A DNA stretch of 64,000 nt, from assembly GCF_020524485.1 (NCBI RefSeq), contig NZ_JAIVLF010000005.1:310001-374000 (forward strand). Reading direction: 5' to 3'. This document shows, one piece after another, positions 1 through 64,000 of the stretch. A program made the translations under genes and the position numbers. Below the pieces are notes generated by a model. That model saw nothing but the letters and a program-made list of their open reading frames with translations, ran no database searches and was not told where the DNA came from. The stretch's first letter is position 1, and each line of letters starts with the position of its first letter. Source of the stretch: Novosphingobium profundi. Its GTDB lineage: Bacteria; Pseudomonadota; Alphaproteobacteria; Sphingomonadales; Sphingomonadaceae.

Positions 1-297
1 GCCGATGTCAGCTGGGTCAAGCCGACCGTCGGCCTCTCGACCGCGACCTTCGTGCCAGGTTCAGCCGGGCACAGCTGGCAGAACACCGCTGCGGCAGGCT
101 CCAGCATTGGCCTCAAGGGCGCTATGGTCGCGGCCAAGACCCTGGCTCTCACCGCCGCCGAACTGCTGGTGAGCCCCGCCGAAATCGCCGAGGCCACGAC
201 CGAGTTCGAGAAACGCCGAGGTGCCGATTTCAAGTACGAGGCCATGATCGGCGACCGCCCGCCCCCGCTCGACTATCGCAAGACCGCTTCGGAATAG
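1..297 (+). CDS. AbgB-like M20 amidohydrolase, C-terminal part
   Basis: This is the last 98 codons of a gene that starts left of the window. The frame is open from base 1 to a TAG at 295-297. It resembles the C-terminus of aminobenzoyl-glutamate utilisation protein B, a zinc-dependent M20-family amidase. The visible marks are a DVSWVKPTVG segment, then GHSWQNTAAAGSSIG, a helix rich in Ala and Lys (KGAMVAAKTLAL), and the closing PPPLDYRK. AbgB-type proteins cleave p-aminobenzoyl-glutamate or related N-acyl amino acids. The true substrate cannot be told from this fragment. The catalytic N-terminal half is outside the window. Confidence 0.75.
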   Translation, partial: ADVSWVKPTVGLSTATFVPGSAGHSWQNTAAAGSSIGLKGAMVAAKTLALTAAELLVSPAEIAEATTEFEKRRGADFKYEAMIGDRPPPLDYRKTASE

Positions 298-412
298 AGG
301 GCCCATCGCCCCTTGCCCCCCAAACGGTCGACCTCACCTCTCTCAGCCTGGGCGGCTTTGCAGAGGTGAGGTCGACCGTTTGGGGAGCCCGAGGGCGATG
401 GCCCTCGGAACC
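298..412. repeat. Triple-hairpin repeat, copy 1 (likely bidirectional terminator)
   Basis: The element fills the space between two convergent genes. It contains a short imperfect hairpin (about 299-311), a perfect 24-bp inverted repeat (318-341 with 362-385, loop 20 nt, core GGTCGACCTCACC), and a terminal hairpin CCGAGGGC/GCCCTCGG (389-396 with 401-408). Closely related elements with the same three-part layout lie at 54617-54730 (inverted) and 60013-60126. All three copies sit at gene 3' ends, so transcription termination is the likely role. That role is inferred. Confidence 0.8.
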
Positions 413-424
413 ATTCTTTTCTGA

Positions 425-1489
425 TCAATACGGGACGAGCCGCGTCTCACCGTCAGCATCCACGTCAGGCCGCGCGATCTGGTAGGCTTCCAGCGCCTCG
501 ATCAGCGCTGCCGGATCGTCCGTGCGCACCACGCCGCTGAAGACGCGGTGCTCCAGCGCCGGGTCCAGCACCAGACGATGCGCGAGATGGCGGTTGAGCC
601 GGGCGACGACATCGCCGAGCGGCGCGTTGTCGAAACTGATGCGCCCGTCCATCCAGCTGCGCGTGTCGGATGCTTGCCCTTCGACCAACTGCGCGTCGCC
701 GCCACGGATGGAGAGCACCATTCCCGGCTCCAGCGTCCAGCTGTGATCGCTCTGTGCAATCGCTTCCACTTTCACGCGCCCCTCGACAAGGCCGACATCA
801 AGGCCATCCCCGCGCAGGTCCACGTCGAACTCGGTGCCAAGCGCGGTCACCCGGTACCCGCCTGAGGTCACCGTGAAGGGATGCACCGCGTCCTTGGCCA
901 CGCGAAAATAGGCTTGCCCCTGCGCCAGTTCCAGGCTGCGTCCCGAACTTCCGGGCAGGACACGCACCTTCGAGGCGGCATCGAGCGTGACCTCGCTTCC
1001 GTCCTCGAGCGTGAAGGCCTGTGGAGCCTCACCCCGGCTCGTCGCAAGAATGCGAGCGGCGGGCGCGCCTGCGCTGCCGCCGATGCCTCCCTGGTAGGCC
1101 AGAAACGTCAGCGTGCCGATACCCAGCACTGCCGCCAGCAACGAGGCGAGAACCAGCCGCCGTGCGCCCCGTTCCGGCGCCCCCTGAGGCTCCTCGCCGC
1201 AAGTCCGAGCCGCTTCGATCCAGTCCGCAGCTTCGTCCTTGCCATCCCCCTGCACTTCCCCACGCGCCGGAGCAGCCAGGGCCTCGGCAACAAGAAGCCG
1301 GGCCTCTTCGGACAGCGCCGCTTCGTCGGCCAACTGCGCGGCTCGCTCAACCCGGTCCCAGGCCGTGCGATGCGCGGGATCGGCCGCATACCACGCTTCG
1401 AACGCCGCGCGTTCGGACGGCTCCACATGATCGCTGGAGAGGCTGGCATACCAGGAGGCGGCTGCGTCGTTAACGCACGTACCTGTCAT
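425..1489 (-). CDS. fecR: FecR-family anti-sigma regulator
   Basis: This 354-residue protein has the standard FecR layout. Residues 1-60 form a DUF4880-like cytoplasmic sigma-binding domain (ASWYASLSSDHVEPSE, then FEAWYAADPAHRTAWDRVE). A single membrane helix spans about 111-132. A periplasmic FecR domain with DGSEVTLDAASKVRVLPGSS follows, and the C-terminal part resembles the STN-contacting region. FecR proteins hold an ECF sigma factor inactive until a TonB receptor carrying its ligand signals across the envelope. The gene lies 6 bp downstream of the sigma gene and diverges from a receptor with a matching STN domain, so the three form one signalling unit. The ligand (siderophore, haem or another substrate) is not evident. 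Confidence 0.9.
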   Translation of the reverse strand: MTGTCVNDAAASWYASLSSDHVEPSERAAFEAWYAADPAHRTAWDRVERAAQLADEAALSEEARLLVAEALAAPARGEVQGDGKDEAADWIEAARTCGEEPQGAPERGARRLVLASLLAAVLGIGTLTFLAYQGGIGGSAGAPAARILATSRGEAPQAFTLEDGSEVTLDAASKVRVLPGSSGRSLELAQGQAYFRVAKDAVHPFTVTSGGYRVTALGTEFDVDLRGDGLDVGLVEGRVKVEAIAQSDHSWTLEPGMVLSIRGGDAQLVEGQASDTRSWMDGRISFDNAPLGDVVARLNRHLAHRLVLDPALEHRVFSGVVRTDDPAALIEALEAYQIARPDVDADGETRLVPY

Positions 1490-1495
1490 GGGGAA

Positions 1496-2008
1496 TTACT
1501 CTCCCACGCAGGCGCTGAGGTGGCGAATGGCCTTCATGATATGCTTTTCAACTGCGCTGATCGAAATACCGAAGTGCGATGCGATGGCCGCATAACTCAT
1601 TTCTTCGAAGCGGTGAAGGACGAAGACCTGGCGTGTCCGATCCGGCAGATCGCGTAGCGAAACCATCACCCTCGCGAGCCGCTGCTTGCCTTCGAGCACG
1701 CGCGCAGGCGAGATTTCCTCGACCGGATGGTGGTAATCTTCAAGCGAGACATGCGCCTCGCGCTGGCGCACGGCCTCACGCCGCCAACGGTCGGTCAGCA
1801 CCGAGCGCGCCACCTGAAACGCATAGCTTTCCAGCGATTCAATCCGGCTGTCGCCACGCCGCTGGTGCAGGCGCAGAGCAACCTCCTGAGCCATGTCCTC
1901 GGCCTCCTGGAGACCGACGCGCCGCGCAAGAAAATCGCGCACGGCACCCACGACTGTATCCCTGTGATCCGCCTCACGAGGGCGAATGACACTCAAACGA
2001 AGCCCCAT
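1496..2008 (-). CDS. FecI-like ECF RNA polymerase sigma factor
   Basis: The protein has about 170 residues. Region 2 is seen as EAEDMAQEVALRLHQRR. Region 4 is a helix-turn-helix near the C-terminus (MSYAAIASHFGISISAVEKHI). The open frame runs further upstream to 2281, but that part is cysteine- and arginine-rich noise overlapping the divergent receptor. I place the start at the ATG ending at 2008, which has a purine-rich GGGGGTG about five bases before it. An ATG at 2032 is the alternative. ECF factors of this class direct transcription of the adjacent TonB receptor and usually of themselves. FecR is encoded immediately downstream. Confidence 0.85.
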   Translation of the reverse strand: MGLRLSVIRPREADHRDTVVGAVRDFLARRVGLQEAEDMAQEVALRLHQRRGDSRIESLESYAFQVARSVLTDRWRREAVRQREAHVSLEDYHHPVEEISPARVLEGKQRLARVMVSLRDLPDRTRQVFVLHRFEEMSYAAIASHFGISISAVEKHIMKAIRHLSACVGE

Positions 2009-2043
2009 GTCCACCCCCTGTCCGGCAGACATCTTCCCCCAAT

Positions 2044-2110
2044 GAATACTCTTCTCGCATTGAAGAACAACATATTGAAATTGGTGGGTCAAGCAGAGAA
2101 GATAGTATTC
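2044..2110. promoter_or_regulatory. Mirrored sequence arms between sigma factor and receptor genes
   Basis: GAATACTCTTCTC at 2044-2056 faces GAGAAG-AT-AGTATTC at 2096-2110, an inverted repeat with about 40 bases between the arms. Beyond each arm, on its outward strand, comes GGGGGAA. The divergent sigma and receptor genes therefore have matching upstream modules reading GAGAAGA..GTATTC...GGGGGAA. This fits two divergent promoters recognised by the same sigma factor or regulator. The exact -35 and -10 elements are not assigned. Confidence 0.4.
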
Positions 2111-2156
2111 ACGACCAAGGGGGAATCGGGCTCTCTCGCGACAGGGCACGCAGCAC

Positions 2157-4754
2157 ATGAGGGACAGGACCAGGACCGGTTTCACTGACCGGACGCGCGC
2201 GCCCCGCGTGCTGTTGCGCTGCGCCCTGGCGCTGCAGATCGGCCTCCTCTTCGCACTCCCGCAGATCGCCGCGGCGCGCACTCCGGCCGCGCCCTACACG
2301 ATCGCGGCGGGCCCCTTGCGGCTCGCCCTCGTCCTTTTTGCCCGCCAGAGCGGCGTGCAGATCCTTTTCGCCCCCGAACTGGTAGTCGGGAAACAAGCCC
2401 CTCCGCTGACGGGCCGCCATACCATCGACGAGGCCCTGACCCGGATCCTTGCCGGAAGCGGCCTCTCGGCCCGTAAGCTGGACTCCGGCGCCATCCTCAT
2501 CGTTCCCGCATCCCCCGCCGCGCCCCCGCTCGTTTCCGCCCATGACCAGTCGCCGGATGGTGTGCGCCCGCAGGGGCTCGAAAGCCCGCGTCCGGACATT
2601 CTCGTCACCGCCTTCAAGTACCCGACCCTGCTGGCCCAGAGTGCGGCCGATCTCACGGTGATCGGTGCCCAGCTCCAGCGCGAGCGGGGCATCGACGGTC
2701 TTGCCACGCTCGCGCAGGCCACGCCCTCGCTCAACATCGCCCAGAACAACAGCGCAGCAAGCCGCCTCACCCTGCGCGGCGTTTACGGGCGCGGCGAGCC
2801 GACGGTCGGCGTCTACTACGGCGATTCCCCCGTCAGCGGCCCCTCGGGCACGACGTTCGATCCGGGCGGTATCGCGCTCGATCTCGAACTGGTCGATCTT
2901 GCCCGCATCGAGGTCCTGCGCGGCCCGCAGGGGACCCTTTACGGGGCAAGTTCGATGGGAGGCACCTTGCGCTTCCTCTTCAACACGCCCGATGCGACGG
3001 GGGCTTCCGGCGAAGTGCGCGGCGGAGCCTCGATTACCCGGCATGGCCGCCCCGGCCATCACCTCTCGGCCATGGTCAACCTTCCGCTTGCCTCCGACAC
3101 GCTTGCGCTGCGCGCGGTGGCCTATGACCGCACGACGGGGGGCTATATAGATCACCCCCGCTTCGCCCTCGCCGACCAGGGCGGAACCGAGCGCCAAGGC
3201 GCACGCCTGGCCCTCGCCTGGACGCCCAGGCCCGATCTCGACCTCAAGATCTCGTTCTTCCACCAGGAGACGCGCAGCGATGGTGCGCAGTTCTTTGACC
3301 AGCGCGACGGCGTGCGAACGAACGACCTTGCCGTGCGCACCCCCAATGCGAACACGCTCAACCTCGCCAACGCCGCTTTCGACTGGCGCAGCGATTGGGG
3401 CACGCTGACCGCGCTTGCGACCTTCTACCGCTGGAAGGTCCTACGCCAGAGCGACTTCAGCGACGTCCTTGCAGGGCTCATTGACAATCCGGCCAGTTGC
3501 CTGCGCCACGCAGGACTTGGCGAGAGCGCCAGTTGCACGCCGTCGCAATGGGAGGCCTATCGCGCCTTCGTTTCGACGCGCCTTCCCGCGATCCTCTATC
3601 AGCCGATGTGGGTCACCAGCGCAAACGGCGAAGTGCGCTTCCACAGCGAGGCCCTCGCCCGCACCTCCCTCACCCTGGGGCTTTTTGCCGAAACCCGGCG
3701 CGACCGCGTCGACAGCATCACCGCCCGCGCCGATGCGGGCTCGGGCCTGCTGGTTCGCCCGCTCGACATCACCGGGGCACGGGCCATCTGGACCGGCCTC
3801 AACCAGACCGCGCTGTTTGGCGAAGCCTCCTACGACCTTTTCCCCCGCGTCCGCCTGACCGCAGGCCTGCGCCTGTTCCACTATGGCAAGACCGCAAGGG
3901 GCGACATCTTCACGCCCAACCTCATCACGGGCACCGCGGATATTGCCCCGGGCCGCTTCAGCACGCGCGAGAGCGGCTCGAACCTCAAGTTGCAGGCAAC
4001 CTGGCGCCCCTCCCCCGATCTCGTGGCCTACCTGCAGATGGCCGATGGCTTCCGTCCGGGCGGCGTCAACATCACCCCTTCGCTGAGTGAAGAGAACCGC
4101 AGTTACGCCGCCGATTCGCTGCGCAGCTACGAAGTGGGCCTGCGCCTTGGTCTGCCTGCCGCCGGGATCGAGCTGCAAGGCGCGCTCTACCACATCGGCT
4201 GGTCGGACATGATCTACAACGCCTCCAGTCCCAACAGCGCCTTCGTCTACAACACCAATATCGGCTCGATCGCGATCGACGGCGCAGAAGTGAACGCGCA
4301 CTGGCAGGCCAGCGACGAGCTCGCCCTCGCGCTTTCCGCCAGCTGGACCGATGCCCGTGTCGCCCGCGACCAGGAACGAGCCGGCACGCTGGGCCAGCTT
4401 TTCGCAGGCGACCGGGTGCCGATGATCCCGCGCCTCGCCGCCTCGTTCAGCTTGGCCTACGAACGCCGCCTCACTTCGGGAACAAGGCTATGGGGACACC
4501 TCGACGCCGTGGCCTCGAGCGGCTTTGCCTCGCAGTTCAATACCCTGCAATCGAGCTACGCCCGAACGCCCGCGCGGGCGAGCCTTGATCTGGCGGTGGG
4601 GGTGGAACGGAGCGGCTGGGACCTGTCGCTCAACCTGCGCAATGCACTCGATACGCACCGCCCCGAGCAGGTGCTGGCCACCTCGCTGGGCGCGCGTCAG
4701 ATCTTCGCCCCGCGCCCGCGCACACTTGGTCTGGAACTTGGCTTGGCGTTCTGA
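2157..4754 (+). CDS. TonB-dependent outer-membrane receptor with STN signalling domain
   Basis: This is an 865-residue outer-membrane transporter. A basic N-terminus and hydrophobic stretch ending near AAA at about residue 40 act as signal peptide. An STN domain follows (about 45-115: YTIAAGPLRLALVLFARQSG, then LTGRHTIDEALTRIL). The plug domain comes next (LATLAQATPSLNI, then RIEVLRGPQGTLYGASSMGG near residue 260). The remainder is a 22-strand-type barrel ending in the aromatic LGLAF, the usual assembly signal. The STN domain marks it as a signalling receptor of the FecA type, consistent with the divergent sigma/FecR pair. It imports an unidentified ligand using TonB energy. Confidence 0.92.
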   Translation: MRDRTRTGFTDRTRAPRVLLRCALALQIGLLFALPQIAAARTPAAPYTIAAGPLRLALVLFARQSGVQILFAPELVVGKQAPPLTGRHTIDEALTRILAGSGLSARKLDSGAILIVPASPAAPPLVSAHDQSPDGVRPQGLESPRPDILVTAFKYPTLLAQSAADLTVIGAQLQRERGIDGLATLAQATPSLNIAQNNSAASRLTLRGVYGRGEPTVGVYYGDSPVSGPSGTTFDPGGIALDLELVDLARIEVLRGPQGTLYGASSMGGTLRFLFNTPDATGASGEVRGGASITRHGRPGHHLSAMVNLPLASDTLALRAVAYDRTTGGYIDHPRFALADQGGTERQGARLALAWTPRPDLDLKISFFHQETRSDGAQFFDQRDGVRTNDLAVRTPNANTLNLANAAFDWRSDWGTLTALATFYRWKVLRQSDFSDVLAGLIDNPASCLRHAGLGESASCTPSQWEAYRAFVSTRLPAILYQPMWVTSANGEVRFHSEALARTSLTLGLFAETRRDRVDSITARADAGSGLLVRPLDITGARAIWTGLNQTALFGEASYDLFPRVRLTAGLRLFHYGKTARGDIFTPNLITGTADIAPGRFSTRESGSNLKLQATWRPSPDLVAYLQMADGFRPGGVNITPSLSEENRSYAADSLRSYEVGLRLGLPAAGIELQGALYHIGWSDMIYNASSPNSAFVYNTNIGSIAIDGAEVNAHWQASDELALALSASWTDARVARDQERAGTLGQLFAGDRVPMIPRLAASFSLAYERRLTSGTRLWGHLDAVASSGFASQFNTLQSSYARTPARASLDLAVGVERSGWDLSLNLRNALDTHRPEQVLATSLGARQIFAPRPRTLGLELGLAF

Positions 4755-4839
4755 AGGTCTCTCTTGCCGGTAGGCAGGCCGGAGCATCGCTGTTAGCCTT
4801 GCTCCAAACGACAAGAACCAAAATGGAAGAGGTAAGAGG

Positions 4840-5286
4840 ATGCTGAAAGCGAACCGTGAATACGGCGGAGGATGCCTGTGCGGCGCGATCCGGTACCGCG
4901 TGAGCGGCCCCAGTCTGTTCGAGACGCAGTGCTGTTGCCGGGACTGTCAGAAGGCGACCGGAACCGGGCACACGACCATCGTCGGGATCGCGCGCGACCA
5001 GCTCCACATCGACGGTGAGCCGGCGATCTACACCAGCGTCGGCGAGAGCGGGGGTGCGGTTTCGCGCCACTTTTGCGGCACCTGCGGCGGGCGCATCTTC
5101 ACCTCAGGCGCGCTGCCGGGTGAAAACGTGATGATCCAGGCCGGATCGCTCGACGAGCCTGGCGAAGTCACGCCCGAGAACGTGATCTACGGCAAGGACG
5201 CCCTGCCCTGGGACCATTTCGACCCGGCGCTTGAAGTCTACGAACTCTATCCCCCGTTCGACCCGGTCACCCGCGAGCCCACCTGA
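4840..5286 (+). CDS. GFA/CENP-V-type zinc protein
   Basis: The 148-residue protein has the cysteine pattern of the GFA (glutathione-dependent formaldehyde-activating enzyme) family: GGCLCGAIRY near residues 10-18, QCCCRDCQ at 30-37 and HFCGTCGGRIF about 40 residues later. These bind two zinc ions in the family fold. Most family members are not true formaldehyde enzymes, so the reaction is unknown. The ATG at 4840 is preceded by AGAGGTAAGAGG, a strong ribosome-binding site. It stands alone between the receptor and a small unknown gene. Confidence 0.85.
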   Translation: MLKANREYGGGCLCGAIRYRVSGPSLFETQCCCRDCQKATGTGHTTIVGIARDQLHIDGEPAIYTSVGESGGAVSRHFCGTCGGRIFTSGALPGENVMIQAGSLDEPGEVTPENVIYGKDALPWDHFDPALEVYELYPPFDPVTREPT

Positions 5287-5381
5287 GCGTCCCCCGGAAC
5301 TCTGCGGAACACCACGCTTGCACCTTTGCAATCTTTTTGCGGTGCCATCATGCAATCGACGGGAAACGCGAGGTGAGGGAC

Positions 5382-5789
5382 ATGAGCATCAGTGCTGTCG
5401 TATCCGGGGCCGAAGTGACCAACCTGCTGCGTGGAAGCGGACTGGCCGCGCAGAGGGTGGCCTATGTCGAACACGAGATACGCGACCTCACGCAGGAAGC
5501 GGCCGCCATCGCCACGCGCACGCTCGATGCCGACGCCTTCCGCACTGCGCTCGCCCGGCGCATCGACAGCGATGTGGCGAGCGGCAAGCTGAGCGCCGAG
5601 GACGCCCGCGCGATCCGCCAGGCGCTCGTGCGCACTTTCGCGCCATCAGCGGAGTCGCGGGAAGAGACACTCGATGAGAGCGGCAGCGCGCGCGCCATTC
5701 CGCTGGTGGCCAGCGCCTATGGGCAGGAGGACGCCGACAGCTACCTTCACACCATCGCGCACGGGACCTTCATCGACATGCCAGTCTGA
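5382..5789 (+). CDS. Hypothetical protein, 135 residues
   Basis: I do not recognise this protein. The start is taken as the ATG at 5382, which has AGGTGAGGGA just before it. The frame is open upstream to a TTG at 5337, but that part looks non-coding. It is mostly helical and charged, lacks a signal peptide or membrane segment, and contains an acidic/basic segment SGKLSAEDARAIRQAL. A bidirectional terminator follows its stop codon, which supports an independent transcript. It may be a lineage-specific cytoplasmic protein. Confidence 0.6.
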   Translation: MSISAVVSGAEVTNLLRGSGLAAQRVAYVEHEIRDLTQEAAAIATRTLDADAFRTALARRIDSDVASGKLSAEDARAIRQALVRTFAPSAESREETLDESGSARAIPLVASAYGQEDADSYLHTIAHGTFIDMPV

Positions 5790-5824
5790 CCAGCGGGCCG
5801 GACATATTGCTACCACCAAATGCA

Positions 5825-5869
5825 CGAAGGCCCGGCTCCCACAATCTGCGGGAGCCGGGCCTTCGTTCT
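5825..5869. terminator. Bidirectional intrinsic terminator
   Basis: A perfect 16-bp stem (5825-5840 with 5850-5865, CGAAGGCCCGGCTCCC) encloses a 9-nt loop. It lies between the convergent 5382-5789 gene and secA, so it can end transcripts from both sides. The flanking T run is short (TTCT). Confidence 0.8.
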
Positions 5870-5891
5870 ATTCAGCCGGTCGGTCGCAGGC

Positions 5892-8639
<2,748 letters not shown>

Positions 8640-8775
8640 GGCGGGAATCCCTGTTTTTAGGAGAATTTGGAATATGCGGTGATCACGCGGCGCGAATGTC
8701 CCTCACACAGGAGGGCAGGCGCACGCGGAAAAGGCCGCTCCGGTGGGGCGGCGAAATTCGTGATGGCAGGGCGCG

Positions 8776-9060
8776 TTATTCGCGTGCGCGGTCAATCCCG
8801 GTCTGCGCGGTCCGAACCCGCGGCGCAGCGGGCTGTCCCGGCTGGGCCGAAAGCGCGACAAGGCGCGTATTGCGAAGCCCCGGCTCGGGAAGACGGGCCA
8901 GCGCCACGGGCGCCCGGGGCGCGCGTGTCTGTCCGGTGTCGACCAGAAGCGCCACCTGCTGCGCGGAAGGCACCTGACCGGCGCGCGCCTGCGGCGCCTC
9001 GGCATGGGCGGCAAGGCCCGTCAGGAGGGCAAGCAGGGTCAATAGCAGGCGATTGGCCAT
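8776..9060 (-). CDS. Small secreted hypothetical protein
   Basis: This 94-residue frame begins with a convincing signal peptide (MANRLLLTLLALLTGLAAHA, cleavage after AHA). A low-complexity Ala/Arg/Pro/Gln-rich mature part follows. The frame is open to a TTG at 9108, but the ATG at 9060 places the signal peptide at the N-terminus. No clear Shine-Dalgarno is seen. It lies upstream of secA on the same strand and diverges from argJ. The function is unknown and the call rests mainly on the signal peptide. Confidence 0.5.
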   Translation of the reverse strand: MANRLLLTLLALLTGLAAHAEAPQARAGQVPSAQQVALLVDTGQTRAPRAPVALARLPEPGLRNTRLVALSAQPGQPAAPRVRTAQTGIDRARE

Positions 9061-9179
9061 GCCGGGGAGATAGTAACCCTCATCACCACTGTCCACTACC
9101 AAGCGCAATTGGTCCCAAATTTCGGCCGCTTCCTCGCCGATACTTGACCTTGCGGGGCCATGCGCTAGGCGCTTTTGCC

Positions 9180-10406
9180 ATGAGTCATCCCGTCAGCCCG
9201 CTCGCCCAGCCCTTCCCCGAAGTGCCTGCCATTGCAGGCGTGACCCCGCATGTCGTGCGCGCGGGGTACAAGGACTGGGGCCGCTGCGACCTCACCTACG
9301 TGACCTTTACCGAGGGGACCGCGGTCGCGGGGGTGTTCACCAAGAACTTGTGCTGCTCCTCGGAGGTCGAGATCGGCCGCGAGAATGTGAAGCGCGGCAC
9401 CGCCCGCGCGCTGGTGGTGAATGCGGGCAATTCCAACGCCTTTACCGGCTATCGCGGGCGCGAGGCGGTCGAACAGATCATGGACCAGGTGGCCGAAAAC
9501 CTTGCCTGTCCACGCGAGGAAGTGTTCGTTTCCTCGACTGGGGTGATCGGCGTGCCGCTCCCCAAGGACAAGGCGCGCGAGGGTGTCGAAAAGGCTTTCT
9601 CCGCCGCGCCCTGCACCTGGGAAGAGGCCGCCAACACCATCGCGACGACCGACACCTTCGCCAAGGGCGCGAGCGCCACGGCCATGATCGGCGACACCAA
9701 GGTGACGCTGGGTGCCATCATCAAGGGTTCGGGCATGATCGCGCCCGACATGGCCACGATGCTGGGCTACATCTTCACCGATGCCGCGGTGGAACCGGCC
9801 TTCCTGCAGGAATGCCTCTCGGCCGCGAACCTGCGCAGCTTCTCGTGCATCACGGTCGATTCCGACACCTCGACCAGCGACACCGTGCTCGCCTTTGCGA
9901 CCGGCAAGGCGGGCAACGCCCCGCTCGTCACCGCGCAGAGCCCGGGCGCCGATGCCTTTGCCGCCGCCATCCAGGACGTGTGCCGCCAGCTCGCCCACCT
10001 CGTCGTGCGTGATGGCGAGGGCGCCAACAAGTTCATCGCCGTCTCGGTGACGGGCGCGGTTTCGGACGAGAGCGCGCGCAAGGTCGGCATGGCCATTGCC
10101 AACTCACCGCTGGTGAAGACCGCCATCGCGGGCGAGGACGCCAACTGGGGCCGCGTCGTCATGGCCGTGGGCAAGGCGGGCGAGCCGGCCAATCGCGACA
10201 CGCTCTCCATCGGCTTCGGGGGCACCTGGGCCGCGAAGGAAGGCCTGCCGCTGGCCGACTACGACGAGGCACCGGTCGCTGCCCACCTCAAGGGCCAGGA
10301 CGTCACCATCGAGGTGGACCTGGGGCTTGGCGAAGGCCAGGCGACGGTGTGGACCTGCGACCTCACGCACGGCTACATCTCGATCAACGCCGACTACCGC
10401 AGCTAA
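9180..10406 (+). CDS. argJ: Bifunctional ornithine acetyltransferase / N-acetylglutamate synthase
   Basis: ArgJ (408 residues) transfers acetyl from N-acetylornithine to glutamate in the cyclic arginine pathway and can also use acetyl-CoA. The precursor cuts itself before a Thr in the motif KGSGMIAPDMATMLGYIF, separating alpha and beta chains. The Thr of that ATML motif is the nucleophile. Other family marks are VNAGNSNAFTG and EDANWGRVVMAVGKAG. The frame is open far upstream, but the start is set at the ATG at 9180, where homology to the family begins (MSHPVSPLAQPFPEVPAIAG). It is followed closely by a GST gene. Confidence 0.95.
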   Translation: MSHPVSPLAQPFPEVPAIAGVTPHVVRAGYKDWGRCDLTYVTFTEGTAVAGVFTKNLCCSSEVEIGRENVKRGTARALVVNAGNSNAFTGYRGREAVEQIMDQVAENLACPREEVFVSSTGVIGVPLPKDKAREGVEKAFSAAPCTWEEAANTIATTDTFAKGASATAMIGDTKVTLGAIIKGSGMIAPDMATMLGYIFTDAAVEPAFLQECLSAANLRSFSCITVDSDTSTSDTVLAFATGKAGNAPLVTAQSPGADAFAAAIQDVCRQLAHLVVRDGEGANKFIAVSVTGAVSDESARKVGMAIANSPLVKTAIAGEDANWGRVVMAVGKAGEPANRDTLSIGFGGTWAAKEGLPLADYDEAPVAAHLKGQDVTIEVDLGLGEGQATVWTCDLTHGYISINADYRS

Positions 10407-10419
10407 GGCACAGCCCCCC

Positions 10420-11043
10420 ATGACCGAGCCTTTCTTCCGCATCTGGGGACGGCCCGATTCGCACAACGTGAAGAAGGTCGTCTGGTTCGCCGCCGAACTG
10501 GGCCTCGCCTTCACGCGCATCGACATGGGCGGGTCCTTCGGGTTCTCCGAGGAATACCTCGCGCAGAACCCCAACCGGCTGATCCCGACCATCGCGGACG
10601 GCAAGCTGACCTTGTGGGAATCGAACACCATCGTGCGTTACATGGCGGCCGAATACGGCGGCCCGCGCTGGTACCTCGCCGATCCCATCGACCGTGCCCT
10701 CGCCGAGCGCTGGATGGACTGGCAGACCGGCTACGGCGCGGCGCAGAAGGACATGTACCTTGGCCTCGTGCGCACGCCCGAAGATCAGCGCGATGCCACC
10801 GCCATTGCCACCTCGAAGGCCGCCTGCGAGCGCCTGCTGGCCGTGCTGGAAGCCCAGCTTGCGGCAACGCCGTGGCTCTCGGGCCACCAGATCGGCGTCG
10901 GTGACATCGCGATGGGCCCGTTCATCCACTCGTGGTTCACGCTCGCGCCCGAAACCGCCGACCTGCCCCGCGTCCACGCCTGGTACCAGCGCCTGCTCGA
11001 ACGCCCGGCCTACGCAGAGCACGTCGCCCTCCCCCTCTCCTGA
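10420..11043 (+). CDS. Glutathione S-transferase family protein
   Basis: The 207-residue protein has the two-domain GST layout. The thioredoxin-like N-terminal domain has a glutathione-site region SHNVKKVVWF, then NPNRLIPTIADG and ESNTIVRYMAAEYGG. The helical C-terminal domain contains WLSGHQIGVGDIAMGPF, the conserved N-capping region. The start is the ATG at 10420, 13 bases after argJ's stop, so it is probably co-transcribed with argJ and the phosphatase downstream. The substrate is unknown; a detoxification or thiol-transfer role is inferred from the family. Confidence 0.85.
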   Translation: MTEPFFRIWGRPDSHNVKKVVWFAAELGLAFTRIDMGGSFGFSEEYLAQNPNRLIPTIADGKLTLWESNTIVRYMAAEYGGPRWYLADPIDRALAERWMDWQTGYGAAQKDMYLGLVRTPEDQRDATAIATSKAACERLLAVLEAQLAATPWLSGHQIGVGDIAMGPFIHSWFTLAPETADLPRVHAWYQRLLERPAYAEHVALPLS

Positions 11044-11066
11044 GCCAGACCCGAAAGGTCCCTCCC

Positions 11067-11876
11067 ATGATCACCCCTGCCCTGACCCGCGCCGTCGAGA
11101 CGGTGATGCGCGAAGCCTCGGACCGGGCCATCAAGGCGCGCTACCGCAAGCTCGAGCTCGACCAGATCATGGAGAAGGGGGTGAACGATGTCGTCACCAT
11201 CGCCGACCAGGAGAGCGAGGCGATCCTGACCGCGCGCCTCTCGCAGATCCTGCCCGAAGCCTGTGTCGTGGGCGAAGAGGCCGTCGCCACCGATCCCTCA
11301 GTGATGGAAAAGCTCAAGGACAACCTGTGCTGGATCGTAGACCCGCTCGACGGGACGATGAACTTCTCGCAGGGCAAAGCCCCCTTCGGCGTGCTCGTCG
11401 CGCTTGCCGACAAGGGCGAGACCATCGGCGGCTGGATCCTCGACACGCTGACCGGACGCTTCTGCCACGCAGGGCTCGGCAAGGGCGCACATATCGGCGA
11501 CTACCGCATCCAGGCACGCACCAGCGGCGAGGCCCCGCCCGTCGCGGCAATCTCGACGCTGTTCATGAACGATGGCATGCGCGAGAAATTCATGGCGCTG
11601 GCCGCCCCGCACTACACGCTCGTCGACATCCCGCGCTGTGCGGCCGAGCAGTACCCGCGTCTGGTGCTGGGCACCAACGACGTCTCGATGTTCAACCGCA
11701 CGCTCCCCTGGGACCACGCGGCGGGCGTCCTCTTCCTCAACGAAGCGGGCGGCATGGCTGCGCGCCCCGACGGCTCCCCGTACCGGGTTGACGAATACGA
11801 GCGCCGTGATCTCGTCGGCGCGGCCTCGCCCGAACTGTGGGCCGACTTCGCCAAGCTCGCTCTCCAGATGCACTGA
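11067..11876 (+). CDS. Inositol monophosphatase family protein, possible histidinol-phosphatase
   Basis: This 269-residue Mg-dependent sugar/alcohol phosphatase carries the family signatures GEEAV (about residue 72), WIVDPLDGTMNF (metal-binding DPLDGT) and WDHAAGVLFLNEAGG near the C-terminus. Proteins of this clade in alphaproteobacteria act as histidinol-phosphatase (HisN) or on inositol phosphates. The sequence alone does not separate these. The start is the ATG at 11067 with AAAGGTCCCTCCC before it, 23 bases after the GST stop. It ends convergent with trxA, and the 67-bp gap has a weak hairpin with 6-bp outer arms ACCCCT/AGGGGT at 11877-11906. Confidence 0.85.
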   Translation: MITPALTRAVETVMREASDRAIKARYRKLELDQIMEKGVNDVVTIADQESEAILTARLSQILPEACVVGEEAVATDPSVMEKLKDNLCWIVDPLDGTMNFSQGKAPFGVLVALADKGETIGGWILDTLTGRFCHAGLGKGAHIGDYRIQARTSGEAPPVAAISTLFMNDGMREKFMALAAPHYTLVDIPRCAAEQYPRLVLGTNDVSMFNRTLPWDHAAGVLFLNEAGGMAARPDGSPYRVDEYERRDLVGAASPELWADFAKLALQMH

Positions 11877-11943
11877 ACCCCTCCCGCGCCGAGGCGTGGA
11901 AGGGGTCCGGTAGAGCCCTGAAGGGCGCTTGGGAGCGGCGCGA

Positions 11944-12264
11944 TCAGATCTCGCTTTCGATCCAGCCCTTGAGCGCGTTCTTGGGCGCGGCACCCAGCTT
12001 CTGGGCGACGGCTTCGCCGTTCTTGAACAGCACCATGAGCGGGATCGACTTCACGCCGATCTGGCCGGGCACTTCGGTGTTGGCCATGATGTCCATCTTG
12101 GCGATCTTGACCTTGCCGTCGAGCTCGTCCGAGATCTCTTCGAGAGCCGGGCCGATCATCTTGCACGGACCGCACCAGTCGGCCCAGAAATCGACGAGAA
12201 CGGGCGTCTCGGACTTGAGGACGTCATCTTCGAAGCTGGAATCGGTTACGGCAATCGTGGGCAT
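11944..12264 (-). CDS. trxA: Thioredoxin
   Basis: This 106-residue thioredoxin has the redox motif WCGPCK (Cys31, Cys34) and the cis-proline region KSIPLMVLFKNGE. It reduces disulfides in cytosolic enzymes such as ribonucleotide reductase. It lies downstream of addA on the same strand with an 80-bp gap, an order common in alphaproteobacteria. A GGAGTTCTCCC-like leader suggests its own translation start at 12264. Confidence 0.96.
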   Translation of the reverse strand: MPTIAVTDSSFEDDVLKSETPVLVDFWADWCGPCKMIGPALEEISDELDGKVKIAKMDIMANTEVPGQIGVKSIPLMVLFKNGEAVAQKLGAAPKNALKGWIESEI

Positions 12265-12343
12265 TGGGAGAACTCCTCGAAACGGTGTTTGATCGTCAAT
12301 CTAGGGATGAAACCGCCGCTGGCAACGGCTGGGACCGAAAGCT

Positions 12344-15300
12344 TTACTGCGTTGCCGCCAAGACGGGCTTGTGCGCCTCGAGCACGTCGCTGGGCACCTC
12401 GATGAGCTGCGGGCTGGACGTGTAGAGGATGCCGACCTCGACATCGCGGCCCGGGAAGGTCTGTTCGAGCGCCGCGGCATAGGCCGCCATCTGGCGCAGA
12501 ACCCCGCGCGGAACCTCGCTTAGTGAAGCGGGCGGACGGCGCGAGGTCTTGTAGTCGACCAGCCGCACCCGGTCGGGCCCGATCACGAGCCGGTCAATCG
12601 TGCCCGCCACCACCTGTCCGCCGACAATGGCGGCCACCGGCACTTCGGCGAGGCTGTCCGGCCCGAAGATCTCGGCCCACGCAGGATTGGCCACCACGCC
12701 CAGAGCATCCGCCAGGATAGCACTGCGCATCTCTGTCGGCAGGTCTTTCGCGTTGCGCTTGAGCCAGCGTTCGGCCTCGGCCTCGCGCTGTTCAGGTGCA
12801 AGTGCGGGAAGCCGCTCCAGAAGCGCGTGGAGCACTGTGCCGCGCCGCGCGGCCTGCTGCCCGGCGCCCGGCGGAAACGGCGGATCGGGCGCATCCTCCT
12901 CGCCCAGCGCCGAGGGCGCCAGAGGGCGCGGCGGGCGCGGTTCGGCGGCTGGCGCGCGTCCGGTCCACTCGGGCAGAGGCGCACGCAGGGGAAGCTCGGC
13001 CGGTGCCGTGCGCATTGGCACGAAGGGCCCCAGCGAGCCTTGCGTGAAGGCCCCGCCCCAGATCGCGTCGGCCTCTTCCTCCTGCCCTTCAAACAGCGTG
13101 CGCAGCTGCGCGTACCAGCTCTTGGGTGCAGGCTGGCCCTTGTCGCGCGGGCCCAGCGCGCCGCCCACGAAAAGCGCTTCCTCGGCGCGGGTCATGGCGA
13201 CGTAGAGGAGGCGCCAGTGCTCCTGCTCGTCCGCCTCGCGCGCCTGCGCGATTTCCTCGGCGACCGGGCCCACCTTCTCCGCCTTGGAGAGCGGGGGGAA
13301 CGGGATGCGCCGGTTCTTGTCACGCGGATCGGGCAGCGAAACCCCGCTTTCACGCGCGCTTTCAGGATTTCCGGTAGCGTCGGCGAGGATCACGATGGGC
13401 GCCTGCAGACCCTTGGAGCCGTGCACGGTCATCACGCGTACCTGCCCGCCCGCGTTGTCCGCCTCGCGCTTCAGCTCGCCATCGCCCGCCTCGAACCAGG
13501 CGAGGAACCCGGCCAGGCTCGGCGTATCGGTGACGGCATAGGCGCGCGCGGCGTTGACCAGCTCGTCAATGGGATCGCCCGCCTCGCTGCCCAGCCGCGC
13601 GATCAACTTGCGCCGCGCATTCCACGGCCCGACGAGCAACCACTGCAGCAGCGCATGGGGCGGCTCGTAATCGGCCAGCGCAAGCAGTTCGCCCAGTTGG
13701 AGCAGCGTGCGCCCGACCTCGGCGTCCGAAGAGGCGCGCAAGTGATCCCACAAGCGCACGTGCTTGTCGCGGTAGCCATGGGCGAGAAGCTGCTCCTGGC
13801 TCCAGCCGACGAGCGGGGAGACAAGCAGGCTCGCCAGGTTCAGGTCATCGAGCGGCTGGGCCGCAAAGCGCAGCGCCGCAACCAGGTCCTTGACCGCGAG
13901 CGGCGCGCCGAGGCGCAAGCGGTCGACACCGGCCACATCCACGCCCGCGGCATGGAGCCGCGCAACGATGAGCCCGGCCAGCTCCTTGCGCTGGCGCACC
14001 AGCACCATGATGTCGCCGGCCGTCGCGCGGCGGACCTTCCCCTTGGAGAGCGTGAAGCCATCGCCGTGCGGGTCGAGCCACTCGCGCACCTGCTGTGCGA
14101 TACGGTCGGCCATCTGGCGGTTGGGGCCGGAGAGCCAGGTCTCCTCGCCTTCGTCCCCCTCGCCGGGGTCCTCCGGCGCGTCCTCGTCCTCGCCCGTGTC
14201 GAAGCCGACCGGACGCCACAGCGCGACGTAGCCCGGGCGCTCCTCGCCCTGGTGGCGCTGCGCGGCCCGGTCGAGGCCGAAGCGTTCGTGGCCGATCCCG
14301 GCAATTGCCTGGTCGACGAAATCGAGCACGGGTTGGGCTGTCCGGAAACTGCGTTCGAGGCCCAGTTCCTGCATCTCGCGCGGCGTGTATTCGGCGCGCA
14401 GCTGCGCGGCATTGCGCGCGGCGGCGCGCATCAGGCTGCGCACGCGCCCGGCCGCCTTGCGGAAATTTTCGGGACTGGTGCCCTGGAAGCGGAAGATCGC
14501 CTGCTTGTAGTCACCCACGACAAAAAGCGTGCGCAGCCGATCCTCGTGCTGGCCCGCGCCCGCCCAGAACTCCTCGGCCATCGCGAAGATGATGTCCCAC
14601 TGCTGCTCGTTCGTGTCCTGCGCCTCGTCGACGAGGATGTGATCAAACTGGCGGTCGAGCTTGTAGCGGATCCAGTCGGCTTGGGCCTTGTCCTTGAGGA
14701 GTGAGGCGGCGCGGCGGATCTGGTCGTCGAAGTCGATCAGCCCCTCGCGGCTCTTCGCCTCGTCCCAGGCAATCGCAAAGGCCCGGCCCAGACGCAGCGA
14801 AGGGACCAGATGATCGACAAGGTCGAGCATCGCGCGCAGGGTGCGCACGCCCTCGATCCCCGCCACCACGCGCGCGGCGTAGTCGGGATAGGAGGGTTCG
14901 ATCTTGTCCTGCGACTTGCTGGCCTTGGGCTCGCCCTTCTGGGTGAGGAAAGCCTTGGCCATGTCGTCGATGGAGGCCGCCCGCTGGGTCGGGTTGCCCA
15001 GCAGCCACTCGCTGATCCGGTCGACCGCTTCGAGGCCAGTCTTGGTGCCCCACTCGTGGTTCACCTCCATGCAGCGGCGCAGCGAGGCGACATCGAAACG
15101 CGCGTCCGAGCACAGCTCGGCCAGCATGTCGGCGTCGGCCTGCGGGGGAAGGTCGAGGAGGCGCAGGACATGTGCGCGCATGTCGCCTGCCTGCCAGCTT
15201 CCGGGACCAAACCAGACCTCGCGCGCGCCCGCACAACGCAACAGGAAGCCGACCACGGCATCGGGACCATGGCGCAGCGACAGCGCCGAGATGGCATCGA

Positions 15301-15844
15301 GCAGCTGTGGATCGCCGAGCGGGTCCTCCTCGGCTTCGACCAGCAGGTCGGCGAGGACCTGTTTGGCGAGCAGCGTGCGTTCGCGGTCCTCCATCGGGCG
15401 GCTGCCCGGAATGAGGTCGGCTTCCAGAGGGAAGGTTGCGAGCAGCCACTGCGAGAAGGCGTGGATGGTGTCGATACGAAGCCCGCCGCCCGGGCAATCG
15501 AGCACGGCGGCAAAGAGCGTGCGCGCGCGCGCCATCGTCGCCGCATCGGTCGGCGCGCCGATGGCTTCAAGGCGCGGAAAAAGCTCGACGTCCTCCATGC
15601 GCACCCATTCGGCGAGCGTGCCGTTGATGCGCGCGGCCATCTCGGTTGCGCCCGCCTTGGTGAAGGTCAGGCACAGGATCTGCGAAGGCGAGATCCCCGG
15701 CTGCAGCAGCAGCCGCAGCACGCGCGAGGAGAGTACCTGCGTCTTGCCCGTTCCCGCCGAGGCCGAGAGCCAGACGGTGTCCAGAGGGTTCACCGCGGGC
15801 ATCTGGTTGCCGTGCAGCGGGTAGACCTTGGCCGGACCGCTCAT
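12344..15844 (-). CDS. addA: AddA helicase-nuclease subunit
   Basis: AddA (1166 residues) is the UvrD-like helicase and 3'-strand nuclease of AddAB, which resects double-strand breaks for RecA loading. Walker A is SASAGTGKT (27-35). Later motifs include HILVDEAQDTNEQQWD, the GDYKQAIFRFQG region and MTVHGSKGLQAPIV. The C-terminal PD-(D/E)XK nuclease shows GTIDRLVIGPDRVRLVDYKT. The start codon overlaps the addB stop (ATGA, 15841-15844), implying translational coupling. No RecB/RecC homologue is seen. Confidence 0.95.
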   Translation of the reverse strand: MSGPAKVYPLHGNQMPAVNPLDTVWLSASAGTGKTQVLSSRVLRLLLQPGISPSQILCLTFTKAGATEMAARINGTLAEWVRMEDVELFPRLEAIGAPTDAATMARARTLFAAVLDCPGGGLRIDTIHAFSQWLLATFPLEADLIPGSRPMEDRERTLLAKQVLADLLVEAEEDPLGDPQLLDAISALSLRHGPDAVVGFLLRCAGAREVWFGPGSWQAGDMRAHVLRLLDLPPQADADMLAELCSDARFDVASLRRCMEVNHEWGTKTGLEAVDRISEWLLGNPTQRAASIDDMAKAFLTQKGEPKASKSQDKIEPSYPDYAARVVAGIEGVRTLRAMLDLVDHLVPSLRLGRAFAIAWDEAKSREGLIDFDDQIRRAASLLKDKAQADWIRYKLDRQFDHILVDEAQDTNEQQWDIIFAMAEEFWAGAGQHEDRLRTLFVVGDYKQAIFRFQGTSPENFRKAAGRVRSLMRAAARNAAQLRAEYTPREMQELGLERSFRTAQPVLDFVDQAIAGIGHERFGLDRAAQRHQGEERPGYVALWRPVGFDTGEDEDAPEDPGEGDEGEETWLSGPNRQMADRIAQQVREWLDPHGDGFTLSKGKVRRATAGDIMVLVRQRKELAGLIVARLHAAGVDVAGVDRLRLGAPLAVKDLVAALRFAAQPLDDLNLASLLVSPLVGWSQEQLLAHGYRDKHVRLWDHLRASSDAEVGRTLLQLGELLALADYEPPHALLQWLLVGPWNARRKLIARLGSEAGDPIDELVNAARAYAVTDTPSLAGFLAWFEAGDGELKREADNAGGQVRVMTVHGSKGLQAPIVILADATGNPESARESGVSLPDPRDKNRRIPFPPLSKAEKVGPVAEEIAQAREADEQEHWRLLYVAMTRAEEALFVGGALGPRDKGQPAPKSWYAQLRTLFEGQEEEADAIWGGAFTQGSLGPFVPMRTAPAELPLRAPLPEWTGRAPAAEPRPPRPLAPSALGEEDAPDPPFPPGAGQQAARRGTVLHALLERLPALAPEQREAEAERWLKRNAKDLPTEMRSAILADALGVVANPAWAEIFGPDSLAEVPVAAIVGGQVVAGTIDRLVIGPDRVRLVDYKTSRRPPASLSEVPRGVLRQMAAYAAALEQTFPGRDVEVGILYTSSPQLIEVPSDVLEAHKPVLAATQ

Positions 15845-18800
15845 GGGGTGTCCTCCTTGCGGGCGGGCTTACCCAGCCCGGTTATCCATTCGTCGAGGCG
15901 CATCAGCTGGTCGTAATCGGAATAGAGATCGAGATCAGGATTGAGCCGCGCGGTGAAAGGCTCATTGCCCAGGATCCAGCGGTTCAAAGCATCGTCCAGA
16001 TATTCGCGCGTGCGGTCGAGGAACTCTTCACGCAAGAGGCCCGACTTCTTGCGCCCCTCGCGCACCGGCTCGTTCATATACCCGATCGAGCCGTCCTTGG
16101 CCTTGGCCATCGACCAGTATTCAAAGCCCGTGACATCGCCCGCGACACCCTCGAAACCACCCGCCTCGACGATGAGGCCGGTGACGCCAAGCTGAAGCGC
16201 GAAGCCTTCCTCGACGCGCGTGCCCGAAGGTGGCTGTCCGGTCTTGTAGTCGACCACCGCGATGGTGCCGTCGGCCTTGCGGTCGAGCCGGTCGGTCCGC
16301 CCCAGGATCGTGACCTCGCGGTAGTCCATGCGGCCCCACTTCTCGACGCCCAGCACCTCGCGGCCCTGCTCCTTGCCAGCCAAGACGAGGCCCTCGAAGG
16401 TTTCCAGCGCGGCGGACAGGCGCGGCCACCACAAGGCCCGCATCAGCGGGTGGGCGCTCTCATCGTCGAGCACCTTTTGCGCGATAGCGTGGAGGCCCTC
16501 CCTGGGTTCGCCCGCCTCGTGCCACTTCTGCATGATGAGGTGCGCGATCTCGCCGCGCCAGGCCGCGCTCGGCTCCGCATCGAGGCTGTCGAGGCTGCGC
16601 AGCTTGAGAACCGCACTGGCGTAGAACTGGTAGGGATCGCCGCGCAGGCGGTCGAGCCCGGTGACCGAGACGGCGACCCGGCGCTGCTCAGCACTCGGCA
16701 TCGGCTGCGGGCGCGGGTGAGGCGCGCCGCGCGGCGCATCGTCGAGGAGACGGGCGAGGCGCGGGATCTCGCGCTCCAGATGGCGCCCGACCTGATCGCC
16801 CAGCATCGCCTTGACGCGCAGGACGAAGCGCGAGGGAATGACGGGGCCACCCTCATCGCGCTGCGCCCAGCTCAGCACCACCTCGGGCGCGCCCAGCGCG
16901 GCAGCAAGGTCGTGTGCGGCAAGGCCGATGCGGAAATCCGCACCCGGCACGCCCAGAGCGCGCAGGACAGCCGGTGGCAGGAGCGAATCCTGCGACGGAC
17001 TGGCGGGCCAGACACCCTCGGTGAGGCCGCCGCAGATAACGAGATCCGCGCGGCTCATGCGCGCTTCGAGAAGGCCGTAGATGGAGACGCGCGGATGCCC
17101 GCCCCAGGGCGGACGTACCGAAGTGCGGTCCATCGCATCGCGCAGCACCGCATGGATATCGCGCGCGTCGACAAGTGTGCCCGCCGCCGAGGCTCCGGCA
17201 CGCAGCTCCTCGATGAAAGCACTGAGCGCGCGGCCATCCGCGCCGGTCCACAGGTTCTCGCCGCACAGCGCCTCGGCCGCTTCGGTGAGGACCCCCAGCG
17301 CCTTTTCGAGCGGCTCGGCGGCGTAGAGTTCGAACAGGGGCGCAAGGCAGGCCTCGACCTTCTGCCACCATGTGCCGAGCCTGTTTTCGTGGGCGAGTGC
17401 CGCCAGCGGGGCAAGCCCGGCGGCCGGACGCGGCCCGCGCAGCGCCAGATCGAGACGGCGCGCGGATTCGAGCCAGCGCGCACGCCCCTCGCCGCTCCCC
17501 GCCAGCGGATGGGTAAGAAGTGCGATGAGCGGGACCGGAGCGCCCTGCTCGGCCAGCACTTCGGCCAACAACAGGAACAGGCGCCCGGCCGCCGTCTGCG
17601 GCAGGGGCTGGCCTGCGGTATCGTCTGCGGTGATCCCCCAGCGCTGAAGGTGCGAGACAACGCGTGCGGCAAGGCCGCGGTCGGGCGTCACCAGCGCGAC
17701 GCGGCGTTCGGGTGTTTCCAGCGCCTCGCGGATGAGCAGCGAAATGGCCTGCGCCTCCTCGCCGGGATGGACGCTCTCCATCAGCCGCACGTCGGAAAGA
17801 CGGCGCTTGTCAGCTGGCAGGTTCACCCAGGCTGCCGAGGCACGCGGCGGCAGGAAGAGGTTGGAAATCGCCGCCTTGCGCTCGGGCGGTGACGCCGCCA
17901 TCCCCGAGCGGTGCCAGGGCCGCACGTCCGTGCGCGACAGGCCCATGCGGTTGAGCAGGAGCTTCAGGTGATACTGGGGGTGCGTGACCGCATCGTGGCG
18001 CCCGAAGGGCGGGTCCTCGGGCTCGGCGGGCTTGCCGGCGCTGCCCAATTCCTCCCAGACCTCCGGATCGAGGCCAAGGTCAAGATCGGGCAGGATCACC
18101 GCGCCATCGCGCAGTTCGCTCACCACCCGCAGCAGGCGGGCAAGCGCAGGCGAGGCGCTGGTCACACCGGCCGCGACGATGGGGAATTCGGGCGGGTTCG
18201 CCGCCCAGCTCTCGGCGGCGTGGGCAAAGAGCCGGTTGCGCCGCTCGGGCGCGTCGATCTCGCCGCGCCCCGCCAGTTCGGCAATCCAGAACTGCTGGAC
18301 CTTGAGGAAGCTGCGGGTGTTGTCCTCCCAGTGCTTCGAGAGGTCACCAACGATAGCGACGACCTCGTCGGAGAGGAGATCGATCGGCGCAATGCCTTCG
18401 ACCAGAAGCCGATCCATGGTGCTGCCAAGTTCGAACGCACGGCGCAGAAGCGCAGGCCCCTTGCCCGCCGCATCGCCTTCGACATGGCGCAGGTAATGGG
18501 CCAGACGCAGCCAGCGGCGCGTGGGATCGCAGGCAGGCGGAATGTCCGCCGCGCCCAGGGGATCGAGCAAGGGCCCGAGTGCCTCGTCAAGATCAAGGTC
18601 GCCCACCACCGCCATGCGCGGCAGCAGCATGCCCGTGGGCGCGCGCGCCCCGTCGGCGGCCTCGGCTCCCAGCCCCTGCTCGCCCGCATAGCGCACGAAG
18701 GCCTCGGTCACCGTGCGCACGGTACGGCGGCTGGGGAGCAGCAAGGTCAGCCGCGCAAGGCCCAGATCCGCATCGGCGTAGCGCGGCACGAGACCTGCCA

Positions 18801-18885
18801 CGAGCGCATCGGCAAACCCGCGGTGGGCGGCAATCGAATAGACACTGGGCGAAGGCTCGTCCCCCGCCGCAAACAGATCAGGCAC
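15841..18885 (-). CDS. addB: AddB nuclease subunit
   Basis: AddB (about 1014 residues) is the partner of AddA. It has a degenerate helicase-like core, an early conserved segment SIAAHRGFADALVAGL, TLLLPSRRTVRTVTEAFVR, and a C-terminal nuclease with GRTDRLDRKADGTIAVVDYKTGQP. The open frame extends to 19086, but that part copies the end of murU in another frame. I place the start at GTG 18885 (TTG 18888 is possible), overlapping the murU stop. It is part of the leftward run murU-addB-addA. Confidence 0.92.
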   Translation of the reverse strand: MPDLFAAGDEPSPSVYSIAAHRGFADALVAGLVPRYADADLGLARLTLLLPSRRTVRTVTEAFVRYAGEQGLGAEAADGARAPTGMLLPRMAVVGDLDLDEALGPLLDPLGAADIPPACDPTRRWLRLAHYLRHVEGDAAGKGPALLRRAFELGSTMDRLLVEGIAPIDLLSDEVVAIVGDLSKHWEDNTRSFLKVQQFWIAELAGRGEIDAPERRNRLFAHAAESWAANPPEFPIVAAGVTSASPALARLLRVVSELRDGAVILPDLDLGLDPEVWEELGSAGKPAEPEDPPFGRHDAVTHPQYHLKLLLNRMGLSRTDVRPWHRSGMAASPPERKAAISNLFLPPRASAAWVNLPADKRRLSDVRLMESVHPGEEAQAISLLIREALETPERRVALVTPDRGLAARVVSHLQRWGITADDTAGQPLPQTAAGRLFLLLAEVLAEQGAPVPLIALLTHPLAGSGEGRARWLESARRLDLALRGPRPAAGLAPLAALAHENRLGTWWQKVEACLAPLFELYAAEPLEKALGVLTEAAEALCGENLWTGADGRALSAFIEELRAGASAAGTLVDARDIHAVLRDAMDRTSVRPPWGGHPRVSIYGLLEARMSRADLVICGGLTEGVWPASPSQDSLLPPAVLRALGVPGADFRIGLAAHDLAAALGAPEVVLSWAQRDEGGPVIPSRFVLRVKAMLGDQVGRHLEREIPRLARLLDDAPRGAPHPRPQPMPSAEQRRVAVSVTGLDRLRGDPYQFYASAVLKLRSLDSLDAEPSAAWRGEIAHLIMQKWHEAGEPREGLHAIAQKVLDDESAHPLMRALWWPRLSAALETFEGLVLAGKEQGREVLGVEKWGRMDYREVTILGRTDRLDRKADGTIAVVDYKTGQPPSGTRVEEGFALQLGVTGLIVEAGGFEGVAGDVTGFEYWSMAKAKDGSIGYMNEPVREGRKKSGLLREEFLDRTREYLDDALNRWILGNEPFTARLNPDLDLYSDYDQLMRLDEWITGLGKPARKEDTP

Positions 18886-19603
18886 CAAGGAGATACTCTT
18901 CGGTCGGCTTGATCGCGCCTGGCTCGCCCACCTCGAACCACTCGCCCTGGTGCGAGATGCCGAAGAGGCGGCCTTCCTCGATGGCGCGGCTCCACAGAAG
19001 GTTGGTCGAGAACGGGCCTTCCGGCGCCTCACGCAAGAGGCGCTTCGAAACGATCTGGATGCCGGTGTAGATGAAGGGCGCGACACGGCCCGGCTTGCGG
19101 CGCGAAACGCGACCCTCGGCGTCGAGGTGGAAGTCCCCCTCGCCCCGGTAGTTGCGCGCGCGGGCGTGCGGCACCATCAGGAGCAGCGCATCCATGCGCT
19201 CCGGGTCCCAGCCGTTCGAAAGGTCGGCAAAGACGTTCTCGGGGCCATCGAGCCAGATGTTGTCGCTGTTGAGGCAGAAGAAGGGATCGGGCAGCTTGTC
19301 GGCGGCATGGACCATGCCTCCGCCCGTTTCCAGAAGCTGCACGCGTTCGTCGGAAATGACCGTCTGCGGGCCTGCCTTGCGCACCTTCAAATGGCCTTCC
19401 AGCGCATCGGCCATATAGTGCACGTTGACCAAGGCCTGCGCGATACCCGCCGCCTCGAGCTTGTCGAGCGCATGGTCGATCAGCGCCTTGTGCGCCACGC
19501 GCACGAGCGGCTTGGGCTGGGTCGCGGTGAGCGGACGCATCCGCTTGCCCAGACCAGCGGCCAGGATCATCGCGGTGTCGCTGGCAAGGGGCGCGCGGCT
19601 CAC
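18878..19603 (-). CDS. murU: N-acetylmuramate-1-phosphate uridylyltransferase
   Basis: This 241-residue sugar nucleotidyltransferase has the signature MILAAGLGKRMRPLT (12-26), KPLVRVAHKALIDHAL, and a DNIW metal-binding acidic site after FFCLNS. It sits directly behind an AmgK-like kinase. In Pseudomonas putida and other bacteria AmgK and MurU turn recycled MurNAc into UDP-MurNAc, bypassing MurA and so lowering fosfomycin sensitivity. The GTG start at 19603 overlaps the amgK stop (GTGA). An ATG at 19570 is the alternative. The gene stop overlaps the addB start. The name rests on the gene pair plus the fold, not on substrate residues. Confidence 0.85.
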   Translation of the reverse strand: MSRAPLASDTAMILAAGLGKRMRPLTATQPKPLVRVAHKALIDHALDKLEAAGIAQALVNVHYMADALEGHLKVRKAGPQTVISDERVQLLETGGGMVHAADKLPDPFFCLNSDNIWLDGPENVFADLSNGWDPERMDALLLMVPHARARNYRGEGDFHLDAEGRVSRRKPGRVAPFIYTGIQIVSKRLLREAPEGPFSTNLLWSRAIEEGRLFGISHQGEWFEVGEPGAIKPTEEYLLGA

Positions 19604-20598
19604 AGCGCGAAGCTCCCGCCCTTGGCCTGGCGCAATTCGGCCGGGATGTTGGCGGCGAACCAGTCCGCGACTGGGGCGAGCGCGGGGTGCGCAAGATCGC
19701 GTTCGAGATGCGCCCAGACGCGCGGGATCATGTCGAGGTAACGCGGCTTGCCGTCGCGCTTCCACAGGCGCACGAAGATGCCCACGATCTTGGCGTTCCG
19801 CTGCGCGCCAAGACGCGCGTAGTCGGCCAGAAGCACTTCCGGATCGCAACCGGTCGCGCGCACGTAATGCGCGATCATGGCCTGCTCGACTTCGGGCGAG
19901 ACGTCGCGGCGCGCGTCCTGCAGCAGCGAGACGAGATCGTAAGCGCGGTGCCCGACCAGCGCGTCCTGGAAATCCAGCAGGCCCTGCTTTTCCAGCGAGC
20001 CCAGGAGCATGATGTTCTCGGCGTGGTAGTCGCGCAGGACCGCGACGCCCGGGCGCTGACGCGGCAACAGGTCGGCCAGCACCGTCTCCCAGGCTTTCGC
20101 ATAGCCCTCGACATCGACGTAAAGCTTCTGGGCGGGCACGTACCACTCGGTAAAGAGCCTCGCCTCGCGCAGGTACTCGCTCAGCGTGTAGTCGTTGAAC
20201 GGTCCGCCCGGAAGGTCATGAAGCTGGACCAGTGCATCGACCGCGCCAGTGTAGATCGCCATTTCATCGCCCGGCCATTCATCAAGGTAATCGCGCACAC
20301 GCGCATCGCCGAAGTCTTCGAGGAGCACGAAACCCTGAGCGGCGTCCTCGGCCAGAATGCGCGGGGGACGCAGGCCATTGTCATCGAGCCAGCGCGCGGC
20401 ACGCAGGAACGGCACCGGGTCCTCATTCGGCGGGGGCGCGTGCATCAGCATGGCCGAGGCGTCCTCACCCCGGCGCAGGCGGAAATAGCGGCGGAACGAG
20501 GCATCGCCGGGCAGCGGCTCCACGCGCGCGCCCCCCCAGCCAGCCTTGGCCACAAACGAATCGAGCCCTTCAGGGCCTGTCACACCAGCGTCTGTCAT
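19600..20598 (-). CDS. amgK: N-acetylmuramate/N-acetylglucosamine anomeric kinase
   Basis: The 332-residue kinase belongs to the aminoglycoside-phosphotransferase-like fold. It has a lobe with PGDASFRRYFRL, a catalytic loop VLRDYHAENIMLL and a metal site GLLDFQDALVGHRAYDL. In the AmgK-MurU recycling route it phosphorylates the anomeric hydroxyl of MurNAc and GlcNAc. The start is set at the ATG at 20598 because it overlaps the tsaE stop as ATGA. A GTG-side extension to 20619 is less likely. It is followed by murU with a GTGA overlap, so tsaE-amgK-murU is a coupled operon. Confidence 0.87.
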   Translation of the reverse strand: MTDAGVTGPEGLDSFVAKAGWGGARVEPLPGDASFRRYFRLRRGEDASAMLMHAPPPNEDPVPFLRAARWLDDNGLRPPRILAEDAAQGFVLLEDFGDARVRDYLDEWPGDEMAIYTGAVDALVQLHDLPGGPFNDYTLSEYLREARLFTEWYVPAQKLYVDVEGYAKAWETVLADLLPRQRPGVAVLRDYHAENIMLLGSLEKQGLLDFQDALVGHRAYDLVSLLQDARRDVSPEVEQAMIAHYVRATGCDPEVLLADYARLGAQRNAKIVGIFVRLWKRDGKPRYLDMIPRVWAHLERDLAHPALAPVADWFAANIPAELRQAKGGSFAL

Positions 20599-21059
20599 TT
20601 CGGCATCCGCCCTAGCCAATCCGCCCCGCCCCGGGCAATGGCGATGCGCCCGGCATCCGCAACTTCGAGCGCAAGCGTGAGGCAGGCGGGCTCATGTTCA
20701 AAGCCTCCGGCGTGATCGGGCCACTCGGCGATGAGCGCCGCGCCCTCGCGGTATTCGTCAAGACCGATCTCGTAGGCTTCGTCGGGATGTTCGAGCCGGT
20801 AAAAGTCGGCGTGGACCAGCGGCAGGCGTACCCCCGTGCCGTCCGGGCCCGGCTCGTAAACCTCGATGATCGCGAAGCTGGGCGAGGGAACCTCGCCTTC
20901 GTGCCCGAGGCCTGCGACAATGGCGCGCGCAAGGGTGGTCTTGCCCGCGCCAAGTCCGCCCTCGAGCGCGACCACGTCGCCGGGGCGCAGCGCCTCGGCA
21001 ATCGTCCTGCCCAGCCGTTCCATGGCGGCAAGGTCGGGAAGTTCGAGTGTTGTCGTCAT
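20595..21059 (-). CDS. tsaE: tRNA t6A biosynthesis ATPase TsaE
   Basis: The 154-residue P-loop ATPase has Walker A LEGGLGAGKTTLARAI (Lys40), PSPSFAIIEVYE and the HADFYRLEHPDEAYEIGLDEY segment typical of TsaE (YjeE). With TsaB and TsaD it drives synthesis of N6-threonylcarbamoyl adenosine on tRNAs reading ANN codons. Length is normal. Its start overlaps the divL stop (21056-21059) and its stop overlaps the amgK start. Confidence 0.95.
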   Translation of the reverse strand: MTTTLELPDLAAMERLGRTIAEALRPGDVVALEGGLGAGKTTLARAIVAGLGHEGEVPSPSFAIIEVYEPGPDGTGVRLPLVHADFYRLEHPDEAYEIGLDEYREGAALIAEWPDHAGGFEHEPACLTLALEVADAGRIAIARGGADWLGRMPK

Positions 21060-23416
21060 GGCAGCTCCACGAGGGCCTGGGTGCCCTGGCCGGGCTCGGA
21101 TTGCAGGGTGAGCGTACCGCCGTGCGCCTCGATCAGCTGGCGGGCGAGCGGCAGGCCGAGGCCCTGACGGCGCTCGACGCTCTTGCCGTCCGCGCTCACC
21201 TTCATCCCGTCGAGCGCGCGGGCAAGCGTGCGGCCGTCCATGCCTGCGCCCTTGTCCTCGACCTGGATACGCACGACGTCGGCACCTGCCGCGTTTCTCT
21301 TGCGCGTGGCCTGCAAGAGGATGCGTCCACCCTTGGGCGAGGCGCCGATGGCGTTGTCGAGCAGCGCGCCAACGGCCCGGGCGAGGCGCTTGCGGTCCGC
21401 CTCGATCGGGCGCAGCAGGCCGTCTGCGCGCAGGTCGAGCGTGAGTTCCATGGCGTCGAGCCGGGCCGCCCTTTCCTCGGCCACCTGGCGCAGGAACGGC
21501 ATGAGCTCGAGCGGTTCCTTGCGCAGCGGCAGCATGCCCGCCTCGCTCTGCGACAGATCGAGCAGGCTCTCGATATGCTCACCCAACTGCGCGACCGAGG
21601 CGAGGATTGCCGCGAGGTATTCCTTACCGCTGTCGTTCAAGTCTCCGCCGATGCCTGCGTCCAGCATCTCAGCAAAGCCACCGATGGTGGTGAGCGGGGT
21701 GCGCAGTTCGTAGCTCATGCTCGCCAGGAAGCGCGTCTTGATCGCGTCGGCCTCGACCAGCGCGGCGTTGCTTTCACGCAGGGCGTCCTCGGCCTTCTGC
21801 GAATCGGTGATATCGAGGACGGCCAGAAGCCCGTTCCCGTCCGGCAACGGAACGCCTGCAAACTCCAGGATACGGCCATCGGAAAGCGCGATGCGCCCGC
21901 CCTTCTGCGTACGGTCGAGTGTGGAGGCGCGCACCACGTTGCCCACCTTCTCCGCCTCGGCACCGCGGCGAAGGCGCGGCGCGATCTTCTTGAGCAGGGT
22001 CTCGACGTGCGGGTGGGTGTCGAGGAAATCGCTCTCCAACCCCCAGTCGTTGGCAAAGCGCCGGTTCCAGATCTGCATGCGACCATCGGGCGCGAAAACG
22101 GCAATGGATTCGAACAGGCTATCGACGATGGCCGTGCGCGTGCGCAGCAGCGTGTCGCGCATCGCCGAGAGGCGCAGCTGCTCGGTACGATCCTCGGCAA
22201 TGAGGAGCAGCCCGCCATCGGGGAGCGGCTGCGCGACAATGCGCATGTAGGTGCCATCAGGCAGGGTCCAGGCTTCTTCCCGAGTGACATCCGAAAGGAA
22301 CCAGGCCGTCTTCTCGCGGCGCCAGGCCGGGAAGTCGCGCACTTCGGGCACACGCCCGGCATCGCGCGCGGCATCGAGCAGACGCTCAAAGGCGGGCGGG
22401 TCGTGCTCGGCACTCGCGGGCAGGTTGAAGACGCGCTGAAAAGGCTGGTTGGCAAAGGACAGGCGGCGCTGGCGGTCGAACTGGGCGACACCGGCCGAAA
22501 GCTGGTCAAGCAGCGCGCGCTGTGCATCACGGAAGGCCCGGAACGAGCGCGAGAGCTCTTCCATGTCTTCGATATCGACCGCGTACCCGGCCACACCCTC
22601 GCCGCCGAGCGGGAGGTCGGAGACGCGCAGCGCCCGGCGTTCGCCATCGATGGTGGTCGAGACCACGCGCTCGACCGGCACGTTGCGCTCTGCCGCCTGC
22701 AGCGCGACATCGCCTGGCGTGAAGCCTTCCACCGTCTCGATCAGCTCGATCCCTGCGTTGACGACCTGTTCCGCGCTCTGCCCGCCCACGGCGTCGACAT
22801 AAGCGCGGTTCACCAGTTGCAGCGCGCCATCGGGGCGGCGGAACCACATCGGCATCGGCGCGGCCTCGATCAGCGAAACGAGCGCGCTGAAATCGCCGCG
22901 CGCGCGCGCGGCCTCTTCGCGCAGACGGCTGAGTTCACTCTCGCTTTCGGAAAAGTCGAAAACCCAGACCAGCGCCGCGCCGCCGGGCGACACTTGCGGA
23001 TCGGCCAGGTGCCCGCGCAAGGCCAGGCTGCGCGAGGAATTGCGCGGCGTCGCGGCCAGACGAAAGGGCGAAGCCGTCTTCTGCGTGCGGCGCACCGCTT
23101 CGGCCAGTTCGGTCAGCTTGTCGGCGGGCAGGCCCCGCTCGCCGCTGTCGAGTTCGGTCAGGTACTGCGGCACGGAATCGAGCCCCAGCCACTGCGCCAG
23201 CCGGGGCGAGGCTTCGATCCGGCCGTCCGAGCGGACCAGCAAGGGCAGCGCGGGGCTTTCCTCGATCATGCGGGCAAGCCGCCGGGCCGAGCGAAGCTGC
23301 ATTTCCGCACGCTTCTGGCGACGGCGCGCAACGAGGATCGCCCAAGCGGCTGTCAGCGTCCAGGCCGCAAGCAGAATGCCGATCACGAGGGGCAGAAAAC
23401 GATCAGTCTCCATCAC
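21056..23416 (-). CDS. divL: DivL-type PAS/histidine-kinase-like protein with Tyr at the phospho-acceptor site
   Basis: The 786-residue protein starts with a membrane helix (about 9-30). Several PAS-like repeats follow (about 180-290, 300-415, 425-540), then a HisKA dimerisation domain and an ATPase domain. At the H-box the sequence is LASMSYELRTPL, so residue 569 is Tyr (codon TAC) where kinases have His. The ATP-binding motifs remain (LLDNAIGASPKGG, DKGAGMD, GLGLPLARQLIEAHGG). Caulobacter DivL has the same substitution (Tyr550 of 769 residues), the same layout and controls CckA in cell-cycle signalling. Orthology is inferred from this and from the tsaE neighbour. The gene leads the tsaE-amgK-murU-addB-addA run. 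Confidence 0.88.
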   Translation of the reverse strand: MMETDRFLPLVIGILLAAWTLTAAWAILVARRRQKRAEMQLRSARRLARMIEESPALPLLVRSDGRIEASPRLAQWLGLDSVPQYLTELDSGERGLPADKLTELAEAVRRTQKTASPFRLAATPRNSSRSLALRGHLADPQVSPGGAALVWVFDFSESESELSRLREEAARARGDFSALVSLIEAAPMPMWFRRPDGALQLVNRAYVDAVGGQSAEQVVNAGIELIETVEGFTPGDVALQAAERNVPVERVVSTTIDGERRALRVSDLPLGGEGVAGYAVDIEDMEELSRSFRAFRDAQRALLDQLSAGVAQFDRQRRLSFANQPFQRVFNLPASAEHDPPAFERLLDAARDAGRVPEVRDFPAWRREKTAWFLSDVTREEAWTLPDGTYMRIVAQPLPDGGLLLIAEDRTEQLRLSAMRDTLLRTRTAIVDSLFESIAVFAPDGRMQIWNRRFANDWGLESDFLDTHPHVETLLKKIAPRLRRGAEAEKVGNVVRASTLDRTQKGGRIALSDGRILEFAGVPLPDGNGLLAVLDITDSQKAEDALRESNAALVEADAIKTRFLASMSYELRTPLTTIGGFAEMLDAGIGGDLNDSGKEYLAAILASVAQLGEHIESLLDLSQSEAGMLPLRKEPLELMPFLRQVAEERAARLDAMELTLDLRADGLLRPIEADRKRLARAVGALLDNAIGASPKGGRILLQATRKRNAAGADVVRIQVEDKGAGMDGRTLARALDGMKVSADGKSVERRQGLGLPLARQLIEAHGGTLTLQSEPGQGTQALVELP

Positions 23417-23490
23417 CTTTGGCTATGGTGCGCACGGCGCACAAAGACAATGCCCTCTCCGCAAGGCCACCCCAAAACTGTGCCGGATAA

Positions 23491-23525
23491 CGAAAAAGGG
23501 GCCGCGCCTTCGCGCAGCCCCTTCC
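23491..23525 (-). terminator. Terminator of ahcY
   Basis: Read on the minus strand, AAGGGGC pairs with GCCCCTT and an inner GCGCG/CGCGC helix extends it. A TTTTTCG tail follows. It lies 40 bases after the ahcY stop codon, so it is a good intrinsic terminator. Confidence 0.75.
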
Positions 23526-23565
23526 TCATGCGAAACGGATGGGCAGACCGGCTGCCCGCCCGAAA

Positions 23566-24987
23566 TCAGTAGCGGTAGTGGTCCGGCTTGAACGGGCCTT
23601 CCACCGGCACGCCGATGTAGTCGGCCTGGCGCTGCGAAAGCTCGGTCAGCTTGACGCCCAGTTTCTTGAGGTGAAGCGCGGCGACCTTCTCGTCGAGGAA
23701 CTTGGGAAGGACGTAGACGTCGTTCTTGTAGTTCTCCGACTTGGTGAAAAGCTCGATCTGCGCCAGCGTCTGGTTGGTGAAGCTGGCCGACATCACGAAG
23801 CTGGGGTGGCCGGTGGCGCAGCCCAGGTTCACCAGGCGCCCCTGCGCGAGGATCAGCAGCTGCTTGCCGTCGGGCAGCGTGACGAGGTCGGTACCCGGCT
23901 TGATTTCCTGCCACTCGTAATTGTCGAGCGCGGAAATCTGGATCTCGCTGTCGAAGTGGCCGATGTTGCAGACAATGGCCTTGTCCTTCATGCCCTTCAT
24001 GTGCTCGCCGGTGATGACGCCTTCGTTGCCGGTCGCGGTCACGAAGATGTCGGCGCGGGTGACAGCCTCTTCCATGGTGACGACCTCGAAGCCTTCCATA
24101 GCGGCCTGGAGCGCGCAGATGGGGTCGACTTCGGTGACGAGAACGCGGGCGCCGCCGTTGCGCAGCGACTGGGCCGAGCCCTTGCCGACGTCGCCGAAGC
24201 CGGCGACGCAGGCAACCTTGCCCGAGAGCATGACGTCGGTGGCGCGACGGATCGCGTCGACCAGCGATTCACGGCAGCCGTAAAGGTTGTCGAACTTCGA
24301 CTTGGTGACCGAGTCGTTCACGTTGATCGCCGGGAACGGGAGCTTGCCCTGCTTGGCGATGTGGTAGAGGCGGTGCACGCCGGTGGTGGTCTCTTCCGAA
24401 ACGCCCTTGATGGCCTGGACCGACTTGGTCAGGTATCCCGGCTTTTCCTTGAGGAACTTCTTGAGCGAGCGGACGAATTCGATTTCCTCGGCGTTGCTCG
24501 GCTCGAACAGGTCTTCACCCGCTTCCACGCGCGCGCCCCACAGCGCGAACATGGTGGCATCGCCGCCATCGTCGAGGATCATGTTGGCGGTCTGCTCGCC
24601 GTCGGCCTCGGTGCCCCATTCGAAGATCTTGCCGACGTAATCCCAGTAATCGGCCAGGCTCTCACCCTTGATGGCGTAGACCGGGATGCCCTGCGCGGCG
24701 ATCGCGGCGGCGGCGTGGTCCTGGGTCGAGAAGATGTTGCAGGTCGCCCAGCGCACTTCAGCACCCAGCGCGACCAGCGTCTCGATGAGCACGGCGGTCT
24801 GGATCGTCATGTGGAGCGAGCCGGTGATGCGCGCGCCCTTGAGCGGCTGCTGTGCGCCATATTCCTCGCGCAGGGCCATCAGGCCCGGCATTTCGGTCTC
24901 GGCGATCGCGATTTCGGCGCGGCCGTAATCGGCGAGCGACATGTCGGCGATGGCGTAGTCGTGAACGGCGGTATCAGCTGTGGCCAC
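23566..24987 (-). CDS. ahcY: S-adenosylhomocysteine hydrolase
   Basis: AhcY (473 residues) splits S-adenosylhomocysteine into homocysteine and adenosine, relieving product inhibition of methyltransferases. Family marks are [35 protein letters not shown], the NAD-binding [16 protein letters not shown] and the C-terminal [10 protein letters not shown], whose Lys contacts NAD. The start is a GTG at 24987 with AGGAG seven bases upstream. A palindrome upstream (25088-25107) is a likely repressor site. It is a single-gene transcript ended by the hairpin at 23491-23525. Confidence 0.98.
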
Positions 24988-25055
24988 GAGGGAACTCCTG
25001 GGGAATGATCGTGTGAATGATGTCGACGCCCGAAAGCGCCGGCGGTTGGTGAGGG

Positions 25056-25083
25056 ATTAAAGGACCCCCGGCCAAAACGCAAA
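25056..25083 (-). promoter_or_regulatory. Candidate ahcY promoter
   Basis: On the minus strand TTTGCG (25078-25083) and TTTAAT (25056-25061) are separated by 16 bases. This leaves a leader of about 60 nt before the ahcY GTG. The palindrome at 25088-25107 ends just upstream of the -35 hexamer. This is pattern evidence only. Confidence 0.4.
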
Positions 25084-25087
25084 CCGA

Positions 25088-25107
25088 ATATAAAGACATC
25101 TTTATAT
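25088..25107. promoter_or_regulatory. 20-bp palindromic operator upstream of ahcY
   Basis: ATATAAAGA and TCTTTATAT form perfect 9-bp arms around CA. The site stands out as AT-rich in GC-rich DNA and lies about 100 bases before the ahcY start. ArsR-family regulators responding to S-adenosylhomocysteine or S-adenosylmethionine are known to control ahcY and methionine genes in proteobacteria through palindromes of this general kind. The assignment to that family is an inference, and no such regulator is encoded in the window. Confidence 0.55.
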
Positions 25108-25386
25108 CCACCCTGAACGCACCACCACTAAGCGCCGCCCTGACCGCGCCGGGCGAGCGCACAAAGACGCATCATTCCGGACCTCGCGAGCGGCTCAGGG
25201 CTATCCCGCAAACATGCACGCCTGCTTTCTCGCGCCATCCGCACGGGTCCGGAGTTTCCCGATTTCAGGAATGTACGGCAGCACCGCCCGCCCCCTCGGT
25301 ATTGCGTGCAAGGGCATTGCAGGGCGCCCTGCCCGGCCTATATCGGGGACGCGAAACCGCACACCCATGCCAAGAAGGATGAACGC

Positions 25387-25866
25387 ATGACCATCGCCGT
25401 AGGTGACAAACTTCCCGACGTGAAGCTGATGAAGGCGGGCGAGAGCGGCCCCGAGCCGGTCCAGAGCGCCGAATACTTCGCGGGCAAGAAGGTCGCGCTG
25501 TTCTCGGTTCCGGGCGCCTTCACCCCAACCTGTTCGGCCAAGCACCTTCCCGGCTTCGTCGACAAGGCGGCCGAACTCAAGGCCAAGGGCATCGACGAGA
25601 TCGCCTGCACCGCCGTCAACGACGCGTTCGTGATGGGCGCTTGGGGCAAGGCCGCCGGCTCGTCCGATGTCACGATGCTGGCGGACGGCAACGGCGACCT
25701 GGTCAAGGCGATGGACCTTACCATGGACGGCTCGGGCTTCGGCATGGGCACGCGCGGCCAGCGCTTCTCGATGGTCGTGAACGACGGCGTGGTCGAGCAG
25801 CTCAACGTCGAGGCTCCGGGTACCTTCGAGGTGAGCGCGGCGGAATACATGCTCGGCAAGCTCTGA
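25387..25866 (+). CDS. Peroxiredoxin (Prx5-type)
   Basis: This 159-residue thiol peroxidase shows the peroxidatic site PGAFTPTCSAKHLPGF (Cys49). The GKKVALFSVPGAF lead-in and GLGMGTRGQR-like segment (GFGMGTRGQRFSMVV) are typical of the AhpE/Prx5 glutaredoxin-dependent group. It reduces hydrogen peroxide and organic peroxides. The start is the ATG at 25387 with AAGAAGGATG upstream. It is monocistronic, with a strong terminator 26 bases after its stop. Confidence 0.93.
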   Translation: MTIAVGDKLPDVKLMKAGESGPEPVQSAEYFAGKKVALFSVPGAFTPTCSAKHLPGFVDKAAELKAKGIDEIACTAVNDAFVMGAWGKAAGSSDVTMLADGNGDLVKAMDLTMDGSGFGMGTRGQRFSMVVNDGVVEQLNVEAPGTFEVSAAEYMLGKL

Positions 25867-25892
25867 GCCCGGACACCATCCGAAACGAAAAG

Positions 25893-25925
25893 GGGCGGCG
25901 TACCTATGGTGCGCCGCCCTTTTTT
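25893..25925 (+). terminator. Terminator of peroxiredoxin gene
   Basis: GGGCGGCG pairs with CGCCGCCC around a loop with an extra ACC/GGT helix. Six T residues follow (25920-25925), and the hairpin lies just after the peroxiredoxin stop. The convergent folE ends at 25953. Confidence 0.85.
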
Positions 25926-25952
25926 CATTCGTTCAGGACCTGCGGTGAAGGA

Positions 25953-26561
25953 TCAGTAGCCCATCAGGCTCAGCACTTCCTTGCGGCTGCGCTCGTCTTC
26001 CAGGAACGTGCCCATCATGCGGCTGGTGATCATACCCACGCCCGGCGTGCGCACACCGCGCCCGGTCATGCAGCCGTGCTGGGCCTCGATCACCACGGCT
26101 ACGCCGTGGGGCTTGAGGTGATCCCAGATGCACTGGGCAACCTCGGCGGTCAGGCGCTCCTGGATCTGCAGGCGGCGCGCATAGCCGTGCAGAACGCGCG
26201 CGAGCTTGGAAATGCCCACGACATGATCGCGCGGCAGGTAGGCGATTGCCGCCTTACCCTGGATCGGCGCCATGTGGTGTTCGCAGTGCGACTGGAACGG
26301 AATGTCCTTGAGCAACACGACCTCGTCGTAGCCGCCCACTTCCTCGAAGACGCGGGACAGGTGAATCGAGGGATCTTCCTGGTAGCCCTGGCAATATTCC
26401 AGCCAGGCGCGCGCCACGCGCTTGGGCGTATCGAGCAGCCCCTCACGGGTCGGATCATCGCCCGCCCAGCCGATCAGGGTGCGAATGGCCTCCTGGACGT
26501 TCTCCGGCACATCGGGCTTGCCGAGCGGATTGTCCATGTCCGGCTCGTCCAGACAGCTCAT
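25953..26561 (-). CDS. folE: GTP cyclohydrolase I
   Basis: FolE (202 residues) converts GTP to dihydroneopterin triphosphate, the first step of folate synthesis. The zinc and active-site motifs are seen: PFQSHCEHHMAPIQG, GISKLARVLHGYARRLQIQE and EAQHGCMTGRG. The start is set at the ATG at 26561, which overlaps the upstream gene's stop (ATGA) and has AAGGAG nine bases before it. A longer form from 26582 is unlikely. The coupling with a phospholipase D-family gene is an unusual pairing. Confidence 0.96.
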   Translation of the reverse strand: MSCLDEPDMDNPLGKPDVPENVQEAIRTLIGWAGDDPTREGLLDTPKRVARAWLEYCQGYQEDPSIHLSRVFEEVGGYDEVVLLKDIPFQSHCEHHMAPIQGKAAIAYLPRDHVVGISKLARVLHGYARRLQIQERLTAEVAQCIWDHLKPHGVAVVIEAQHGCMTGRGVRTPGVGMITSRMMGTFLEDERSRKEVLSLMGY

Positions 26562-28156
26562 CTGCGCCTTCTCCTTTTCCATCTTTCTTTCAGGCGCACC
26601 CGCATTAGAGCCCCTTTCCGGCGAAACAACCCGCGACGTTCGATCGGCTCGAACATTTCGTCAGGACGTTCCGGGTCGAGCAGCGCGCTGTCGCCCAGCT
26701 TCTTTTCGGTGTCGGAGAGCTCTTTCAAGGGCAGAGGAACCAGTCGGCGCCCCTGATTTCCGCGCGCCTCATTCAGGCCATCGATCATCGTGCGCATCGA
26801 GCCGGTTTCCTTCAGACGGCGCGCCGCCTCGTCCATGTCGAGCGCGCAGTGCTCGGCAATCAGGCGATGACGCACCTTGCGGATGGTTTGCGCCAGCTCG
26901 GGCCTCCCGGCGTTGGCGGGCCGGTCCAGGTCGAGGAAGACATCACACTCGCTGTCGAGCCCCATCGAACGGTTGTTCATGTTGGCCGAACCGATGCGCA
27001 GGATACGGTCATCGATGATCGTGAGCTTGGCATGGACGTAGATCGGGGTCCCGTCACTCGCAACCGGATAGTAGAGCTGAAAGCGCCCGGCGTGATCAGC
27101 CTCGCGCACGATCTCAAGAAGCCGCGTTCGTGCCGTATCCATCGCCACCTGTTCCAGCCAGCCATCGGCGGTAAAGGGATTGACGATGATGATCTCGGGC
27201 GGATCCTCTTCCATGAGACGCTCGCAGATGGCCTCGGCGATAACGCGCGAGGCGAAGTACTGCGTTTCGGCATAGATGAAGTGCCGGGCCGAGCGGATCT
27301 GCTCCACGAAGAGCGCCTCGATCTCGCTCACCTGCGGGCAGTCGCCATATTTTGCGCGCGTACGCGCGATGCCCAGCTCCACGTCGCGAAATTCGCCGTG
27401 CAGGCTATCCGGCCAGGGACTTTCCTCCTGCGCCTTGCAGGGCTCGAGCGGCTTGCCGCCCGCCACGTCCCAGCGGTCGCGCCCCAGCTCTCCGAGCGCG
27501 CCGGCCACCTCGCCTTCCATCATCATCGTGATGTCGTGCCAGGGCGCGTAGAGGCGCCCGGTCGGACGGCGACGGCGGGTGTCGCGCGGCAAGTGCTCGC
27601 TGGTGTCCCAGCGGTCCGTCGTCATGTCGATCCCACCGCACACCGCAAAGACATCGTCGAGGACGACGATCTTCTGATGGTGGCTGCAGCCCAGCGGATG
27701 CGCCGCGTCGAACTTGAAATCGATCTGCTCGCGCCGCGCCCAGCGCAGCAGGTCGACCAGCATGGTGCCCCGAAACAGCGACTTGAAGAGCGCGAAATTC
27801 CACTTGAGGATGCGCACTTCGAGGTCCGGGTTATGGTCCACCAGCCATAGGATGAAAGAGCCCAGGCGCGCCGGAAAACGGTGCTTGCGTCCCTTCTGCC
27901 ACCACCGGCGCCCATCGGAGAGCAGGATCCGCGAATCGAAGTCCCAGCCGATCAGGAAGACTCGCTGGCGCGCCGCCTCCATCGCCTCACGCACGAGCTT
28001 GAAATAGTCGTCCGCATCGATGACGACATGGGCCTTGCGCGCCATCGCATAGCGCCACACCGAGGGGCCGGAGACCTCCTCCAGGTCCGTTCCAAGGCCC
28101 GTGTGATCCTCCTCGTCCATTGCGATGTCCATGTCCTGCTGCGCCCGATTGCTCAT
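26558..28156 (-). CDS. Phospholipase D-family protein (cardiolipin synthase-like)
   Basis: The 532-residue protein has two HKD motifs, HHQKIVVLDD and VHAKLTIIDD, each followed by the usual GGIDMTTDRWD or GSANMNNRSMGLD. These form one active site for phosphatidyl transfer or phosphodiester cleavage. There is no N-terminal membrane helix, unlike classical cardiolipin synthase. The C-terminus is very basic (KERWKRRRRR), which may bind the membrane surface or nucleic acid. It is co-translated with folE by a 4-base overlap. The substrate is unknown. Confidence 0.88.
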   Translation of the reverse strand: MSNRAQQDMDIAMDEEDHTGLGTDLEEVSGPSVWRYAMARKAHVVIDADDYFKLVREAMEAARQRVFLIGWDFDSRILLSDGRRWWQKGRKHRFPARLGSFILWLVDHNPDLEVRILKWNFALFKSLFRGTMLVDLLRWARREQIDFKFDAAHPLGCSHHQKIVVLDDVFAVCGGIDMTTDRWDTSEHLPRDTRRRRPTGRLYAPWHDITMMMEGEVAGALGELGRDRWDVAGGKPLEPCKAQEESPWPDSLHGEFRDVELGIARTRAKYGDCPQVSEIEALFVEQIRSARHFIYAETQYFASRVIAEAICERLMEEDPPEIIIVNPFTADGWLEQVAMDTARTRLLEIVREADHAGRFQLYYPVASDGTPIYVHAKLTIIDDRILRIGSANMNNRSMGLDSECDVFLDLDRPANAGRPELAQTIRKVRHRLIAEHCALDMDEAARRLKETGSMRTMIDGLNEARGNQGRRLVPLPLKELSDTEKKLGDSALLDPERPDEMFEPIERRGLFRRKGALMRVRLKERWKRRRRR

Positions 28157-28607
28157 CCCTAAAGTGCCGACATACCGGAATGTTCCCCTCTGAAAAGGAG
28201 ATCAGGGCTCTGCGCTGGCTGCGATTGTGCACTGCAGCATAGGCATTACTGGTACCACCTGCGCACATTATAGAGACGCCCCCTGCCCACGCTCGGTTTC
28301 AGAGAGATGGCGAACGGATAGCAAGGACCTGGAGCAGCGAGCCGTGAAAAAGTGTCATTTTAGCGGTTGATCTGGAGCCGTTCAGCGGTCATCCATTAGG
28401 CGTGTGCAACATATGCACCACCTCTGGTCGCCCATTTGCAGTGCAGCACGCTGTTGCCCGGCGCGGCCTCGCGCGGTTCGTTTTCGGACGGCGTTCGTTG
28501 TCCGGACAACTTGAGCCGGACCCAAATTCACGGCCCTGCGTTATCCCGGGGCAACTCTCCGTGAAGTCGAGCCCAACCGGCCTCGTGGAGCAAACAAGGA
28601 GTACACC
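28157..28607. other. 450-bp intergenic region with a 14-bp palindrome
   Basis: This lies between divergent genes and has lower GC than its surroundings. No convincing gene is seen. It contains a perfect palindrome GTTGTCCGGACAAC at 28497-28510, about 100 bases before the periplasmic protein gene, which could be an operator. AAGGAG sits before the ATG at 28608. Promoters for both flanking genes must lie here but are not assigned. Confidence 0.5.
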
Positions 28608-29186
28608 ATGAAGAATTCGCTCATCGCCGCCGCGATCCTCGCTGCGGGCCTGGCTCCCGCCGCCGCCGTGGCGCAGGATGCTGCGGCTCCCGCAGCCGAG
28701 ACGGTCGCCCCGACGGTGGGCGCCAAGGTCTTCGATCCCGAGGGGAACGAAGTCGGCGCCGTTGAAGCCGTTGCGGGTGAGGTGGTCACCGTGAACACGG
28801 GCGTGGCCCGTGCCGGTCTTCCCACCAAGGCCTTCGCCATGCGCGAAAAGGGTCTGACCATCGGCATGACCAAGGCGCAGCTCGAATCCGCCGTCATGGG
28901 CGCCAAGGCCGAAACCGGCCAGGCCAAGGAAGCGGCCATGGTCGTCGACGCCCCGATCAAGAGCAGCGACGGCCAGGTGCTCGGCACCATTGCCAAGCTC
29001 GAGGGTGAGGACGTAACCATGGAACTCGCCAACGGCGACGGCGCGACCGCCCTGTTCAAGAAGGCCAACATCGGCCTCATGCCCGACGGCTCGCTCGCCA
29101 TCGGCATGACCGCGGCCGCCTTCGCGCAGGCCATCGGCGGCTCGGCTCCGGCCGCGCCTGCCGAGGAAAGCCCCGCAGCCGAATAA
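28608..29186 (+). CDS. Periplasmic protein with two PRC-barrel-like repeats
   Basis: The 192-residue protein has a clear signal peptide (MKNSLIAAAILAAGLAPAAA, cleavage near VAQ|D). The mature part holds two related units of about 60-65 residues, one starting VGAKVFDPEGNEVGAVEAV and the other VDAPIKSSDGQVLGTIAKL. Each ends in a GMT-x-x-x-(L/F)-x-x-A(I/V) helix. This suggests an internal duplication of a small beta-barrel. An acidic Ala/Pro/Glu tail closes it. The function is unknown; similar proteins are frequent in sphingomonads. It has its own terminator. Confidence 0.75.
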   Translation: MKNSLIAAAILAAGLAPAAAVAQDAAAPAAETVAPTVGAKVFDPEGNEVGAVEAVAGEVVTVNTGVARAGLPTKAFAMREKGLTIGMTKAQLESAVMGAKAETGQAKEAAMVVDAPIKSSDGQVLGTIAKLEGEDVTMELANGDGATALFKKANIGLMPDGSLAIGMTAAAFAQAIGGSAPAAPAEESPAAE

Positions 29187-29230
29187 TGATGTGCGGCTCC
29201 AGCCCCGGCTGGAGAGCCTCAGACGAAACG

Positions 29231-29264
29231 GGGCCGGGATGGACATACCATCCCGGCCCTTTTT
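29231..29264 (+). terminator. Terminator of the periplasmic repeat protein gene
   Basis: A perfect 12-bp stem (GGGCCGGGATGG with its complement at 29248-29259) carries a 5-nt loop and is followed by TTTTT. It is a textbook intrinsic terminator. Confidence 0.9.
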
Positions 29265-29469
29265 CATGGGCGCGTTGCGTAAAGGGCCCCGCCATCGCAT
29301 TGCATAGATTGCAACTTCAGCCCCTGCGCGCGGAAATCCGGGGAAATACCTTGCGATTCATCGCAGGTTTGGAGCAAGAGGGCGCAGAAATTGTCCCGGC
29401 AACAACCTGCACGAGACCTGCAAGCCCCTTATAACCACGATTGGACCCGCGTTGACCTTCCCTGCGCGC

Positions 29470-30774
29470 ATGAGACGCATTCTACAGGCTCTTCACAGCT
29501 TCGACTCATCGCTCGACCTTGCCCGCCGCCGCATTGCCACTGCCATCGGCGCGATCATCCTGGGGCTCATCGCCATCGCCTTTGCCTGGATGGGTGACAA
29601 GGCGCAGGAATTGTTCACCCGCTTCCAATCCGACAATATCTACCTGACCCTTGCGCTCACGCCTTGCGGCTTTGCCGCGATCGTGTGGTTCACCAACCGG
29701 GTCAGCCCGGCGGCGCGCGGCTCGGGCATCCCGCAGGTCATGGCCGCGACCAAGAACCTCGACCTCGCCTACACCCGGCTGCTCACGATCCCCACCGCGG
29801 TCGTGAAGCTGCTGCTGACCGTTGGCGTGCTGCTGGTGGGCGGCTCGGTCGGCCGTGAAGGCCCCACCGTCCAGATCGCGGCGGCCATCATGGTCGCCTG
29901 CCACAAGGTCATGCGCGTGCCGATGACGGCGGGCGTGCTCATCGCAGGCGGCGCCGCCGGTGTCGCGGCGGCCTTCAACACCCCGCTCGCCGGTGTCGCC
30001 TTCGCCATCGAAGAGCTCGCCTCCGCCTTCGAGCAACGCGTTGCCGTCCTCGTTATGGGCGCGGTCGTCATCGCCGGCCTCGTATCGCTCGGCATCGCGG
30101 GCGACTATGTCTACTTCGGCGTCATGCATGAGACGCTGGAACTGACCTCGGTGCTCCTCATCACGCCCGTCGCCGGGATCCTGGGCGGTATTGCAGGCGG
30201 CCTCTTTGCCCGCATCATGCTCTCCTTCGCGCGCAGCGGGCACCCGGTCTTCCAGGCCATCCGCAGGCGCCCGGTGCTCTCGGCCTTTGCCTGCGGCCTT
30301 GTTGTCGCCATCGTGGGCGTGGCCACAGGCGGTGCGACCTGGGGCACCGGCTACGAAACGACCAAGCTGATGATCGAGGGCGAATCCACCCCCTCGGGCT
30401 GGTTTGGCCCCGCCAAGTTCCTGGCGACGGCCGCAACGGCGGTCTCGGGAGCCCCGGGCGGTATCTTCGCCCCGTCTCTCTCCGTGGGCGCGGGCTTCGG
30501 TGAACTTCTCACGTTCGCGTTCCCCGACGACGCCATGCCTGCGGTCGTCCTCCTGGGCATGACCGGCTACTTCGTGGGCGTCGTGCGCGCGCCGCTTACG
30601 GCCGTCATCATCCTCATGGAGACCACCGCGAACCGGGGCATGATCCTGCCGCTCTTCCTGACCGCCATCATCGCCGACGCGGCCAGCAAGCTGGTGTGCC
30701 AGACCAAGCTCTACCACGGGCTCTCGCAGGGCTTCCTGCGCCAGGGAGAGGACAACCGCGAGCGGCAGGCCTGA
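29470..30774 (+). CDS. ClC-family chloride channel/transporter
   Basis: This polytopic membrane protein (434 residues from the ATG at 29470; a TTG at 29452 would add six) has the three chloride-selectivity motifs: GSGIPQ, GGSVGREGPTVQ and GAPGGIFAPSLSVGAG. The Glu in GREGP is the gating glutamate of proton-coupled exchangers. Eleven or so hydrophobic helices are seen. No C-terminal CBS domains are present. It probably exchanges chloride for protons. It ends at the bidirectional hairpin shared with the tRNA cluster. Confidence 0.93.
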   Translation: MRRILQALHSFDSSLDLARRRIATAIGAIILGLIAIAFAWMGDKAQELFTRFQSDNIYLTLALTPCGFAAIVWFTNRVSPAARGSGIPQVMAATKNLDLAYTRLLTIPTAVVKLLLTVGVLLVGGSVGREGPTVQIAAAIMVACHKVMRVPMTAGVLIAGGAAGVAAAFNTPLAGVAFAIEELASAFEQRVAVLVMGAVVIAGLVSLGIAGDYVYFGVMHETLELTSVLLITPVAGILGGIAGGLFARIMLSFARSGHPVFQAIRRRPVLSAFACGLVVAIVGVATGGATWGTGYETTKLMIEGESTPSGWFGPAKFLATAATAVSGAPGGIFAPSLSVGAGFGELLTFAFPDDAMPAVVLLGMTGYFVGVVRAPLTAVIILMETTANRGMILPLFLTAIIADAASKLVCQTKLYHGLSQGFLRQGEDNRERQA

Positions 30775-30819
30775 GCGCCCGCCCTCGCCCCTCCTCAGGC
30801 TCTCCGGAGCATAGACAAC

Positions 30820-30853
30820 AAAAAAGCCGCACTCCCGTGGGATGCGGCTTTTT
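30820..30853. terminator. Bidirectional terminator between the ClC gene and tRNA cluster
   Basis: AAAAAGCCGCA (30821-30831) pairs perfectly with TGCGGCTTTTT (30843-30853). A-tract and T-tract flank the stem on both strands, so it can end the rightward ClC transcript and the leftward tRNA transcript. Confidence 0.88.
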
Positions 30854-30878
30854 GATGCGATCAACGCTTGGAAGTGAA

Positions 30879-30955
30879 TGGTGCGCCCGGAACGATTCGA
30901 ACGTCCGACCCTCAGATTCGTAGTCTGATGCTCTATCCAGCTGAGCTACGGGCGC
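30879..30955 (-). tRNA. tRNA-Arg(ACG), copy 1
   Basis: This is a 77-nt cloverleaf with encoded CCA (TGG at 30879-30881 on the plus strand). The acceptor stem is GCGCCCG/CGGGCGC, the D arm contains AGCTCAGCTGGATAGAGC, the anticodon loop is CTACGAA (anticodon ACG) and the T arm has GTTCGAATC. It reads CGN Arg codons after A34 is edited to inosine. It is identical in sequence to the two other copies. Confidence 0.98.
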
Positions 30956-31005
30956 ACATGCACTTTGTGTTCCTTCTGATGCTGCAGCAGCCCATTTGGA
31001 ACAAG

Positions 31006-31082
31006 TGGTGCGCCCGGAACGATTCGAACGTCCGACCCTCAGATTCGTAGTCTGATGCTCTATCCAGCTGAGCTACGGGCGC
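31006..31082 (-). tRNA. tRNA-Arg(ACG), copy 2
   Basis: Same 77-nt gene as the copy at 30879-30955, with CCA encoded and anticodon ACG. It begins exactly 127 bases from copy 1, and the spacer is similar (GCATGCACTTTGTGTT..). This points to tandem duplication. Confidence 0.98.
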
Positions 31083-31132
31083 GCATGCACTTTGTGTTTC
31101 TCCTGAAACTCCAACAGACCATTCGGAGAAAA

Positions 31133-31209
31133 TGGTGCGCCCGGAACGATTCGAACGTCCGACCCTCAGATTCGTAGTCTGATGCTCTATCCAGCTGAGC
31201 TACGGGCGC
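31133..31209 (-). tRNA. tRNA-Arg(ACG), copy 3 (promoter-proximal)
   Basis: Third identical tRNA-Arg(ACG), again at a 127-base step. It is the first in the transcript. A good promoter lies 12 bases upstream of its 5' end. The three are probably processed from one precursor ending at 30821-30853. Confidence 0.98.
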
Positions 31210-31221
31210 GTTGGAGAGGCG

Positions 31222-31250
31222 CCTCTAGAAAAGGAATCGAAATCGGTCAA
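31222..31250 (-). promoter_or_regulatory. Promoter of the tRNA-Arg cluster
   Basis: On the minus strand TTGACC (31245-31250) and TAGAGG (31222-31227) are separated by 17 bases, close to the housekeeping sigma consensus. The predicted start is about six bases before the first tRNA. The -35 hexamer overlaps the mutT stop codon. Confidence 0.65.
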
Positions 31251-31732
31251 TGCCTATCTGCATATTTTTCTGAAAAATCGTGTTTCAGCCAAATCTTAAG
31301 TGCATCTGCCAGCGGGTAGTCGAGCGGCGGCATGGCCAATTTTCCAAGGCTTTGAGCCGCATACCATTGCGCCTGGCCGCCCTCCTGCGAGACCGGAGCC
31401 CCCTCCCACGCGCGCGCGGCATAGAGGAGAAGGATGAGCGCCCTGCGCCCGGATGCCCCGCCTGCAACCGCTCCCGCACTCCCTTCGCCCAAAAGGCCGC
31501 TGGCGAACCCCACAGGCACAAGCGATTCCCGATCCAGCCCCACGGCCAGTTCCTCTTCCATCTCGCGCACAGCGGCTTGCTCGGCGCTTTCACCGGGATC
31601 GACCTTGCCGCCCGGAAATTCCCAGAGCCCCGCGTGCATCGTTCCCTCAGGCCGTTGCTGCATGAGGACCTGCCCTTGCGCATCGACCAGCGCCACCGCG
31701 ACCACCACGAGCGGTGTCAGATTTTTTTCCAC
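31247..31732 (-). CDS. mutT: 8-oxo-dGTP diphosphatase, Nudix family
   Basis: The protein (161 residues from GTG 31732) has the Nudix box GGKVDPGESAEQAAVREMEEELAV spanning about residues 43-66, and LWEFPGGK just before it. MutT removes oxidised GTP from the nucleotide pool. The start at GTG 31732 has GAAGG six bases upstream. A TTG at 31774 would add 14 residues with a weaker site. The C-terminus carries a YPLADALKIW motif common in alphaproteobacterial MutT. It diverges from the Flp pilin pair. Confidence 0.85.
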   Translation of the reverse strand: MEKNLTPLVVVAVALVDAQGQVLMQQRPEGTMHAGLWEFPGGKVDPGESAEQAAVREMEEELAVGLDRESLVPVGFASGLLGEGSAGAVAGGASGRRALILLLYAARAWEGAPVSQEGGQAQWYAAQSLGKLAMPPLDYPLADALKIWLKHDFSEKYADRH

Positions 31733-31815
31733 TTTGCCGCCTTCATTTAATGAATCCTTAAGCTCGATCCGCAAGTTTCAACGTCAATCCAACCACGACG
31801 AGGGCCGAGGCCGCG

Positions 31816-32007
31816 ATGCTCCCCCTGACCAGAATGCAAACCCTGCTTCGCGACGCCCAGGGCGCGAGTGCAATCGAATACGGGTTGATCATGGGCCTCA
31901 TCACCCTCGTCATCGTAGTGGCCATGCAGAGCGTCGCCGACGAGACCATCGCGATGTGGGGCAACGTCAACGACAAGACCTCCGAGGCCATTTCATCATC
32001 GGGCTAG
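31816..32007 (+). CDS. Flp-type pilin subunit, first copy
   Basis: This 63-residue protein shows the type IVb prepilin pattern: a short basic leader, Gly before the cleavage site, ASAIEYGL with Glu at +5, then a hydrophobic helix (IMGLITLVIVVAMQS). TadV-type prepilin peptidase would cut after the Gly of DAQG. The start may be the ATG at 31816 or 31834. A second pilin lies 126 bases downstream. No other tad/cpa pilus genes are in the window. Confidence 0.85.
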   Translation: MLPLTRMQTLLRDAQGASAIEYGLIMGLITLVIVVAMQSVADETIAMWGNVNDKTSEAISSSG

Positions 32008-32133
32008 CCCTCTGCAGACTTAAACATTTTTCAACTATTCCAACCTACCAATCAAGACGTTCGGCAAGCCTGAGACAAAATGAAGGTGGGCCGGACCGGG
32101 TACATTAGACTGCTTTTCATCAGGAGACATTTC

Positions 32134-32307
32134 ATGAAGTTTCTCACCAAGCTGCGTCGCAACGAAGAAGGTGCCACCGCGATCGAATACGGCCTGATCG
32201 CCGCCCTCATCGCCGTTGCCGCGATCACCGCGATGACCAGCCTCGGCACCAACCTGAGCAACACCTTCAACAAGACCTCGACCACGCTGTCGAACGCGAA
32301 CACCTAA
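32134..32307 (+). CDS. Flp-type pilin subunit, second copy
   Basis: This 57-residue prepilin begins MKFLTKLRRNEEGATAIEYG. Cleavage after EEG leaves ATAIEYG with Glu at +5, and the helix GLIAALIAVAAITAM follows. It matches the common Flp/Fap consensus more closely than the preceding pilin. AGGAG lies eight bases before the ATG. A strong terminator follows. Flp pili mediate surface adhesion and biofilm formation. Confidence 0.92.
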   Translation: MKFLTKLRRNEEGATAIEYGLIAALIAVAAITAMTSLGTNLSNTFNKTSTTLSNANT

Positions 32308-32360
32308 TTTCGCAGGTCTACCGAGCCATTCGCCGTCCCGGCGATGGCGGGTCACAGAAG

Positions 32361-32390
32361 CGGGCGGCAGGGCATCCTGCCGCCCGTTTT
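32361..32390 (+). terminator. Terminator after the pilin pair
   Basis: CGGGCGGCAGG (32361-32371) pairs perfectly with CCTGCCGCCCG (32376-32386) around GCAT and is followed by TTTT. Confidence 0.9.
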
Positions 32391-32451
32391 CGTGTACCCC
32401 CAGCACGCCGTCGGAAATCTTTACAATACGACGACGCCCGCCCCGTCAGCC

Positions 32452-33342
32452 TCAACGCCCGGCCAAGGGGTGCCGCGCATTGACGAGCGCGACGAGCCGC
32501 GCGCTGTCGACATGGGTGTAGATCTGGGTAGTGGCGATATCGGCATGGCCCAGCAGCGTCTGCAGCACACGAAGATCCGCCCCGCCCTCCAGCAAATGCG
32601 TCGCAAAGGCATGGCGCAGGACATGGGGCGAAACCCTCGCCGGGTCGAGATCGGCCCGAACGGCAAGATCGCGTAGCAGCTGGAAAAGGCGAATCCGGGT
32701 CAGATGCCCGGAACTTCCGCGCGAAGGGAACAGGAAGCGCGAGCCCACCGCCTCCCCGCGCACCGCGAGCCAGCGCGAGAGAGCCCCGCGCGCACGCGTG
32801 CTGACAGGCACCATGCGCTGTTGCCCACCTTTACCCTGCACATGCAGAAACGGCGTGTCGCGCGGTACGCCAGCCAGTGGCAGGGATACGAGTTCGCTTG
32901 CGCGGAGCCCCGATCCGTAAAGAAGTTCCAACAGCGCCAGCAGGCGAACGGGTCCGCTCTCGCCATCTCGCGCCTCGTCCTCCGCCTGCGCGAGAAAGCG
33001 CGTCACGTCCTCACGCGAGAGCAGCCGGGGCAAGGGACGCCGCGTGCGTGGGCGCGGCAAGGCGGGCGAAGGATCGTCTTCGCGCAGCCCCTCATCGACG
33101 AGGAACCCGTAGAACTGGCGCAGGGTCGAACACTTGCGCGCAAGGCTGGAGGCCGAGAGCGAGGCCCAATGATCGGCAAGCGAGGCCAGCCTCTCTGCGT
33201 CCGCCCCAGCCAGGTCCCCCAGCGCCGACTGTGCGCCTTCCAGGTCCCTGCGATAGGCAGCAAGGGTGTTGGCGGCCGCACCGCGCTCGGCGGCCATCAT
33301 GGTGAGGAACGCCTCGAGCGGATCCTCCCGCAATGCCATCAC
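32452..33342 (-). CDS. xerD: XerD-like tyrosine recombinase
   Basis: This 296-residue site-specific recombinase has an N-terminal SAM-like core-binding domain (about 10-95). The catalytic domain shows the first Arg in GSGLRASEL, the HxxR motif HVLRHAFATHLL, LGHADIATTQIYTHV with the second His and the Tyr nucleophile. With XerC it resolves chromosome dimers at dif during division. Context (after an exported protein gene, not next to phage genes) favours the housekeeping role. XerC is not in the window. Confidence 0.88.
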   Translation of the reverse strand: MMALREDPLEAFLTMMAAERGAAANTLAAYRRDLEGAQSALGDLAGADAERLASLADHWASLSASSLARKCSTLRQFYGFLVDEGLREDDPSPALPRPRTRRPLPRLLSREDVTRFLAQAEDEARDGESGPVRLLALLELLYGSGLRASELVSLPLAGVPRDTPFLHVQGKGGQQRMVPVSTRARGALSRWLAVRGEAVGSRFLFPSRGSSGHLTRIRLFQLLRDLAVRADLDPARVSPHVLRHAFATHLLEGGADLRVLQTLLGHADIATTQIYTHVDSARLVALVNARHPLAGR

Positions 33343-33361
33343 GCCTCCATGCCGGTCGCGA

Positions 33362-35278
33362 TCAGGTGCGCGCGACCGCCTCGGCCGCGATCATGCGCGC
33401 CTCGGCCTCGAGACCAACTTCGCGCATGGCTGCCACGATGTGGTAAAGATAACGCGGGGTCATCTGCCTCCAGTTGGCGCCCTGCATGCCAAAGCCTGCC
33501 AGGATCACCACGCTTGCGGCATCGCCGCGTGCCGCCGCCGCATCGATGGCCCGCGTCCAGCGCGTCTCGCCATCGAGCGCCAAGGACAGATCGTTCGAAT
33601 AGCCCATCGCACGGCTGCGATCGATGCGGTTCAGCCCGGCCAGTCCGGCCACGAGGAACCCGGCCTTGCGCTTGCCCGCGCTCGCGTCCTCGTCGATGAA
33701 GCTGTCGAGGCTTCCCGACGATGCGCTCTGGTTGGCACCGGGCGCCGAGAGTACGATCAGTGCCCAGCCCTCGCTGCCACCTTCGACAACCGGCGCCCAG
33801 CGCGCCGCATTGGCATCGAAGCCGGCCGCCAGCATCGAGCCCAGCAGGGCCGGAGCTTCGGCAGCGACATCCTCGCTCGGTGCGATCCGCGCGGCGGCAG
33901 CGGCGGTCAGAACCCGCCCGCAATAGGCGCTGCCATCGTCCTCCAGCTCGCTCCACAGCGTGCGCATCGCCGCGATGCGCGCCGCCGACGAGGGAAGCGC
34001 GTAGGCATCGCGCAGGCTTTCCGCGCGCGTCTGCCAGGCACTGCCAGTATCGGGATCGGCATAAAGCTGCGCGTAGAGATCGACCAGCGCCGCGTTCGAG
34101 AGGATGCCCGAGGCCCCTGCCCGCACCGAGGCCTTCGCACGGCGCTCCAGGCCCACCATCGGCGCCAGCGCCGTGGCCGCATCATAACGTCCCTCGGTGG
34201 GGGCCATGAGCGATTCGGGCGGCGCAATGCCGACCCCGCGCGCCAGCGCATAACGCCAGGGGGTGAGGTCCGCGACATTGTCCCACTCGATCGTGACCGC
34301 ACGGCGCGCCTTGCCCGCCGCGCCCGCATAGCGCTGTGCCAGCAGGAGATCGATGCGCGGCATTTCCTTGCGGGTCATGTCCCGGTCGAGGCGCGACAGC
34401 GCGGCGTTGCTGTTGCCCCGAAACGCATCGCAGATGGCGCCTGCGACATTCCATTCGGCATCGCTTCGCATCGAGCCTTGCGTCGCCATGATCGGGCACA
34501 GACCCGTCATGTCCGCCGTACCGAGATAGACGTCGAGCACCTGCGCGCCGATCTCGGGCGTGTAGTTCGCGATATCAATGTCCTGCAGGAGCGCGCGGGC
34601 CGCATCATATTCGCCCATGCGCACCAGCAGGGCCACGCGCAGCGCGAGGAAATCCTGCGCGCTCATGCCCTCGGGCGCATCGAGGCGCGAGAGCAGCGCG
34701 CGGCGCAGCGCGATGTGCCCCCAGCGCGAAACCAGCGCGCCGCGATTCCCCGAAAGCGCCAGGCGCAGCAGCCCCGGGTCACCGTCCTGAAGCGAATCCG
34801 CCGCCAGACCGCCTTCATCGGCATCGAACAGGCCGACATGGGTCATCGCGCGGCGCGCCTGCGGGGGCATGTCGAACTCGACCTTGCGCCCGATCAGCCC
34901 CTCGAAATCTTCCGGGGACATCTTGGCCAATTCTTCCAGTGTGGGAAGGCGCTTGAGGGTGAGCCCGTCATCATTCCGGCGCGCATCATCTTCGGCCGCG
35001 ACCTGCTGCGGCAACGGCTGTACGACCGCCCCCTGGCCAGGCTGCGCCGAACCGGGCCGCGTCGCGGCAGCCGCAGGGCTTGGCGCGGCACTTGGCGCGG
35101 GCCGGTTTGCCGGACGCGCACTCGTGCGCGGCGCGGGCGTCGGCGCCGGGCTCGGCGTTGCGGCCGGCTTGGGATCCTGGAACATCTTGGGAAGGAGCGA
35201 CTCGGGCGAATCCTGCGCGACCGCCCAGGCCGACGTCAGGCTGAGCGCGGCGCCCGCAAGGAGATAGACCGCCCTCAC
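33362..35278 (-). CDS. Exported helical protein of unknown function
   Basis: The 638-residue protein has a signal peptide (MRAVYLLAGAALSLTSAWAVA, then QDSPES). A Pro/Ala-rich linker of about 55 residues follows. The remainder is a long helical region rich in Ala, Leu and Arg with repeated two-helix units, likely a solenoid (TPR-like). I do not recognise a named domain. It starts at a GTG that overlaps the stop of a 46-residue membrane protein, and ends 19 bases before xerD, so the three are probably one operon divergent from aroK. Confidence 0.75.
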   Translation of the reverse strand: MRAVYLLAGAALSLTSAWAVAQDSPESLLPKMFQDPKPAATPSPAPTPAPRTSARPANRPAPSAAPSPAAAATRPGSAQPGQGAVVQPLPQQVAAEDDARRNDDGLTLKRLPTLEELAKMSPEDFEGLIGRKVEFDMPPQARRAMTHVGLFDADEGGLAADSLQDGDPGLLRLALSGNRGALVSRWGHIALRRALLSRLDAPEGMSAQDFLALRVALLVRMGEYDAARALLQDIDIANYTPEIGAQVLDVYLGTADMTGLCPIMATQGSMRSDAEWNVAGAICDAFRGNSNAALSRLDRDMTRKEMPRIDLLLAQRYAGAAGKARRAVTIEWDNVADLTPWRYALARGVGIAPPESLMAPTEGRYDAATALAPMVGLERRAKASVRAGASGILSNAALVDLYAQLYADPDTGSAWQTRAESLRDAYALPSSAARIAAMRTLWSELEDDGSAYCGRVLTAAAAARIAPSEDVAAEAPALLGSMLAAGFDANAARWAPVVEGGSEGWALIVLSAPGANQSASSGSLDSFIDEDASAGKRKAGFLVAGLAGLNRIDRSRAMGYSNDLSLALDGETRWTRAIDAAAARGDAASVVILAGFGMQGANWRQMTPRYLYHIVAAMREVGLEAEARMIAAEAVART

Positions 35279-35415
35279 GGCTGCAGCTCCGGCACGGCGA
35301 CCGGCACGACCTGGTCCTCGATCGGCATCTCGCCGGCATCGATCCAGGCAACGGCCAGAACCGCACCTGCGGCCAGAACGACAAGCCCCATAGCCAGAGC
35401 CAAACGCCCACGCAT
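35275..35415 (-). CDS. 46-residue single-span membrane protein
   Basis: This small gene starts at ATG 35415 and its TGA overlaps the GTG of the downstream exported protein (GTGA). The sequence begins MRGRLALAMGLVVLAAGAVL, a basic N-terminus followed by one hydrophobic helix ending at WID. An acidic/Pro-rich tail GEMPIEDQVVPVAVPELQP follows. The start/stop coupling and clean membrane topology argue that it is real. The function is unknown; it may anchor or assist the exported partner. Confidence 0.65.
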   Translation of the reverse strand: MRGRLALAMGLVVLAAGAVLAVAWIDAGEMPIEDQVVPVAVPELQP

Positions 35416-35485
35416 TCTAATCGTCACTCGCCTTCCTTCACCGATGCTTGCGCTGCGACCTAGCGCAACTATAGGCGGTGGGGCA

Positions 35486-36061
35486 ATGGACGTTCAACAG
35501 ACCCGCTACTCGGCGCAGGAGATATCCGCGCTTGCCCGCCAGATCGATCGCCCCATCGTGCTCGTCGGTATGATGGGCGTCGGCAAGTCGAGCGTGGGCA
35601 AGCGCCTCGCCTCGATCCTCGACTGCCCTTTCGTTGACGCCGATGACGAGATCGAACGCTCGGCGCAGATGCCCATTCCCGAAATCTTCGAGACCTATGG
35701 CGAGGACTATTTCCGTGATGGCGAACGCCGCGTGATCGCCCGCCTCATGGCCGAGAACGAAGGCTGCATCGTGATCGCGACGGGCGGTGGCGCCTTCGTC
35801 AACGCACAAACCCGCGCACTCATCCTGGAAAAGGCAGTCACGATCTGGCTCGACAGCGACGTCGATACCCTGGTCGAGCGCACCGCGCGCAAGGACAACC
35901 GCCCCCTTCTCCAGAACGGCGATCCGCGCGAGATCCTGACGCGACTGCGTGAGACCCGCCAGCCCTTCTATGCGCAGGCCCCGATCCACATCGTCAGCGG
36001 ACAAGGGCCCCACGTCCAGACAATCAACAAGGTCTTGCAGGAACTTACCCAATGGCTGTGA
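35486..36061 (+). CDS. aroK: Shikimate kinase
   Basis: AroK (191 residues) phosphorylates shikimate in aromatic amino-acid synthesis. Walker A is GMMGVGKS (28-35), the shikimate site has VDADDEIER and YFRDGERR, and IATGGGAF is the third signature. The open frame begins far upstream, but the ATG at 35486 with GGTGGGG before it gives the usual N-terminus. It overlaps aroB by 10 bases, the typical aroKB pair. Confidence 0.95.
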   Translation: MDVQQTRYSAQEISALARQIDRPIVLVGMMGVGKSSVGKRLASILDCPFVDADDEIERSAQMPIPEIFETYGEDYFRDGERRVIARLMAENEGCIVIATGGGAFVNAQTRALILEKAVTIWLDSDVDTLVERTARKDNRPLLQNGDPREILTRLRETRQPFYAQAPIHIVSGQGPHVQTINKVLQELTQWL

Positions 36062-37167
36062 TCCGTGTCGACATCGCCCAGCGCCCCTACGAGGTCCGCG
36101 TGGGCCAGGGCCTCCTTGCCGAGATCGGTGCCGAGTGCCGCGGTTTTCTGCGCAAACGCGCCGTTCCTGTCATCACCGATGCGAACGTGCACGCGGCCTG
36201 GGGGAACGTCGTCGAGGCCTCGCTGCGCGCGCACGGCCACGAGGTTCACTGGCGCATCCTGCCCGCCGGCGAACAGACCAAGTCCTGGGACGAACTGGCC
36301 GCCACGGTGAACTGGCTTCTGTCGCTTGAAGTCGAGCGCGGCGACCATGTGATCGCGCTGGGCGGCGGCGTGATCGGCGATCTGACCGGCTTCTGCGCGG
36401 CGATCTTGAAGCGCGGCTGCAAGTTCATCCAGATCCCCACGACGCTCCTCGCCCAGGTCGATTCGAGCGTGGGCGGCAAGACCGCGATCAACACGCCTGC
36501 TGGCAAGAACCTCGTCGGTGCCTTCCACCAGCCCTCGCTGGTGCTTGCCGATCTTGCCGCGCTCGACACCCTGCCCGAACGCGAGCGCCTCGCAGGCTAC
36601 GCCGAAGTCGTGAAGTACGGCCTGATCGACGATGCCGATTTCTTCGCCTGGTGCGAGGCAAACGGTGCGGCCATGCTGGCGGGCGACGGCGCGCTTCGCG
36701 AATACGCAGTCGCCCACTCGGTCGCCGCCAAGGCGCGGATCGTGGCCGAGGACGAGTTCGAGACGACCGGCAAGCGCGCACTGCTCAACCTTGGCCATAC
36801 CTTCGGCCACGCCCTGGAAGCCGAAACCGGCTTTTCGAGCGACCTTCTTCACGGTGAGGGCGTGGCGCTCGGCATGGTGCTCGCCGCGCGTTATTCGGCG
36901 CGTCTGGGCCACATGAGCGCCGCCAGTGCCGAGCGCGTTGCCCGCCACATCGCCGAGGTCGGCCTGCGCGCCGAGATCGCCGAGCTTGGCCTTACTTGCG
37001 ACGGCGCCGCGCTGGTGCGCCACATGCTCCACGACAAGAAGATGGACGCGGGCACCCTGCCCTTCCTGCTGATGCAGGGAATCGGTAAGACCTATCTCGA
37101 CAAGAAGGTCGATCTTTCCGATGTCGCCCCCTTCCTCGACAGTGAACTGGCCCGCCTGACCAAGTAG
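36052..37167 (+). CDS. aroB: 3-dehydroquinate synthase
   Basis: AroB (371 residues) makes 3-dehydroquinate from DAHP using NAD and a divalent metal. Signatures are GGGVIGDLTGFCAA, IPTTLLAQVDSSVGGKTAIN, KNLVGAFHQP, EVVKYGLI and NLGHTFGHALE (metal-binding His). All key residues and the length are normal. It is translationally coupled to aroK. Confidence 0.97.
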   Translation: MAVIRVDIAQRPYEVRVGQGLLAEIGAECRGFLRKRAVPVITDANVHAAWGNVVEASLRAHGHEVHWRILPAGEQTKSWDELAATVNWLLSLEVERGDHVIALGGGVIGDLTGFCAAILKRGCKFIQIPTTLLAQVDSSVGGKTAINTPAGKNLVGAFHQPSLVLADLAALDTLPERERLAGYAEVVKYGLIDDADFFAWCEANGAAMLAGDGALREYAVAHSVAAKARIVAEDEFETTGKRALLNLGHTFGHALEAETGFSSDLLHGEGVALGMVLAARYSARLGHMSAASAERVARHIAEVGLRAEIAELGLTCDGAALVRHMLHDKKMDAGTLPFLLMQGIGKTYLDKKVDLSDVAPFLDSELARLTK

Positions 37168-37475
37168 TTTTCAGGGGGCGCCAAGTTCCTTCAAACTATC
37201 GCCACCATCCAAAAGGCGACGACATGTGTGCGGCGTGCGACCGTGCGCGCGCTCTGTTCGCAAAGCCGTCAGGAAATGGGAGTATGTATACGCATAGGTC
37301 GTCCCCGAGGCCCGATCGGGGAGCGGCGCGCATGCCACTTCGCGAATCCCCCTGACAGCGGCATGCACAGGCGGCAGGTCCCCACGGCCTGCCGCCGTCC
37401 GCGCCGGGAGCGATGCCCGGCCTCGGGAACGGCTACATGCCCCGGCGCATTCTCCTTTGCGAAAGGAGATACTCC
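37168..37475. other. 308-bp leader region of the DUF3008 gene
   Basis: No gene is seen here. At 37282-37298 it carries GTATGT-A-TACGCATAGG, nearly the same as a stretch upstream of topA (63152-63170, where the spacer is GTG). At 37451-37469 it holds the hairpin that covers the ribosome-binding site. A GGAAC at 37426-37430 lacks the matching CGTT for an EcfG promoter. Confidence 0.5.
37451..37469 (+). promoter_or_regulatory. Hairpin masking the Shine-Dalgarno of the DUF3008 gene
   Basis: TCTCCTTT (37451-37458), triloop GCG, then AAAGGAGA (37462-37469) make a perfect 8-bp stem. The 3' arm is the complete Shine-Dalgarno, six bases before the ATG at 37476. Such an arrangement is known from RNA thermometers and other translational switches. 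Its behaviour in the cell is not shown. Confidence 0.55.
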
Positions 37476-37661
37476 ATGAAAGCCCAATCCAAGGCCCAGC
37501 AGAAAGCCGCAGGCGCGGCCCTTTCGGCCAAGCGCGGCGAGACGCCCAAGTCCGAACTGCAAGGCGCCTCGCACGAAATGGTCGAGACCATGAGCGAGGC
37601 CGAACTCGAGGACATGGCCTCGACCAAGCAGAGCGGAAAGCCCGAACGCAAGGACGGCTGA
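37476..37661 (+). CDS. DUF3008 family small protein
   Basis: The 61-residue hydrophilic protein begins MKAQSKAQQKAAGAALSAKR and contains SEAELEDMASTKQSGKPERK, a good match to the DUF3008 pattern of small proteins found across proteobacteria. It is Lys-rich with no membrane segment. The function is unknown; stress-linked expression is often suspected. The start is set by AAGGAGA at 37463-37469, which lies inside a hairpin. Confidence 0.85.
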   Translation: MKAQSKAQQKAAGAALSAKRGETPKSELQGASHEMVETMSEAELEDMASTKQSGKPERKDG

Positions 37662-37758
37662 GCCCGCGCAAAAGCGCCGGGAAGCTCCCCCATGACATTG
37701 CGCAAACATATGGTAATGGTGCCCGCAATCATAAGAAAGTTACGCGAGCATCCCCTGC

Positions 37759-39153
37759 ATGACAGCCCCCGAAGCGACACCCGATTTCGAACACGACGAC
37801 ATACCCTCACGCGACGACCGCGCCTTCCTCGGCCACCCCAAGGGCCTGGGTTATCTGTCCTTCGTCGAGGGGTGTGAGCGCTTCTCCTACTACTCCATGC
37901 AGACGCTTCTCGTGCTCTACATGGTCAAGTACCTGCTGCTGCCCGAGAACGTGGGCAATGTGGTGGGCCTCTCCTGGCTGCGTTCGGTGCATTACACCGG
38001 GCTGGAGGGGCAGCCCCTCGCCTCGGCGATCTTTGGCGACTACACTTCGCTTGTCTACCTGACCCCGGTGCTGGGCGGCATCCTCGCTGACCGCTGGCTT
38101 GGCCGCCGCGCCGCGCTCGTCGCAGGCGCCGTCATCATGTCGGTGGGCCACTTCCTCATGGCGTTCGAGGGCCTGTTCCTCTTTGCGCTTATCGCGTTGG
38201 TCGTTGGCGTGGGCCTCTTCAAGGGCAATATCGCCAGCCAAGTTGGCGAACTCTACGGCCCCGGGGACCTGCGCCGCGCGATGGCCTTCCAGATCTTCTA
38301 CATCGCGATCAACGTCTCGGTCATCGCCGCCCCGCTTGTCGCGGGCACCGCGGGCGAGGAACTGGGCTGGCACTACGGCTTCGGCACCGCGGGCGTGGTC
38401 ATGGTGATCGGCCTTCTCATTTACCTGAAAGCCCGACCCTGGCTGCCCGGCGAGAGTGCCATGGGGACCAAAGCCGCCAAGGACGGCGCGAAGCTCACCC
38501 GCGCCGACGTGCCGCGCCTCGCGACGCTCGCCGTCCTGGTACCCGTGCTCGCCATCGCGATGCTGACCAACCAGGAAATCTTCAACGCCTACCTCGTCTG
38601 GGCCGATGAACGCTTTGCCCTCACCTTCTTCGGCCACAAGGTGCCGACCTCGTGGATGATCACGATCGATGCCGCGCTTGCCTTCTCGATGCTGGTTGCG
38701 GTCGCCTGGTTCTGGAAGTGGCGCGCGCAGCGCACCGGCACCGAGCCCGATGAGCTGGGCAAGATGGTGATCGGCTCGGTCTTCGTGATCGTGGGCGGCC
38801 TGTGCCTTGTCGTCGCCTCGGCCACCACGGCGGCAGACGTGAAGATCGGCCTGTTCTGGCCGGTCCTGTTCCACCTCTTCAACTCGATCGGCTTTGCCCA
38901 CCTCATGCCGGTCAGCCTGGCGCTCTTCACCAAGATCGCCCCGCGCGCGCTGAACGCGACGGTCGTGGGCATCTACTATCTGGCCTTCTTCGCCGCGAAC
39001 AAGACCATCGGCATCGTGGGCGGGTGGTATTCCTCGATGGACACGACGCAGTTCTGGTTATTGCACGTGGCGAGCGCGGCCTTCGGCCTCGTCGCCTTCG
39101 CACTGCTCAAGGTATTCCTGGGCAAGACTCTCGCCGATCAGGCCCCCGCCTGA
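37759..39153 (+). CDS. POT/PTR-family peptide:proton symporter
   Basis: The 464-residue MFS protein carries the POT signature EGCERFSYYSM (about residue 35, the ExxERF motif that couples protons) and GGILADRWLGRRAALVAG. Around twelve membrane helices are visible. It imports di- and tripeptides. The stop lies only six bases from the convergent thioesterase stop, so there is no room for a conventional terminator between them. Confidence 0.92.
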   Translation: MTAPEATPDFEHDDIPSRDDRAFLGHPKGLGYLSFVEGCERFSYYSMQTLLVLYMVKYLLLPENVGNVVGLSWLRSVHYTGLEGQPLASAIFGDYTSLVYLTPVLGGILADRWLGRRAALVAGAVIMSVGHFLMAFEGLFLFALIALVVGVGLFKGNIASQVGELYGPGDLRRAMAFQIFYIAINVSVIAAPLVAGTAGEELGWHYGFGTAGVVMVIGLLIYLKARPWLPGESAMGTKAAKDGAKLTRADVPRLATLAVLVPVLAIAMLTNQEIFNAYLVWADERFALTFFGHKVPTSWMITIDAALAFSMLVAVAWFWKWRAQRTGTEPDELGKMVIGSVFVIVGGLCLVVASATTAADVKIGLFWPVLFHLFNSIGFAHLMPVSLALFTKIAPRALNATVVGIYYLAFFAANKTIGIVGGWYSSMDTTQFWLLHVASAAFGLVAFALLKVFLGKTLADQAPA

Positions 39154-39159
39154 TCGCAA

Positions 39160-39942
39160 TCAGGCGAAGACCGCGACGGACTGCATGCCGGCCACGGCCG
39201 GCGTGCCGCCCTCGCCCCACTGCAGGATGTCCTCGCTCGCCAGACCGTGCCCCGACTGACGGCTGGTCGAGCGGATCAGCCACCAGCCATCGCGCGGCCG
39301 CGCCGCAGTATTCAGCATGTTGACGTGCCACTGCATCGAACTGACGGGCGTGCGCGGCGGCAGATGCGGGAGAACGGCAGGCGGCAGGGCATCGCCCAGC
39401 AGCACCGCCTCGACATCGGCATCGAGCCCCTCGCGCTCGCGCACGCGGACCCACCAGCACAAGTCCGCTTCCTGAAGGCGATCCGCCGGAACCGCCACGC
39501 GCACGTCGAAGTGCATCTGCATGAAGGCCGGAAGCACCTTGGTCTCGAAGACCGGAGCGTCCTCCAAGGGCACCAGGCCATCGGGCAGCGCATAGCCGCC
39601 CAGCGCCAGCACGCTTTCACGCGGGTGCATGAAGACGCAGTTCGCCAGGAACCCGGTTCCCTTCTCCCCCACCAGCTCGGCAGTCACCCAGACCGCGTTG
39701 CGGCCCGCCCGCACGATCTTCGCGCGCGCCTCGATGCGGCCCACCAGCGGGGAAATCATCGAGAACTGCGCCGAACGCAGCGGCAAGGGCTCGGGCAGAA
39801 CCCGGCGCGCGGCTTCCACCGCCAGCGCCGAGGTCAACCCGCCATAAGCGGTGCGCCCCTGCTGCCAGTCGGGCGTGATCGCAAGGGCAAAGCCGTCCTC
39901 CAGCACCTCGGCGCCGGAGAGCATTTCGACAAGCGCAGGCAT
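39160..39942 (-). CDS. Acyl-CoA thioesterase, double hotdog type
   Basis: This 260-residue protein resembles TesB-like thioesterases. The first hotdog half has ITPDWQQGRTAYGGLTSAL, the usual substrate-entry motif, then PLRSAQFSMISPLVGRIEARAKI; the second half ends with SRQSGHGLASEDILQWGEGG. It probably hydrolyses acyl-CoA. It lies five bases beyond the csaA-like gene and behind pccA, so it could tune acyl-CoA pools in the propionate block. Confidence 0.8.
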   Translation of the reverse strand: MPALVEMLSGAEVLEDGFALAITPDWQQGRTAYGGLTSALAVEAARRVLPEPLPLRSAQFSMISPLVGRIEARAKIVRAGRNAVWVTAELVGEKGTGFLANCVFMHPRESVLALGGYALPDGLVPLEDAPVFETKVLPAFMQMHFDVRVAVPADRLQEADLCWWVRVREREGLDADVEAVLLGDALPPAVLPHLPPRTPVSSMQWHVNMLNTAARPRDGWWLIRSTSRQSGHGLASEDILQWGEGGTPAVAGMQSVAVFA

Positions 39943-39946
39943 CGCC

Positions 39947-40318
39947 TCAGGCCAGCCGCGCGCCGTTGGGAACCGGCGTGTCGGGCGAGAAGAGCGTGAT
40001 GCGCCCCTCTTCGTCCCCGAACCCCAGCGTCAGGCACTCGGACATGGCCTTGCCGATCTGGCGCGGCGGAAAGTTCACCACCGCGGCGATCTGCTTGCCG
40101 ACCAGGTCCTCGCATTCATAGAGCGCAGCCACCTGCCCGATCGACTTGCGCGTCCCGATGCCGGGCCCGAAGTCGATCAGGAGTTTGTAGCTGGGCTTGC
40201 GCGCCCCCTCGTAGACCGTGGCCTCGACCACGGTCCCCACGCGAATGTCGACCTTCAGGAAATCGTCAAAGGCAATGGTTTCGGCAGGCGCCGCATCTGC
40301 GTCGTGGTCGAGGTGCAA
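39947..40318 (-). CDS. csaA: CsaA-like tRNA-binding-domain protein
   Basis: The 123-residue protein is a single EMAP-II-type tRNA-binding domain: FLKVDIRVGTVVEA, YKLLIDFGPGIGTRKSIGQ, VNFPPRQIGKAMSECLTLGF. CsaA proteins form dimers and show chaperone-like export functions, with tRNA binding in vitro. It is slightly longer than the usual 110 residues through an N-terminal acidic extension. It lies three bases after the pccA stop. Confidence 0.88.
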   Translation of the reverse strand: MHLDHDADAAPAETIAFDDFLKVDIRVGTVVEATVYEGARKPSYKLLIDFGPGIGTRKSIGQVAALYECEDLVGKQIAAVVNFPPRQIGKAMSECLTLGFGDEEGRITLFSPDTPVPNGARLA

Positions 40319-40321
40319 GGG

Positions 40322-42343
40322 TTACTCCAGTTCCAGGATGATCGCGTCGACTGCCAGGCTGTCGCCCGCCTTGGCGTTGACCGCCTTGACCGTGCCCGAC
40401 TTTTCGGCGCGCAGGATGTTCTCCATCTTCATCGCCTCGATCACGGCCAGCGGCTGGCCGGTCTCGACCTTGTCGCCCTCGCCCACGTTGAGCGAGACGA
40501 GGAGGCCCGGCATCGGGCAGATGAGGTACTTGGAAAGATCGGGCGGAATCTTCTCGATCATGTGCCTGGAATGCTGCGACACGCGGGTCGGCAAGCAGTC
40601 GAGCGTGTGGATCGCCCCGCGCGTGGTCATCTTGAAGCCCATGCGCGTGGTCTCGAGCTTGATCGTGATCGGCTCGCCATCGATGTCGGCATCGATGAAG
40701 CGATCGCCCGGCGTATATTCGAGCGCAAGGTCCACCTCGACATCGTTGACGAGGATCGTGTCCTCCTCGACGACCACGGTGTAGGGCTCCTTCCCGAGCG
40801 TCACGGTCCATTCACCCGGCGGATCGAGCGGGGTCGCCAGCTGGCCATCGACGCGGCGCGCACGGTCGGCACGGGCGGCGGCGATGAAACCGGCGACGGC
40901 CGCCAGCTTGATCTTGAGTTCGTCCGAAGCGGGTGCCCCGTGGAAGCCTTCGGGGTATTCCTCGGCAATGAAGCCGGTGGTCAGTTCGCCCGAACGGAAC
41001 CGCTCGTGCTGCATGATCGCGTTCACGAAATCGATGTTGTGGCCCAGCCCCTCGATCTCAAAGGCGTCGAGCGCGGCGATCTGCTTGTCGGCCGCCTCGT
41101 CGCGGGTCTCGCCCCAGGTGATCAGCTTGGCGATCATCGGGTCGTAGAACATCGAGACCTGGCCACCTTCGTAGACACCATCGTCGACGCGGATGCCGTC
41201 GATGCCCCGGCGGCCATTGGCCGTGCCATCATCGCTCCAGCCGTCGACCGGCGGATTGTAGCGCACAAGGCGCCCGGTCGAGGGCAGGAAGCCGCGGTAG
41301 GGGTCCTCGGCGTAGACGCGGTTCTCGATGGCCCAGCCCTCGATCTTCACGTCGTCCTGCGTCATCGCCAGCTTCTCGCCATAGGCGACGCGGATCATCT
41401 GCTCGACAAGGTCGACCCCGGTGATCGCCTCGGTCACCGGGTGCTCGACCTGGAGACGGGTGTTCATTTCCAGGAAGTAGAACGATTCGCCCGTCGGGTC
41501 CGCACCCGAGACGATGAGTTCGACCGTGCCCGCCGAGTGGTAGTCCACCGCGCGCGCCAGGGCGACGCACTGCTCGCCCATGGCCTTGCGCATCTTGTCG
41601 GTGACGAAGGGCGACGGCGCTTCTTCGACCACCTTCTGGTGGCGGCGCTGGATCGAGCATTCGCGCTCGTTCAGGTAGAGGATGTTGCCGTGCTTGTCGC
41701 CCAGGATCTGGATCTCGATGTGGCGCGGGTTCTCGATGAACTTTTCAATGAAGACACGGTCATCGCCAAAGGAGTTGAGACCCTCGCGGCGGGTTGCCTC
41801 GAAGCCTTCGCGCACGTCGGTTTCCGACCAGGCGAGGCGCATGCCCTTGCCGCCGCCGCCAGCCGACGCCTTCATCATCACCGGGTAGCCGATCTCGTTG
41901 GAGATCTTCACCGCGTGCTCGGTGTCCTCGATCACGCCGACAAAGCCCGGGACCACGTTCACACCGGCCTCGCGCGCCAGCTTCTTGGATTCGATCTTGT
42001 CGCCCATCGCCGCGATCGCGCCCGGGGGCGGGCCGATGAAGGCGATGTTTTCCTTGGCCAGCGCCTCGGCGAACGAGGTTCGCTCGGAGAGGAAGCCATA
42101 GCCCGGGTGTACGGCCTCGGCGCCTGTCTGCTTGCACGCGGCAATGATCTTGTCCGCGATCAGGTAGCTTTCCGCCGCGGGCGAGGGCCCGATGTGGATC
42201 GCCTCATCCGCCATCTTGACGAAGGGCGCTTGTGCGTCGGCATCGGAGTACACGGCCACGGTCTCGATACCCATGCGCCGCGCGGTCTTGATCACGCGGC
42301 AGGCAATCTCGCCACGGTTTGCGATCAGAATCTTCTTGAACAT
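40322..42343 (-). CDS. pccA: Propionyl-CoA carboxylase alpha subunit (biotin carboxylase + BCCP)
   Basis: PccA (673 residues) carboxylates biotin with ATP and bicarbonate. The N-terminus has FKKILIANRGEIACRV, the ATP-grasp motif KASAGGGGKGMRL, ECSIQRRHQKVVEEAPSP and the EMNTRLQVEHPVTE segment. The C-terminal biotinyl domain has EAMKMEN with the biotinylated Lys at about 639. Its partner pccB lies 9 kb upstream in the same direction, at the head of the block. The upstream neighbour is an AT-rich gene five bases away. Confidence 0.95.
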   Translation of the reverse strand: MFKKILIANRGEIACRVIKTARRMGIETVAVYSDADAQAPFVKMADEAIHIGPSPAAESYLIADKIIAACKQTGAEAVHPGYGFLSERTSFAEALAKENIAFIGPPPGAIAAMGDKIESKKLAREAGVNVVPGFVGVIEDTEHAVKISNEIGYPVMMKASAGGGGKGMRLAWSETDVREGFEATRREGLNSFGDDRVFIEKFIENPRHIEIQILGDKHGNILYLNERECSIQRRHQKVVEEAPSPFVTDKMRKAMGEQCVALARAVDYHSAGTVELIVSGADPTGESFYFLEMNTRLQVEHPVTEAITGVDLVEQMIRVAYGEKLAMTQDDVKIEGWAIENRVYAEDPYRGFLPSTGRLVRYNPPVDGWSDDGTANGRRGIDGIRVDDGVYEGGQVSMFYDPMIAKLITWGETRDEAADKQIAALDAFEIEGLGHNIDFVNAIMQHERFRSGELTTGFIAEEYPEGFHGAPASDELKIKLAAVAGFIAAARADRARRVDGQLATPLDPPGEWTVTLGKEPYTVVVEEDTILVNDVEVDLALEYTPGDRFIDADIDGEPITIKLETTRMGFKMTTRGAIHTLDCLPTRVSQHSRHMIEKIPPDLSKYLICPMPGLLVSLNVGEGDKVETGQPLAVIEAMKMENILRAEKSGTVKAVNAKAGDSLAVDAIILELE

Positions 42344-42348
42344 CCCAA

Positions 42349-42978
42349 CTACCTCATCAAACTCAGCGACTTATTAGCAAAATAGAAGTACGTAACAGGA
42401 CCGCCAGAAGATTCGATCTTTAAAGAAAGAGGAACGTAACCAGCAAACTCCTCGTACAGATCGACTCTCTCCAAATCAAAAACTGGAGAAATCAAGCCAC
42501 CCATCGCATGATTATACTCATAAGAATCCAGTCTGCTGACTTCTTCCACAGCCCAATTCATCATCCTCACTAGATCATTAATTGTACGCTTCTCGCCAAA
42601 CCCCCAATTGTCGCGTTCAGAAGTCTTCTTAAACTCAAACGAAAATGAGCGTTCACCATCATGAAACCAAAGATCGGCACGCCCTTGGATGAGATTTTCC
42701 CGATCTGTTTTAGACAGCACTTTCCCGAGACGTTCTTTCTCTAAAACCTCCCAAGCTCGCTTGCTCAGCGGGTATTCAGCCAACGGGATCATTCCCTTAC
42801 GGCTCGCCCCCGCCAAAAGAACACTCACTCCAGCAGTCTCATTGTCAAAGAATGGCGAATACTGCTCATACCAAGCCGCCATCCCCTCAGATATTTCATC
42901 TGCGCCAGCTATCATCTTCTCAATCGCTGGAGCCAGATATTTATATCGCTCATCCTTCTTCACCCAAGACCAAGCCAA
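42349..42978 (-). CDS. AT-rich gene, possible PD-(D/E)XK nuclease-like protein
   Basis: This 209-residue protein is not recognised as a named family. Its codons are much more AT-rich than both neighbours, which argues for recent transfer. Residues 99-118 contain GRADLWFHDGERSFSFEFKK, in which Asp102, Glu115 and Lys117 fit the D...ExK pattern of PD-(D/E)XK nucleases on a beta-hairpin. An aromatic helical N-terminus (residues 1-90) and a helix NDLVRMMNWAVEEV follow the usual alpha-beta order. It fits exactly between bioB and pccA with 3- and 5-base gaps. The nuclease idea is inference; three residues are weak evidence. Confidence 0.6.
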   Translation of the reverse strand: MAWSWVKKDERYKYLAPAIEKMIAGADEISEGMAAWYEQYSPFFDNETAGVSVLLAGASRKGMIPLAEYPLSKRAWEVLEKERLGKVLSKTDRENLIQGRADLWFHDGERSFSFEFKKTSERDNWGFGEKRTINDLVRMMNWAVEEVSRLDSYEYNHAMGGLISPVFDLERVDLYEEFAGYVPLSLKIESSGGPVTYFYFANKSLSLMR

Positions 42979-42981
42979 TAT

Positions 42982-44040
42982 TCACTCCTCGAATTCGAGC
43001 TTGGCGCAGCCCTTGGGCATGCGGCTGGCTTCGACATCGGCGGATGTCTCGGTGATCGCCATGGGCTTGAGGCCCAGGCGTTCGAACATGGCAAGGTCGC
43101 TGTCATCGCCCGCGTTGGGGGCGGTGAGCAGCTTGTCGCCGGTGAAGATCGAGTTGGCGCCCGCCATGAAGCACATGGCCTGCGTCATCTCGGACATGGA
43201 TTCGCGGCCCGCCGAGAGGCGCACCATCGAATGGGGCATGGTAATGCGCGCGACCGCGACGGTGCGGACGAACTCCACATCGTCGATCTTGGCCATCGGC
43301 GTGTCGGCCAGCATGTCGCCCAGCACCGTGCCCTTGACCGGCACGAGCGCGTTCACCGGCACCGACTGCGGATGATCGGGGAGCGTCGCCAGCGTGTGGA
43401 CGAAGCCGACACGGTCAGCCCGCGTCTCACCCATGCCCACAATGCCGCCCGAGCACACGTTCATGCCCGCCATGCGCACGTTGGAGAGCGTGTCGAGACG
43501 GTCCTCCATGGTGCGCGTGGTGATGACATCGTCATAGCGTTCGGGCGAGGTGTCGATGTTGTGGTTGTAGTAGTCGAGACCGGCTTCCTTGAGCATGTCG
43601 GCCTGTTCGGCCGTCAGCATGCCCAGCGTCATGCAGGTTTCCATGCCCATTGCGCGCACGCCCTTCACCATCTCGATGATGGCGGGCATGTCGCGGTCCT
43701 TGGGGTTGCGCCAGGCCGCGCCCATGCAGAAGCGGGTCGATCCCTGGTCGGCGGCCTGCGCGGCGCGCTGGAGAACTTCCGACACGCCCATCAGCTTGGT
43801 CGCCTTGACGCCGCTCTTGGCGTGGACCGACTGCGAGCAGTAGCCGCAGTCTTCCTGGCAGCCGCCGGTCTTGATCGAGAGCAGCGTCGAAAGCTGGACC
43901 TCGTTCGCCTTGTGATTGGCGCGGTGGACCTCGGCGGCGCGAAAGACCAGCTCGGTAAACGGCAGGTCGAACAGCGCGGCGATCTCCTCGCGCGTCCAGT
44001 CGTTGCGGATGGCGGTGTGGGGGGCGTCGGTCATAGTCAA
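42982..44040 (-). CDS. bioB: Biotin synthase
   Basis: BioB (352 residues) is a radical SAM enzyme inserting sulfur into dethiobiotin. The CxxxCxxC cluster is [10 protein letters not shown] (Cys61, 65, 68). [24 protein letters not shown] and [11 protein letters not shown] are further family motifs. Its start overlaps the metY stop (ATGA). Placed with propionyl-CoA carboxylase genes, it supplies their cofactor. Confidence 0.96.
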
Positions 44041-45311
44041 ATCTGCTCCAGGGCCTGCGCGAGGTCGGCCACGATATCGTCGATGTGCTCGATCCCCACG
44101 GACACGCGCACGACATCGGGCCCTGCGCCTGCCTCGACCAGTTCGTCGTCGCGCAGCTGGCTGTGCGTCGTCGAAGCCGGGTGGATGATCAGCGAGCGCG
44201 TGTCCCCGATATTGGCCAGGTGGCTGAACAATTGGACCGAAGACACGAGCTTCACGCCCGCCTCATAGCCGCCTTTGACCCCGAAGGTGAAGACGGCGCC
44301 GCCCTTGCCGCCCAGATAGGTCTTCGCAAGCTGGTGATAGTCGCTCTCGGGCAGACCCGCATAGCTGACCCAGGCGACCTTGGGATGGGCCTGGAGCCAC
44401 GTGGCCAGATGCAGCGCGTTGTCGCAGTGGCGCTCCATGCGCAGCGCAAGGGTTTCCATGCCTGTCAATACGTTAAAGGCGTTCTGCGGCGCGAGCGTGG
44501 GGCCAAGGTCACGCATTCCCAGCGCGCGGCAGGCCAGGACAAAGGCCAGGTTGCCAAACGCCTCGGTGAAGACCTTGCCGTGGTAGCTGGGGTTGGGCTG
44601 GGAAAGATAGGGGTACTTGCCCCCTGCGTTCCAGTCGAAGGTGCCCGCGTCCACGATCAGGCCCGCAATCGAATTGCCGTGCCCGCCCAGGAACTTGGTG
44701 GCCGAGTGAACCACAACGTCGGCGCCATGTTCGATAGGACGGCACAGCGCTGGCGTCGCCATGGTGTTGTCGACGATCAGCGGCACGCCTGCCGCATGGG
44801 CGACCCTGGCAATCGCGGCAATGTCCTGAACCACGCCGCCGGGATTGGCGAGGCTCTCGATGAAGACCGCGCGGGTCTTGTCATCAATGGCGGCGGCGAC
44901 TTCCTCGGGATCGTCCGCGTTCACGAACTTCGAATCCCAGGCCATCTTCTTGAAGCTGTGCCCGATCTGGTTGAGCGAACCGCCGTAGAGCTTCTTGGCC
45001 GCCACGATGTTGCAGCCCGGCTCCATCAGCGTGTGGAAGGCAAGAAACTGCGCGGCATGGCCCGAGGCGGTCGAGAGCGCCGCCACCCCGCCTTCGAGCG
45101 CGGCGATCTTGCCTTCGAGCGCGCCGTTGGTGGGGTTCATGATGCGGGTATAGATGTTGCCGAATTCGTTGAGCGCAAAGAGGTCGGCCGCGTGCTCGGG
45201 GCCGTCAAAAACGTAGCTGGCCGTCTGATAGATCGGCGTGATGCGCGCATTCGTCGCCGGATCGGGCTGGGTACCGGCGTGGATGGTCATGGTCTCGAGC
45301 TTGTGCGTCAT
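44037..45311 (-). CDS. metY: O-acetylhomoserine sulfhydrylase
   Basis: MetY (424 residues) is a PLP enzyme forming homocysteine from O-acetylhomoserine and sulfide. It opens with [21 protein letters not shown], continues with [10 protein letters not shown], and carries the PLP Lys in [17 protein letters not shown]. The start at ATG 45311 has GGAGAGGGA before it; a further ATG at 45335 is weaker. It is translationally coupled to bioB, an uncommon pairing. Confidence 0.9.
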
Positions 45312-45331
45312 GTCCCTCTCCTGTCCTCTCG

Positions 45332-46135
45332 TCACTGAACCGTTTCGCCAAGGCGGCGCGTCGCATAACCGCGCAGTGCATCGGCGTAGTGCGGCGCGGC
45401 GCGGCGTGCGCCCTCGTCCGCCCCGAACCCTTCGACCGAACGCGCAATGCGCGCCAGAGCCGCATCGCTCAGACTGTCCAGCCGCGCGCGGTAGATACCG
45501 ATGGTGAAGACGATGGCGCGCGAGCGCTTGAGACGGCGCAGCGCCTCACGCTCGCAGCGCACGAAGAGAGTACTGCCTGCGTTCTCGGGCGTAACATGCG
45601 CGAAGCGGGCCTCGGGCGCCGTGTCGGGGAGATACCGCAGCGCATCGCTCGCCACTACGAAGGCGTTGGTGCGCCCGAAGATGTTGAAGGACTGCAAGCC
45701 CTCCATGAACTTGTCGACGCCGCTGGCAAGCGCCTCTTCATACCCATCGATGGGCGCATGGATCGCCGCGGTGGAGAGGCCCATCTTCTCCTCAAGACGC
45801 CAGTCGGTTGGAAAGGCGACCGCCCCCGCGGCAAGACGGAACGGCGCGCCGGGGGCATCCTGAACCATGATGCACAGGTCCTCCCAGCAGGCCCGTGCGC
45901 AATCCTCAAGGTCCCCCTCGACACCCAGCAACTCGCCCAGCTCGGCAATCGCGTCGGCCGCCTCGGGCCGCACAATCACGCTGTGCGGGTGCGCATCGAA
46001 GGCGGCGGCGCGCGCGGTGAGGTCGGGCGTGGGATCGAGCCAGTCGGCCTCGCGCAAGCGCACCAGCCCCATGCGCAAAGGCCCTTCGACCCGCGCCTGG
46101 GGGAGGAGTGCCTCCACGGAAAAACCGAGTGTCAT
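45332..46135 (-). CDS. DUF3445 protein (haem-dependent N-demethylase alpha-subunit-like)
   Basis: The 267-residue protein starts MTLGFSVEALLPQ at 46135. It has RMGLVRLREADWLDP, a central DLCIMVQDAPGAPFRLAAGAVAFPTDWRLEEK segment spanning about residues 90-121 and AIHAPIDGYEE. These are typical of the DUF3445 family, whose better-known members are alpha subunits of haem-dependent oxidative N-demethylases. No partner subunits are seen. Its role beside methylmalonyl-CoA mutase is unclear. Confidence 0.8.
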   Translation of the reverse strand: MTLGFSVEALLPQARVEGPLRMGLVRLREADWLDPTPDLTARAAAFDAHPHSVIVRPEAADAIAELGELLGVEGDLEDCARACWEDLCIMVQDAPGAPFRLAAGAVAFPTDWRLEEKMGLSTAAIHAPIDGYEEALASGVDKFMEGLQSFNIFGRTNAFVVASDALRYLPDTAPEARFAHVTPENAGSTLFVRCEREALRRLKRSRAIVFTIGIYRARLDSLSDAALARIARSVEGFGADEGARRAAPHYADALRGYATRRLGETVQ

Positions 46136-46163
46136 CGTCTCTATCCCACGCCCGTCCCGCCGC

Positions 46164-48311
<2,148 letters not shown>

Positions 48312-48312
48312 C

Positions 48313-49092
48313 TCAGAATCCCTTGAACTCGGGTTTGCGCTTCTCGCGGAAGGCGGTGACCGCTTCCTTGAAGTCCTCGGAGAAGCCGGCATCGCTCTGG
48401 TTCGCCGCTTCCATTCGGAGGCTCTGGTCAAAATCATGGTCAAGCGCGTGGATGACCTGCTTGCGGATCATCCCCAGCGCCCGCGTTGGCCCCTTGGCGA
48501 GCTTCGCGGCCAACGCCTTCGCCTCGGCCAGCGAAGTTCCGTCTTCGACCACGCGCGCGATAAGGCCCATGCCTTGCGCATCCTCGGCCGAGAGCTTTTC
48601 GCCCAGCAGCGCCAGTTCCATTGCGCGCGCGCGGCCCACGCACTTGGCCACCATCCAGGTTGCGCCTGCATCGGGGACAAGGCCAATGTTGGCAAAGGCG
48701 AGCAGGAAGTAGGCCGAGCGCTCGGCAACGACGATATCACCGGCAAGCGCAAAGCCCATGCCTGCGCCCACCGCCGGGCCATTGACGGCGACGACGAGCG
48801 GCACGGGCAGTTCGGCCAGCGTGCGCGCCAGCGGGTTGTAGGTGGTGCCCAGAATCTCGCCCAGGTCCTCGGGCAGCGCGTCCTCGCCATCAGCCTGCAG
48901 GTCCGCGCCCGACGAAAAGGCCCGGCCCGCGCCCGTCAGCACCAGCGCGCGCGCACCTTCGGCCACGCTCGTCTCCAGCGCGAGGCGCAGTTCGGTGATG
49001 AGACGCGGGGTCAGCGCGTTCAGGCGCTCCTCGCGCGAGAGCGTGAGAATGGCGACATCGCCCTCACGCTCGACCTTGAGAACCTCGGCCAT
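48313..49092 (-). CDS. Enoyl-CoA hydratase/isomerase family protein
   Basis: The 259-residue crotonase-fold protein has [15 protein letters not shown] (oxyanion hole, residue about 53-67), [22 protein letters not shown] and [21 protein letters not shown]. Glu at the usual second catalytic position is not obvious, so it might be a 2-(1,2-epoxy)-CoA or isomerase type. It lies between epimerase and mutase. A role in branched-chain or odd-chain acyl-CoA breakdown is inferred. Confidence 0.85.
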
Positions 49093-49541
49093 CAGTGCGC
49101 GCCCCTGGGACGTTCCATGATCTCGGTCAGCTGGCCGCCCATGTCCTTGGGGTGGACGAAGAAGATCATCGTGCCGTGTGCGCCAATGCGCGGCTCGCCC
49201 AGGACCCGCTTGCCCTGCCCCTCAAACCAGGCCTTGGCCTCGGCAATATCCTCGACCTCGTAGCAGATGTGGTGCTGGCCCCCGAGCGGGTTCTTCGCCA
49301 GCCACTTGCCAACCGCGGAATCGGGATCGGTGGGTTCGAGCAGTTCGATCTGCGTGCCACCCGTGGTGCCCAGCGCCCCGCTCTCCTGCGGCGTCTCGAC
49401 GAAGCAGACACGCACCTTCTGGCTTTCGAGCACGAAGGGCTCGGTCACGACAGCCGCGCCCATCACGTCCTTGTAGAAGGCGATGGCGGCATCGAGGTCG
49501 GGCGTCGCGACGCCGACGTGGTTGAGACGGCCAAGCTTCAT
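49092..49541 (-). CDS. mce: Methylmalonyl-CoA epimerase, copy 1
   Basis: This 149-residue VOC-fold metal enzyme converts (2S)- to (2R)-methylmalonyl-CoA. It begins MKLGRLNHVGVATPDL and shows the four expected metal ligands: His8, Gln in GTQIELLEP, His in GGQHHICYEV and Glu in GQLTEIMERP. It is preceded by a second copy (49538-49978) and overlaps the hydratase by one base. Confidence 0.92.
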   Translation of the reverse strand: MKLGRLNHVGVATPDLDAAIAFYKDVMGAAVVTEPFVLESQKVRVCFVETPQESGALGTTGGTQIELLEPTDPDSAVGKWLAKNPLGGQHHICYEVEDIAEAKAWFEGQGKRVLGEPRIGAHGTMIFFVHPKDMGGQLTEIMERPRGAH

Positions 49542-49978
49542 GGCTGAGGCTCCTTGGGAGTTTCGAGAATTTCGGTGAGGATGCCGCCCATGTCATCGCC
49601 ATGGACGAAGAAGATCGGATGGCCGTGGGCGCCCGGGCGCGGCTCGCCCAGGACACGCTTGCCCTGGGCCTCGAACCAGGCCTTGGCCTCGTGGATGTCG
49701 GGCACCTCGAAGCACAGGTGATGCTGCCCGCCGCCCGGGTTCTCGGCCAGGAACGGGCTCACCGTGCTGTCTGCGCGCAGGGGCTGGATCAGCTCGACCT
49801 GCGTGCCGTTCATCGCCCCGCCCGCAGGCGTGTCGACAAAACGGATGAGGATGCCGGCCCGCTCGATCACGATGGGCTCGTGGACATGGATTGCGCCCAT
49901 CACGCCCGTCCAGTGCGCGAGCGCAGCCTCCATGTCGGGGACCGCGATGCCCACGTGATTGAGCCGGCCCAGCTGCAT
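49538..49978 (-). CDS. Methylmalonyl-CoA epimerase paralogue, copy 2
   Basis: The 146-residue protein (start ATG 49978) begins MQLGRLNHVGIAVPDM and keeps all four ligands: His8, Gln in GTQVELIQP, His in GGQHHLCFEV and Glu in GILTEILETP. It is a close paralogue of the next gene and its stop overlaps that gene's ATG (ATGA at 49538-49541). It may serve the same reaction or a related 2-acyl malonyl-CoA. Its ATG overlaps the thiolase TGA. Confidence 0.85.
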   Translation of the reverse strand: MQLGRLNHVGIAVPDMEAALAHWTGVMGAIHVHEPIVIERAGILIRFVDTPAGGAMNGTQVELIQPLRADSTVSPFLAENPGGGQHHLCFEVPDIHEAKAWFEAQGKRVLGEPRPGAHGHPIFFVHGDDMGGILTEILETPKEPQP

Positions 49979-51159
49979 CAGGCGCAGGCCTCGATGACCA
50001 TGGCAATGCCCTGTCCGCCACCGATACACATGGTGATGAGCGCGTACTTGCCGCCCGTGCGCTTCAGCTCGTACATCGCCTTGACGGTGAGGATCGTGCC
50101 GGTCGCGCCAATCGGATGGCCGAGCGAGACGCCCGAGCCGTTGGGGTTGGTCTTGGCTGGATCGAAGCCCAGCTCCTTAGCAACGCCGCAGGCCTGCGCG
50201 GCGAAGGCCTCGTTGCTTTCGATCACGTCGATCTGGTCCAGCGTGAGGCCAGCGCGCTCCAGCGCGACCGGAACCGCCTTGACGGGGCCAAGGCCCATGA
50301 CCGTAGGCTCGACGCCCGCGTGGCCCCAGCCCAGGATCTTGGCCATCGGCTTCAGGCCCTTCTCGGCCACGGCCTTGCCACTTGCCAGGACGACCGCGGC
50401 CGCACCATCGTTGATGCCCGAGGCGTTGCCCGCGGTCACCGTGCCGTCCTTCTTGAAGACGGTCTTGAGCTTGGCCATCGATTCCAGCGTGGCGTCGGCG
50501 CGCACGTGCTCATCGGTGTCGAACACGGTCACGCCCTTGCGGGTCTTGATCTCGACCGGAACGATCTGGTCCTTGAAGTAGCCCTTCTCGATCGCGTTCG
50601 CGGCGCGCTTGTGGCTCTCGACCGCAAGCGCGTCCTGGTCCTCGCGAGTGATCTCGCACTGCGCCGCGACGTTCTCGGCGGTGACGCCCATGTGGATGTC
50701 GTCGAAGGGATCAGTCAGCGCGCCGAGCATGCCGTCCTCGAAAGTGACGCCGCCCATTTTCACGCCCTTGCGCACGGCGCTGGTCATGTGGGTGGAGTTT
50801 GACATGACCTCGCACCCGGCACCCACGGCGAACTGGTGCTCACCCAGCGCAATCGCCTGCGCCGCCGAAACGATAGCCTGGAGGCCCGAGCCGCACAGGC
50901 GGTTGACGTTCATCGCCTGCGAAGAGATCGGCACGCCCGCGTTCACCGCCGCCATGCGCGAGACATAGGCGTCCTTGGGCTGGGTCGGGACGACCGTGCC
51001 CACGACCACGTTCTCGATCAGGTCGGCCTCGATCCCGGCACGGGCGATGGCTTCCTTGATGGCGATGGCGCCGAGCTCCGCCGGACGGAACGAGGCCAGG
51101 CTGCCGCCAAAGGTGCCGACCGCCGTGCGTGTACCGCTGACGATGTAGATCTCTTCCAT
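49978..51159 (-). CDS. Acetyl-CoA C-acetyltransferase (thiolase)
   Basis: The 393-residue thiolase starts MEEIYIVSGTRTAVGTFGGS. The nucleophilic Cys lies in NVNRLCGSGLQAIVSAAQ, and the C-terminal motifs GVSLGHPIGATG and CIGGGQGIAMVIEA complete the active site. It condenses or cleaves acetyl-CoA units, possibly propionyl-CoA products of 2-methyl chains. It lies upstream of the epimerase pair, downstream of pccB by 90 bases. Confidence 0.93.
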   Translation of the reverse strand: MEEIYIVSGTRTAVGTFGGSLASFRPAELGAIAIKEAIARAGIEADLIENVVVGTVVPTQPKDAYVSRMAAVNAGVPISSQAMNVNRLCGSGLQAIVSAAQAIALGEHQFAVGAGCEVMSNSTHMTSAVRKGVKMGGVTFEDGMLGALTDPFDDIHMGVTAENVAAQCEITREDQDALAVESHKRAANAIEKGYFKDQIVPVEIKTRKGVTVFDTDEHVRADATLESMAKLKTVFKKDGTVTAGNASGINDGAAAVVLASGKAVAEKGLKPMAKILGWGHAGVEPTVMGLGPVKAVPVALERAGLTLDQIDVIESNEAFAAQACGVAKELGFDPAKTNPNGSGVSLGHPIGATGTILTVKAMYELKRTGGKYALITMCIGGGQGIAMVIEACA

Positions 51160-51249
51160 GAGTGCCCTCTATCCTCTTCAAATGATGGTTCGCCCCGGAG
51201 GCGGCGCGGCCTTCCTGGCATCGCGCCTGCGCCCGGACGATGGCCCGCC

Positions 51250-52776
51250 TTACAGCGGAATGTTGTCGTGCTTCTTCCAGGGGTTCTCGAGGTTCTTGTT
51301 GCGCAGCTTGCGAAGGCCCAGCGCAATGCGCTTGCGGGTCGACTGCGGGTAGATGACCTCGTCGATGTAGCCCCGGCTCGCCGCCACGAACGGATTGGCG
51401 AAGCGGTCCTCGTATTCCTTGGTCTTGGCCGCGATGCCATCGGCGTCGAGACCGCGGAAGATGATCTCCACCGCGCCCTTGGCACCCATCACCGCGATTT
51501 CGGCGGTCGGCCAGGCGTAGTTGAGATCGCCGCGCAGGTGCTTGGAGGCCATGACGTCATAGGCGCCGCCATAGGCCTTGCGGGTGATCACGGTGATCTT
51601 GGGCACGGTCGCCTCGCCATAGGCGAAGAGCAGCTTGGCGCCGTGCTTGATGATGCCGTTGTGCTCCTGGTCGGTGCCCGGAAGGAAGCCCGGCACGTCA
51701 ACGAAGGTGATGATCGGGATGTTGAAGGCATCGCAGAAACGCACGAAGCGCGCGGCCTTCTTGGACGCGTTGATGTCGAGCACGCCTGCCAGCACCATCG
51801 GCTGGTTGGCGACGATGCCCACCGTCTTGCCCTCGACACGGCCGAAGCCGCACAGGATGTTGCCCGCGTGAAGCGGCTGGATCTCGAAGAACTCGCCCTC
51901 GTCCAGCGTCTTGCGGATGACTTCGTGCATGTCATAGGGCTGGTTGGCAGACGGCGGAATGATCGTGTCGAGGCTCGGCTCGAGACGGTCCCAGGGGTCC
52001 GCATTGGGACGCTCGGGCACTTCGTCGCGGTTCGAGGCAGGCAGGAAGTCGATGAATTCGCGCGCGGCCAGCAGCGCCTCGATGTCGTTTTCCAGCGCCA
52101 GGTCCGAGACCGAGGTCTTGGACGAGTGGGTGATCGCGCCGCCCAGCTCTTCCTGCGTGACGACCTCGTTCGTCACCGTCTTGACCACGTCCGGGCCGGT
52201 CACGAACATGTAGGAGCTGTCCTTCACCATGAAGATGAAGTCGGTCATCGCGGGCGAATAGACCGCACCGCCCGCGCACGGGCCCATGATCAGGGAAAGC
52301 TGCGGCACCACGCCCGAGGCCAGCACGTTCTTCTGGAACACGTCGGCATAGCCGCCCAGCGAAGCGACGCCTTCCTGGATGCGCGCGCCGCCCGAATCGT
52401 TGAGGCCGATCACCGGCGCGCCGACCTTGAGCGCCGCGTCCATCACCTTGCAGATCTTCTGCGCGTGGCGCGCCGAGAGCGAGCCGCCGAACACGGTGAA
52501 GTCCTGGCTGAATACATAGACAAGACGGCCGTTGATCGTGCCCGATCCGGTCACCACACCGTCGCCCGGGATCTTCTGCTCTTCCATGCCGAAATCGATG
52601 CAATCGTGCTCGACATAGAGGTCCATCTCCTCGAAGCTGTCCTCATCGAGGAGAACTTCCAGGCGTTCGCGTGCGGTCAGCTTGCCCTTGGCATGCTGTG
52701 CATCGATGCGGCGCTGGCCTCCGCCCATCTTGGCACCGGCACGACGCTTCTCCAGTTCGGCAATATTGGCTGACAT
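51250..52776 (-). CDS. pccB: Propionyl-CoA carboxylase beta subunit
   Basis: PccB (508 residues) transfers the carboxyl from biotin to propionyl-CoA. It begins [20 protein letters not shown], has [23 protein letters not shown], a crotonase-like core with [19 protein letters not shown] and [20 protein letters not shown], and [17 protein letters not shown]. The frame extends to 52809, but the ATG at 52776 has AAGGGA upstream. It heads the leftward block, and its promoter region is described below. Confidence 0.95.
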
Positions 52777-52871
52777 CCGACTTCCCTTGGCAGTGCTGTC
52801 CCAGACCACGGCGGAAATGGCCCCGCTGCGGAACGGTCCATGGTGGTACGAGCAAAACTTTTTCTGCGCGT

Positions 52872-52900
52872 GCTAAGGCAGGTCACGGCGCTCAGGTCAA
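52872..52900 (-). promoter_or_regulatory. Candidate promoter of the pccB block
   Basis: On the minus strand TTGACC (52895-52900) and CTTAGC (52872-52877) are separated by 17 bases, giving a leader of about 90 nt. The -10 match is weak. The 110 bases upstream carry two inverted repeats: one GCCGGA/TCCGGC around CAATA (52939-52955), the other at 52978-53008. Confidence 0.4.
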
Positions 52901-52977
52901 CAGTTTTAATCGCCCGGTTAAACAGAAATCGTATTCTGGCCGGACAATATCCGGCAAGCGATCTTCCCGTCCGGCAG

Positions 52978-53008
52978 GCGCAAACGGTGCGCTTGCGTCA
53001 CTTTGCGC
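52978..53008. promoter_or_regulatory. Inverted repeat upstream of pccB
   Basis: GCGCAAA (52978-52984) and TTTGCGC (53002-53008) form 7-bp arms with 17 bases between. Regulators of propionyl-CoA carboxylase in alphaproteobacteria (PccR/ScfR type) recognise TTTGCAAA-like sites. The present arms share TTTGC but the spacing differs from the reported direct pair, so this is only suggestive. Confidence 0.35.
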
Positions 53009-53043
53009 GAAACACTGTATCGTTTCATGCACGTGCGCGCACG

Positions 53044-53070
53044 AAAAAGGGCAGGAGTTACCCCCTGCCC
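53044..53070 (-). terminator. Terminator of gor
   Basis: On the minus strand GGGCAGG pairs with CCTGCCC around an 8-nt loop and is followed by TTTTT. It lies about 54 bases after the gor stop and before the pccB promoter region, so it separates gor from the pccB block. Confidence 0.85.
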
Positions 53071-53123
53071 CATTTCGCCACTGGCTTCGCATCTGCGGCG
53101 AAGTGGCCCCTGTCGGACGCGCT

Positions 53124-54470
53124 CTACTTCAGGAGGACAAGTTCCTCCGACATCGTGGGATGCACCGCGACGGTCGCATCGAAGTCCGCCTTGGTGAGCC
53201 CGGCCTTAACGGCCACGGCGGCGACCTGGATGATCTCGGGCGAATCCGGGCCGATCATGTGCAGGCCCAGCACCTTGCCGGTCTCAGGCTCACAGATCAT
53301 CTTGTAGAGCGCGCGCTCGTTACGATGCGCGAGCGCGTTCTTCATCGGCCTGAAATCGCTGGTGTAGACCTTGCACGATCCGAACGCCTTGGTCGCCTCG
53401 CTCTCGGTCATGCCGACAGAGGCAATCGGGGGGTGGCTGAACACCGCCGAAGGGACGCAGCCGTAATCGACCGTGGTCGGCTTGCCGGCAAAGACGGTGT
53501 CGGCAAAGGCCTGGCCCTCGCGGATCGCGACCGGGGTGAGTTGGATGCGGTCGGTGACATCGCCCACCGCATAGATGCTCTCAACGCTGGTGCGGTTGTA
53601 CTCGTCCACCGCGATGGCGCCGCGATCGTTGGTCGCAACCCCCACCTCGCCAAGGCCAAGCCCTTCGACATTGGGGACGCGGCCCGTGGCATAGAGCACG
53701 CAGTCGACGTCCATCGGATCATGGTTGGTCATGAAGACCTTGAGCGAGCCGTCCGCGTTCTTCTCGATCTTCTCGAACTCGGCCTGGAAGCGGAAGTCGA
53801 TGCCCTTGGCCATCGAGATCTGCAGCAGGCGGTCGCGCATGGCCTCGTCATAGCCGCGCAGGATCTGATCCGAGCGGTTCATGATGGTGACCTTCGCGCC
53901 GAACTCGTTGAAGATCCCGGCGAACTCGTTGGCAATATAGCCCCCGCCTGCGATCAGGACGCGCTGGGGAATGGCGTCGAGATGGAACGCCTCGTTCGAG
54001 GTGATGCCGTGCTCGTGCCCTGCAAAGCCGGGCACGAAAGGACGCGCGCCAGTGGCGATGAGGATCACCTTGGCGGTCTTCACCTCGCCGCTCGAGAGCG
54101 TGATCTCGTGCGGGCCGGTGATCGTCGCGCGTTCGTGGAACACCTCGACGCCGTTGTTCTCCAGCGTCTGCTTGTAGAGGCCATTCAGACGGTCGATGTC
54201 ATTGAGGACATTGTCGCGCAGCTTCACCCAATCGAATTTGGCTTCACCGATTTCCCAGCCGAAGTGCTTGGCGTCCTCAAGATCCTCGGCGAAGTGGGCA
54301 CCATAGACGAGCATCTTCTTGGGCACGCAGCCGCGGATCACACAGGTACCACCCACGCGAAACTCCTCGGCCACCGCCACGCGCGCACCATGGGCCGCCG
54401 ACACACGGCTGGCGCGCACGCCCCCCGAACCGGCACCGATGGTGAAAAGGTCGTAATCGTATTCGGACAT
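53124..54470 (-). CDS. gor: Glutathione-disulfide reductase
   Basis: Gor (448 residues) is an FAD enzyme reducing GSSG with NADPH. The FAD site begins DYDLFTIGAGSGGVRASR; the redox pair is VGGTCVIRGCVPKK (Cys43, Cys48). The NADPH domain and a C-terminal HPTMSEEL segment (catalytic His) follow. The ATG at 54470 gives the normal N-terminus; the frame is open to 54503. A strong palindrome lies 100 bases upstream. Confidence 0.95.
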   Translation of the reverse strand: MSEYDYDLFTIGAGSGGVRASRVSAAHGARVAVAEEFRVGGTCVIRGCVPKKMLVYGAHFAEDLEDAKHFGWEIGEAKFDWVKLRDNVLNDIDRLNGLYKQTLENNGVEVFHERATITGPHEITLSSGEVKTAKVILIATGARPFVPGFAGHEHGITSNEAFHLDAIPQRVLIAGGGYIANEFAGIFNEFGAKVTIMNRSDQILRGYDEAMRDRLLQISMAKGIDFRFQAEFEKIEKNADGSLKVFMTNHDPMDVDCVLYATGRVPNVEGLGLGEVGVATNDRGAIAVDEYNRTSVESIYAVGDVTDRIQLTPVAIREGQAFADTVFAGKPTTVDYGCVPSAVFSHPPIASVGMTESEATKAFGSCKVYTSDFRPMKNALAHRNERALYKMICEPETGKVLGLHMIGPDSPEIIQVAAVAVKAGLTKADFDATVAVHPTMSEELVLLK

Positions 54471-54528
54471 CTGCTGGTCGCTCCCGGCGCGTGGGCCTTG
54501 CATTCGAGACTATGGATCGCTGCGTGCG

Positions 54529-54558
54529 CATATGGGCCGGGACAGGTCCCTTTGACAA
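54529..54558 (-). promoter_or_regulatory. Candidate gor promoter
   Basis: On the minus strand TTGTCA (54553-54558) and CATATG (54529-54534) are separated by 18 bases. The palindrome at 54570-54592 lies immediately upstream of the -35 element. Pattern evidence only. Confidence 0.4.
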
Positions 54559-54569
54559 CCGCGCACCCC

Positions 54570-54592
54570 GATTGTTTGCCTAGCAAACAATC
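54570..54592. promoter_or_regulatory. 23-bp palindromic operator upstream of gor
   Basis: GATTGTTTGC and GCAAACAATC form perfect 10-bp arms around CTA. It looks like a dimeric repressor or activator site (MarR or TetR families use such sites), placed just before the likely gor promoter. No regulator gene is adjacent. Confidence 0.6.
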
Positions 54593-54616
54593 AAGAGCAT
54601 GCAAGCAGGAAGGATT

Positions 54617-54730
54617 CCGAGGGCCATCGCCCTCGGGCTCCCAAAAACGGGCAACCTCACCCTTCCCGCACCAGGCGGGCGCAGAATAGCGAGGTCGCCG
54701 ATTTTGGGGTCAAGGGCCGATGGCCCCTTG
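54617..54730. repeat. Triple-hairpin repeat, copy 2 (inverted)
   Basis: The copy is in reverse order relative to the other two. It starts with CCGAGGGC/GCCCTCGG (54617-54624 with 54629-54636), continues with a diverged CAACCTCACC...GAGGTCGCC middle and ends with CAAGGGCC/GGCCCCTTG (54711-54730). It lies after the pgi stop and upstream of the gor promoter. The terminal 20-base segments match copies 1 and 3 closely; the middle arm has decayed. Confidence 0.75.
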
Positions 54731-54747
54731 AATCCTCTGTTTATACT

Positions 54748-56268
54748 TCAGGCGATCCCGGCGGCCTGGAGCAGCGCTTCGGTCGAGGGGTCAAAGGTCG
54801 TGCCCCCCTTCTCGATCTGCTTGGCAATCGCCTTGCCCAGCTCGACGCCGAACTGGTCGAAGGGATTGATCCCCATGAGTACCGCGTTCGCAAACGTGCG
54901 GTGTTCATGGAACGCCACCAGCGCACCGAATGTGGCGGGCGTCAGGTCGTCGAGAAGGATCGTCGCCGAAGGACGGTCGCCCGGATAGGCGCGCGCCGCG
55001 TCGTCGCTCGCCTTGCCCGCCATGAGCGCGGCGCCCTGCGCAAAGCAGTTGGAGAGCAGGATGCGGTGGTGATCCTCTGCCAGGTCATCGCCCGGCGCGA
55101 TGCAGGCGATGAAGTCCACCGGCACAAGGTTGGTGCCCTGGTGGAGGAGCTGGAACACCGCGTGCTGCGCATCAGTCCCCACGCCGCCCCAGGTGATCGG
55201 CGCGGTCGGCCCTTCGACCGGCGTGCCGTCGGCCTTCACGCTCTTGCCGTTCGATTCCATCTCGAGCTGCTGGAGATAGTCAGGCAGCAGCGCCAAGCGC
55301 TGGTCATAGGCGAAGACCGCGCGGGTCTGGCAGCCGCGCAGGCGCGCGTAGTACTGGTCGGCAAAGGCCGCGCGCAGCGGCAGGTTGTCGGCCCCGTCGG
55401 TGTCGCGGAAATGCTCGTCCATGGCAGCCGCGCCCGCGAGAAATTCGGCAAAGTCCGGCCAGCCCAGCGCCATCGCGACCGGGAAGCCGATCGAAGACCA
55501 CAGCGAATAACGCCCGCCCACGCTTTCCGAGAACGGCAGGATGCGCGTTTCATCGACGCCCCATTCGACCGCCTTCTCCGGCGAGGCCGTGAGCGCGACG
55601 ACGCGGCCATAGGGATCGGCGACCTCGTTCTCCCGGAACCAGTTCATCACGCTTTCCGCGTTGGTCATGGTCTCGATGGTGGTGAAGGTCTTGGACGCGA
55701 TGGCCAGCATCGTGGTTTGCGGATCACAGGCCCGCAGCGCGCGCTCCAGCGCAACCCCGTCGATGTTGGAGACGACATGCACGTCGACCAGCGCACCTTC
55801 TTCCGAAAGCGCGTCGACCGCCAGAGCCGGGCCCAGCGCCGAACCGCCGATGCCGACATGGATGAGGTGCTTCACCTCGCCCATCGCGCCGCGCAGGATC
55901 GCCTCGACAATCGCGGCGGTCTTGTGGTGGTAGTCGAGCGCCAGCTGGACGCTCTCTTCCTTGCCCACGCCGCGCTGCGCGGTGTGCTCGGCCGCGCGGC
56001 CTTCGGTCGGGTTGACGATCTCGCCCGCGAACAGCGCCGCGCGGCGCCCGGCAAAGTCCATGGCGCCGGCCAGTTCCTCGAACGCGGAGATGTGCGCGTC
56101 ATCGAGGTGGGTCTTCGACCAGTCGAATCGGATCTCGCCCAGCGTCTCTTCCTCGCCCAGTTCAAAACGGGTCGAAAGCTTGTCGAGGCGCTGCGAATCG
56201 CCATCGAAGAGCTCGGTCAGGCTCGGTTTTGCAAGCCCCTTGAGAGCGTCCCAGATCGCGTCAGTCAT
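54748..56268 (-). CDS. pgi: Glucose-6-phosphate isomerase
   Basis: Pgi (506 residues) interconverts glucose-6- and fructose-6-phosphate. Signatures are VGIGGSALGPALA, SKTFTTIETMTNAES, SVGGRYSLWSSIGFP and the late NPFDQFGVELGKAIA helix. The start at ATG 56268 has GAGGAGA before it; an upstream ATG at 56286 is possible. It diverges from lepB and ends near repeat copy 2. Confidence 0.96.
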   Translation of the reverse strand: MTDAIWDALKGLAKPSLTELFDGDSQRLDKLSTRFELGEEETLGEIRFDWSKTHLDDAHISAFEELAGAMDFAGRRAALFAGEIVNPTEGRAAEHTAQRGVGKEESVQLALDYHHKTAAIVEAILRGAMGEVKHLIHVGIGGSALGPALAVDALSEEGALVDVHVVSNIDGVALERALRACDPQTTMLAIASKTFTTIETMTNAESVMNWFRENEVADPYGRVVALTASPEKAVEWGVDETRILPFSESVGGRYSLWSSIGFPVAMALGWPDFAEFLAGAAAMDEHFRDTDGADNLPLRAAFADQYYARLRGCQTRAVFAYDQRLALLPDYLQQLEMESNGKSVKADGTPVEGPTAPITWGGVGTDAQHAVFQLLHQGTNLVPVDFIACIAPGDDLAEDHHRILLSNCFAQGAALMAGKASDDAARAYPGDRPSATILLDDLTPATFGALVAFHEHRTFANAVLMGINPFDQFGVELGKAIAKQIEKGGTTFDPSTEALLQAAGIA

Positions 56269-56435
56269 GCCAGTCTCCTCGTTCATGGCGCATTTGGATC
56301 GCCTTATGGTTATTGCAGATGCGAAAACCAAGCCGTTTCACAAGAGCGGCGACGCGCCTGTCCCCGGTCGAGCCAAGTTCGCCGCTCCTCGGCAATTCAC
56401 TTGACCTTTGGGGCCTCGCGCAACATGGGTCGGGC

Positions 56436-57326
56436 ATGAGCGAAACCGATAGCGTTCCCGACACGGCGCCCGCCGCCAAGGCGCCCCAGCCCCCTGCGGC
56501 CAAGCCTGACGAAAAGCCCAAGAAGGACGAGAACTTCTTCGCGTTCCTGTTCTGGCTGGTGCTGGGCGTGGTCGTGCTGCGCAGCTTCATCGTCTCGCCG
56601 TTCAACATTCCCAGCGAATCGATGCTGCCGCGCCTGCTGATCGGGGATTACCTGTTCGCTTCGAAGTGGTCCTACGGCTACTCGAAGTACTCGCTGCCCT
56701 TCAGCGCGCCGCTGATCCCGGGCCGCGTCTTCGCCAGCCAGCCCGAGCGCGGCGATGTCGTCATCTTCAAGGCGCCCCCGGGCAACGACCTCGACTACAT
56801 CAAACGCGTGATCGGCCTCCCCGGCGACGAAATCCGCATGCAGGGCGGCCAGGTCATCCTCAATGGCACGCCCGTGCCCAAGGAACGCATCGACGACTTC
56901 ATCCTGCCCGTCACGCAGAACATGCGCGATTCCGCCAAGACGGAAATGCGCCTCCCCTGCGTCGAGCCGCGTTTCGAGATTGTACGCGCCGATGGCTCGT
57001 CGGCCTGCCGCTATCCGCAGTACCGTGAAACGCTGCCCAACGGGGTCAGCTACAACGTGCTCGACATGGGGTCGCGCGAGAAGGACAACACCGGCACCTA
57101 CATCGTGCCCGAAGGCCATATGTTCCTGATGGGGGACAACCGCGACAACTCGCTGGACAGCCGATTCCCGGCCATCGAAGGCGGTGGCATCGGCATTGTC
57201 CCGCAGGAAAACCTGGTGGGCAAGGCGGCGCTGATGATGTTCTCGACCGACGGCTCGGCCAACTGGCTGCTGCCCTGGACCTGGTTCACGGCCGCGCGCT
57301 GGAACCGCATCGGTGGGACCTTCTGA
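56436..57326 (+). CDS. lepB: Signal peptidase I
   Basis: LepB (296 residues) cleaves signal peptides on the outer face of the inner membrane. An acidic/Pro-rich cytosolic tail precedes one membrane helix (about 33-53). The catalytic Ser62 lies in IPSESMLPRLLIGDYL and the Lys in DYIKRVIGLPGDEI; GDNRDNSLDSR is box E. The start is ATG 56436. It heads the lepB-rnc-era operon. Confidence 0.95.
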   Translation: MSETDSVPDTAPAAKAPQPPAAKPDEKPKKDENFFAFLFWLVLGVVVLRSFIVSPFNIPSESMLPRLLIGDYLFASKWSYGYSKYSLPFSAPLIPGRVFASQPERGDVVIFKAPPGNDLDYIKRVIGLPGDEIRMQGGQVILNGTPVPKERIDDFILPVTQNMRDSAKTEMRLPCVEPRFEIVRADGSSACRYPQYRETLPNGVSYNVLDMGSREKDNTGTYIVPEGHMFLMGDNRDNSLDSRFPAIEGGGIGIVPQENLVGKAALMMFSTDGSANWLLPWTWFTAARWNRIGGTF

Positions 57327-57329
57327 TCC

Positions 57330-57998
57330 GTGCTCACTGACGATACCCGCCGCTTTCTCGAAGAGACGGTCGGCCAGCCCATCGGCGACGAGGCGATCTG
57401 GATCGCCGCCCTCACCCACGGCAGCACCGGTGAGAAGCGCAACTACGAACGCCTGGAGTTCCTGGGCGACCGTGTTCTTGGCCTCTCCATTGCCGAGTGG
57501 CTCTACGAACACAGCGCCGAAGCGGAAGGCCGCCTGTCGCAGCGCCTCAACGCGCTCGTCAGCCGCGCGACCTGCGCCGTCATTGCGCGTGGCCTGGGCC
57601 TTGGTCCGCACATGCGCCTTGGCAAGCAGGCGCGCGACGACGGGGGCGAGGACAGCGAGAACATCCTGGGCGACGTCATGGAGGCCCTGATCGGCGCCTG
57701 CTTCCTCGTCCACGGCTTCGAAGCCGCGCAGGCCATGGTGCGGCGCCTCTGGGCCAAGACGCTGGAGGGCAAGACCGGCCAGCGCAAGCACCCCAAGTCG
57801 GCGCTGCAGGAATGGGCCGCGGGCAACCGCCGCCGCATGCCCGAGTACAAGCTGCTCGACCGCTCCGGCCCCGATCACGCCTCGCAATTCACCGTCGAGG
57901 TTGCTATTCACAATGTGGGCCGCGCACAGGCCACGGCCAATTCCAAGCAGGATGCCGAAACCCGCGCGGCTGAGGAATTCATGAGGAAGTTTGCATGA
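57330..57998 (+). CDS. rnc: Ribonuclease III
   Basis: RNase III (222 residues, GTG start three bases after lepB) cuts double-stranded RNA in rRNA processing. The catalytic signature is ERLEFLGDRVLGL, with the second acidic site GDVMEALIGA. A double-stranded-RNA-binding domain ends the protein (PKSALQEWAAGNRR, then GRAQATANSKQDAETRAAEE). It overlaps era by four bases. Confidence 0.96.
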   Translation: MLTDDTRRFLEETVGQPIGDEAIWIAALTHGSTGEKRNYERLEFLGDRVLGLSIAEWLYEHSAEAEGRLSQRLNALVSRATCAVIARGLGLGPHMRLGKQARDDGGEDSENILGDVMEALIGACFLVHGFEAAQAMVRRLWAKTLEGKTGQRKHPKSALQEWAAGNRRRMPEYKLLDRSGPDHASQFTVEVAIHNVGRAQATANSKQDAETRAAEEFMRKFA

Positions 57999-58906
57999 CG
58001 TCGCCCGAAAATAGCGCGGAGAAGTGCGGCCTTGTCGCCGTCATCGGCGCGCCCAACGCGGGCAAGTCCACGCTGGTCAACGCCCTTGTTGGCCAGAAGG
58101 TGGCGATCACCTCGGCCAAGGCGCAGACCACCCGCGCGCGCCTCATGGGCATTGCCCTCGAAGGCAAGGTCCAGATCATCCTGGCCGACACGCCCGGCAT
58201 CTTCGCGCCCAAGCGCCGGCTCGATCGCGCGATGGTGGCCGCGGCCTGGGAAGGCGCCGAGGAAGCCGACGCGATCCTGCTCGTGGTCGACCCGATCAAG
58301 CAGCGTCGCCACGAACTGGAGCCCCTGCTCGAGACACTGAAAGACCGTTCGGAGCGCAAGATCCTCGTCCTCAACAAGGTCGATGCCTGCGCCAAGGAAC
58401 CGCTGCTCAAGCTCGCTCAGGACCTCGCCGCCTCGGTCACCTTCGATGAAATCTACTTCGTCTCCGCCCTGACCGGGGACGGCGTGCCGGAACTGAAGGC
58501 CCATCTGGCCGGGCTCATGCCCGAGGGCCCTTGGCACTACCCTGAGGAACAGGTGTCGGATGCCAGCGAGCGCCTGCTCGCCTGCGAGGTCACGCGCGAA
58601 CAGCTCTACCGCCAGCTCCACGAGGAACTGCCCTACGACAGCGCGGTGCGGGCCGAAAGCTACACCCAGCGCAAGGACGGCTCGGTCGAGATCCGCCAGC
58701 AGATCGTGGTCACCCGCGACAACCAGCGCGCCATCGTGCTGGGCAAGCGTGGCGCCAAGATCAAGGCCATCGGCGAAGCGGCCCGCAAGGAACTCGCCGA
58801 GATCCTGGGGCAGAAGGTCCACCTCTTCCTCCACGTGAAGGTCGAGGAAAATTGGGCCGAGACGAAAGATATCTACGAGGAAATCGGGCTCGACTGGGTC
58901 CGCTAG
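57995..58906 (+). CDS. era: GTPase Era
   Basis: Era (303 residues) is a GTPase needed for 30S ribosome assembly. G1 is GAPNAGKSTLVNAL, G3 is ADTPGIF and G4 is LNKVD. A C-terminal KH domain follows with IVLGKRGAKIKAIGEAARKE for 16S rRNA binding. The start overlaps the rnc stop as ATGA. Confidence 0.97.
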   Translation: MTSPENSAEKCGLVAVIGAPNAGKSTLVNALVGQKVAITSAKAQTTRARLMGIALEGKVQIILADTPGIFAPKRRLDRAMVAAAWEGAEEADAILLVVDPIKQRRHELEPLLETLKDRSERKILVLNKVDACAKEPLLKLAQDLAASVTFDEIYFVSALTGDGVPELKAHLAGLMPEGPWHYPEEQVSDASERLLACEVTREQLYRQLHEELPYDSAVRAESYTQRKDGSVEIRQQIVVTRDNQRAIVLGKRGAKIKAIGEAARKELAEILGQKVHLFLHVKVEENWAETKDIYEEIGLDWVR

Positions 58907-58952
58907 GCGTTTCTCGCGGGAGATACCCCCGCGTTCCCTTCCAGGAGGCACG

Positions 58953-59987
58953 ATGACGTTCTTTTCCCGCGCGGGCCGCCTTGGGCTGGCCGCGCTGTTT
59001 ACCGGTGCCTGCGCGCTTTCGATGAGTGCGGCACAGGCCCAGACACGCACTCCCATCCGCGTCGAGCCGACCACACCCGAACCGCTCGTGACCATCGAGG
59101 CACCCCCGCCGCCCGACCCCGTGAGCCTGGAAGGCGAGCGCTACGTGGCGATGGGCTCCTCGTTCTCGGCGGGCCCGGGCCTGCGCCCGGCCAAGCCCGG
59201 CCCCCACCCGCGCTGCGGGCAGAGCCAGAACAACTATCCCACGCTTCTTGCCGAGCGCTTCGGGCTGAACCTGACCGACCGCACCTGCTCGGGTGCGATG
59301 ACGACGAACATCTTGGGCCCGTGGAAGGAAATCGCCCCGCAGATCGAGGCGGTTACGCCCCAGACCCGGCTGGTGACGATCACCATCGGCGGCAACGATC
59401 TCAATTACATCGGGAACCTCTTCTCGGCGACCTGCCACTATCGCAACGCCAACCGCACGCCAGGCTCCAAGCCTCGCACGTGCAATGCCGTGCGCACACC
59501 CCAGAACGTCGACTACGCCCGCGTCGAGATGCAGATGAACGAGATAGTCCGCCGCGTGCGCAGCCAGGCCCCGCGCGCGCGGATCGTACTCGTCCAGTAT
59601 CTGACCCCGCTGCCGCCCGCAGGCCAGCTGTGCGAGGCGACGCCTGTCAGCCCCGAACACGCCGCCATCGTGCGCACCATCGGCAAGCGCCTTGGCGAGA
59701 TTACCGACAAGGTTGCCCGCGAGCGCGGTGTTCTGGTCGTGGAAATGAATATCGCCTCGAAGGGGCATACGCCCTGCGACGGCGAAAACGCCTGGATGAT
59801 CGGTTCACCGGCGGGCTACAACGGGAGTCTGGGCCTCCAGTGGCACCTCAACCTTGCGGGCATGCGCGCAACCGCACAGGACATCTCCTGGTGGCTGATC
59901 AACAGCGGTATCAAGGAAATCAACCCGCCTGCGTACGACGATGCGCCCGAGGTACAGAGCCAGGACAGCGCGGCCGCAATCGGCTAA
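58953..59987 (+). CDS. Secreted SGNH/GDSL-family esterase
   Basis: The 344-residue protein has a signal peptide (cleavage near AQA|Q, residue 29) and an exposed Pro-rich linker. Block I is YVAMGSSFSAGPG (nucleophile Ser), block III IGGNDLNYI, and the C-terminal His is in WHLNLAGM. Cysteines are plentiful, as expected in the periplasm. Related enzymes hydrolyse ester bonds on lipids or polysaccharides. The substrate is unknown. It is a single gene after era; the downstream repeat copy 3 probably ends it. Confidence 0.82.
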   Translation: MTFFSRAGRLGLAALFTGACALSMSAAQAQTRTPIRVEPTTPEPLVTIEAPPPPDPVSLEGERYVAMGSSFSAGPGLRPAKPGPHPRCGQSQNNYPTLLAERFGLNLTDRTCSGAMTTNILGPWKEIAPQIEAVTPQTRLVTITIGGNDLNYIGNLFSATCHYRNANRTPGSKPRTCNAVRTPQNVDYARVEMQMNEIVRRVRSQAPRARIVLVQYLTPLPPAGQLCEATPVSPEHAAIVRTIGKRLGEITDKVARERGVLVVEMNIASKGHTPCDGENAWMIGSPAGYNGSLGLQWHLNLAGMRATAQDISWWLINSGIKEINPPAYDDAPEVQSQDSAAAIG

Positions 59988-60012
59988 TTTCAAGAAGATA
60001 AAGAGGACTGCT

Positions 60013-60126
60013 CAAGGGGCCATCGCCCCTTGGACCCCGGAACGGACCACCTCACGTCTTTCAGCCACGGTCACGCAAGGAAGGTGAGGTCGCCAGTTCG
60101 GGGAGCCCGAGGGCAATGGCCCTCGG
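60013..60126. repeat. Triple-hairpin repeat, copy 3 (likely bidirectional terminator)
   Basis: CAAGGGGC/GCCCCTTG (60013-60020 with 60025-60032) is followed by a middle region with CCACCTCAC...GTGAGGTCG arms and closes with CCGAGGGC/GCCCTCGG (60107-60114 with 60119-60126). It separates convergent genes, as copy 1 does. Similarity to copy 1 is strongest in GGGGAGCCCGAGGGC and the final hairpin. Confidence 0.8.
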
Positions 60127-60144
60127 AAACCTCTTGTTTCTACC

Positions 60145-60324
60145 TTACCGTGCCTTCGCGATGGAGAACCCGTGCTGGCGCGCGGCGTCCTTGGTCGATT
60201 CCTCGGTACGGTTGAGGGCCTTGGCGATTTCCTTGAGGCCCTTGCCCTTGCCCGCAAGCGTCTGCAGCTTCTGCAATTCTTCGGGCTTCCAGGGCTGCTT
60301 GTGCTTGGCGATCTTGTTGCTCAC
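60145..60324 (-). CDS. 59-residue basic HTH-like protein
   Basis: This short gene runs from GTG 60324 to a TAA at 60145. The translation starts MSNKIAKHKQPWKPEELQKL and contains GLKEIAKALNRTEESTKDAA, which looks like a helix-turn-helix in a Myb/SANT-like small fold. It is Lys-rich and probably binds nucleic acid. GGAAAG lies eight bases before the start. It sits between topA and repeat copy 3 and is convergent with the SGNH gene. The function is unknown. Confidence 0.7.
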   Translation of the reverse strand: MSNKIAKHKQPWKPEELQKLQTLAGKGKGLKEIAKALNRTEESTKDAARQHGFSIAKAR

Positions 60325-60363
60325 GGCCTGCTTTCCGGCCCCGACATGGGCCTCAACTGATTG

Positions 60364-60379
60364 GGGCTGAACTCAGCCC
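60364..60379 (-). terminator. Possible topA terminator hairpin
   Basis: GGGCTGA (60364-60370) pairs with TCAGCCC (60373-60379). The loop would be only two bases as written, so the stem must open slightly. No T run follows on the minus strand, so termination here is uncertain. Confidence 0.3.
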
Positions 60380-60437
60380 TTTGCTGATCCACGCCGCGGA
60401 GCGCACACAAGCGCATCCGCAGCGCGATCATGGGAAC

Positions 60438-63101
60438 TTACGCGTCCCAGGGCACGTCGTCGCCCTGGTCCTCGCCCGAGGCAGCCGACTTCTTCGCCGG
60501 GGCCTTCTTCGCGGCGGCCTTCTTCGGCGCCGCCTTCTTGGCCGGAGCCTTTTTCGCGGCCGTCTCGCCCTCGCCGTCGTCGGCCTTCTTCTTGGGCGCG
60601 GCCTTCTTGGCCGGAGCCTTCTTCTTCGCGGGCGCCTTCTTCTTGCCCTTGGGCGGGCCCTTGGCGGCCTTCGCGTCGATCAGGGCGATCGCCTCGGCCT
60701 CGGTCAGGTCCTCGGGCTTGCTGTCGCGCGGGAGCGTGGCGTTGTAGGTGCCGTCGGTCACGTAGGGGCCATAACGACCCGACATGACCTTCATCTCACC
60801 CTCGCTGGTGGGGTGTTTGCCCAGGACCTTGATCGGTTCGGCCTTGGTGCGCCCCCCGCCCCGGCCCGCCGCCGCTTCGGCGAGGATCGAGACCGCGGCG
60901 TTCATGCCCGTCTCGAACACGTCCGCGGTGGTCTTGAGCTTGCCGTACTTGCCATTGTGCAGGAGGTACGGCCCGTAACGCCCGATGTTCGCAACGATTT
61001 CCTCACCCGTTTCGGGGTGCGTGCCGACCGTGCGCGGCAGGCTCAGCAGCTTGACCGCCCAGTCCAGATCAAGCTCGTCGATGTCCTTGGGGATCGAGGC
61101 GCGCTTGGCTTCCTTGCCCTCACCCATCTGGATGTAGGGACCAAAGCGTCCGACCTTGCGCAGGATCTCTTCACCCGTTTCCGGGTGCGAGCCCAGTTCC
61201 TGATCGTCCTGCTGCTCGCCATTGGCGCCGGGCTGGGCGAACTTGCGGGTGAACTTGCACTCGGGGTAGTTCGAGCAGGCGATGAAGGCGCCATAACGGC
61301 CTCCGCGCAGCGCCAGCTTGCCATCCGCGCACTTGGGGCACTGGCGCGGGTCCGAGCCATCGTCCTTGGGCGGAAACAGGAAGTCGGACAGGAACTCGTC
61401 GAGTTCCTTGGTCACATCCGAGGGCTTGAGCTCCATGATCTCGTCGGACTTGGGCTTGAAGTCGCGCCAGAACGCTTCGAGCAGGTCCTTCCACGCCTGG
61501 CGGCCGTCTGAGACGTCGTCGAGTTCGTCCTCCATGCCCGCCGTGAAGTCATAGGCGACATAGCGCTCGAAGAAGCGCTGAAGGAACGAGGTGAGAAGTC
61601 GGCCCGATTCCTCAGCAAAGAAACGGTTTTTCTCGGTCCGCACGTAGTTGCGGTCCTTCAGCACCTGGATCGTCGCCGCGTAGGTCGACGGGCGCCCGAT
61701 GCCCAGTTCCTCCAGCCGCTTGACGAGGCTGGCCTCGGAGAAGCGCGGCGGCGGCTGGGTAAAGTGCTGCTCGGCCGAAACGTCCTTCTTGGCGGGCATG
61801 TCACCGGCCTTCATGAAGGGCAGCAGGCCGCTTTCATCATCGTCCGACTTGTTGTCCTGACCTTCCTCGTAGACGGCCAGAAAGCCCGGGAACTTCACGA
61901 CCTGGCCCGAGGCGCGCAGCTCGGTGCGCCCCGTTCCATCGCGCAAGGTGACCGTGGTGCGCTCCATCTGGGCCGAGGCCATCTGGCTCGCCATCGCGCG
62001 CTTGAAGATGAGGTCGTAGAGACGCCCGGCGTCACCCGAGCCCAGCTTGTCCTTGGTGAAGTCGGTCGGGCGGATCGCCTCGTGGGCTTCCTGCGCGTTC
62101 TTCGCCTTGGTCTCGTAGTGGCGCGGCTTGTCGGGCAGGAAGTGGCCATCATAGCGGTCTGCAACGGCCTTGCGGCAGTCCTGGATCGCGCTCGGGTCCA
62201 TCTGCACGCCGTCGGTACGCATGTAGGTGATCGCGCCCTGCTCGTAGAGCCCCTGCGCCACGCGCATGGTCTGGCTGGCCGAGAAGCCGAGCTTGCGCGC
62301 GGCTTCCTGCTGCAGGGTCGAGGTGGTAAACGGCGGCTGCGGGTTGCGGCGGTGCGGCTTGGTCTCGACGTTCTCGACCTTGAAGGCCCCGCTCTCGACC
62401 GCGGCCTTGGCGCGCATCGCAACGCCCTCATCGCCGAGCGACAGGCGGTCGAGCTTCTCACCCTCGAACTGCACGAGCTTGGCGGTAAAGTCCGTGCCAT
62501 CGTGCGCCATGAGCGCAGCGACCGACCAGTATTCCTGCGGCTTGAACGCCTCGATCTCGCGCTCACGGTCCACGATCAGGCGCAGCGCCACCGACTGCAC
62601 GCGGCCCGCCGACTTGGCGCCGGGCAGCTTGCGCCAGAGCACCGGCGAGAGCGTGAAACCGAACAGGTAGTCAAGCGCACGGCGCGCGAGGTAGGCGTCG
62701 ATCAGGTCCTGGTCGAGCTCGCGCGGCTCTTGCATCGCCTTGGTGACGGTGGCCTTGGTGATCGCGTTGAAGGTGACGCGCTCCACCTCCTTGGGCAGCG
62801 CGCGGCGCTTCTTGAGAAGCTCCAGCACGTGCCAGGAAATGGCCTCGCCTTCGCGATCAGGGTCAGTCGCGAGAATCAGGCGGTCGGCTTCCTTTGCCGC
62901 ATCGGTGATCGCGCGGACCTGCTTCTGCTTGTCGCCATAAAGCTCCCAGTCCATCTCGAAGCCCTCGTCCGGGCGGACCGAGCCGTCCTTGGGCGGCAGG
63001 TCGCGGACGTGGCCGTAGCTGGCGAGCACCTTGTAGTCCTTGCCGAGATACTTCTCGATGGTTTTGGCCTTGGCGGGTGACTCGACGATAACAAGCTGCA
63101 T
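60438..63101 (-). CDS. topA: DNA topoisomerase I
   Basis: TopA (887 residues from ATG 63101) relaxes negative supercoils. The TOPRIM domain starts MQLVIVESPAKAKTIEKYLG and has ATDPDREGEAISWH; the nucleophile Tyr293 is in AITYMRTDGVQ. Zinc-finger repeats follow (CPKCADGKLALRGGRYGAF). The last 70 residues are a Lys/Ala/Pro tail built of KKAPAKK units, a histone-like DNA-binding extension seen in many alphaproteobacterial TopA. The frame is open upstream to 63197 through a Z-DNA-prone tract, but homology begins at 63101. Confidence 0.96.
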   Translation of the reverse strand: MQLVIVESPAKAKTIEKYLGKDYKVLASYGHVRDLPPKDGSVRPDEGFEMDWELYGDKQKQVRAITDAAKEADRLILATDPDREGEAISWHVLELLKKRRALPKEVERVTFNAITKATVTKAMQEPRELDQDLIDAYLARRALDYLFGFTLSPVLWRKLPGAKSAGRVQSVALRLIVDREREIEAFKPQEYWSVAALMAHDGTDFTAKLVQFEGEKLDRLSLGDEGVAMRAKAAVESGAFKVENVETKPHRRNPQPPFTTSTLQQEAARKLGFSASQTMRVAQGLYEQGAITYMRTDGVQMDPSAIQDCRKAVADRYDGHFLPDKPRHYETKAKNAQEAHEAIRPTDFTKDKLGSGDAGRLYDLIFKRAMASQMASAQMERTTVTLRDGTGRTELRASGQVVKFPGFLAVYEEGQDNKSDDDESGLLPFMKAGDMPAKKDVSAEQHFTQPPPRFSEASLVKRLEELGIGRPSTYAATIQVLKDRNYVRTEKNRFFAEESGRLLTSFLQRFFERYVAYDFTAGMEDELDDVSDGRQAWKDLLEAFWRDFKPKSDEIMELKPSDVTKELDEFLSDFLFPPKDDGSDPRQCPKCADGKLALRGGRYGAFIACSNYPECKFTRKFAQPGANGEQQDDQELGSHPETGEEILRKVGRFGPYIQMGEGKEAKRASIPKDIDELDLDWAVKLLSLPRTVGTHPETGEEIVANIGRYGPYLLHNGKYGKLKTTADVFETGMNAAVSILAEAAAGRGGGRTKAEPIKVLGKHPTSEGEMKVMSGRYGPYVTDGTYNATLPRDSKPEDLTEAEAIALIDAKAAKGPPKGKKKAPAKKKAPAKKAAPKKKADDGEGETAAKKAPAKKAAPKKAAAKKAPAKKSAASGEDQGDDVPWDA

Positions 63102-63124
63102 TTCAGACTTTCTAGTATGCCCCT

Positions 63125-63168
63125 CACGTGCGTGCGCATGCACATACACGTGTATGTGTGTACGCATA
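63125..63168. promoter_or_regulatory. 44-nt alternating pyrimidine-purine tract with 18-bp palindrome upstream of topA
   Basis: Every base from 63125 to 63168 alternates pyrimidine-purine without a break, mostly CA/TG, CG and TA steps. Inside it, CACATACACGTGTATGTG (63141-63158) is a perfect 18-bp palindrome. The tract ends 24 bases before the topA ATG. Such sequence can adopt left-handed DNA or a cruciform under negative supercoiling. A functional role is inferred. Confidence 0.6.
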
Positions 63169-63281
63169 GGGTGGGAATCGGATGAACCGTTCGTCAAGCA
63201 CCAATGCGTGACGGCGCGATGGCAAAGGTGGGGATGGCAGGGCCTGCGAACAAGGTTCCGGTGCGCAGCAGAGCCACCGAC

Positions 63282-64000
63282 TTACCCCGCAAGACTGACC
63301 CGGCCTGCGGCATGGCGGGTCAGGCGCCCGGCCAGTTCGAGTTCGAGCAAGGCCAGTTGCACCGCCGACGGGCTTGCCCCGGTCTGGCGAATGAGTTCAT
63401 CGACGCCAACCGGCGCGGTGGTGAGAAGATCGGCGATTTCGGCGGGACTGTCATCCACCGGCGCGATTTCTTCGCAGACGTCCCAGTCCTCGCCCTCCTC
63501 GCGGAAGGTGGAGCGCGGGGACGTGCCGTCGAAGGCGGTGATCAGTTCGCGTACGTCCTCGACCGACTGGACCAGCACCGCCCCGTCGCGGATGAGACCG
63601 TTGCAGCCGTGGGCGCGCGGATCGAGCGGGGAACCGGGGATCGCCATGACCTCGCGCCCCATCTCGCCTGCCAGCCGCGCGGTGATGAGCGAGCCGGACT
63701 TGGGCGCGGCCTCGACCACAAGCGTGCCTGCGCAAAGCCCGGCGATGATGCGATTACGGGCCGGAAAATGGCGCGCCAGCGGCTCGGTGCCGCAGGGCTG
63801 TTCGGCAAGCAGCAGGCCTTTCTCCGCAACCTCGGCCTGAAGTGCCTCGTGCTCGGGAGGATAGGCGATGTCGATACCACTCGCGATCACGCCCACGGTC
63901 GCGCCGCCCGCTGCAAGCGCACCCTGGTGCGCGGCCCCGTCAATGCCCCGAGCAAGCCCCGAGACGACGGTGAAACCTGCCTGCGCCAGACCATAGGCGA
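63282..64000 (-). CDS. dprA: DNA-processing protein DprA, 3' part
   Basis: The gene runs off the right edge; 239 codons are visible. The Rossmann-like DprA core is seen in VVSGLARGIDGAAHQGAL, VGVIASGIDIAYP, HFPARNRIIAGLCAGTLVVEA, SGSLITARLAGEMGREVMAIPGSP and GCNGLIRDGAVLV. A winged-helix C-terminal domain closes it (GVDELIRQTGASPSAVQLAL). DprA loads RecA on incoming single-stranded DNA during transformation. It lies upstream of topA on the same strand with a 180-bp gap. Confidence 0.93.
   Translation of the reverse strand, partial: AYGLAQAGFTVVSGLARGIDGAAHQGALAAGGATVGVIASGIDIAYPPEHEALQAEVAEKGLLLAEQPCGTEPLARHFPARNRIIAGLCAGTLVVEAAPKSGSLITARLAGEMGREVMAIPGSPLDPRAHGCNGLIRDGAVLVQSVEDVRELITAFDGTSPRSTFREEGEDWDVCEEIAPVDDSPAEIADLLTTAPVGVDELIRQTGASPSAVQLALLELELAGRLTRHAAGRVSLAG

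What the first reader, a model, noticed from the sequence alone, without database searches (positions are those of the whole stretch)
63102..63200. Perfect 44-nt Z-DNA-type tract and 18-bp palindrome just before topA
Positions 63125-63168 alternate pyrimidine-purine without exception and include the palindrome CACATACACGTGTATGTG. It lies 24-67 bases upstream of the start codon of DNA topoisomerase I, the enzyme that removes negative supercoils. Supercoil-driven transition of this tract to Z-DNA or a cruciform could feed back on topA expression. The coincidence of element and gene is striking. No such control is known to me.
Basis: partly seen in the sequence, partly recalled or inferred. Interest (0 to 1): 0.75.

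Follow-up and report, generated by a model that had tools for sequence, protein, structure and literature searches.

The report
Alternating tract in topA promoter
Next to the gene for the enzyme that removes DNA supercoils, most sampled members of one bacterial family keep a stretch of DNA in which pyrimidines and purines strictly alternate while its actual letters keep changing, which points to a DNA-shape element, perhaps a supercoiling sensor, controlling that enzyme.

Summary
It is not chance. Upstream of topA, 61 of 61 genus genomes read and 103 of 128 other family genomes read carry the same arrangement: TTGAC(G), about 18 nt, a weak -10 (CACCCT or similar), then a perfect alternating tract of 12-44 nt. 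Letters, length and even register change; alternation does not. Of 246 other TTGAC sites, none has such a run. A consensus 15-mer occurs in 25 of 119 family genomes, each time at topA. Within a length class the G+C count is nearly constant: substitutions tend to compensate, as if an energy were held. The 18-bp palindrome is not conserved and there is no excess dyad symmetry, so cruciform, operator and hairpin readings are disfavoured. Best reading: a supercoiling-responsive topA core promoter whose start region leaves B-form at a set torsion, most likely as Z-DNA. Element: near certain. Topology role: likely, untested. Z-DNA: possible, not shown; TA content and strand bias speak partly against it.

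The parts
63125..63168 (-). 44-nt perfect pyrimidine/purine alternating tract, 23 G+C; on the topA strand TATGCGTACACACATACACGTGTATGTGCATGCGCACGCACGTG
   Evidence: sequence; unique in the genome at 24 nt or more; like tracts in 164 of 189 genus and family genomes read, this one included
63192..63197 (-). -35 element TTGACG
   Evidence: sequence; 163 tract-bearing genomes have TTGAC with 22-24 nt between the hexamer's end and the tract start
63174..63191 (-). 18-bp promoter spacer; purine/pyrimidine class is not conserved over its first 14 nt, the -10-proximal bases are pyrimidine-rich
   Evidence: anchored column counts
63168..63173 (-). presumed -10 element CACCCT; its last T (-7) is also the first base of the tract here
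   Evidence: the A is present in 159 of 172 and the T in 155 of 172 anchored genomes; function inferred
63141..63158 (.). 18-bp palindrome CACATACACGTGTATGTG inside the tract; not conserved as a palindrome
63120..63124 (-). purine stretch AGGGG that ends the tract
   Evidence: tract is followed by AGG in 103 of 163 genomes
60438..63101 (-). topA, DNA topoisomerase I, 887 aa
63282..63998 (-). dprA 3' part (gene runs off the window), upstream neighbour on the same strand

Best explanation
This is a family-specific structural element of the topA core promoter. Sigma-70 RNA polymerase would bind TTGACG and a very poor, G+C-rich -10 (CACCCT). The DNA from about -6 onward, covering the discriminator, the start site and up to ~40 nt of leader, is built of strictly alternating pyrimidine-purine steps with a nearly fixed G+C count. 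I infer that when negative supercoiling rises, this tract leaves B-form at a set torsional threshold, most likely by flipping to Z-DNA. The B-Z junction then sits at the -10, helps to open it and lets topA fire; TopA relaxes the DNA, the tract returns to B-form and the promoter quiets. Shown here: location, architecture, conservation of alternation rather than letters, restriction to topA within the tests made, conserved G+C count, absence of conserved dyad symmetry. Inferred: the -10 assignment and start site, response to supercoiling, its sign, and Z-DNA as the alternative state. My odds: selected cis-element 0.97; role in topology homeostasis 0.65; Z-DNA as the state used 0.35.
For: Genus 61 of 61 read, other family genomes 103 of 128 read. 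Anchoring on the last TTGAC without looking at the tract: 162 of 172 have a run of 14 or more at offset 22-24, against 0 of 246 other TTGAC sites. In 13 genus genomes the register relative to the -10 is opposite to the rest, yet alternation holds. CACCCTCGCGCGTAC: 25 hits in 119 family genomes, 25 of 25 just upstream of topA. Own-genome gyrA, gyrB, parC-like and parE-like upstream regions: longest run 7-11. Three genomes carry promoter plus tract more than 110 nt from the ATG (L075, L088, L225), so there it follows the promoter, not the ribosome site. G+C count variance within length classes 14, 16, 18, 20, 22, 26 is 3.4 to 9 times below column-shuffled controls; in the 26-nt class this holds for positions 15-26 alone. 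Two-state B-Z midpoints of 116 distinct tracts lie at sigma -0.042 to -0.050, with dinucleotide and junction energies as in PMC3024258 Table 1 (passage seen). G+C-rich discriminators are linked to activation by negative supercoiling in PMC8422995 (abstract start and passages).
Against: Nothing here measures supercoiling response, start site or DNA form. Given their G+C count the tracts are less Z-prone than shuffled alternations (z = 13; z = 6 with the ends held), and TA makes up ~26% of YR steps against 3% in the 11 other long YR runs of the genome. The interior is strand-asymmetric (AC 250 to GT 90, CA 191 to TG 54), which a purely duplex-level element would not need. The narrow sigma band is partly a consequence of shared ancestry and of G+C constancy, and it still drifts with tract length (rho 0.58). 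In the window itself the six bases after the -10 are ATGCGT, less G+C-rich than the CGCGCG of most relatives. In vitro, Z-DNA in transcribed DNA blocks E. coli polymerase (recalled: Peck and Wang 1985), the opposite sign. 25 of 128 family genomes do without the tract.
Confidence: 0.4

Rival explanations
1. Alternation is selected for B-form mechanics: every second step is a soft pyrimidine-purine step (TA, CA, CG), so the G+C-rich start region can be untwisted or melted by supercoiling and polymerase without any left-handed state.
For: YR steps favour CG and TA; arrangement melts more easily than G+C-matched alternations by nearest-neighbour energies (z = 6 to 10; energies recalled); TA-rich compared with other YR runs.
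Against: G+C constancy also holds beyond the usual bubble in several length classes; recalled stacking values give the opposite tendency; tracts up to 44 nt exceed what opening needs.
Confidence: 0.25
2. Same element, opposite sign: the Z-form or stalled polymerase in the tract blocks topA transcription, so the tract is a brake or pulse-shaper rather than an activator.
For: The tract covers the presumed start and early transcribed region; Z-DNA blocks transcription in vitro (recalled).
Against: Would give less TopA when supercoiling is too negative, the wrong direction for homeostasis; S. coelicolor topA is induced by negative supercoiling (PMC5055605, abstract and passages).
Confidence: 0.1
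3. A protein (a repressor, a nucleoid protein, or TopA itself) binds the alternating duplex or its Z-form at the topA start.
For: Position at the start region is typical of repressors (recalled); ends of the tract (CGCG......GTA/GTG + AGG) are more conserved than its middle.
Against: Length varies from 12 to 44 nt and register flips; middle letters (offsets 32-37) carry 0.01-0.12 bit beyond the Y/R class; no dyad symmetry.
Confidence: 0.12
4. RNA-level element: alternation in the 5' leader makes a hairpin or tunes translation.
For: Tract plus flanks folds better than fully shuffled sequence (-9.1 against -5.0 kcal/mol, 60 of 116 tracts sampled); strand asymmetry; tract end is 17-23 nt from the ATG in 125 of 163 genomes.
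Against: Folding equals Y/R-preserving shuffles (10 of 40 shuffles at least as stable), and the window's own leader is only 1.3 sd better than shuffles; the first ~6 nt of the tract likely lie upstream of the start site; three genomes have it more than 110 nt from the ATG; no Rfam family at its gathering score (one hit, 21.3 bits against 100).
Confidence: 0.1
5. Cruciform from the 18-bp palindrome.
For: Palindrome present in the window and in its nearest relative (L002).
Against: Absent from the other 28 genus loci shown; tracts show no excess palindromes, and in the 16-, 20- and 26-nt classes symmetry is below the column-shuffled control.
Confidence: 0.02
6. Chance or mutational artefact.
For: None beyond the general G+C-rich composition.
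Against: 0 of 246 control sites; unique in genome; present in 164 of 189 genomes while most of the spacer shows no Y/R conservation.
Confidence: 0.005

Closest known systems
Supercoiling-induced topA promoters (E. coli topA, recalled; Streptomyces coelicolor topAp1, PMC5055605)
   Same: Gene and presumed logic: more negative supercoiling, more TopA.
   Different: There the sensitivity is ascribed to promoter spacing (the introduction of PMC5055605 gives 13-16 bp for the topA promoter in earlier work; here it is 18) and, in E. coli, Fis (recalled); no alternating tract is reported in the passages I read, and the word Z-DNA does not occur in that paper's main text.
G+C-rich discriminator promoters (PMC8422995)
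   Same: CGCGCG directly downstream of the -10 in most relatives; predicted to need negative supercoiling to open.
   Different: A discriminator is a short stretch defined by composition; here 12-44 nt are constrained to alternate.
Z-DNA-prone promoter tracts (mammalian genes; SIBZ, PMC3024258)
   Same: Alternating YR close to a start site, predicted to flip under superhelical stress.
   Different: Those are eukaryotic; alternating RY patterns are under-represented in alphaproteobacteria (PMC4060949, abstract and passages). Here alternation is conserved at a single gene across a bacterial family.

Membership tests
Z-DNA-forming sequence | long perfect pyrimidine/purine alternation | tested here: met
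   44 nt; 12-44 nt in 164 of 189 genomes
Z-DNA-forming sequence | rich in CG and CA/TG, poor in TA | tested here: not met
   TA ~26% of YR steps over 116 distinct tracts (4 of 22 in the window's) against 3% in other YR runs of the genome
Z-DNA-forming sequence | predicted to flip at reachable superhelix density | tested here: inconclusive
   two-state midpoints -0.042 to -0.050 for a 4.2-kb domain, window -0.043; unconstrained sigma in these cells unknown
Z-DNA-forming sequence | left-handed form demonstrated | not testable with these tools
   needs chemistry or antibodies
supercoiling-sensitive sigma-70 promoter | -35 element and -10 with A-11 and T-7 | tested here: met
   A in 159 and T in 155 of 172 genomes anchored on TTGAC; a consensus scan found no sigma-70-like site
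supercoiling-sensitive sigma-70 promoter | G+C-rich discriminator | tested here: inconclusive
   CGCGCG is the consensus of the C-start classes, but the window has ATGCGT
supercoiling-sensitive sigma-70 promoter | activity changes with supercoiling | not testable with these tools
   no expression data held
palindromic operator / cruciform / hairpin | dyad symmetry beyond that of alternation | tested here: not met
   0.504 against 0.507 in shuffles
known structured RNA leader | match to an Rfam family at its gathering score | tested here: not met
   (window 62800-63600)

The most novel reading that the evidence does not exclude
A naturally evolved bacterial DNA-topology switch: a promoter element with no fixed sequence, defined only by pyrimidine/purine alternation and a fixed G+C budget, that flips to left-handed DNA at a set superhelix density and thereby controls the very enzyme that removes negative supercoils. 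It would be conserved through most of the sphingomonad family.
Probability: 0.3. Interest if true: 0.96.

Novelty: new variant of a known kind. Interest (0 to 1): 0.86.

Why it matters
Whether Z-DNA has a natural regulatory role in bacteria has been open since the 1980s (recalled). Here comparative genomics isolates one gene, the one where it makes most physiological sense, in which alternation itself is under strong selection while letters drift. More than 100 distinct natural tracts of different length and composition (116 of even length) make the physical hypothesis directly testable. Even if the state used is not Z-DNA, a promoter element conserved by step type and energy rather than by sequence is unusual, and motif finders would tend to miss it.

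Tried and rejected
Cruciform, operator and RNA hairpin: tested by Y/R-preserving and column shuffles, no excess. N-terminal extension of TopA: the frame is open through the tract in the window, but 99 of 161 genomes have an in-frame stop at or after the tract (two of 163 rows without a start codon at the expected place were dropped). Rfam: nothing at gathering score. The simple promoter scan found no sigma-70-like site; the -10 is far from TATAAT. A transition/transversion comparison (tract 260 to 0, spacer 155 to 267) is circular, because only perfect tracts of equal length were compared; I do not use it. The anchored test and the control sites replace it.

The first call of presence cut the upstream region at 160 nt and wrongly listed G039 as lacking the tract; with 300 nt corrected it (14 nt, 121 nt from the ATG). 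Other losses stand: 25 of 128 family genomes, two of them (G076, G081) with an alternation broken by one or two pyrimidine-pyrimidine steps. Three genus genomes had no topA match (G017, G036, G038; 68-87% complete) and were not read.

The pairwise compensation counts (24 of 28 disjoint pairs with two differences have net zero G+C change, 14 expected, drawn anew: adjacent 10 of 10, non-adjacent 15 of 19) use nearest sequences, not a tree; the column-shuffle test without collapsing identical tracts agrees but is not tree-aware either. Of the 145 genomes with topA, upstream regions were newly read for 17 (4 genus, 13 family) and for 20 of other families. Even tract lengths follow partly from the flanks (pyrimidine before, purine after) and are not counted as evidence. 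The sigma-midpoint model is a two-state calculation that ignores competing transitions; its twist and supercoiling constants are recalled.

Full report
What is there. The window ends in dprA and topA, both on the minus strand. Between the presumed -10 and the topA start codon lies 63125-63168, 44 nt of perfect pyrimidine/purine alternation. A 24-nt YR pattern in the 4.64-Mb genome hits only this tract; an 18-nt pattern finds 11 other places of 18-20 nt. Open frames over ten of those eleven were scanned and six matched Pfam families, so six are probably coding. The window's genus is not named by the tools; named relatives include Novosphingobium, Erythrobacter, Porphyrobacter, Citromicrobium, Sphingomonas and Sphingopyxis, so a Novosphingobium is my inference.

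Conservation. I searched topA in 59 genus, 119 family and 147 order genomes (overlapping; 56, 117 and 145 with a match) and read the upstream DNA of 189 distinct genus and family genomes (loci and regions; tabulated). In 163, TTGAC is followed, 22-24 nt after the hexamer, by a perfect alternating tract of 12-44 nt; one search adds G039. That makes 61 of 61 in the genus and 103 of 128 in the rest of the family. In one search's counts the commonest lengths in the family are 14 (35 genomes), 26 (24) and 20 (19), and in the genus 20 (23). Named records, the best 80 of 593 and partly the same species, give the same picture: 25 of 26 sphingomonad loci have a run of 14 or more within 160 nt upstream of topA (Sphingosinicella microcystinivorans lacks it), while 0 of 54 other alphaproteobacterial loci reach 14; the longest is 13. 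In 20 genomes of seven other families of the order the longest run within 200 nt is 10. As far as sampled, the element is a trait of one family.

Unbiased test. Because tracts were first picked for being perfect, I anchored on the last TTGAC at least 45 nt before the ATG (within 160 nt) without looking at the tract. Of 172 such genomes, 162 have a run of 14 or more at offset 22-24 (60 of 60 genus, 102 of 112 family). The ten others include one 12-nt run (G128) and two tracts with a short break (G076, G081); in the other seven the region after TTGAC does not alternate beyond 9 nt. Of 246 other TTGAC sites on both strands of 77 of these loci, none has such a run. Across the 172, spacer offsets 0-13 carry at most 0.08 bit on purine versus pyrimidine; this rises (0.20-0.52 at offsets 14, 15 and 17) in the pyrimidine-rich bases next to the -10. 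Tract columns (24-37) carry 0.33-0.48 bit even though two registers are mixed, and the middle positions (offsets 32-37) carry only 0.01-0.12 bit on which pyrimidine or which purine. In 13 genus genomes the register relative to the -10 is opposite to the rest. What is kept is alternation.

Exclusive to topA in the tests made. The consensus 15-mer CACCCTCGCGCGTAC occurs in 25 of 119 family genomes, once each, and all 25 lie 13-53 nt upstream of the topA start on the same strand. It covers only C-start tracts with these letters; the window itself does not carry it. Regions upstream of gyrA, gyrB and the parC/parE-like genes in the own genome have runs of at most 7-11 (measured from the start of the family match).

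Energy budget. Within each length class the number of G+C pairs hardly varies: variance 0.47 against 1.70 in column-shuffled controls (14 nt, 36 genomes), 0.57 against 2.19 (20 nt, 42), 0.41 against 2.61 (26 nt, 24). The 16-, 18- and 22-nt classes behave alike, with at most 18 of 2000 shuffles reaching the observed value in any of the six classes. In the 14-, 16-, 18- and 20-nt classes, 20 of 21 distinct tracts two steps from the consensus are balanced; in the 26-nt class the single such tract is not, and there the column consensus is a poor reference. The constraint holds downstream of the usual bubble, positions 9-end in the five classes tested, and 15-26 in the 26-nt class; it does not hold for positions 15-end of the 18- and 20-nt classes or for 1-8 of the 26-nt class. 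Z-transition energy, nearest-neighbour melting energy and G+C count are about equally constrained, so these data cannot say which is selected. Longer tracts are poorer in G+C, 0.67 at 14 nt to 0.52 at 44 nt. A two-state B-Z model puts all 116 distinct tracts at midpoints of -0.042 to -0.050, spread 0.0016 against 0.0044 for random draws from the same dinucleotides (0 of 200 as narrow); midpoints still rise with length, rho 0.58 against 0.45 in the draws.

What it is not. Dyad symmetry (0.504 against 0.507), longest palindrome (7.9 against 7.9) and RNA folding (-9.1 against -8.9 kcal/mol) equal Y/R-preserving shuffles. A leader peptide or N-terminal extension is not general.

Mechanism. The -10 reads CACCCT and the discriminator CGCGCG in most relatives, a promoter expected to be hard to open; the window has CACCCT and ATGCGT. 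In Novosphingobium aromaticivorans most sigma-70 promoters lack T-7 (PMC8407463, passages), whereas topA promoters keep T at this place (155 of 172). G+C-rich discriminators are tied to activation by negative supercoiling (PMC8422995, passages), and topA of Streptomyces coelicolor is induced by it (PMC5055605, passages). I therefore read the element as a supercoiling-responsive promoter whose start region changes form at a set torsion. Z-DNA fits alternation, the indifference to letters and register, and a fixed energy. It does not explain the high TA content, the higher-than-needed Z energy or the strand asymmetry of the interior; soft YR steps in B-form fit the first two better. I give Z-DNA about one in three.

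Novelty. Eight paper searches (open-licence PMC only; the last two returned nothing) gave no listing whose title or abstract start describes a Z-DNA-type or alternating element at a bacterial topA promoter; I read passages of six papers, none in full. A survey finds alternating RY patterns under-represented in alphaproteobacteria (PMC4060949), which makes the retention at topA stand out more.

Noticed in passing
L013 (G032), L006-L008, upstream of topA: A second, shorter alternating stretch follows the main tract in several genus genomes, as if the element had been partly duplicated.
   Followed up: no
L075 (G039), L088 (G051), L225 (Novosphingobium umbonatum): The same promoter and tract lie more than 110 nt upstream of topA; in G051 a TATAAA-like stretch follows, perhaps a second promoter nearer the gene.
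   Followed up: partly
window 53026-53043: Another 18-nt perfect YR run in the window, one of 11 in the genome outside topA; the one frame tested over it had no Pfam match.
   Followed up: partly
tract ends, 163 genomes: The tract usually ends in GTA or GTG followed by AGG, in 125 of 163 genomes 17-23 nt before the ATG; far for a normal ribosome site, function unknown.
   Followed up: no
family genomes G140, G161, G122, G084 and others: 25 of 128 family genomes lack the tract; how topA is controlled there was not examined.
   Followed up: no
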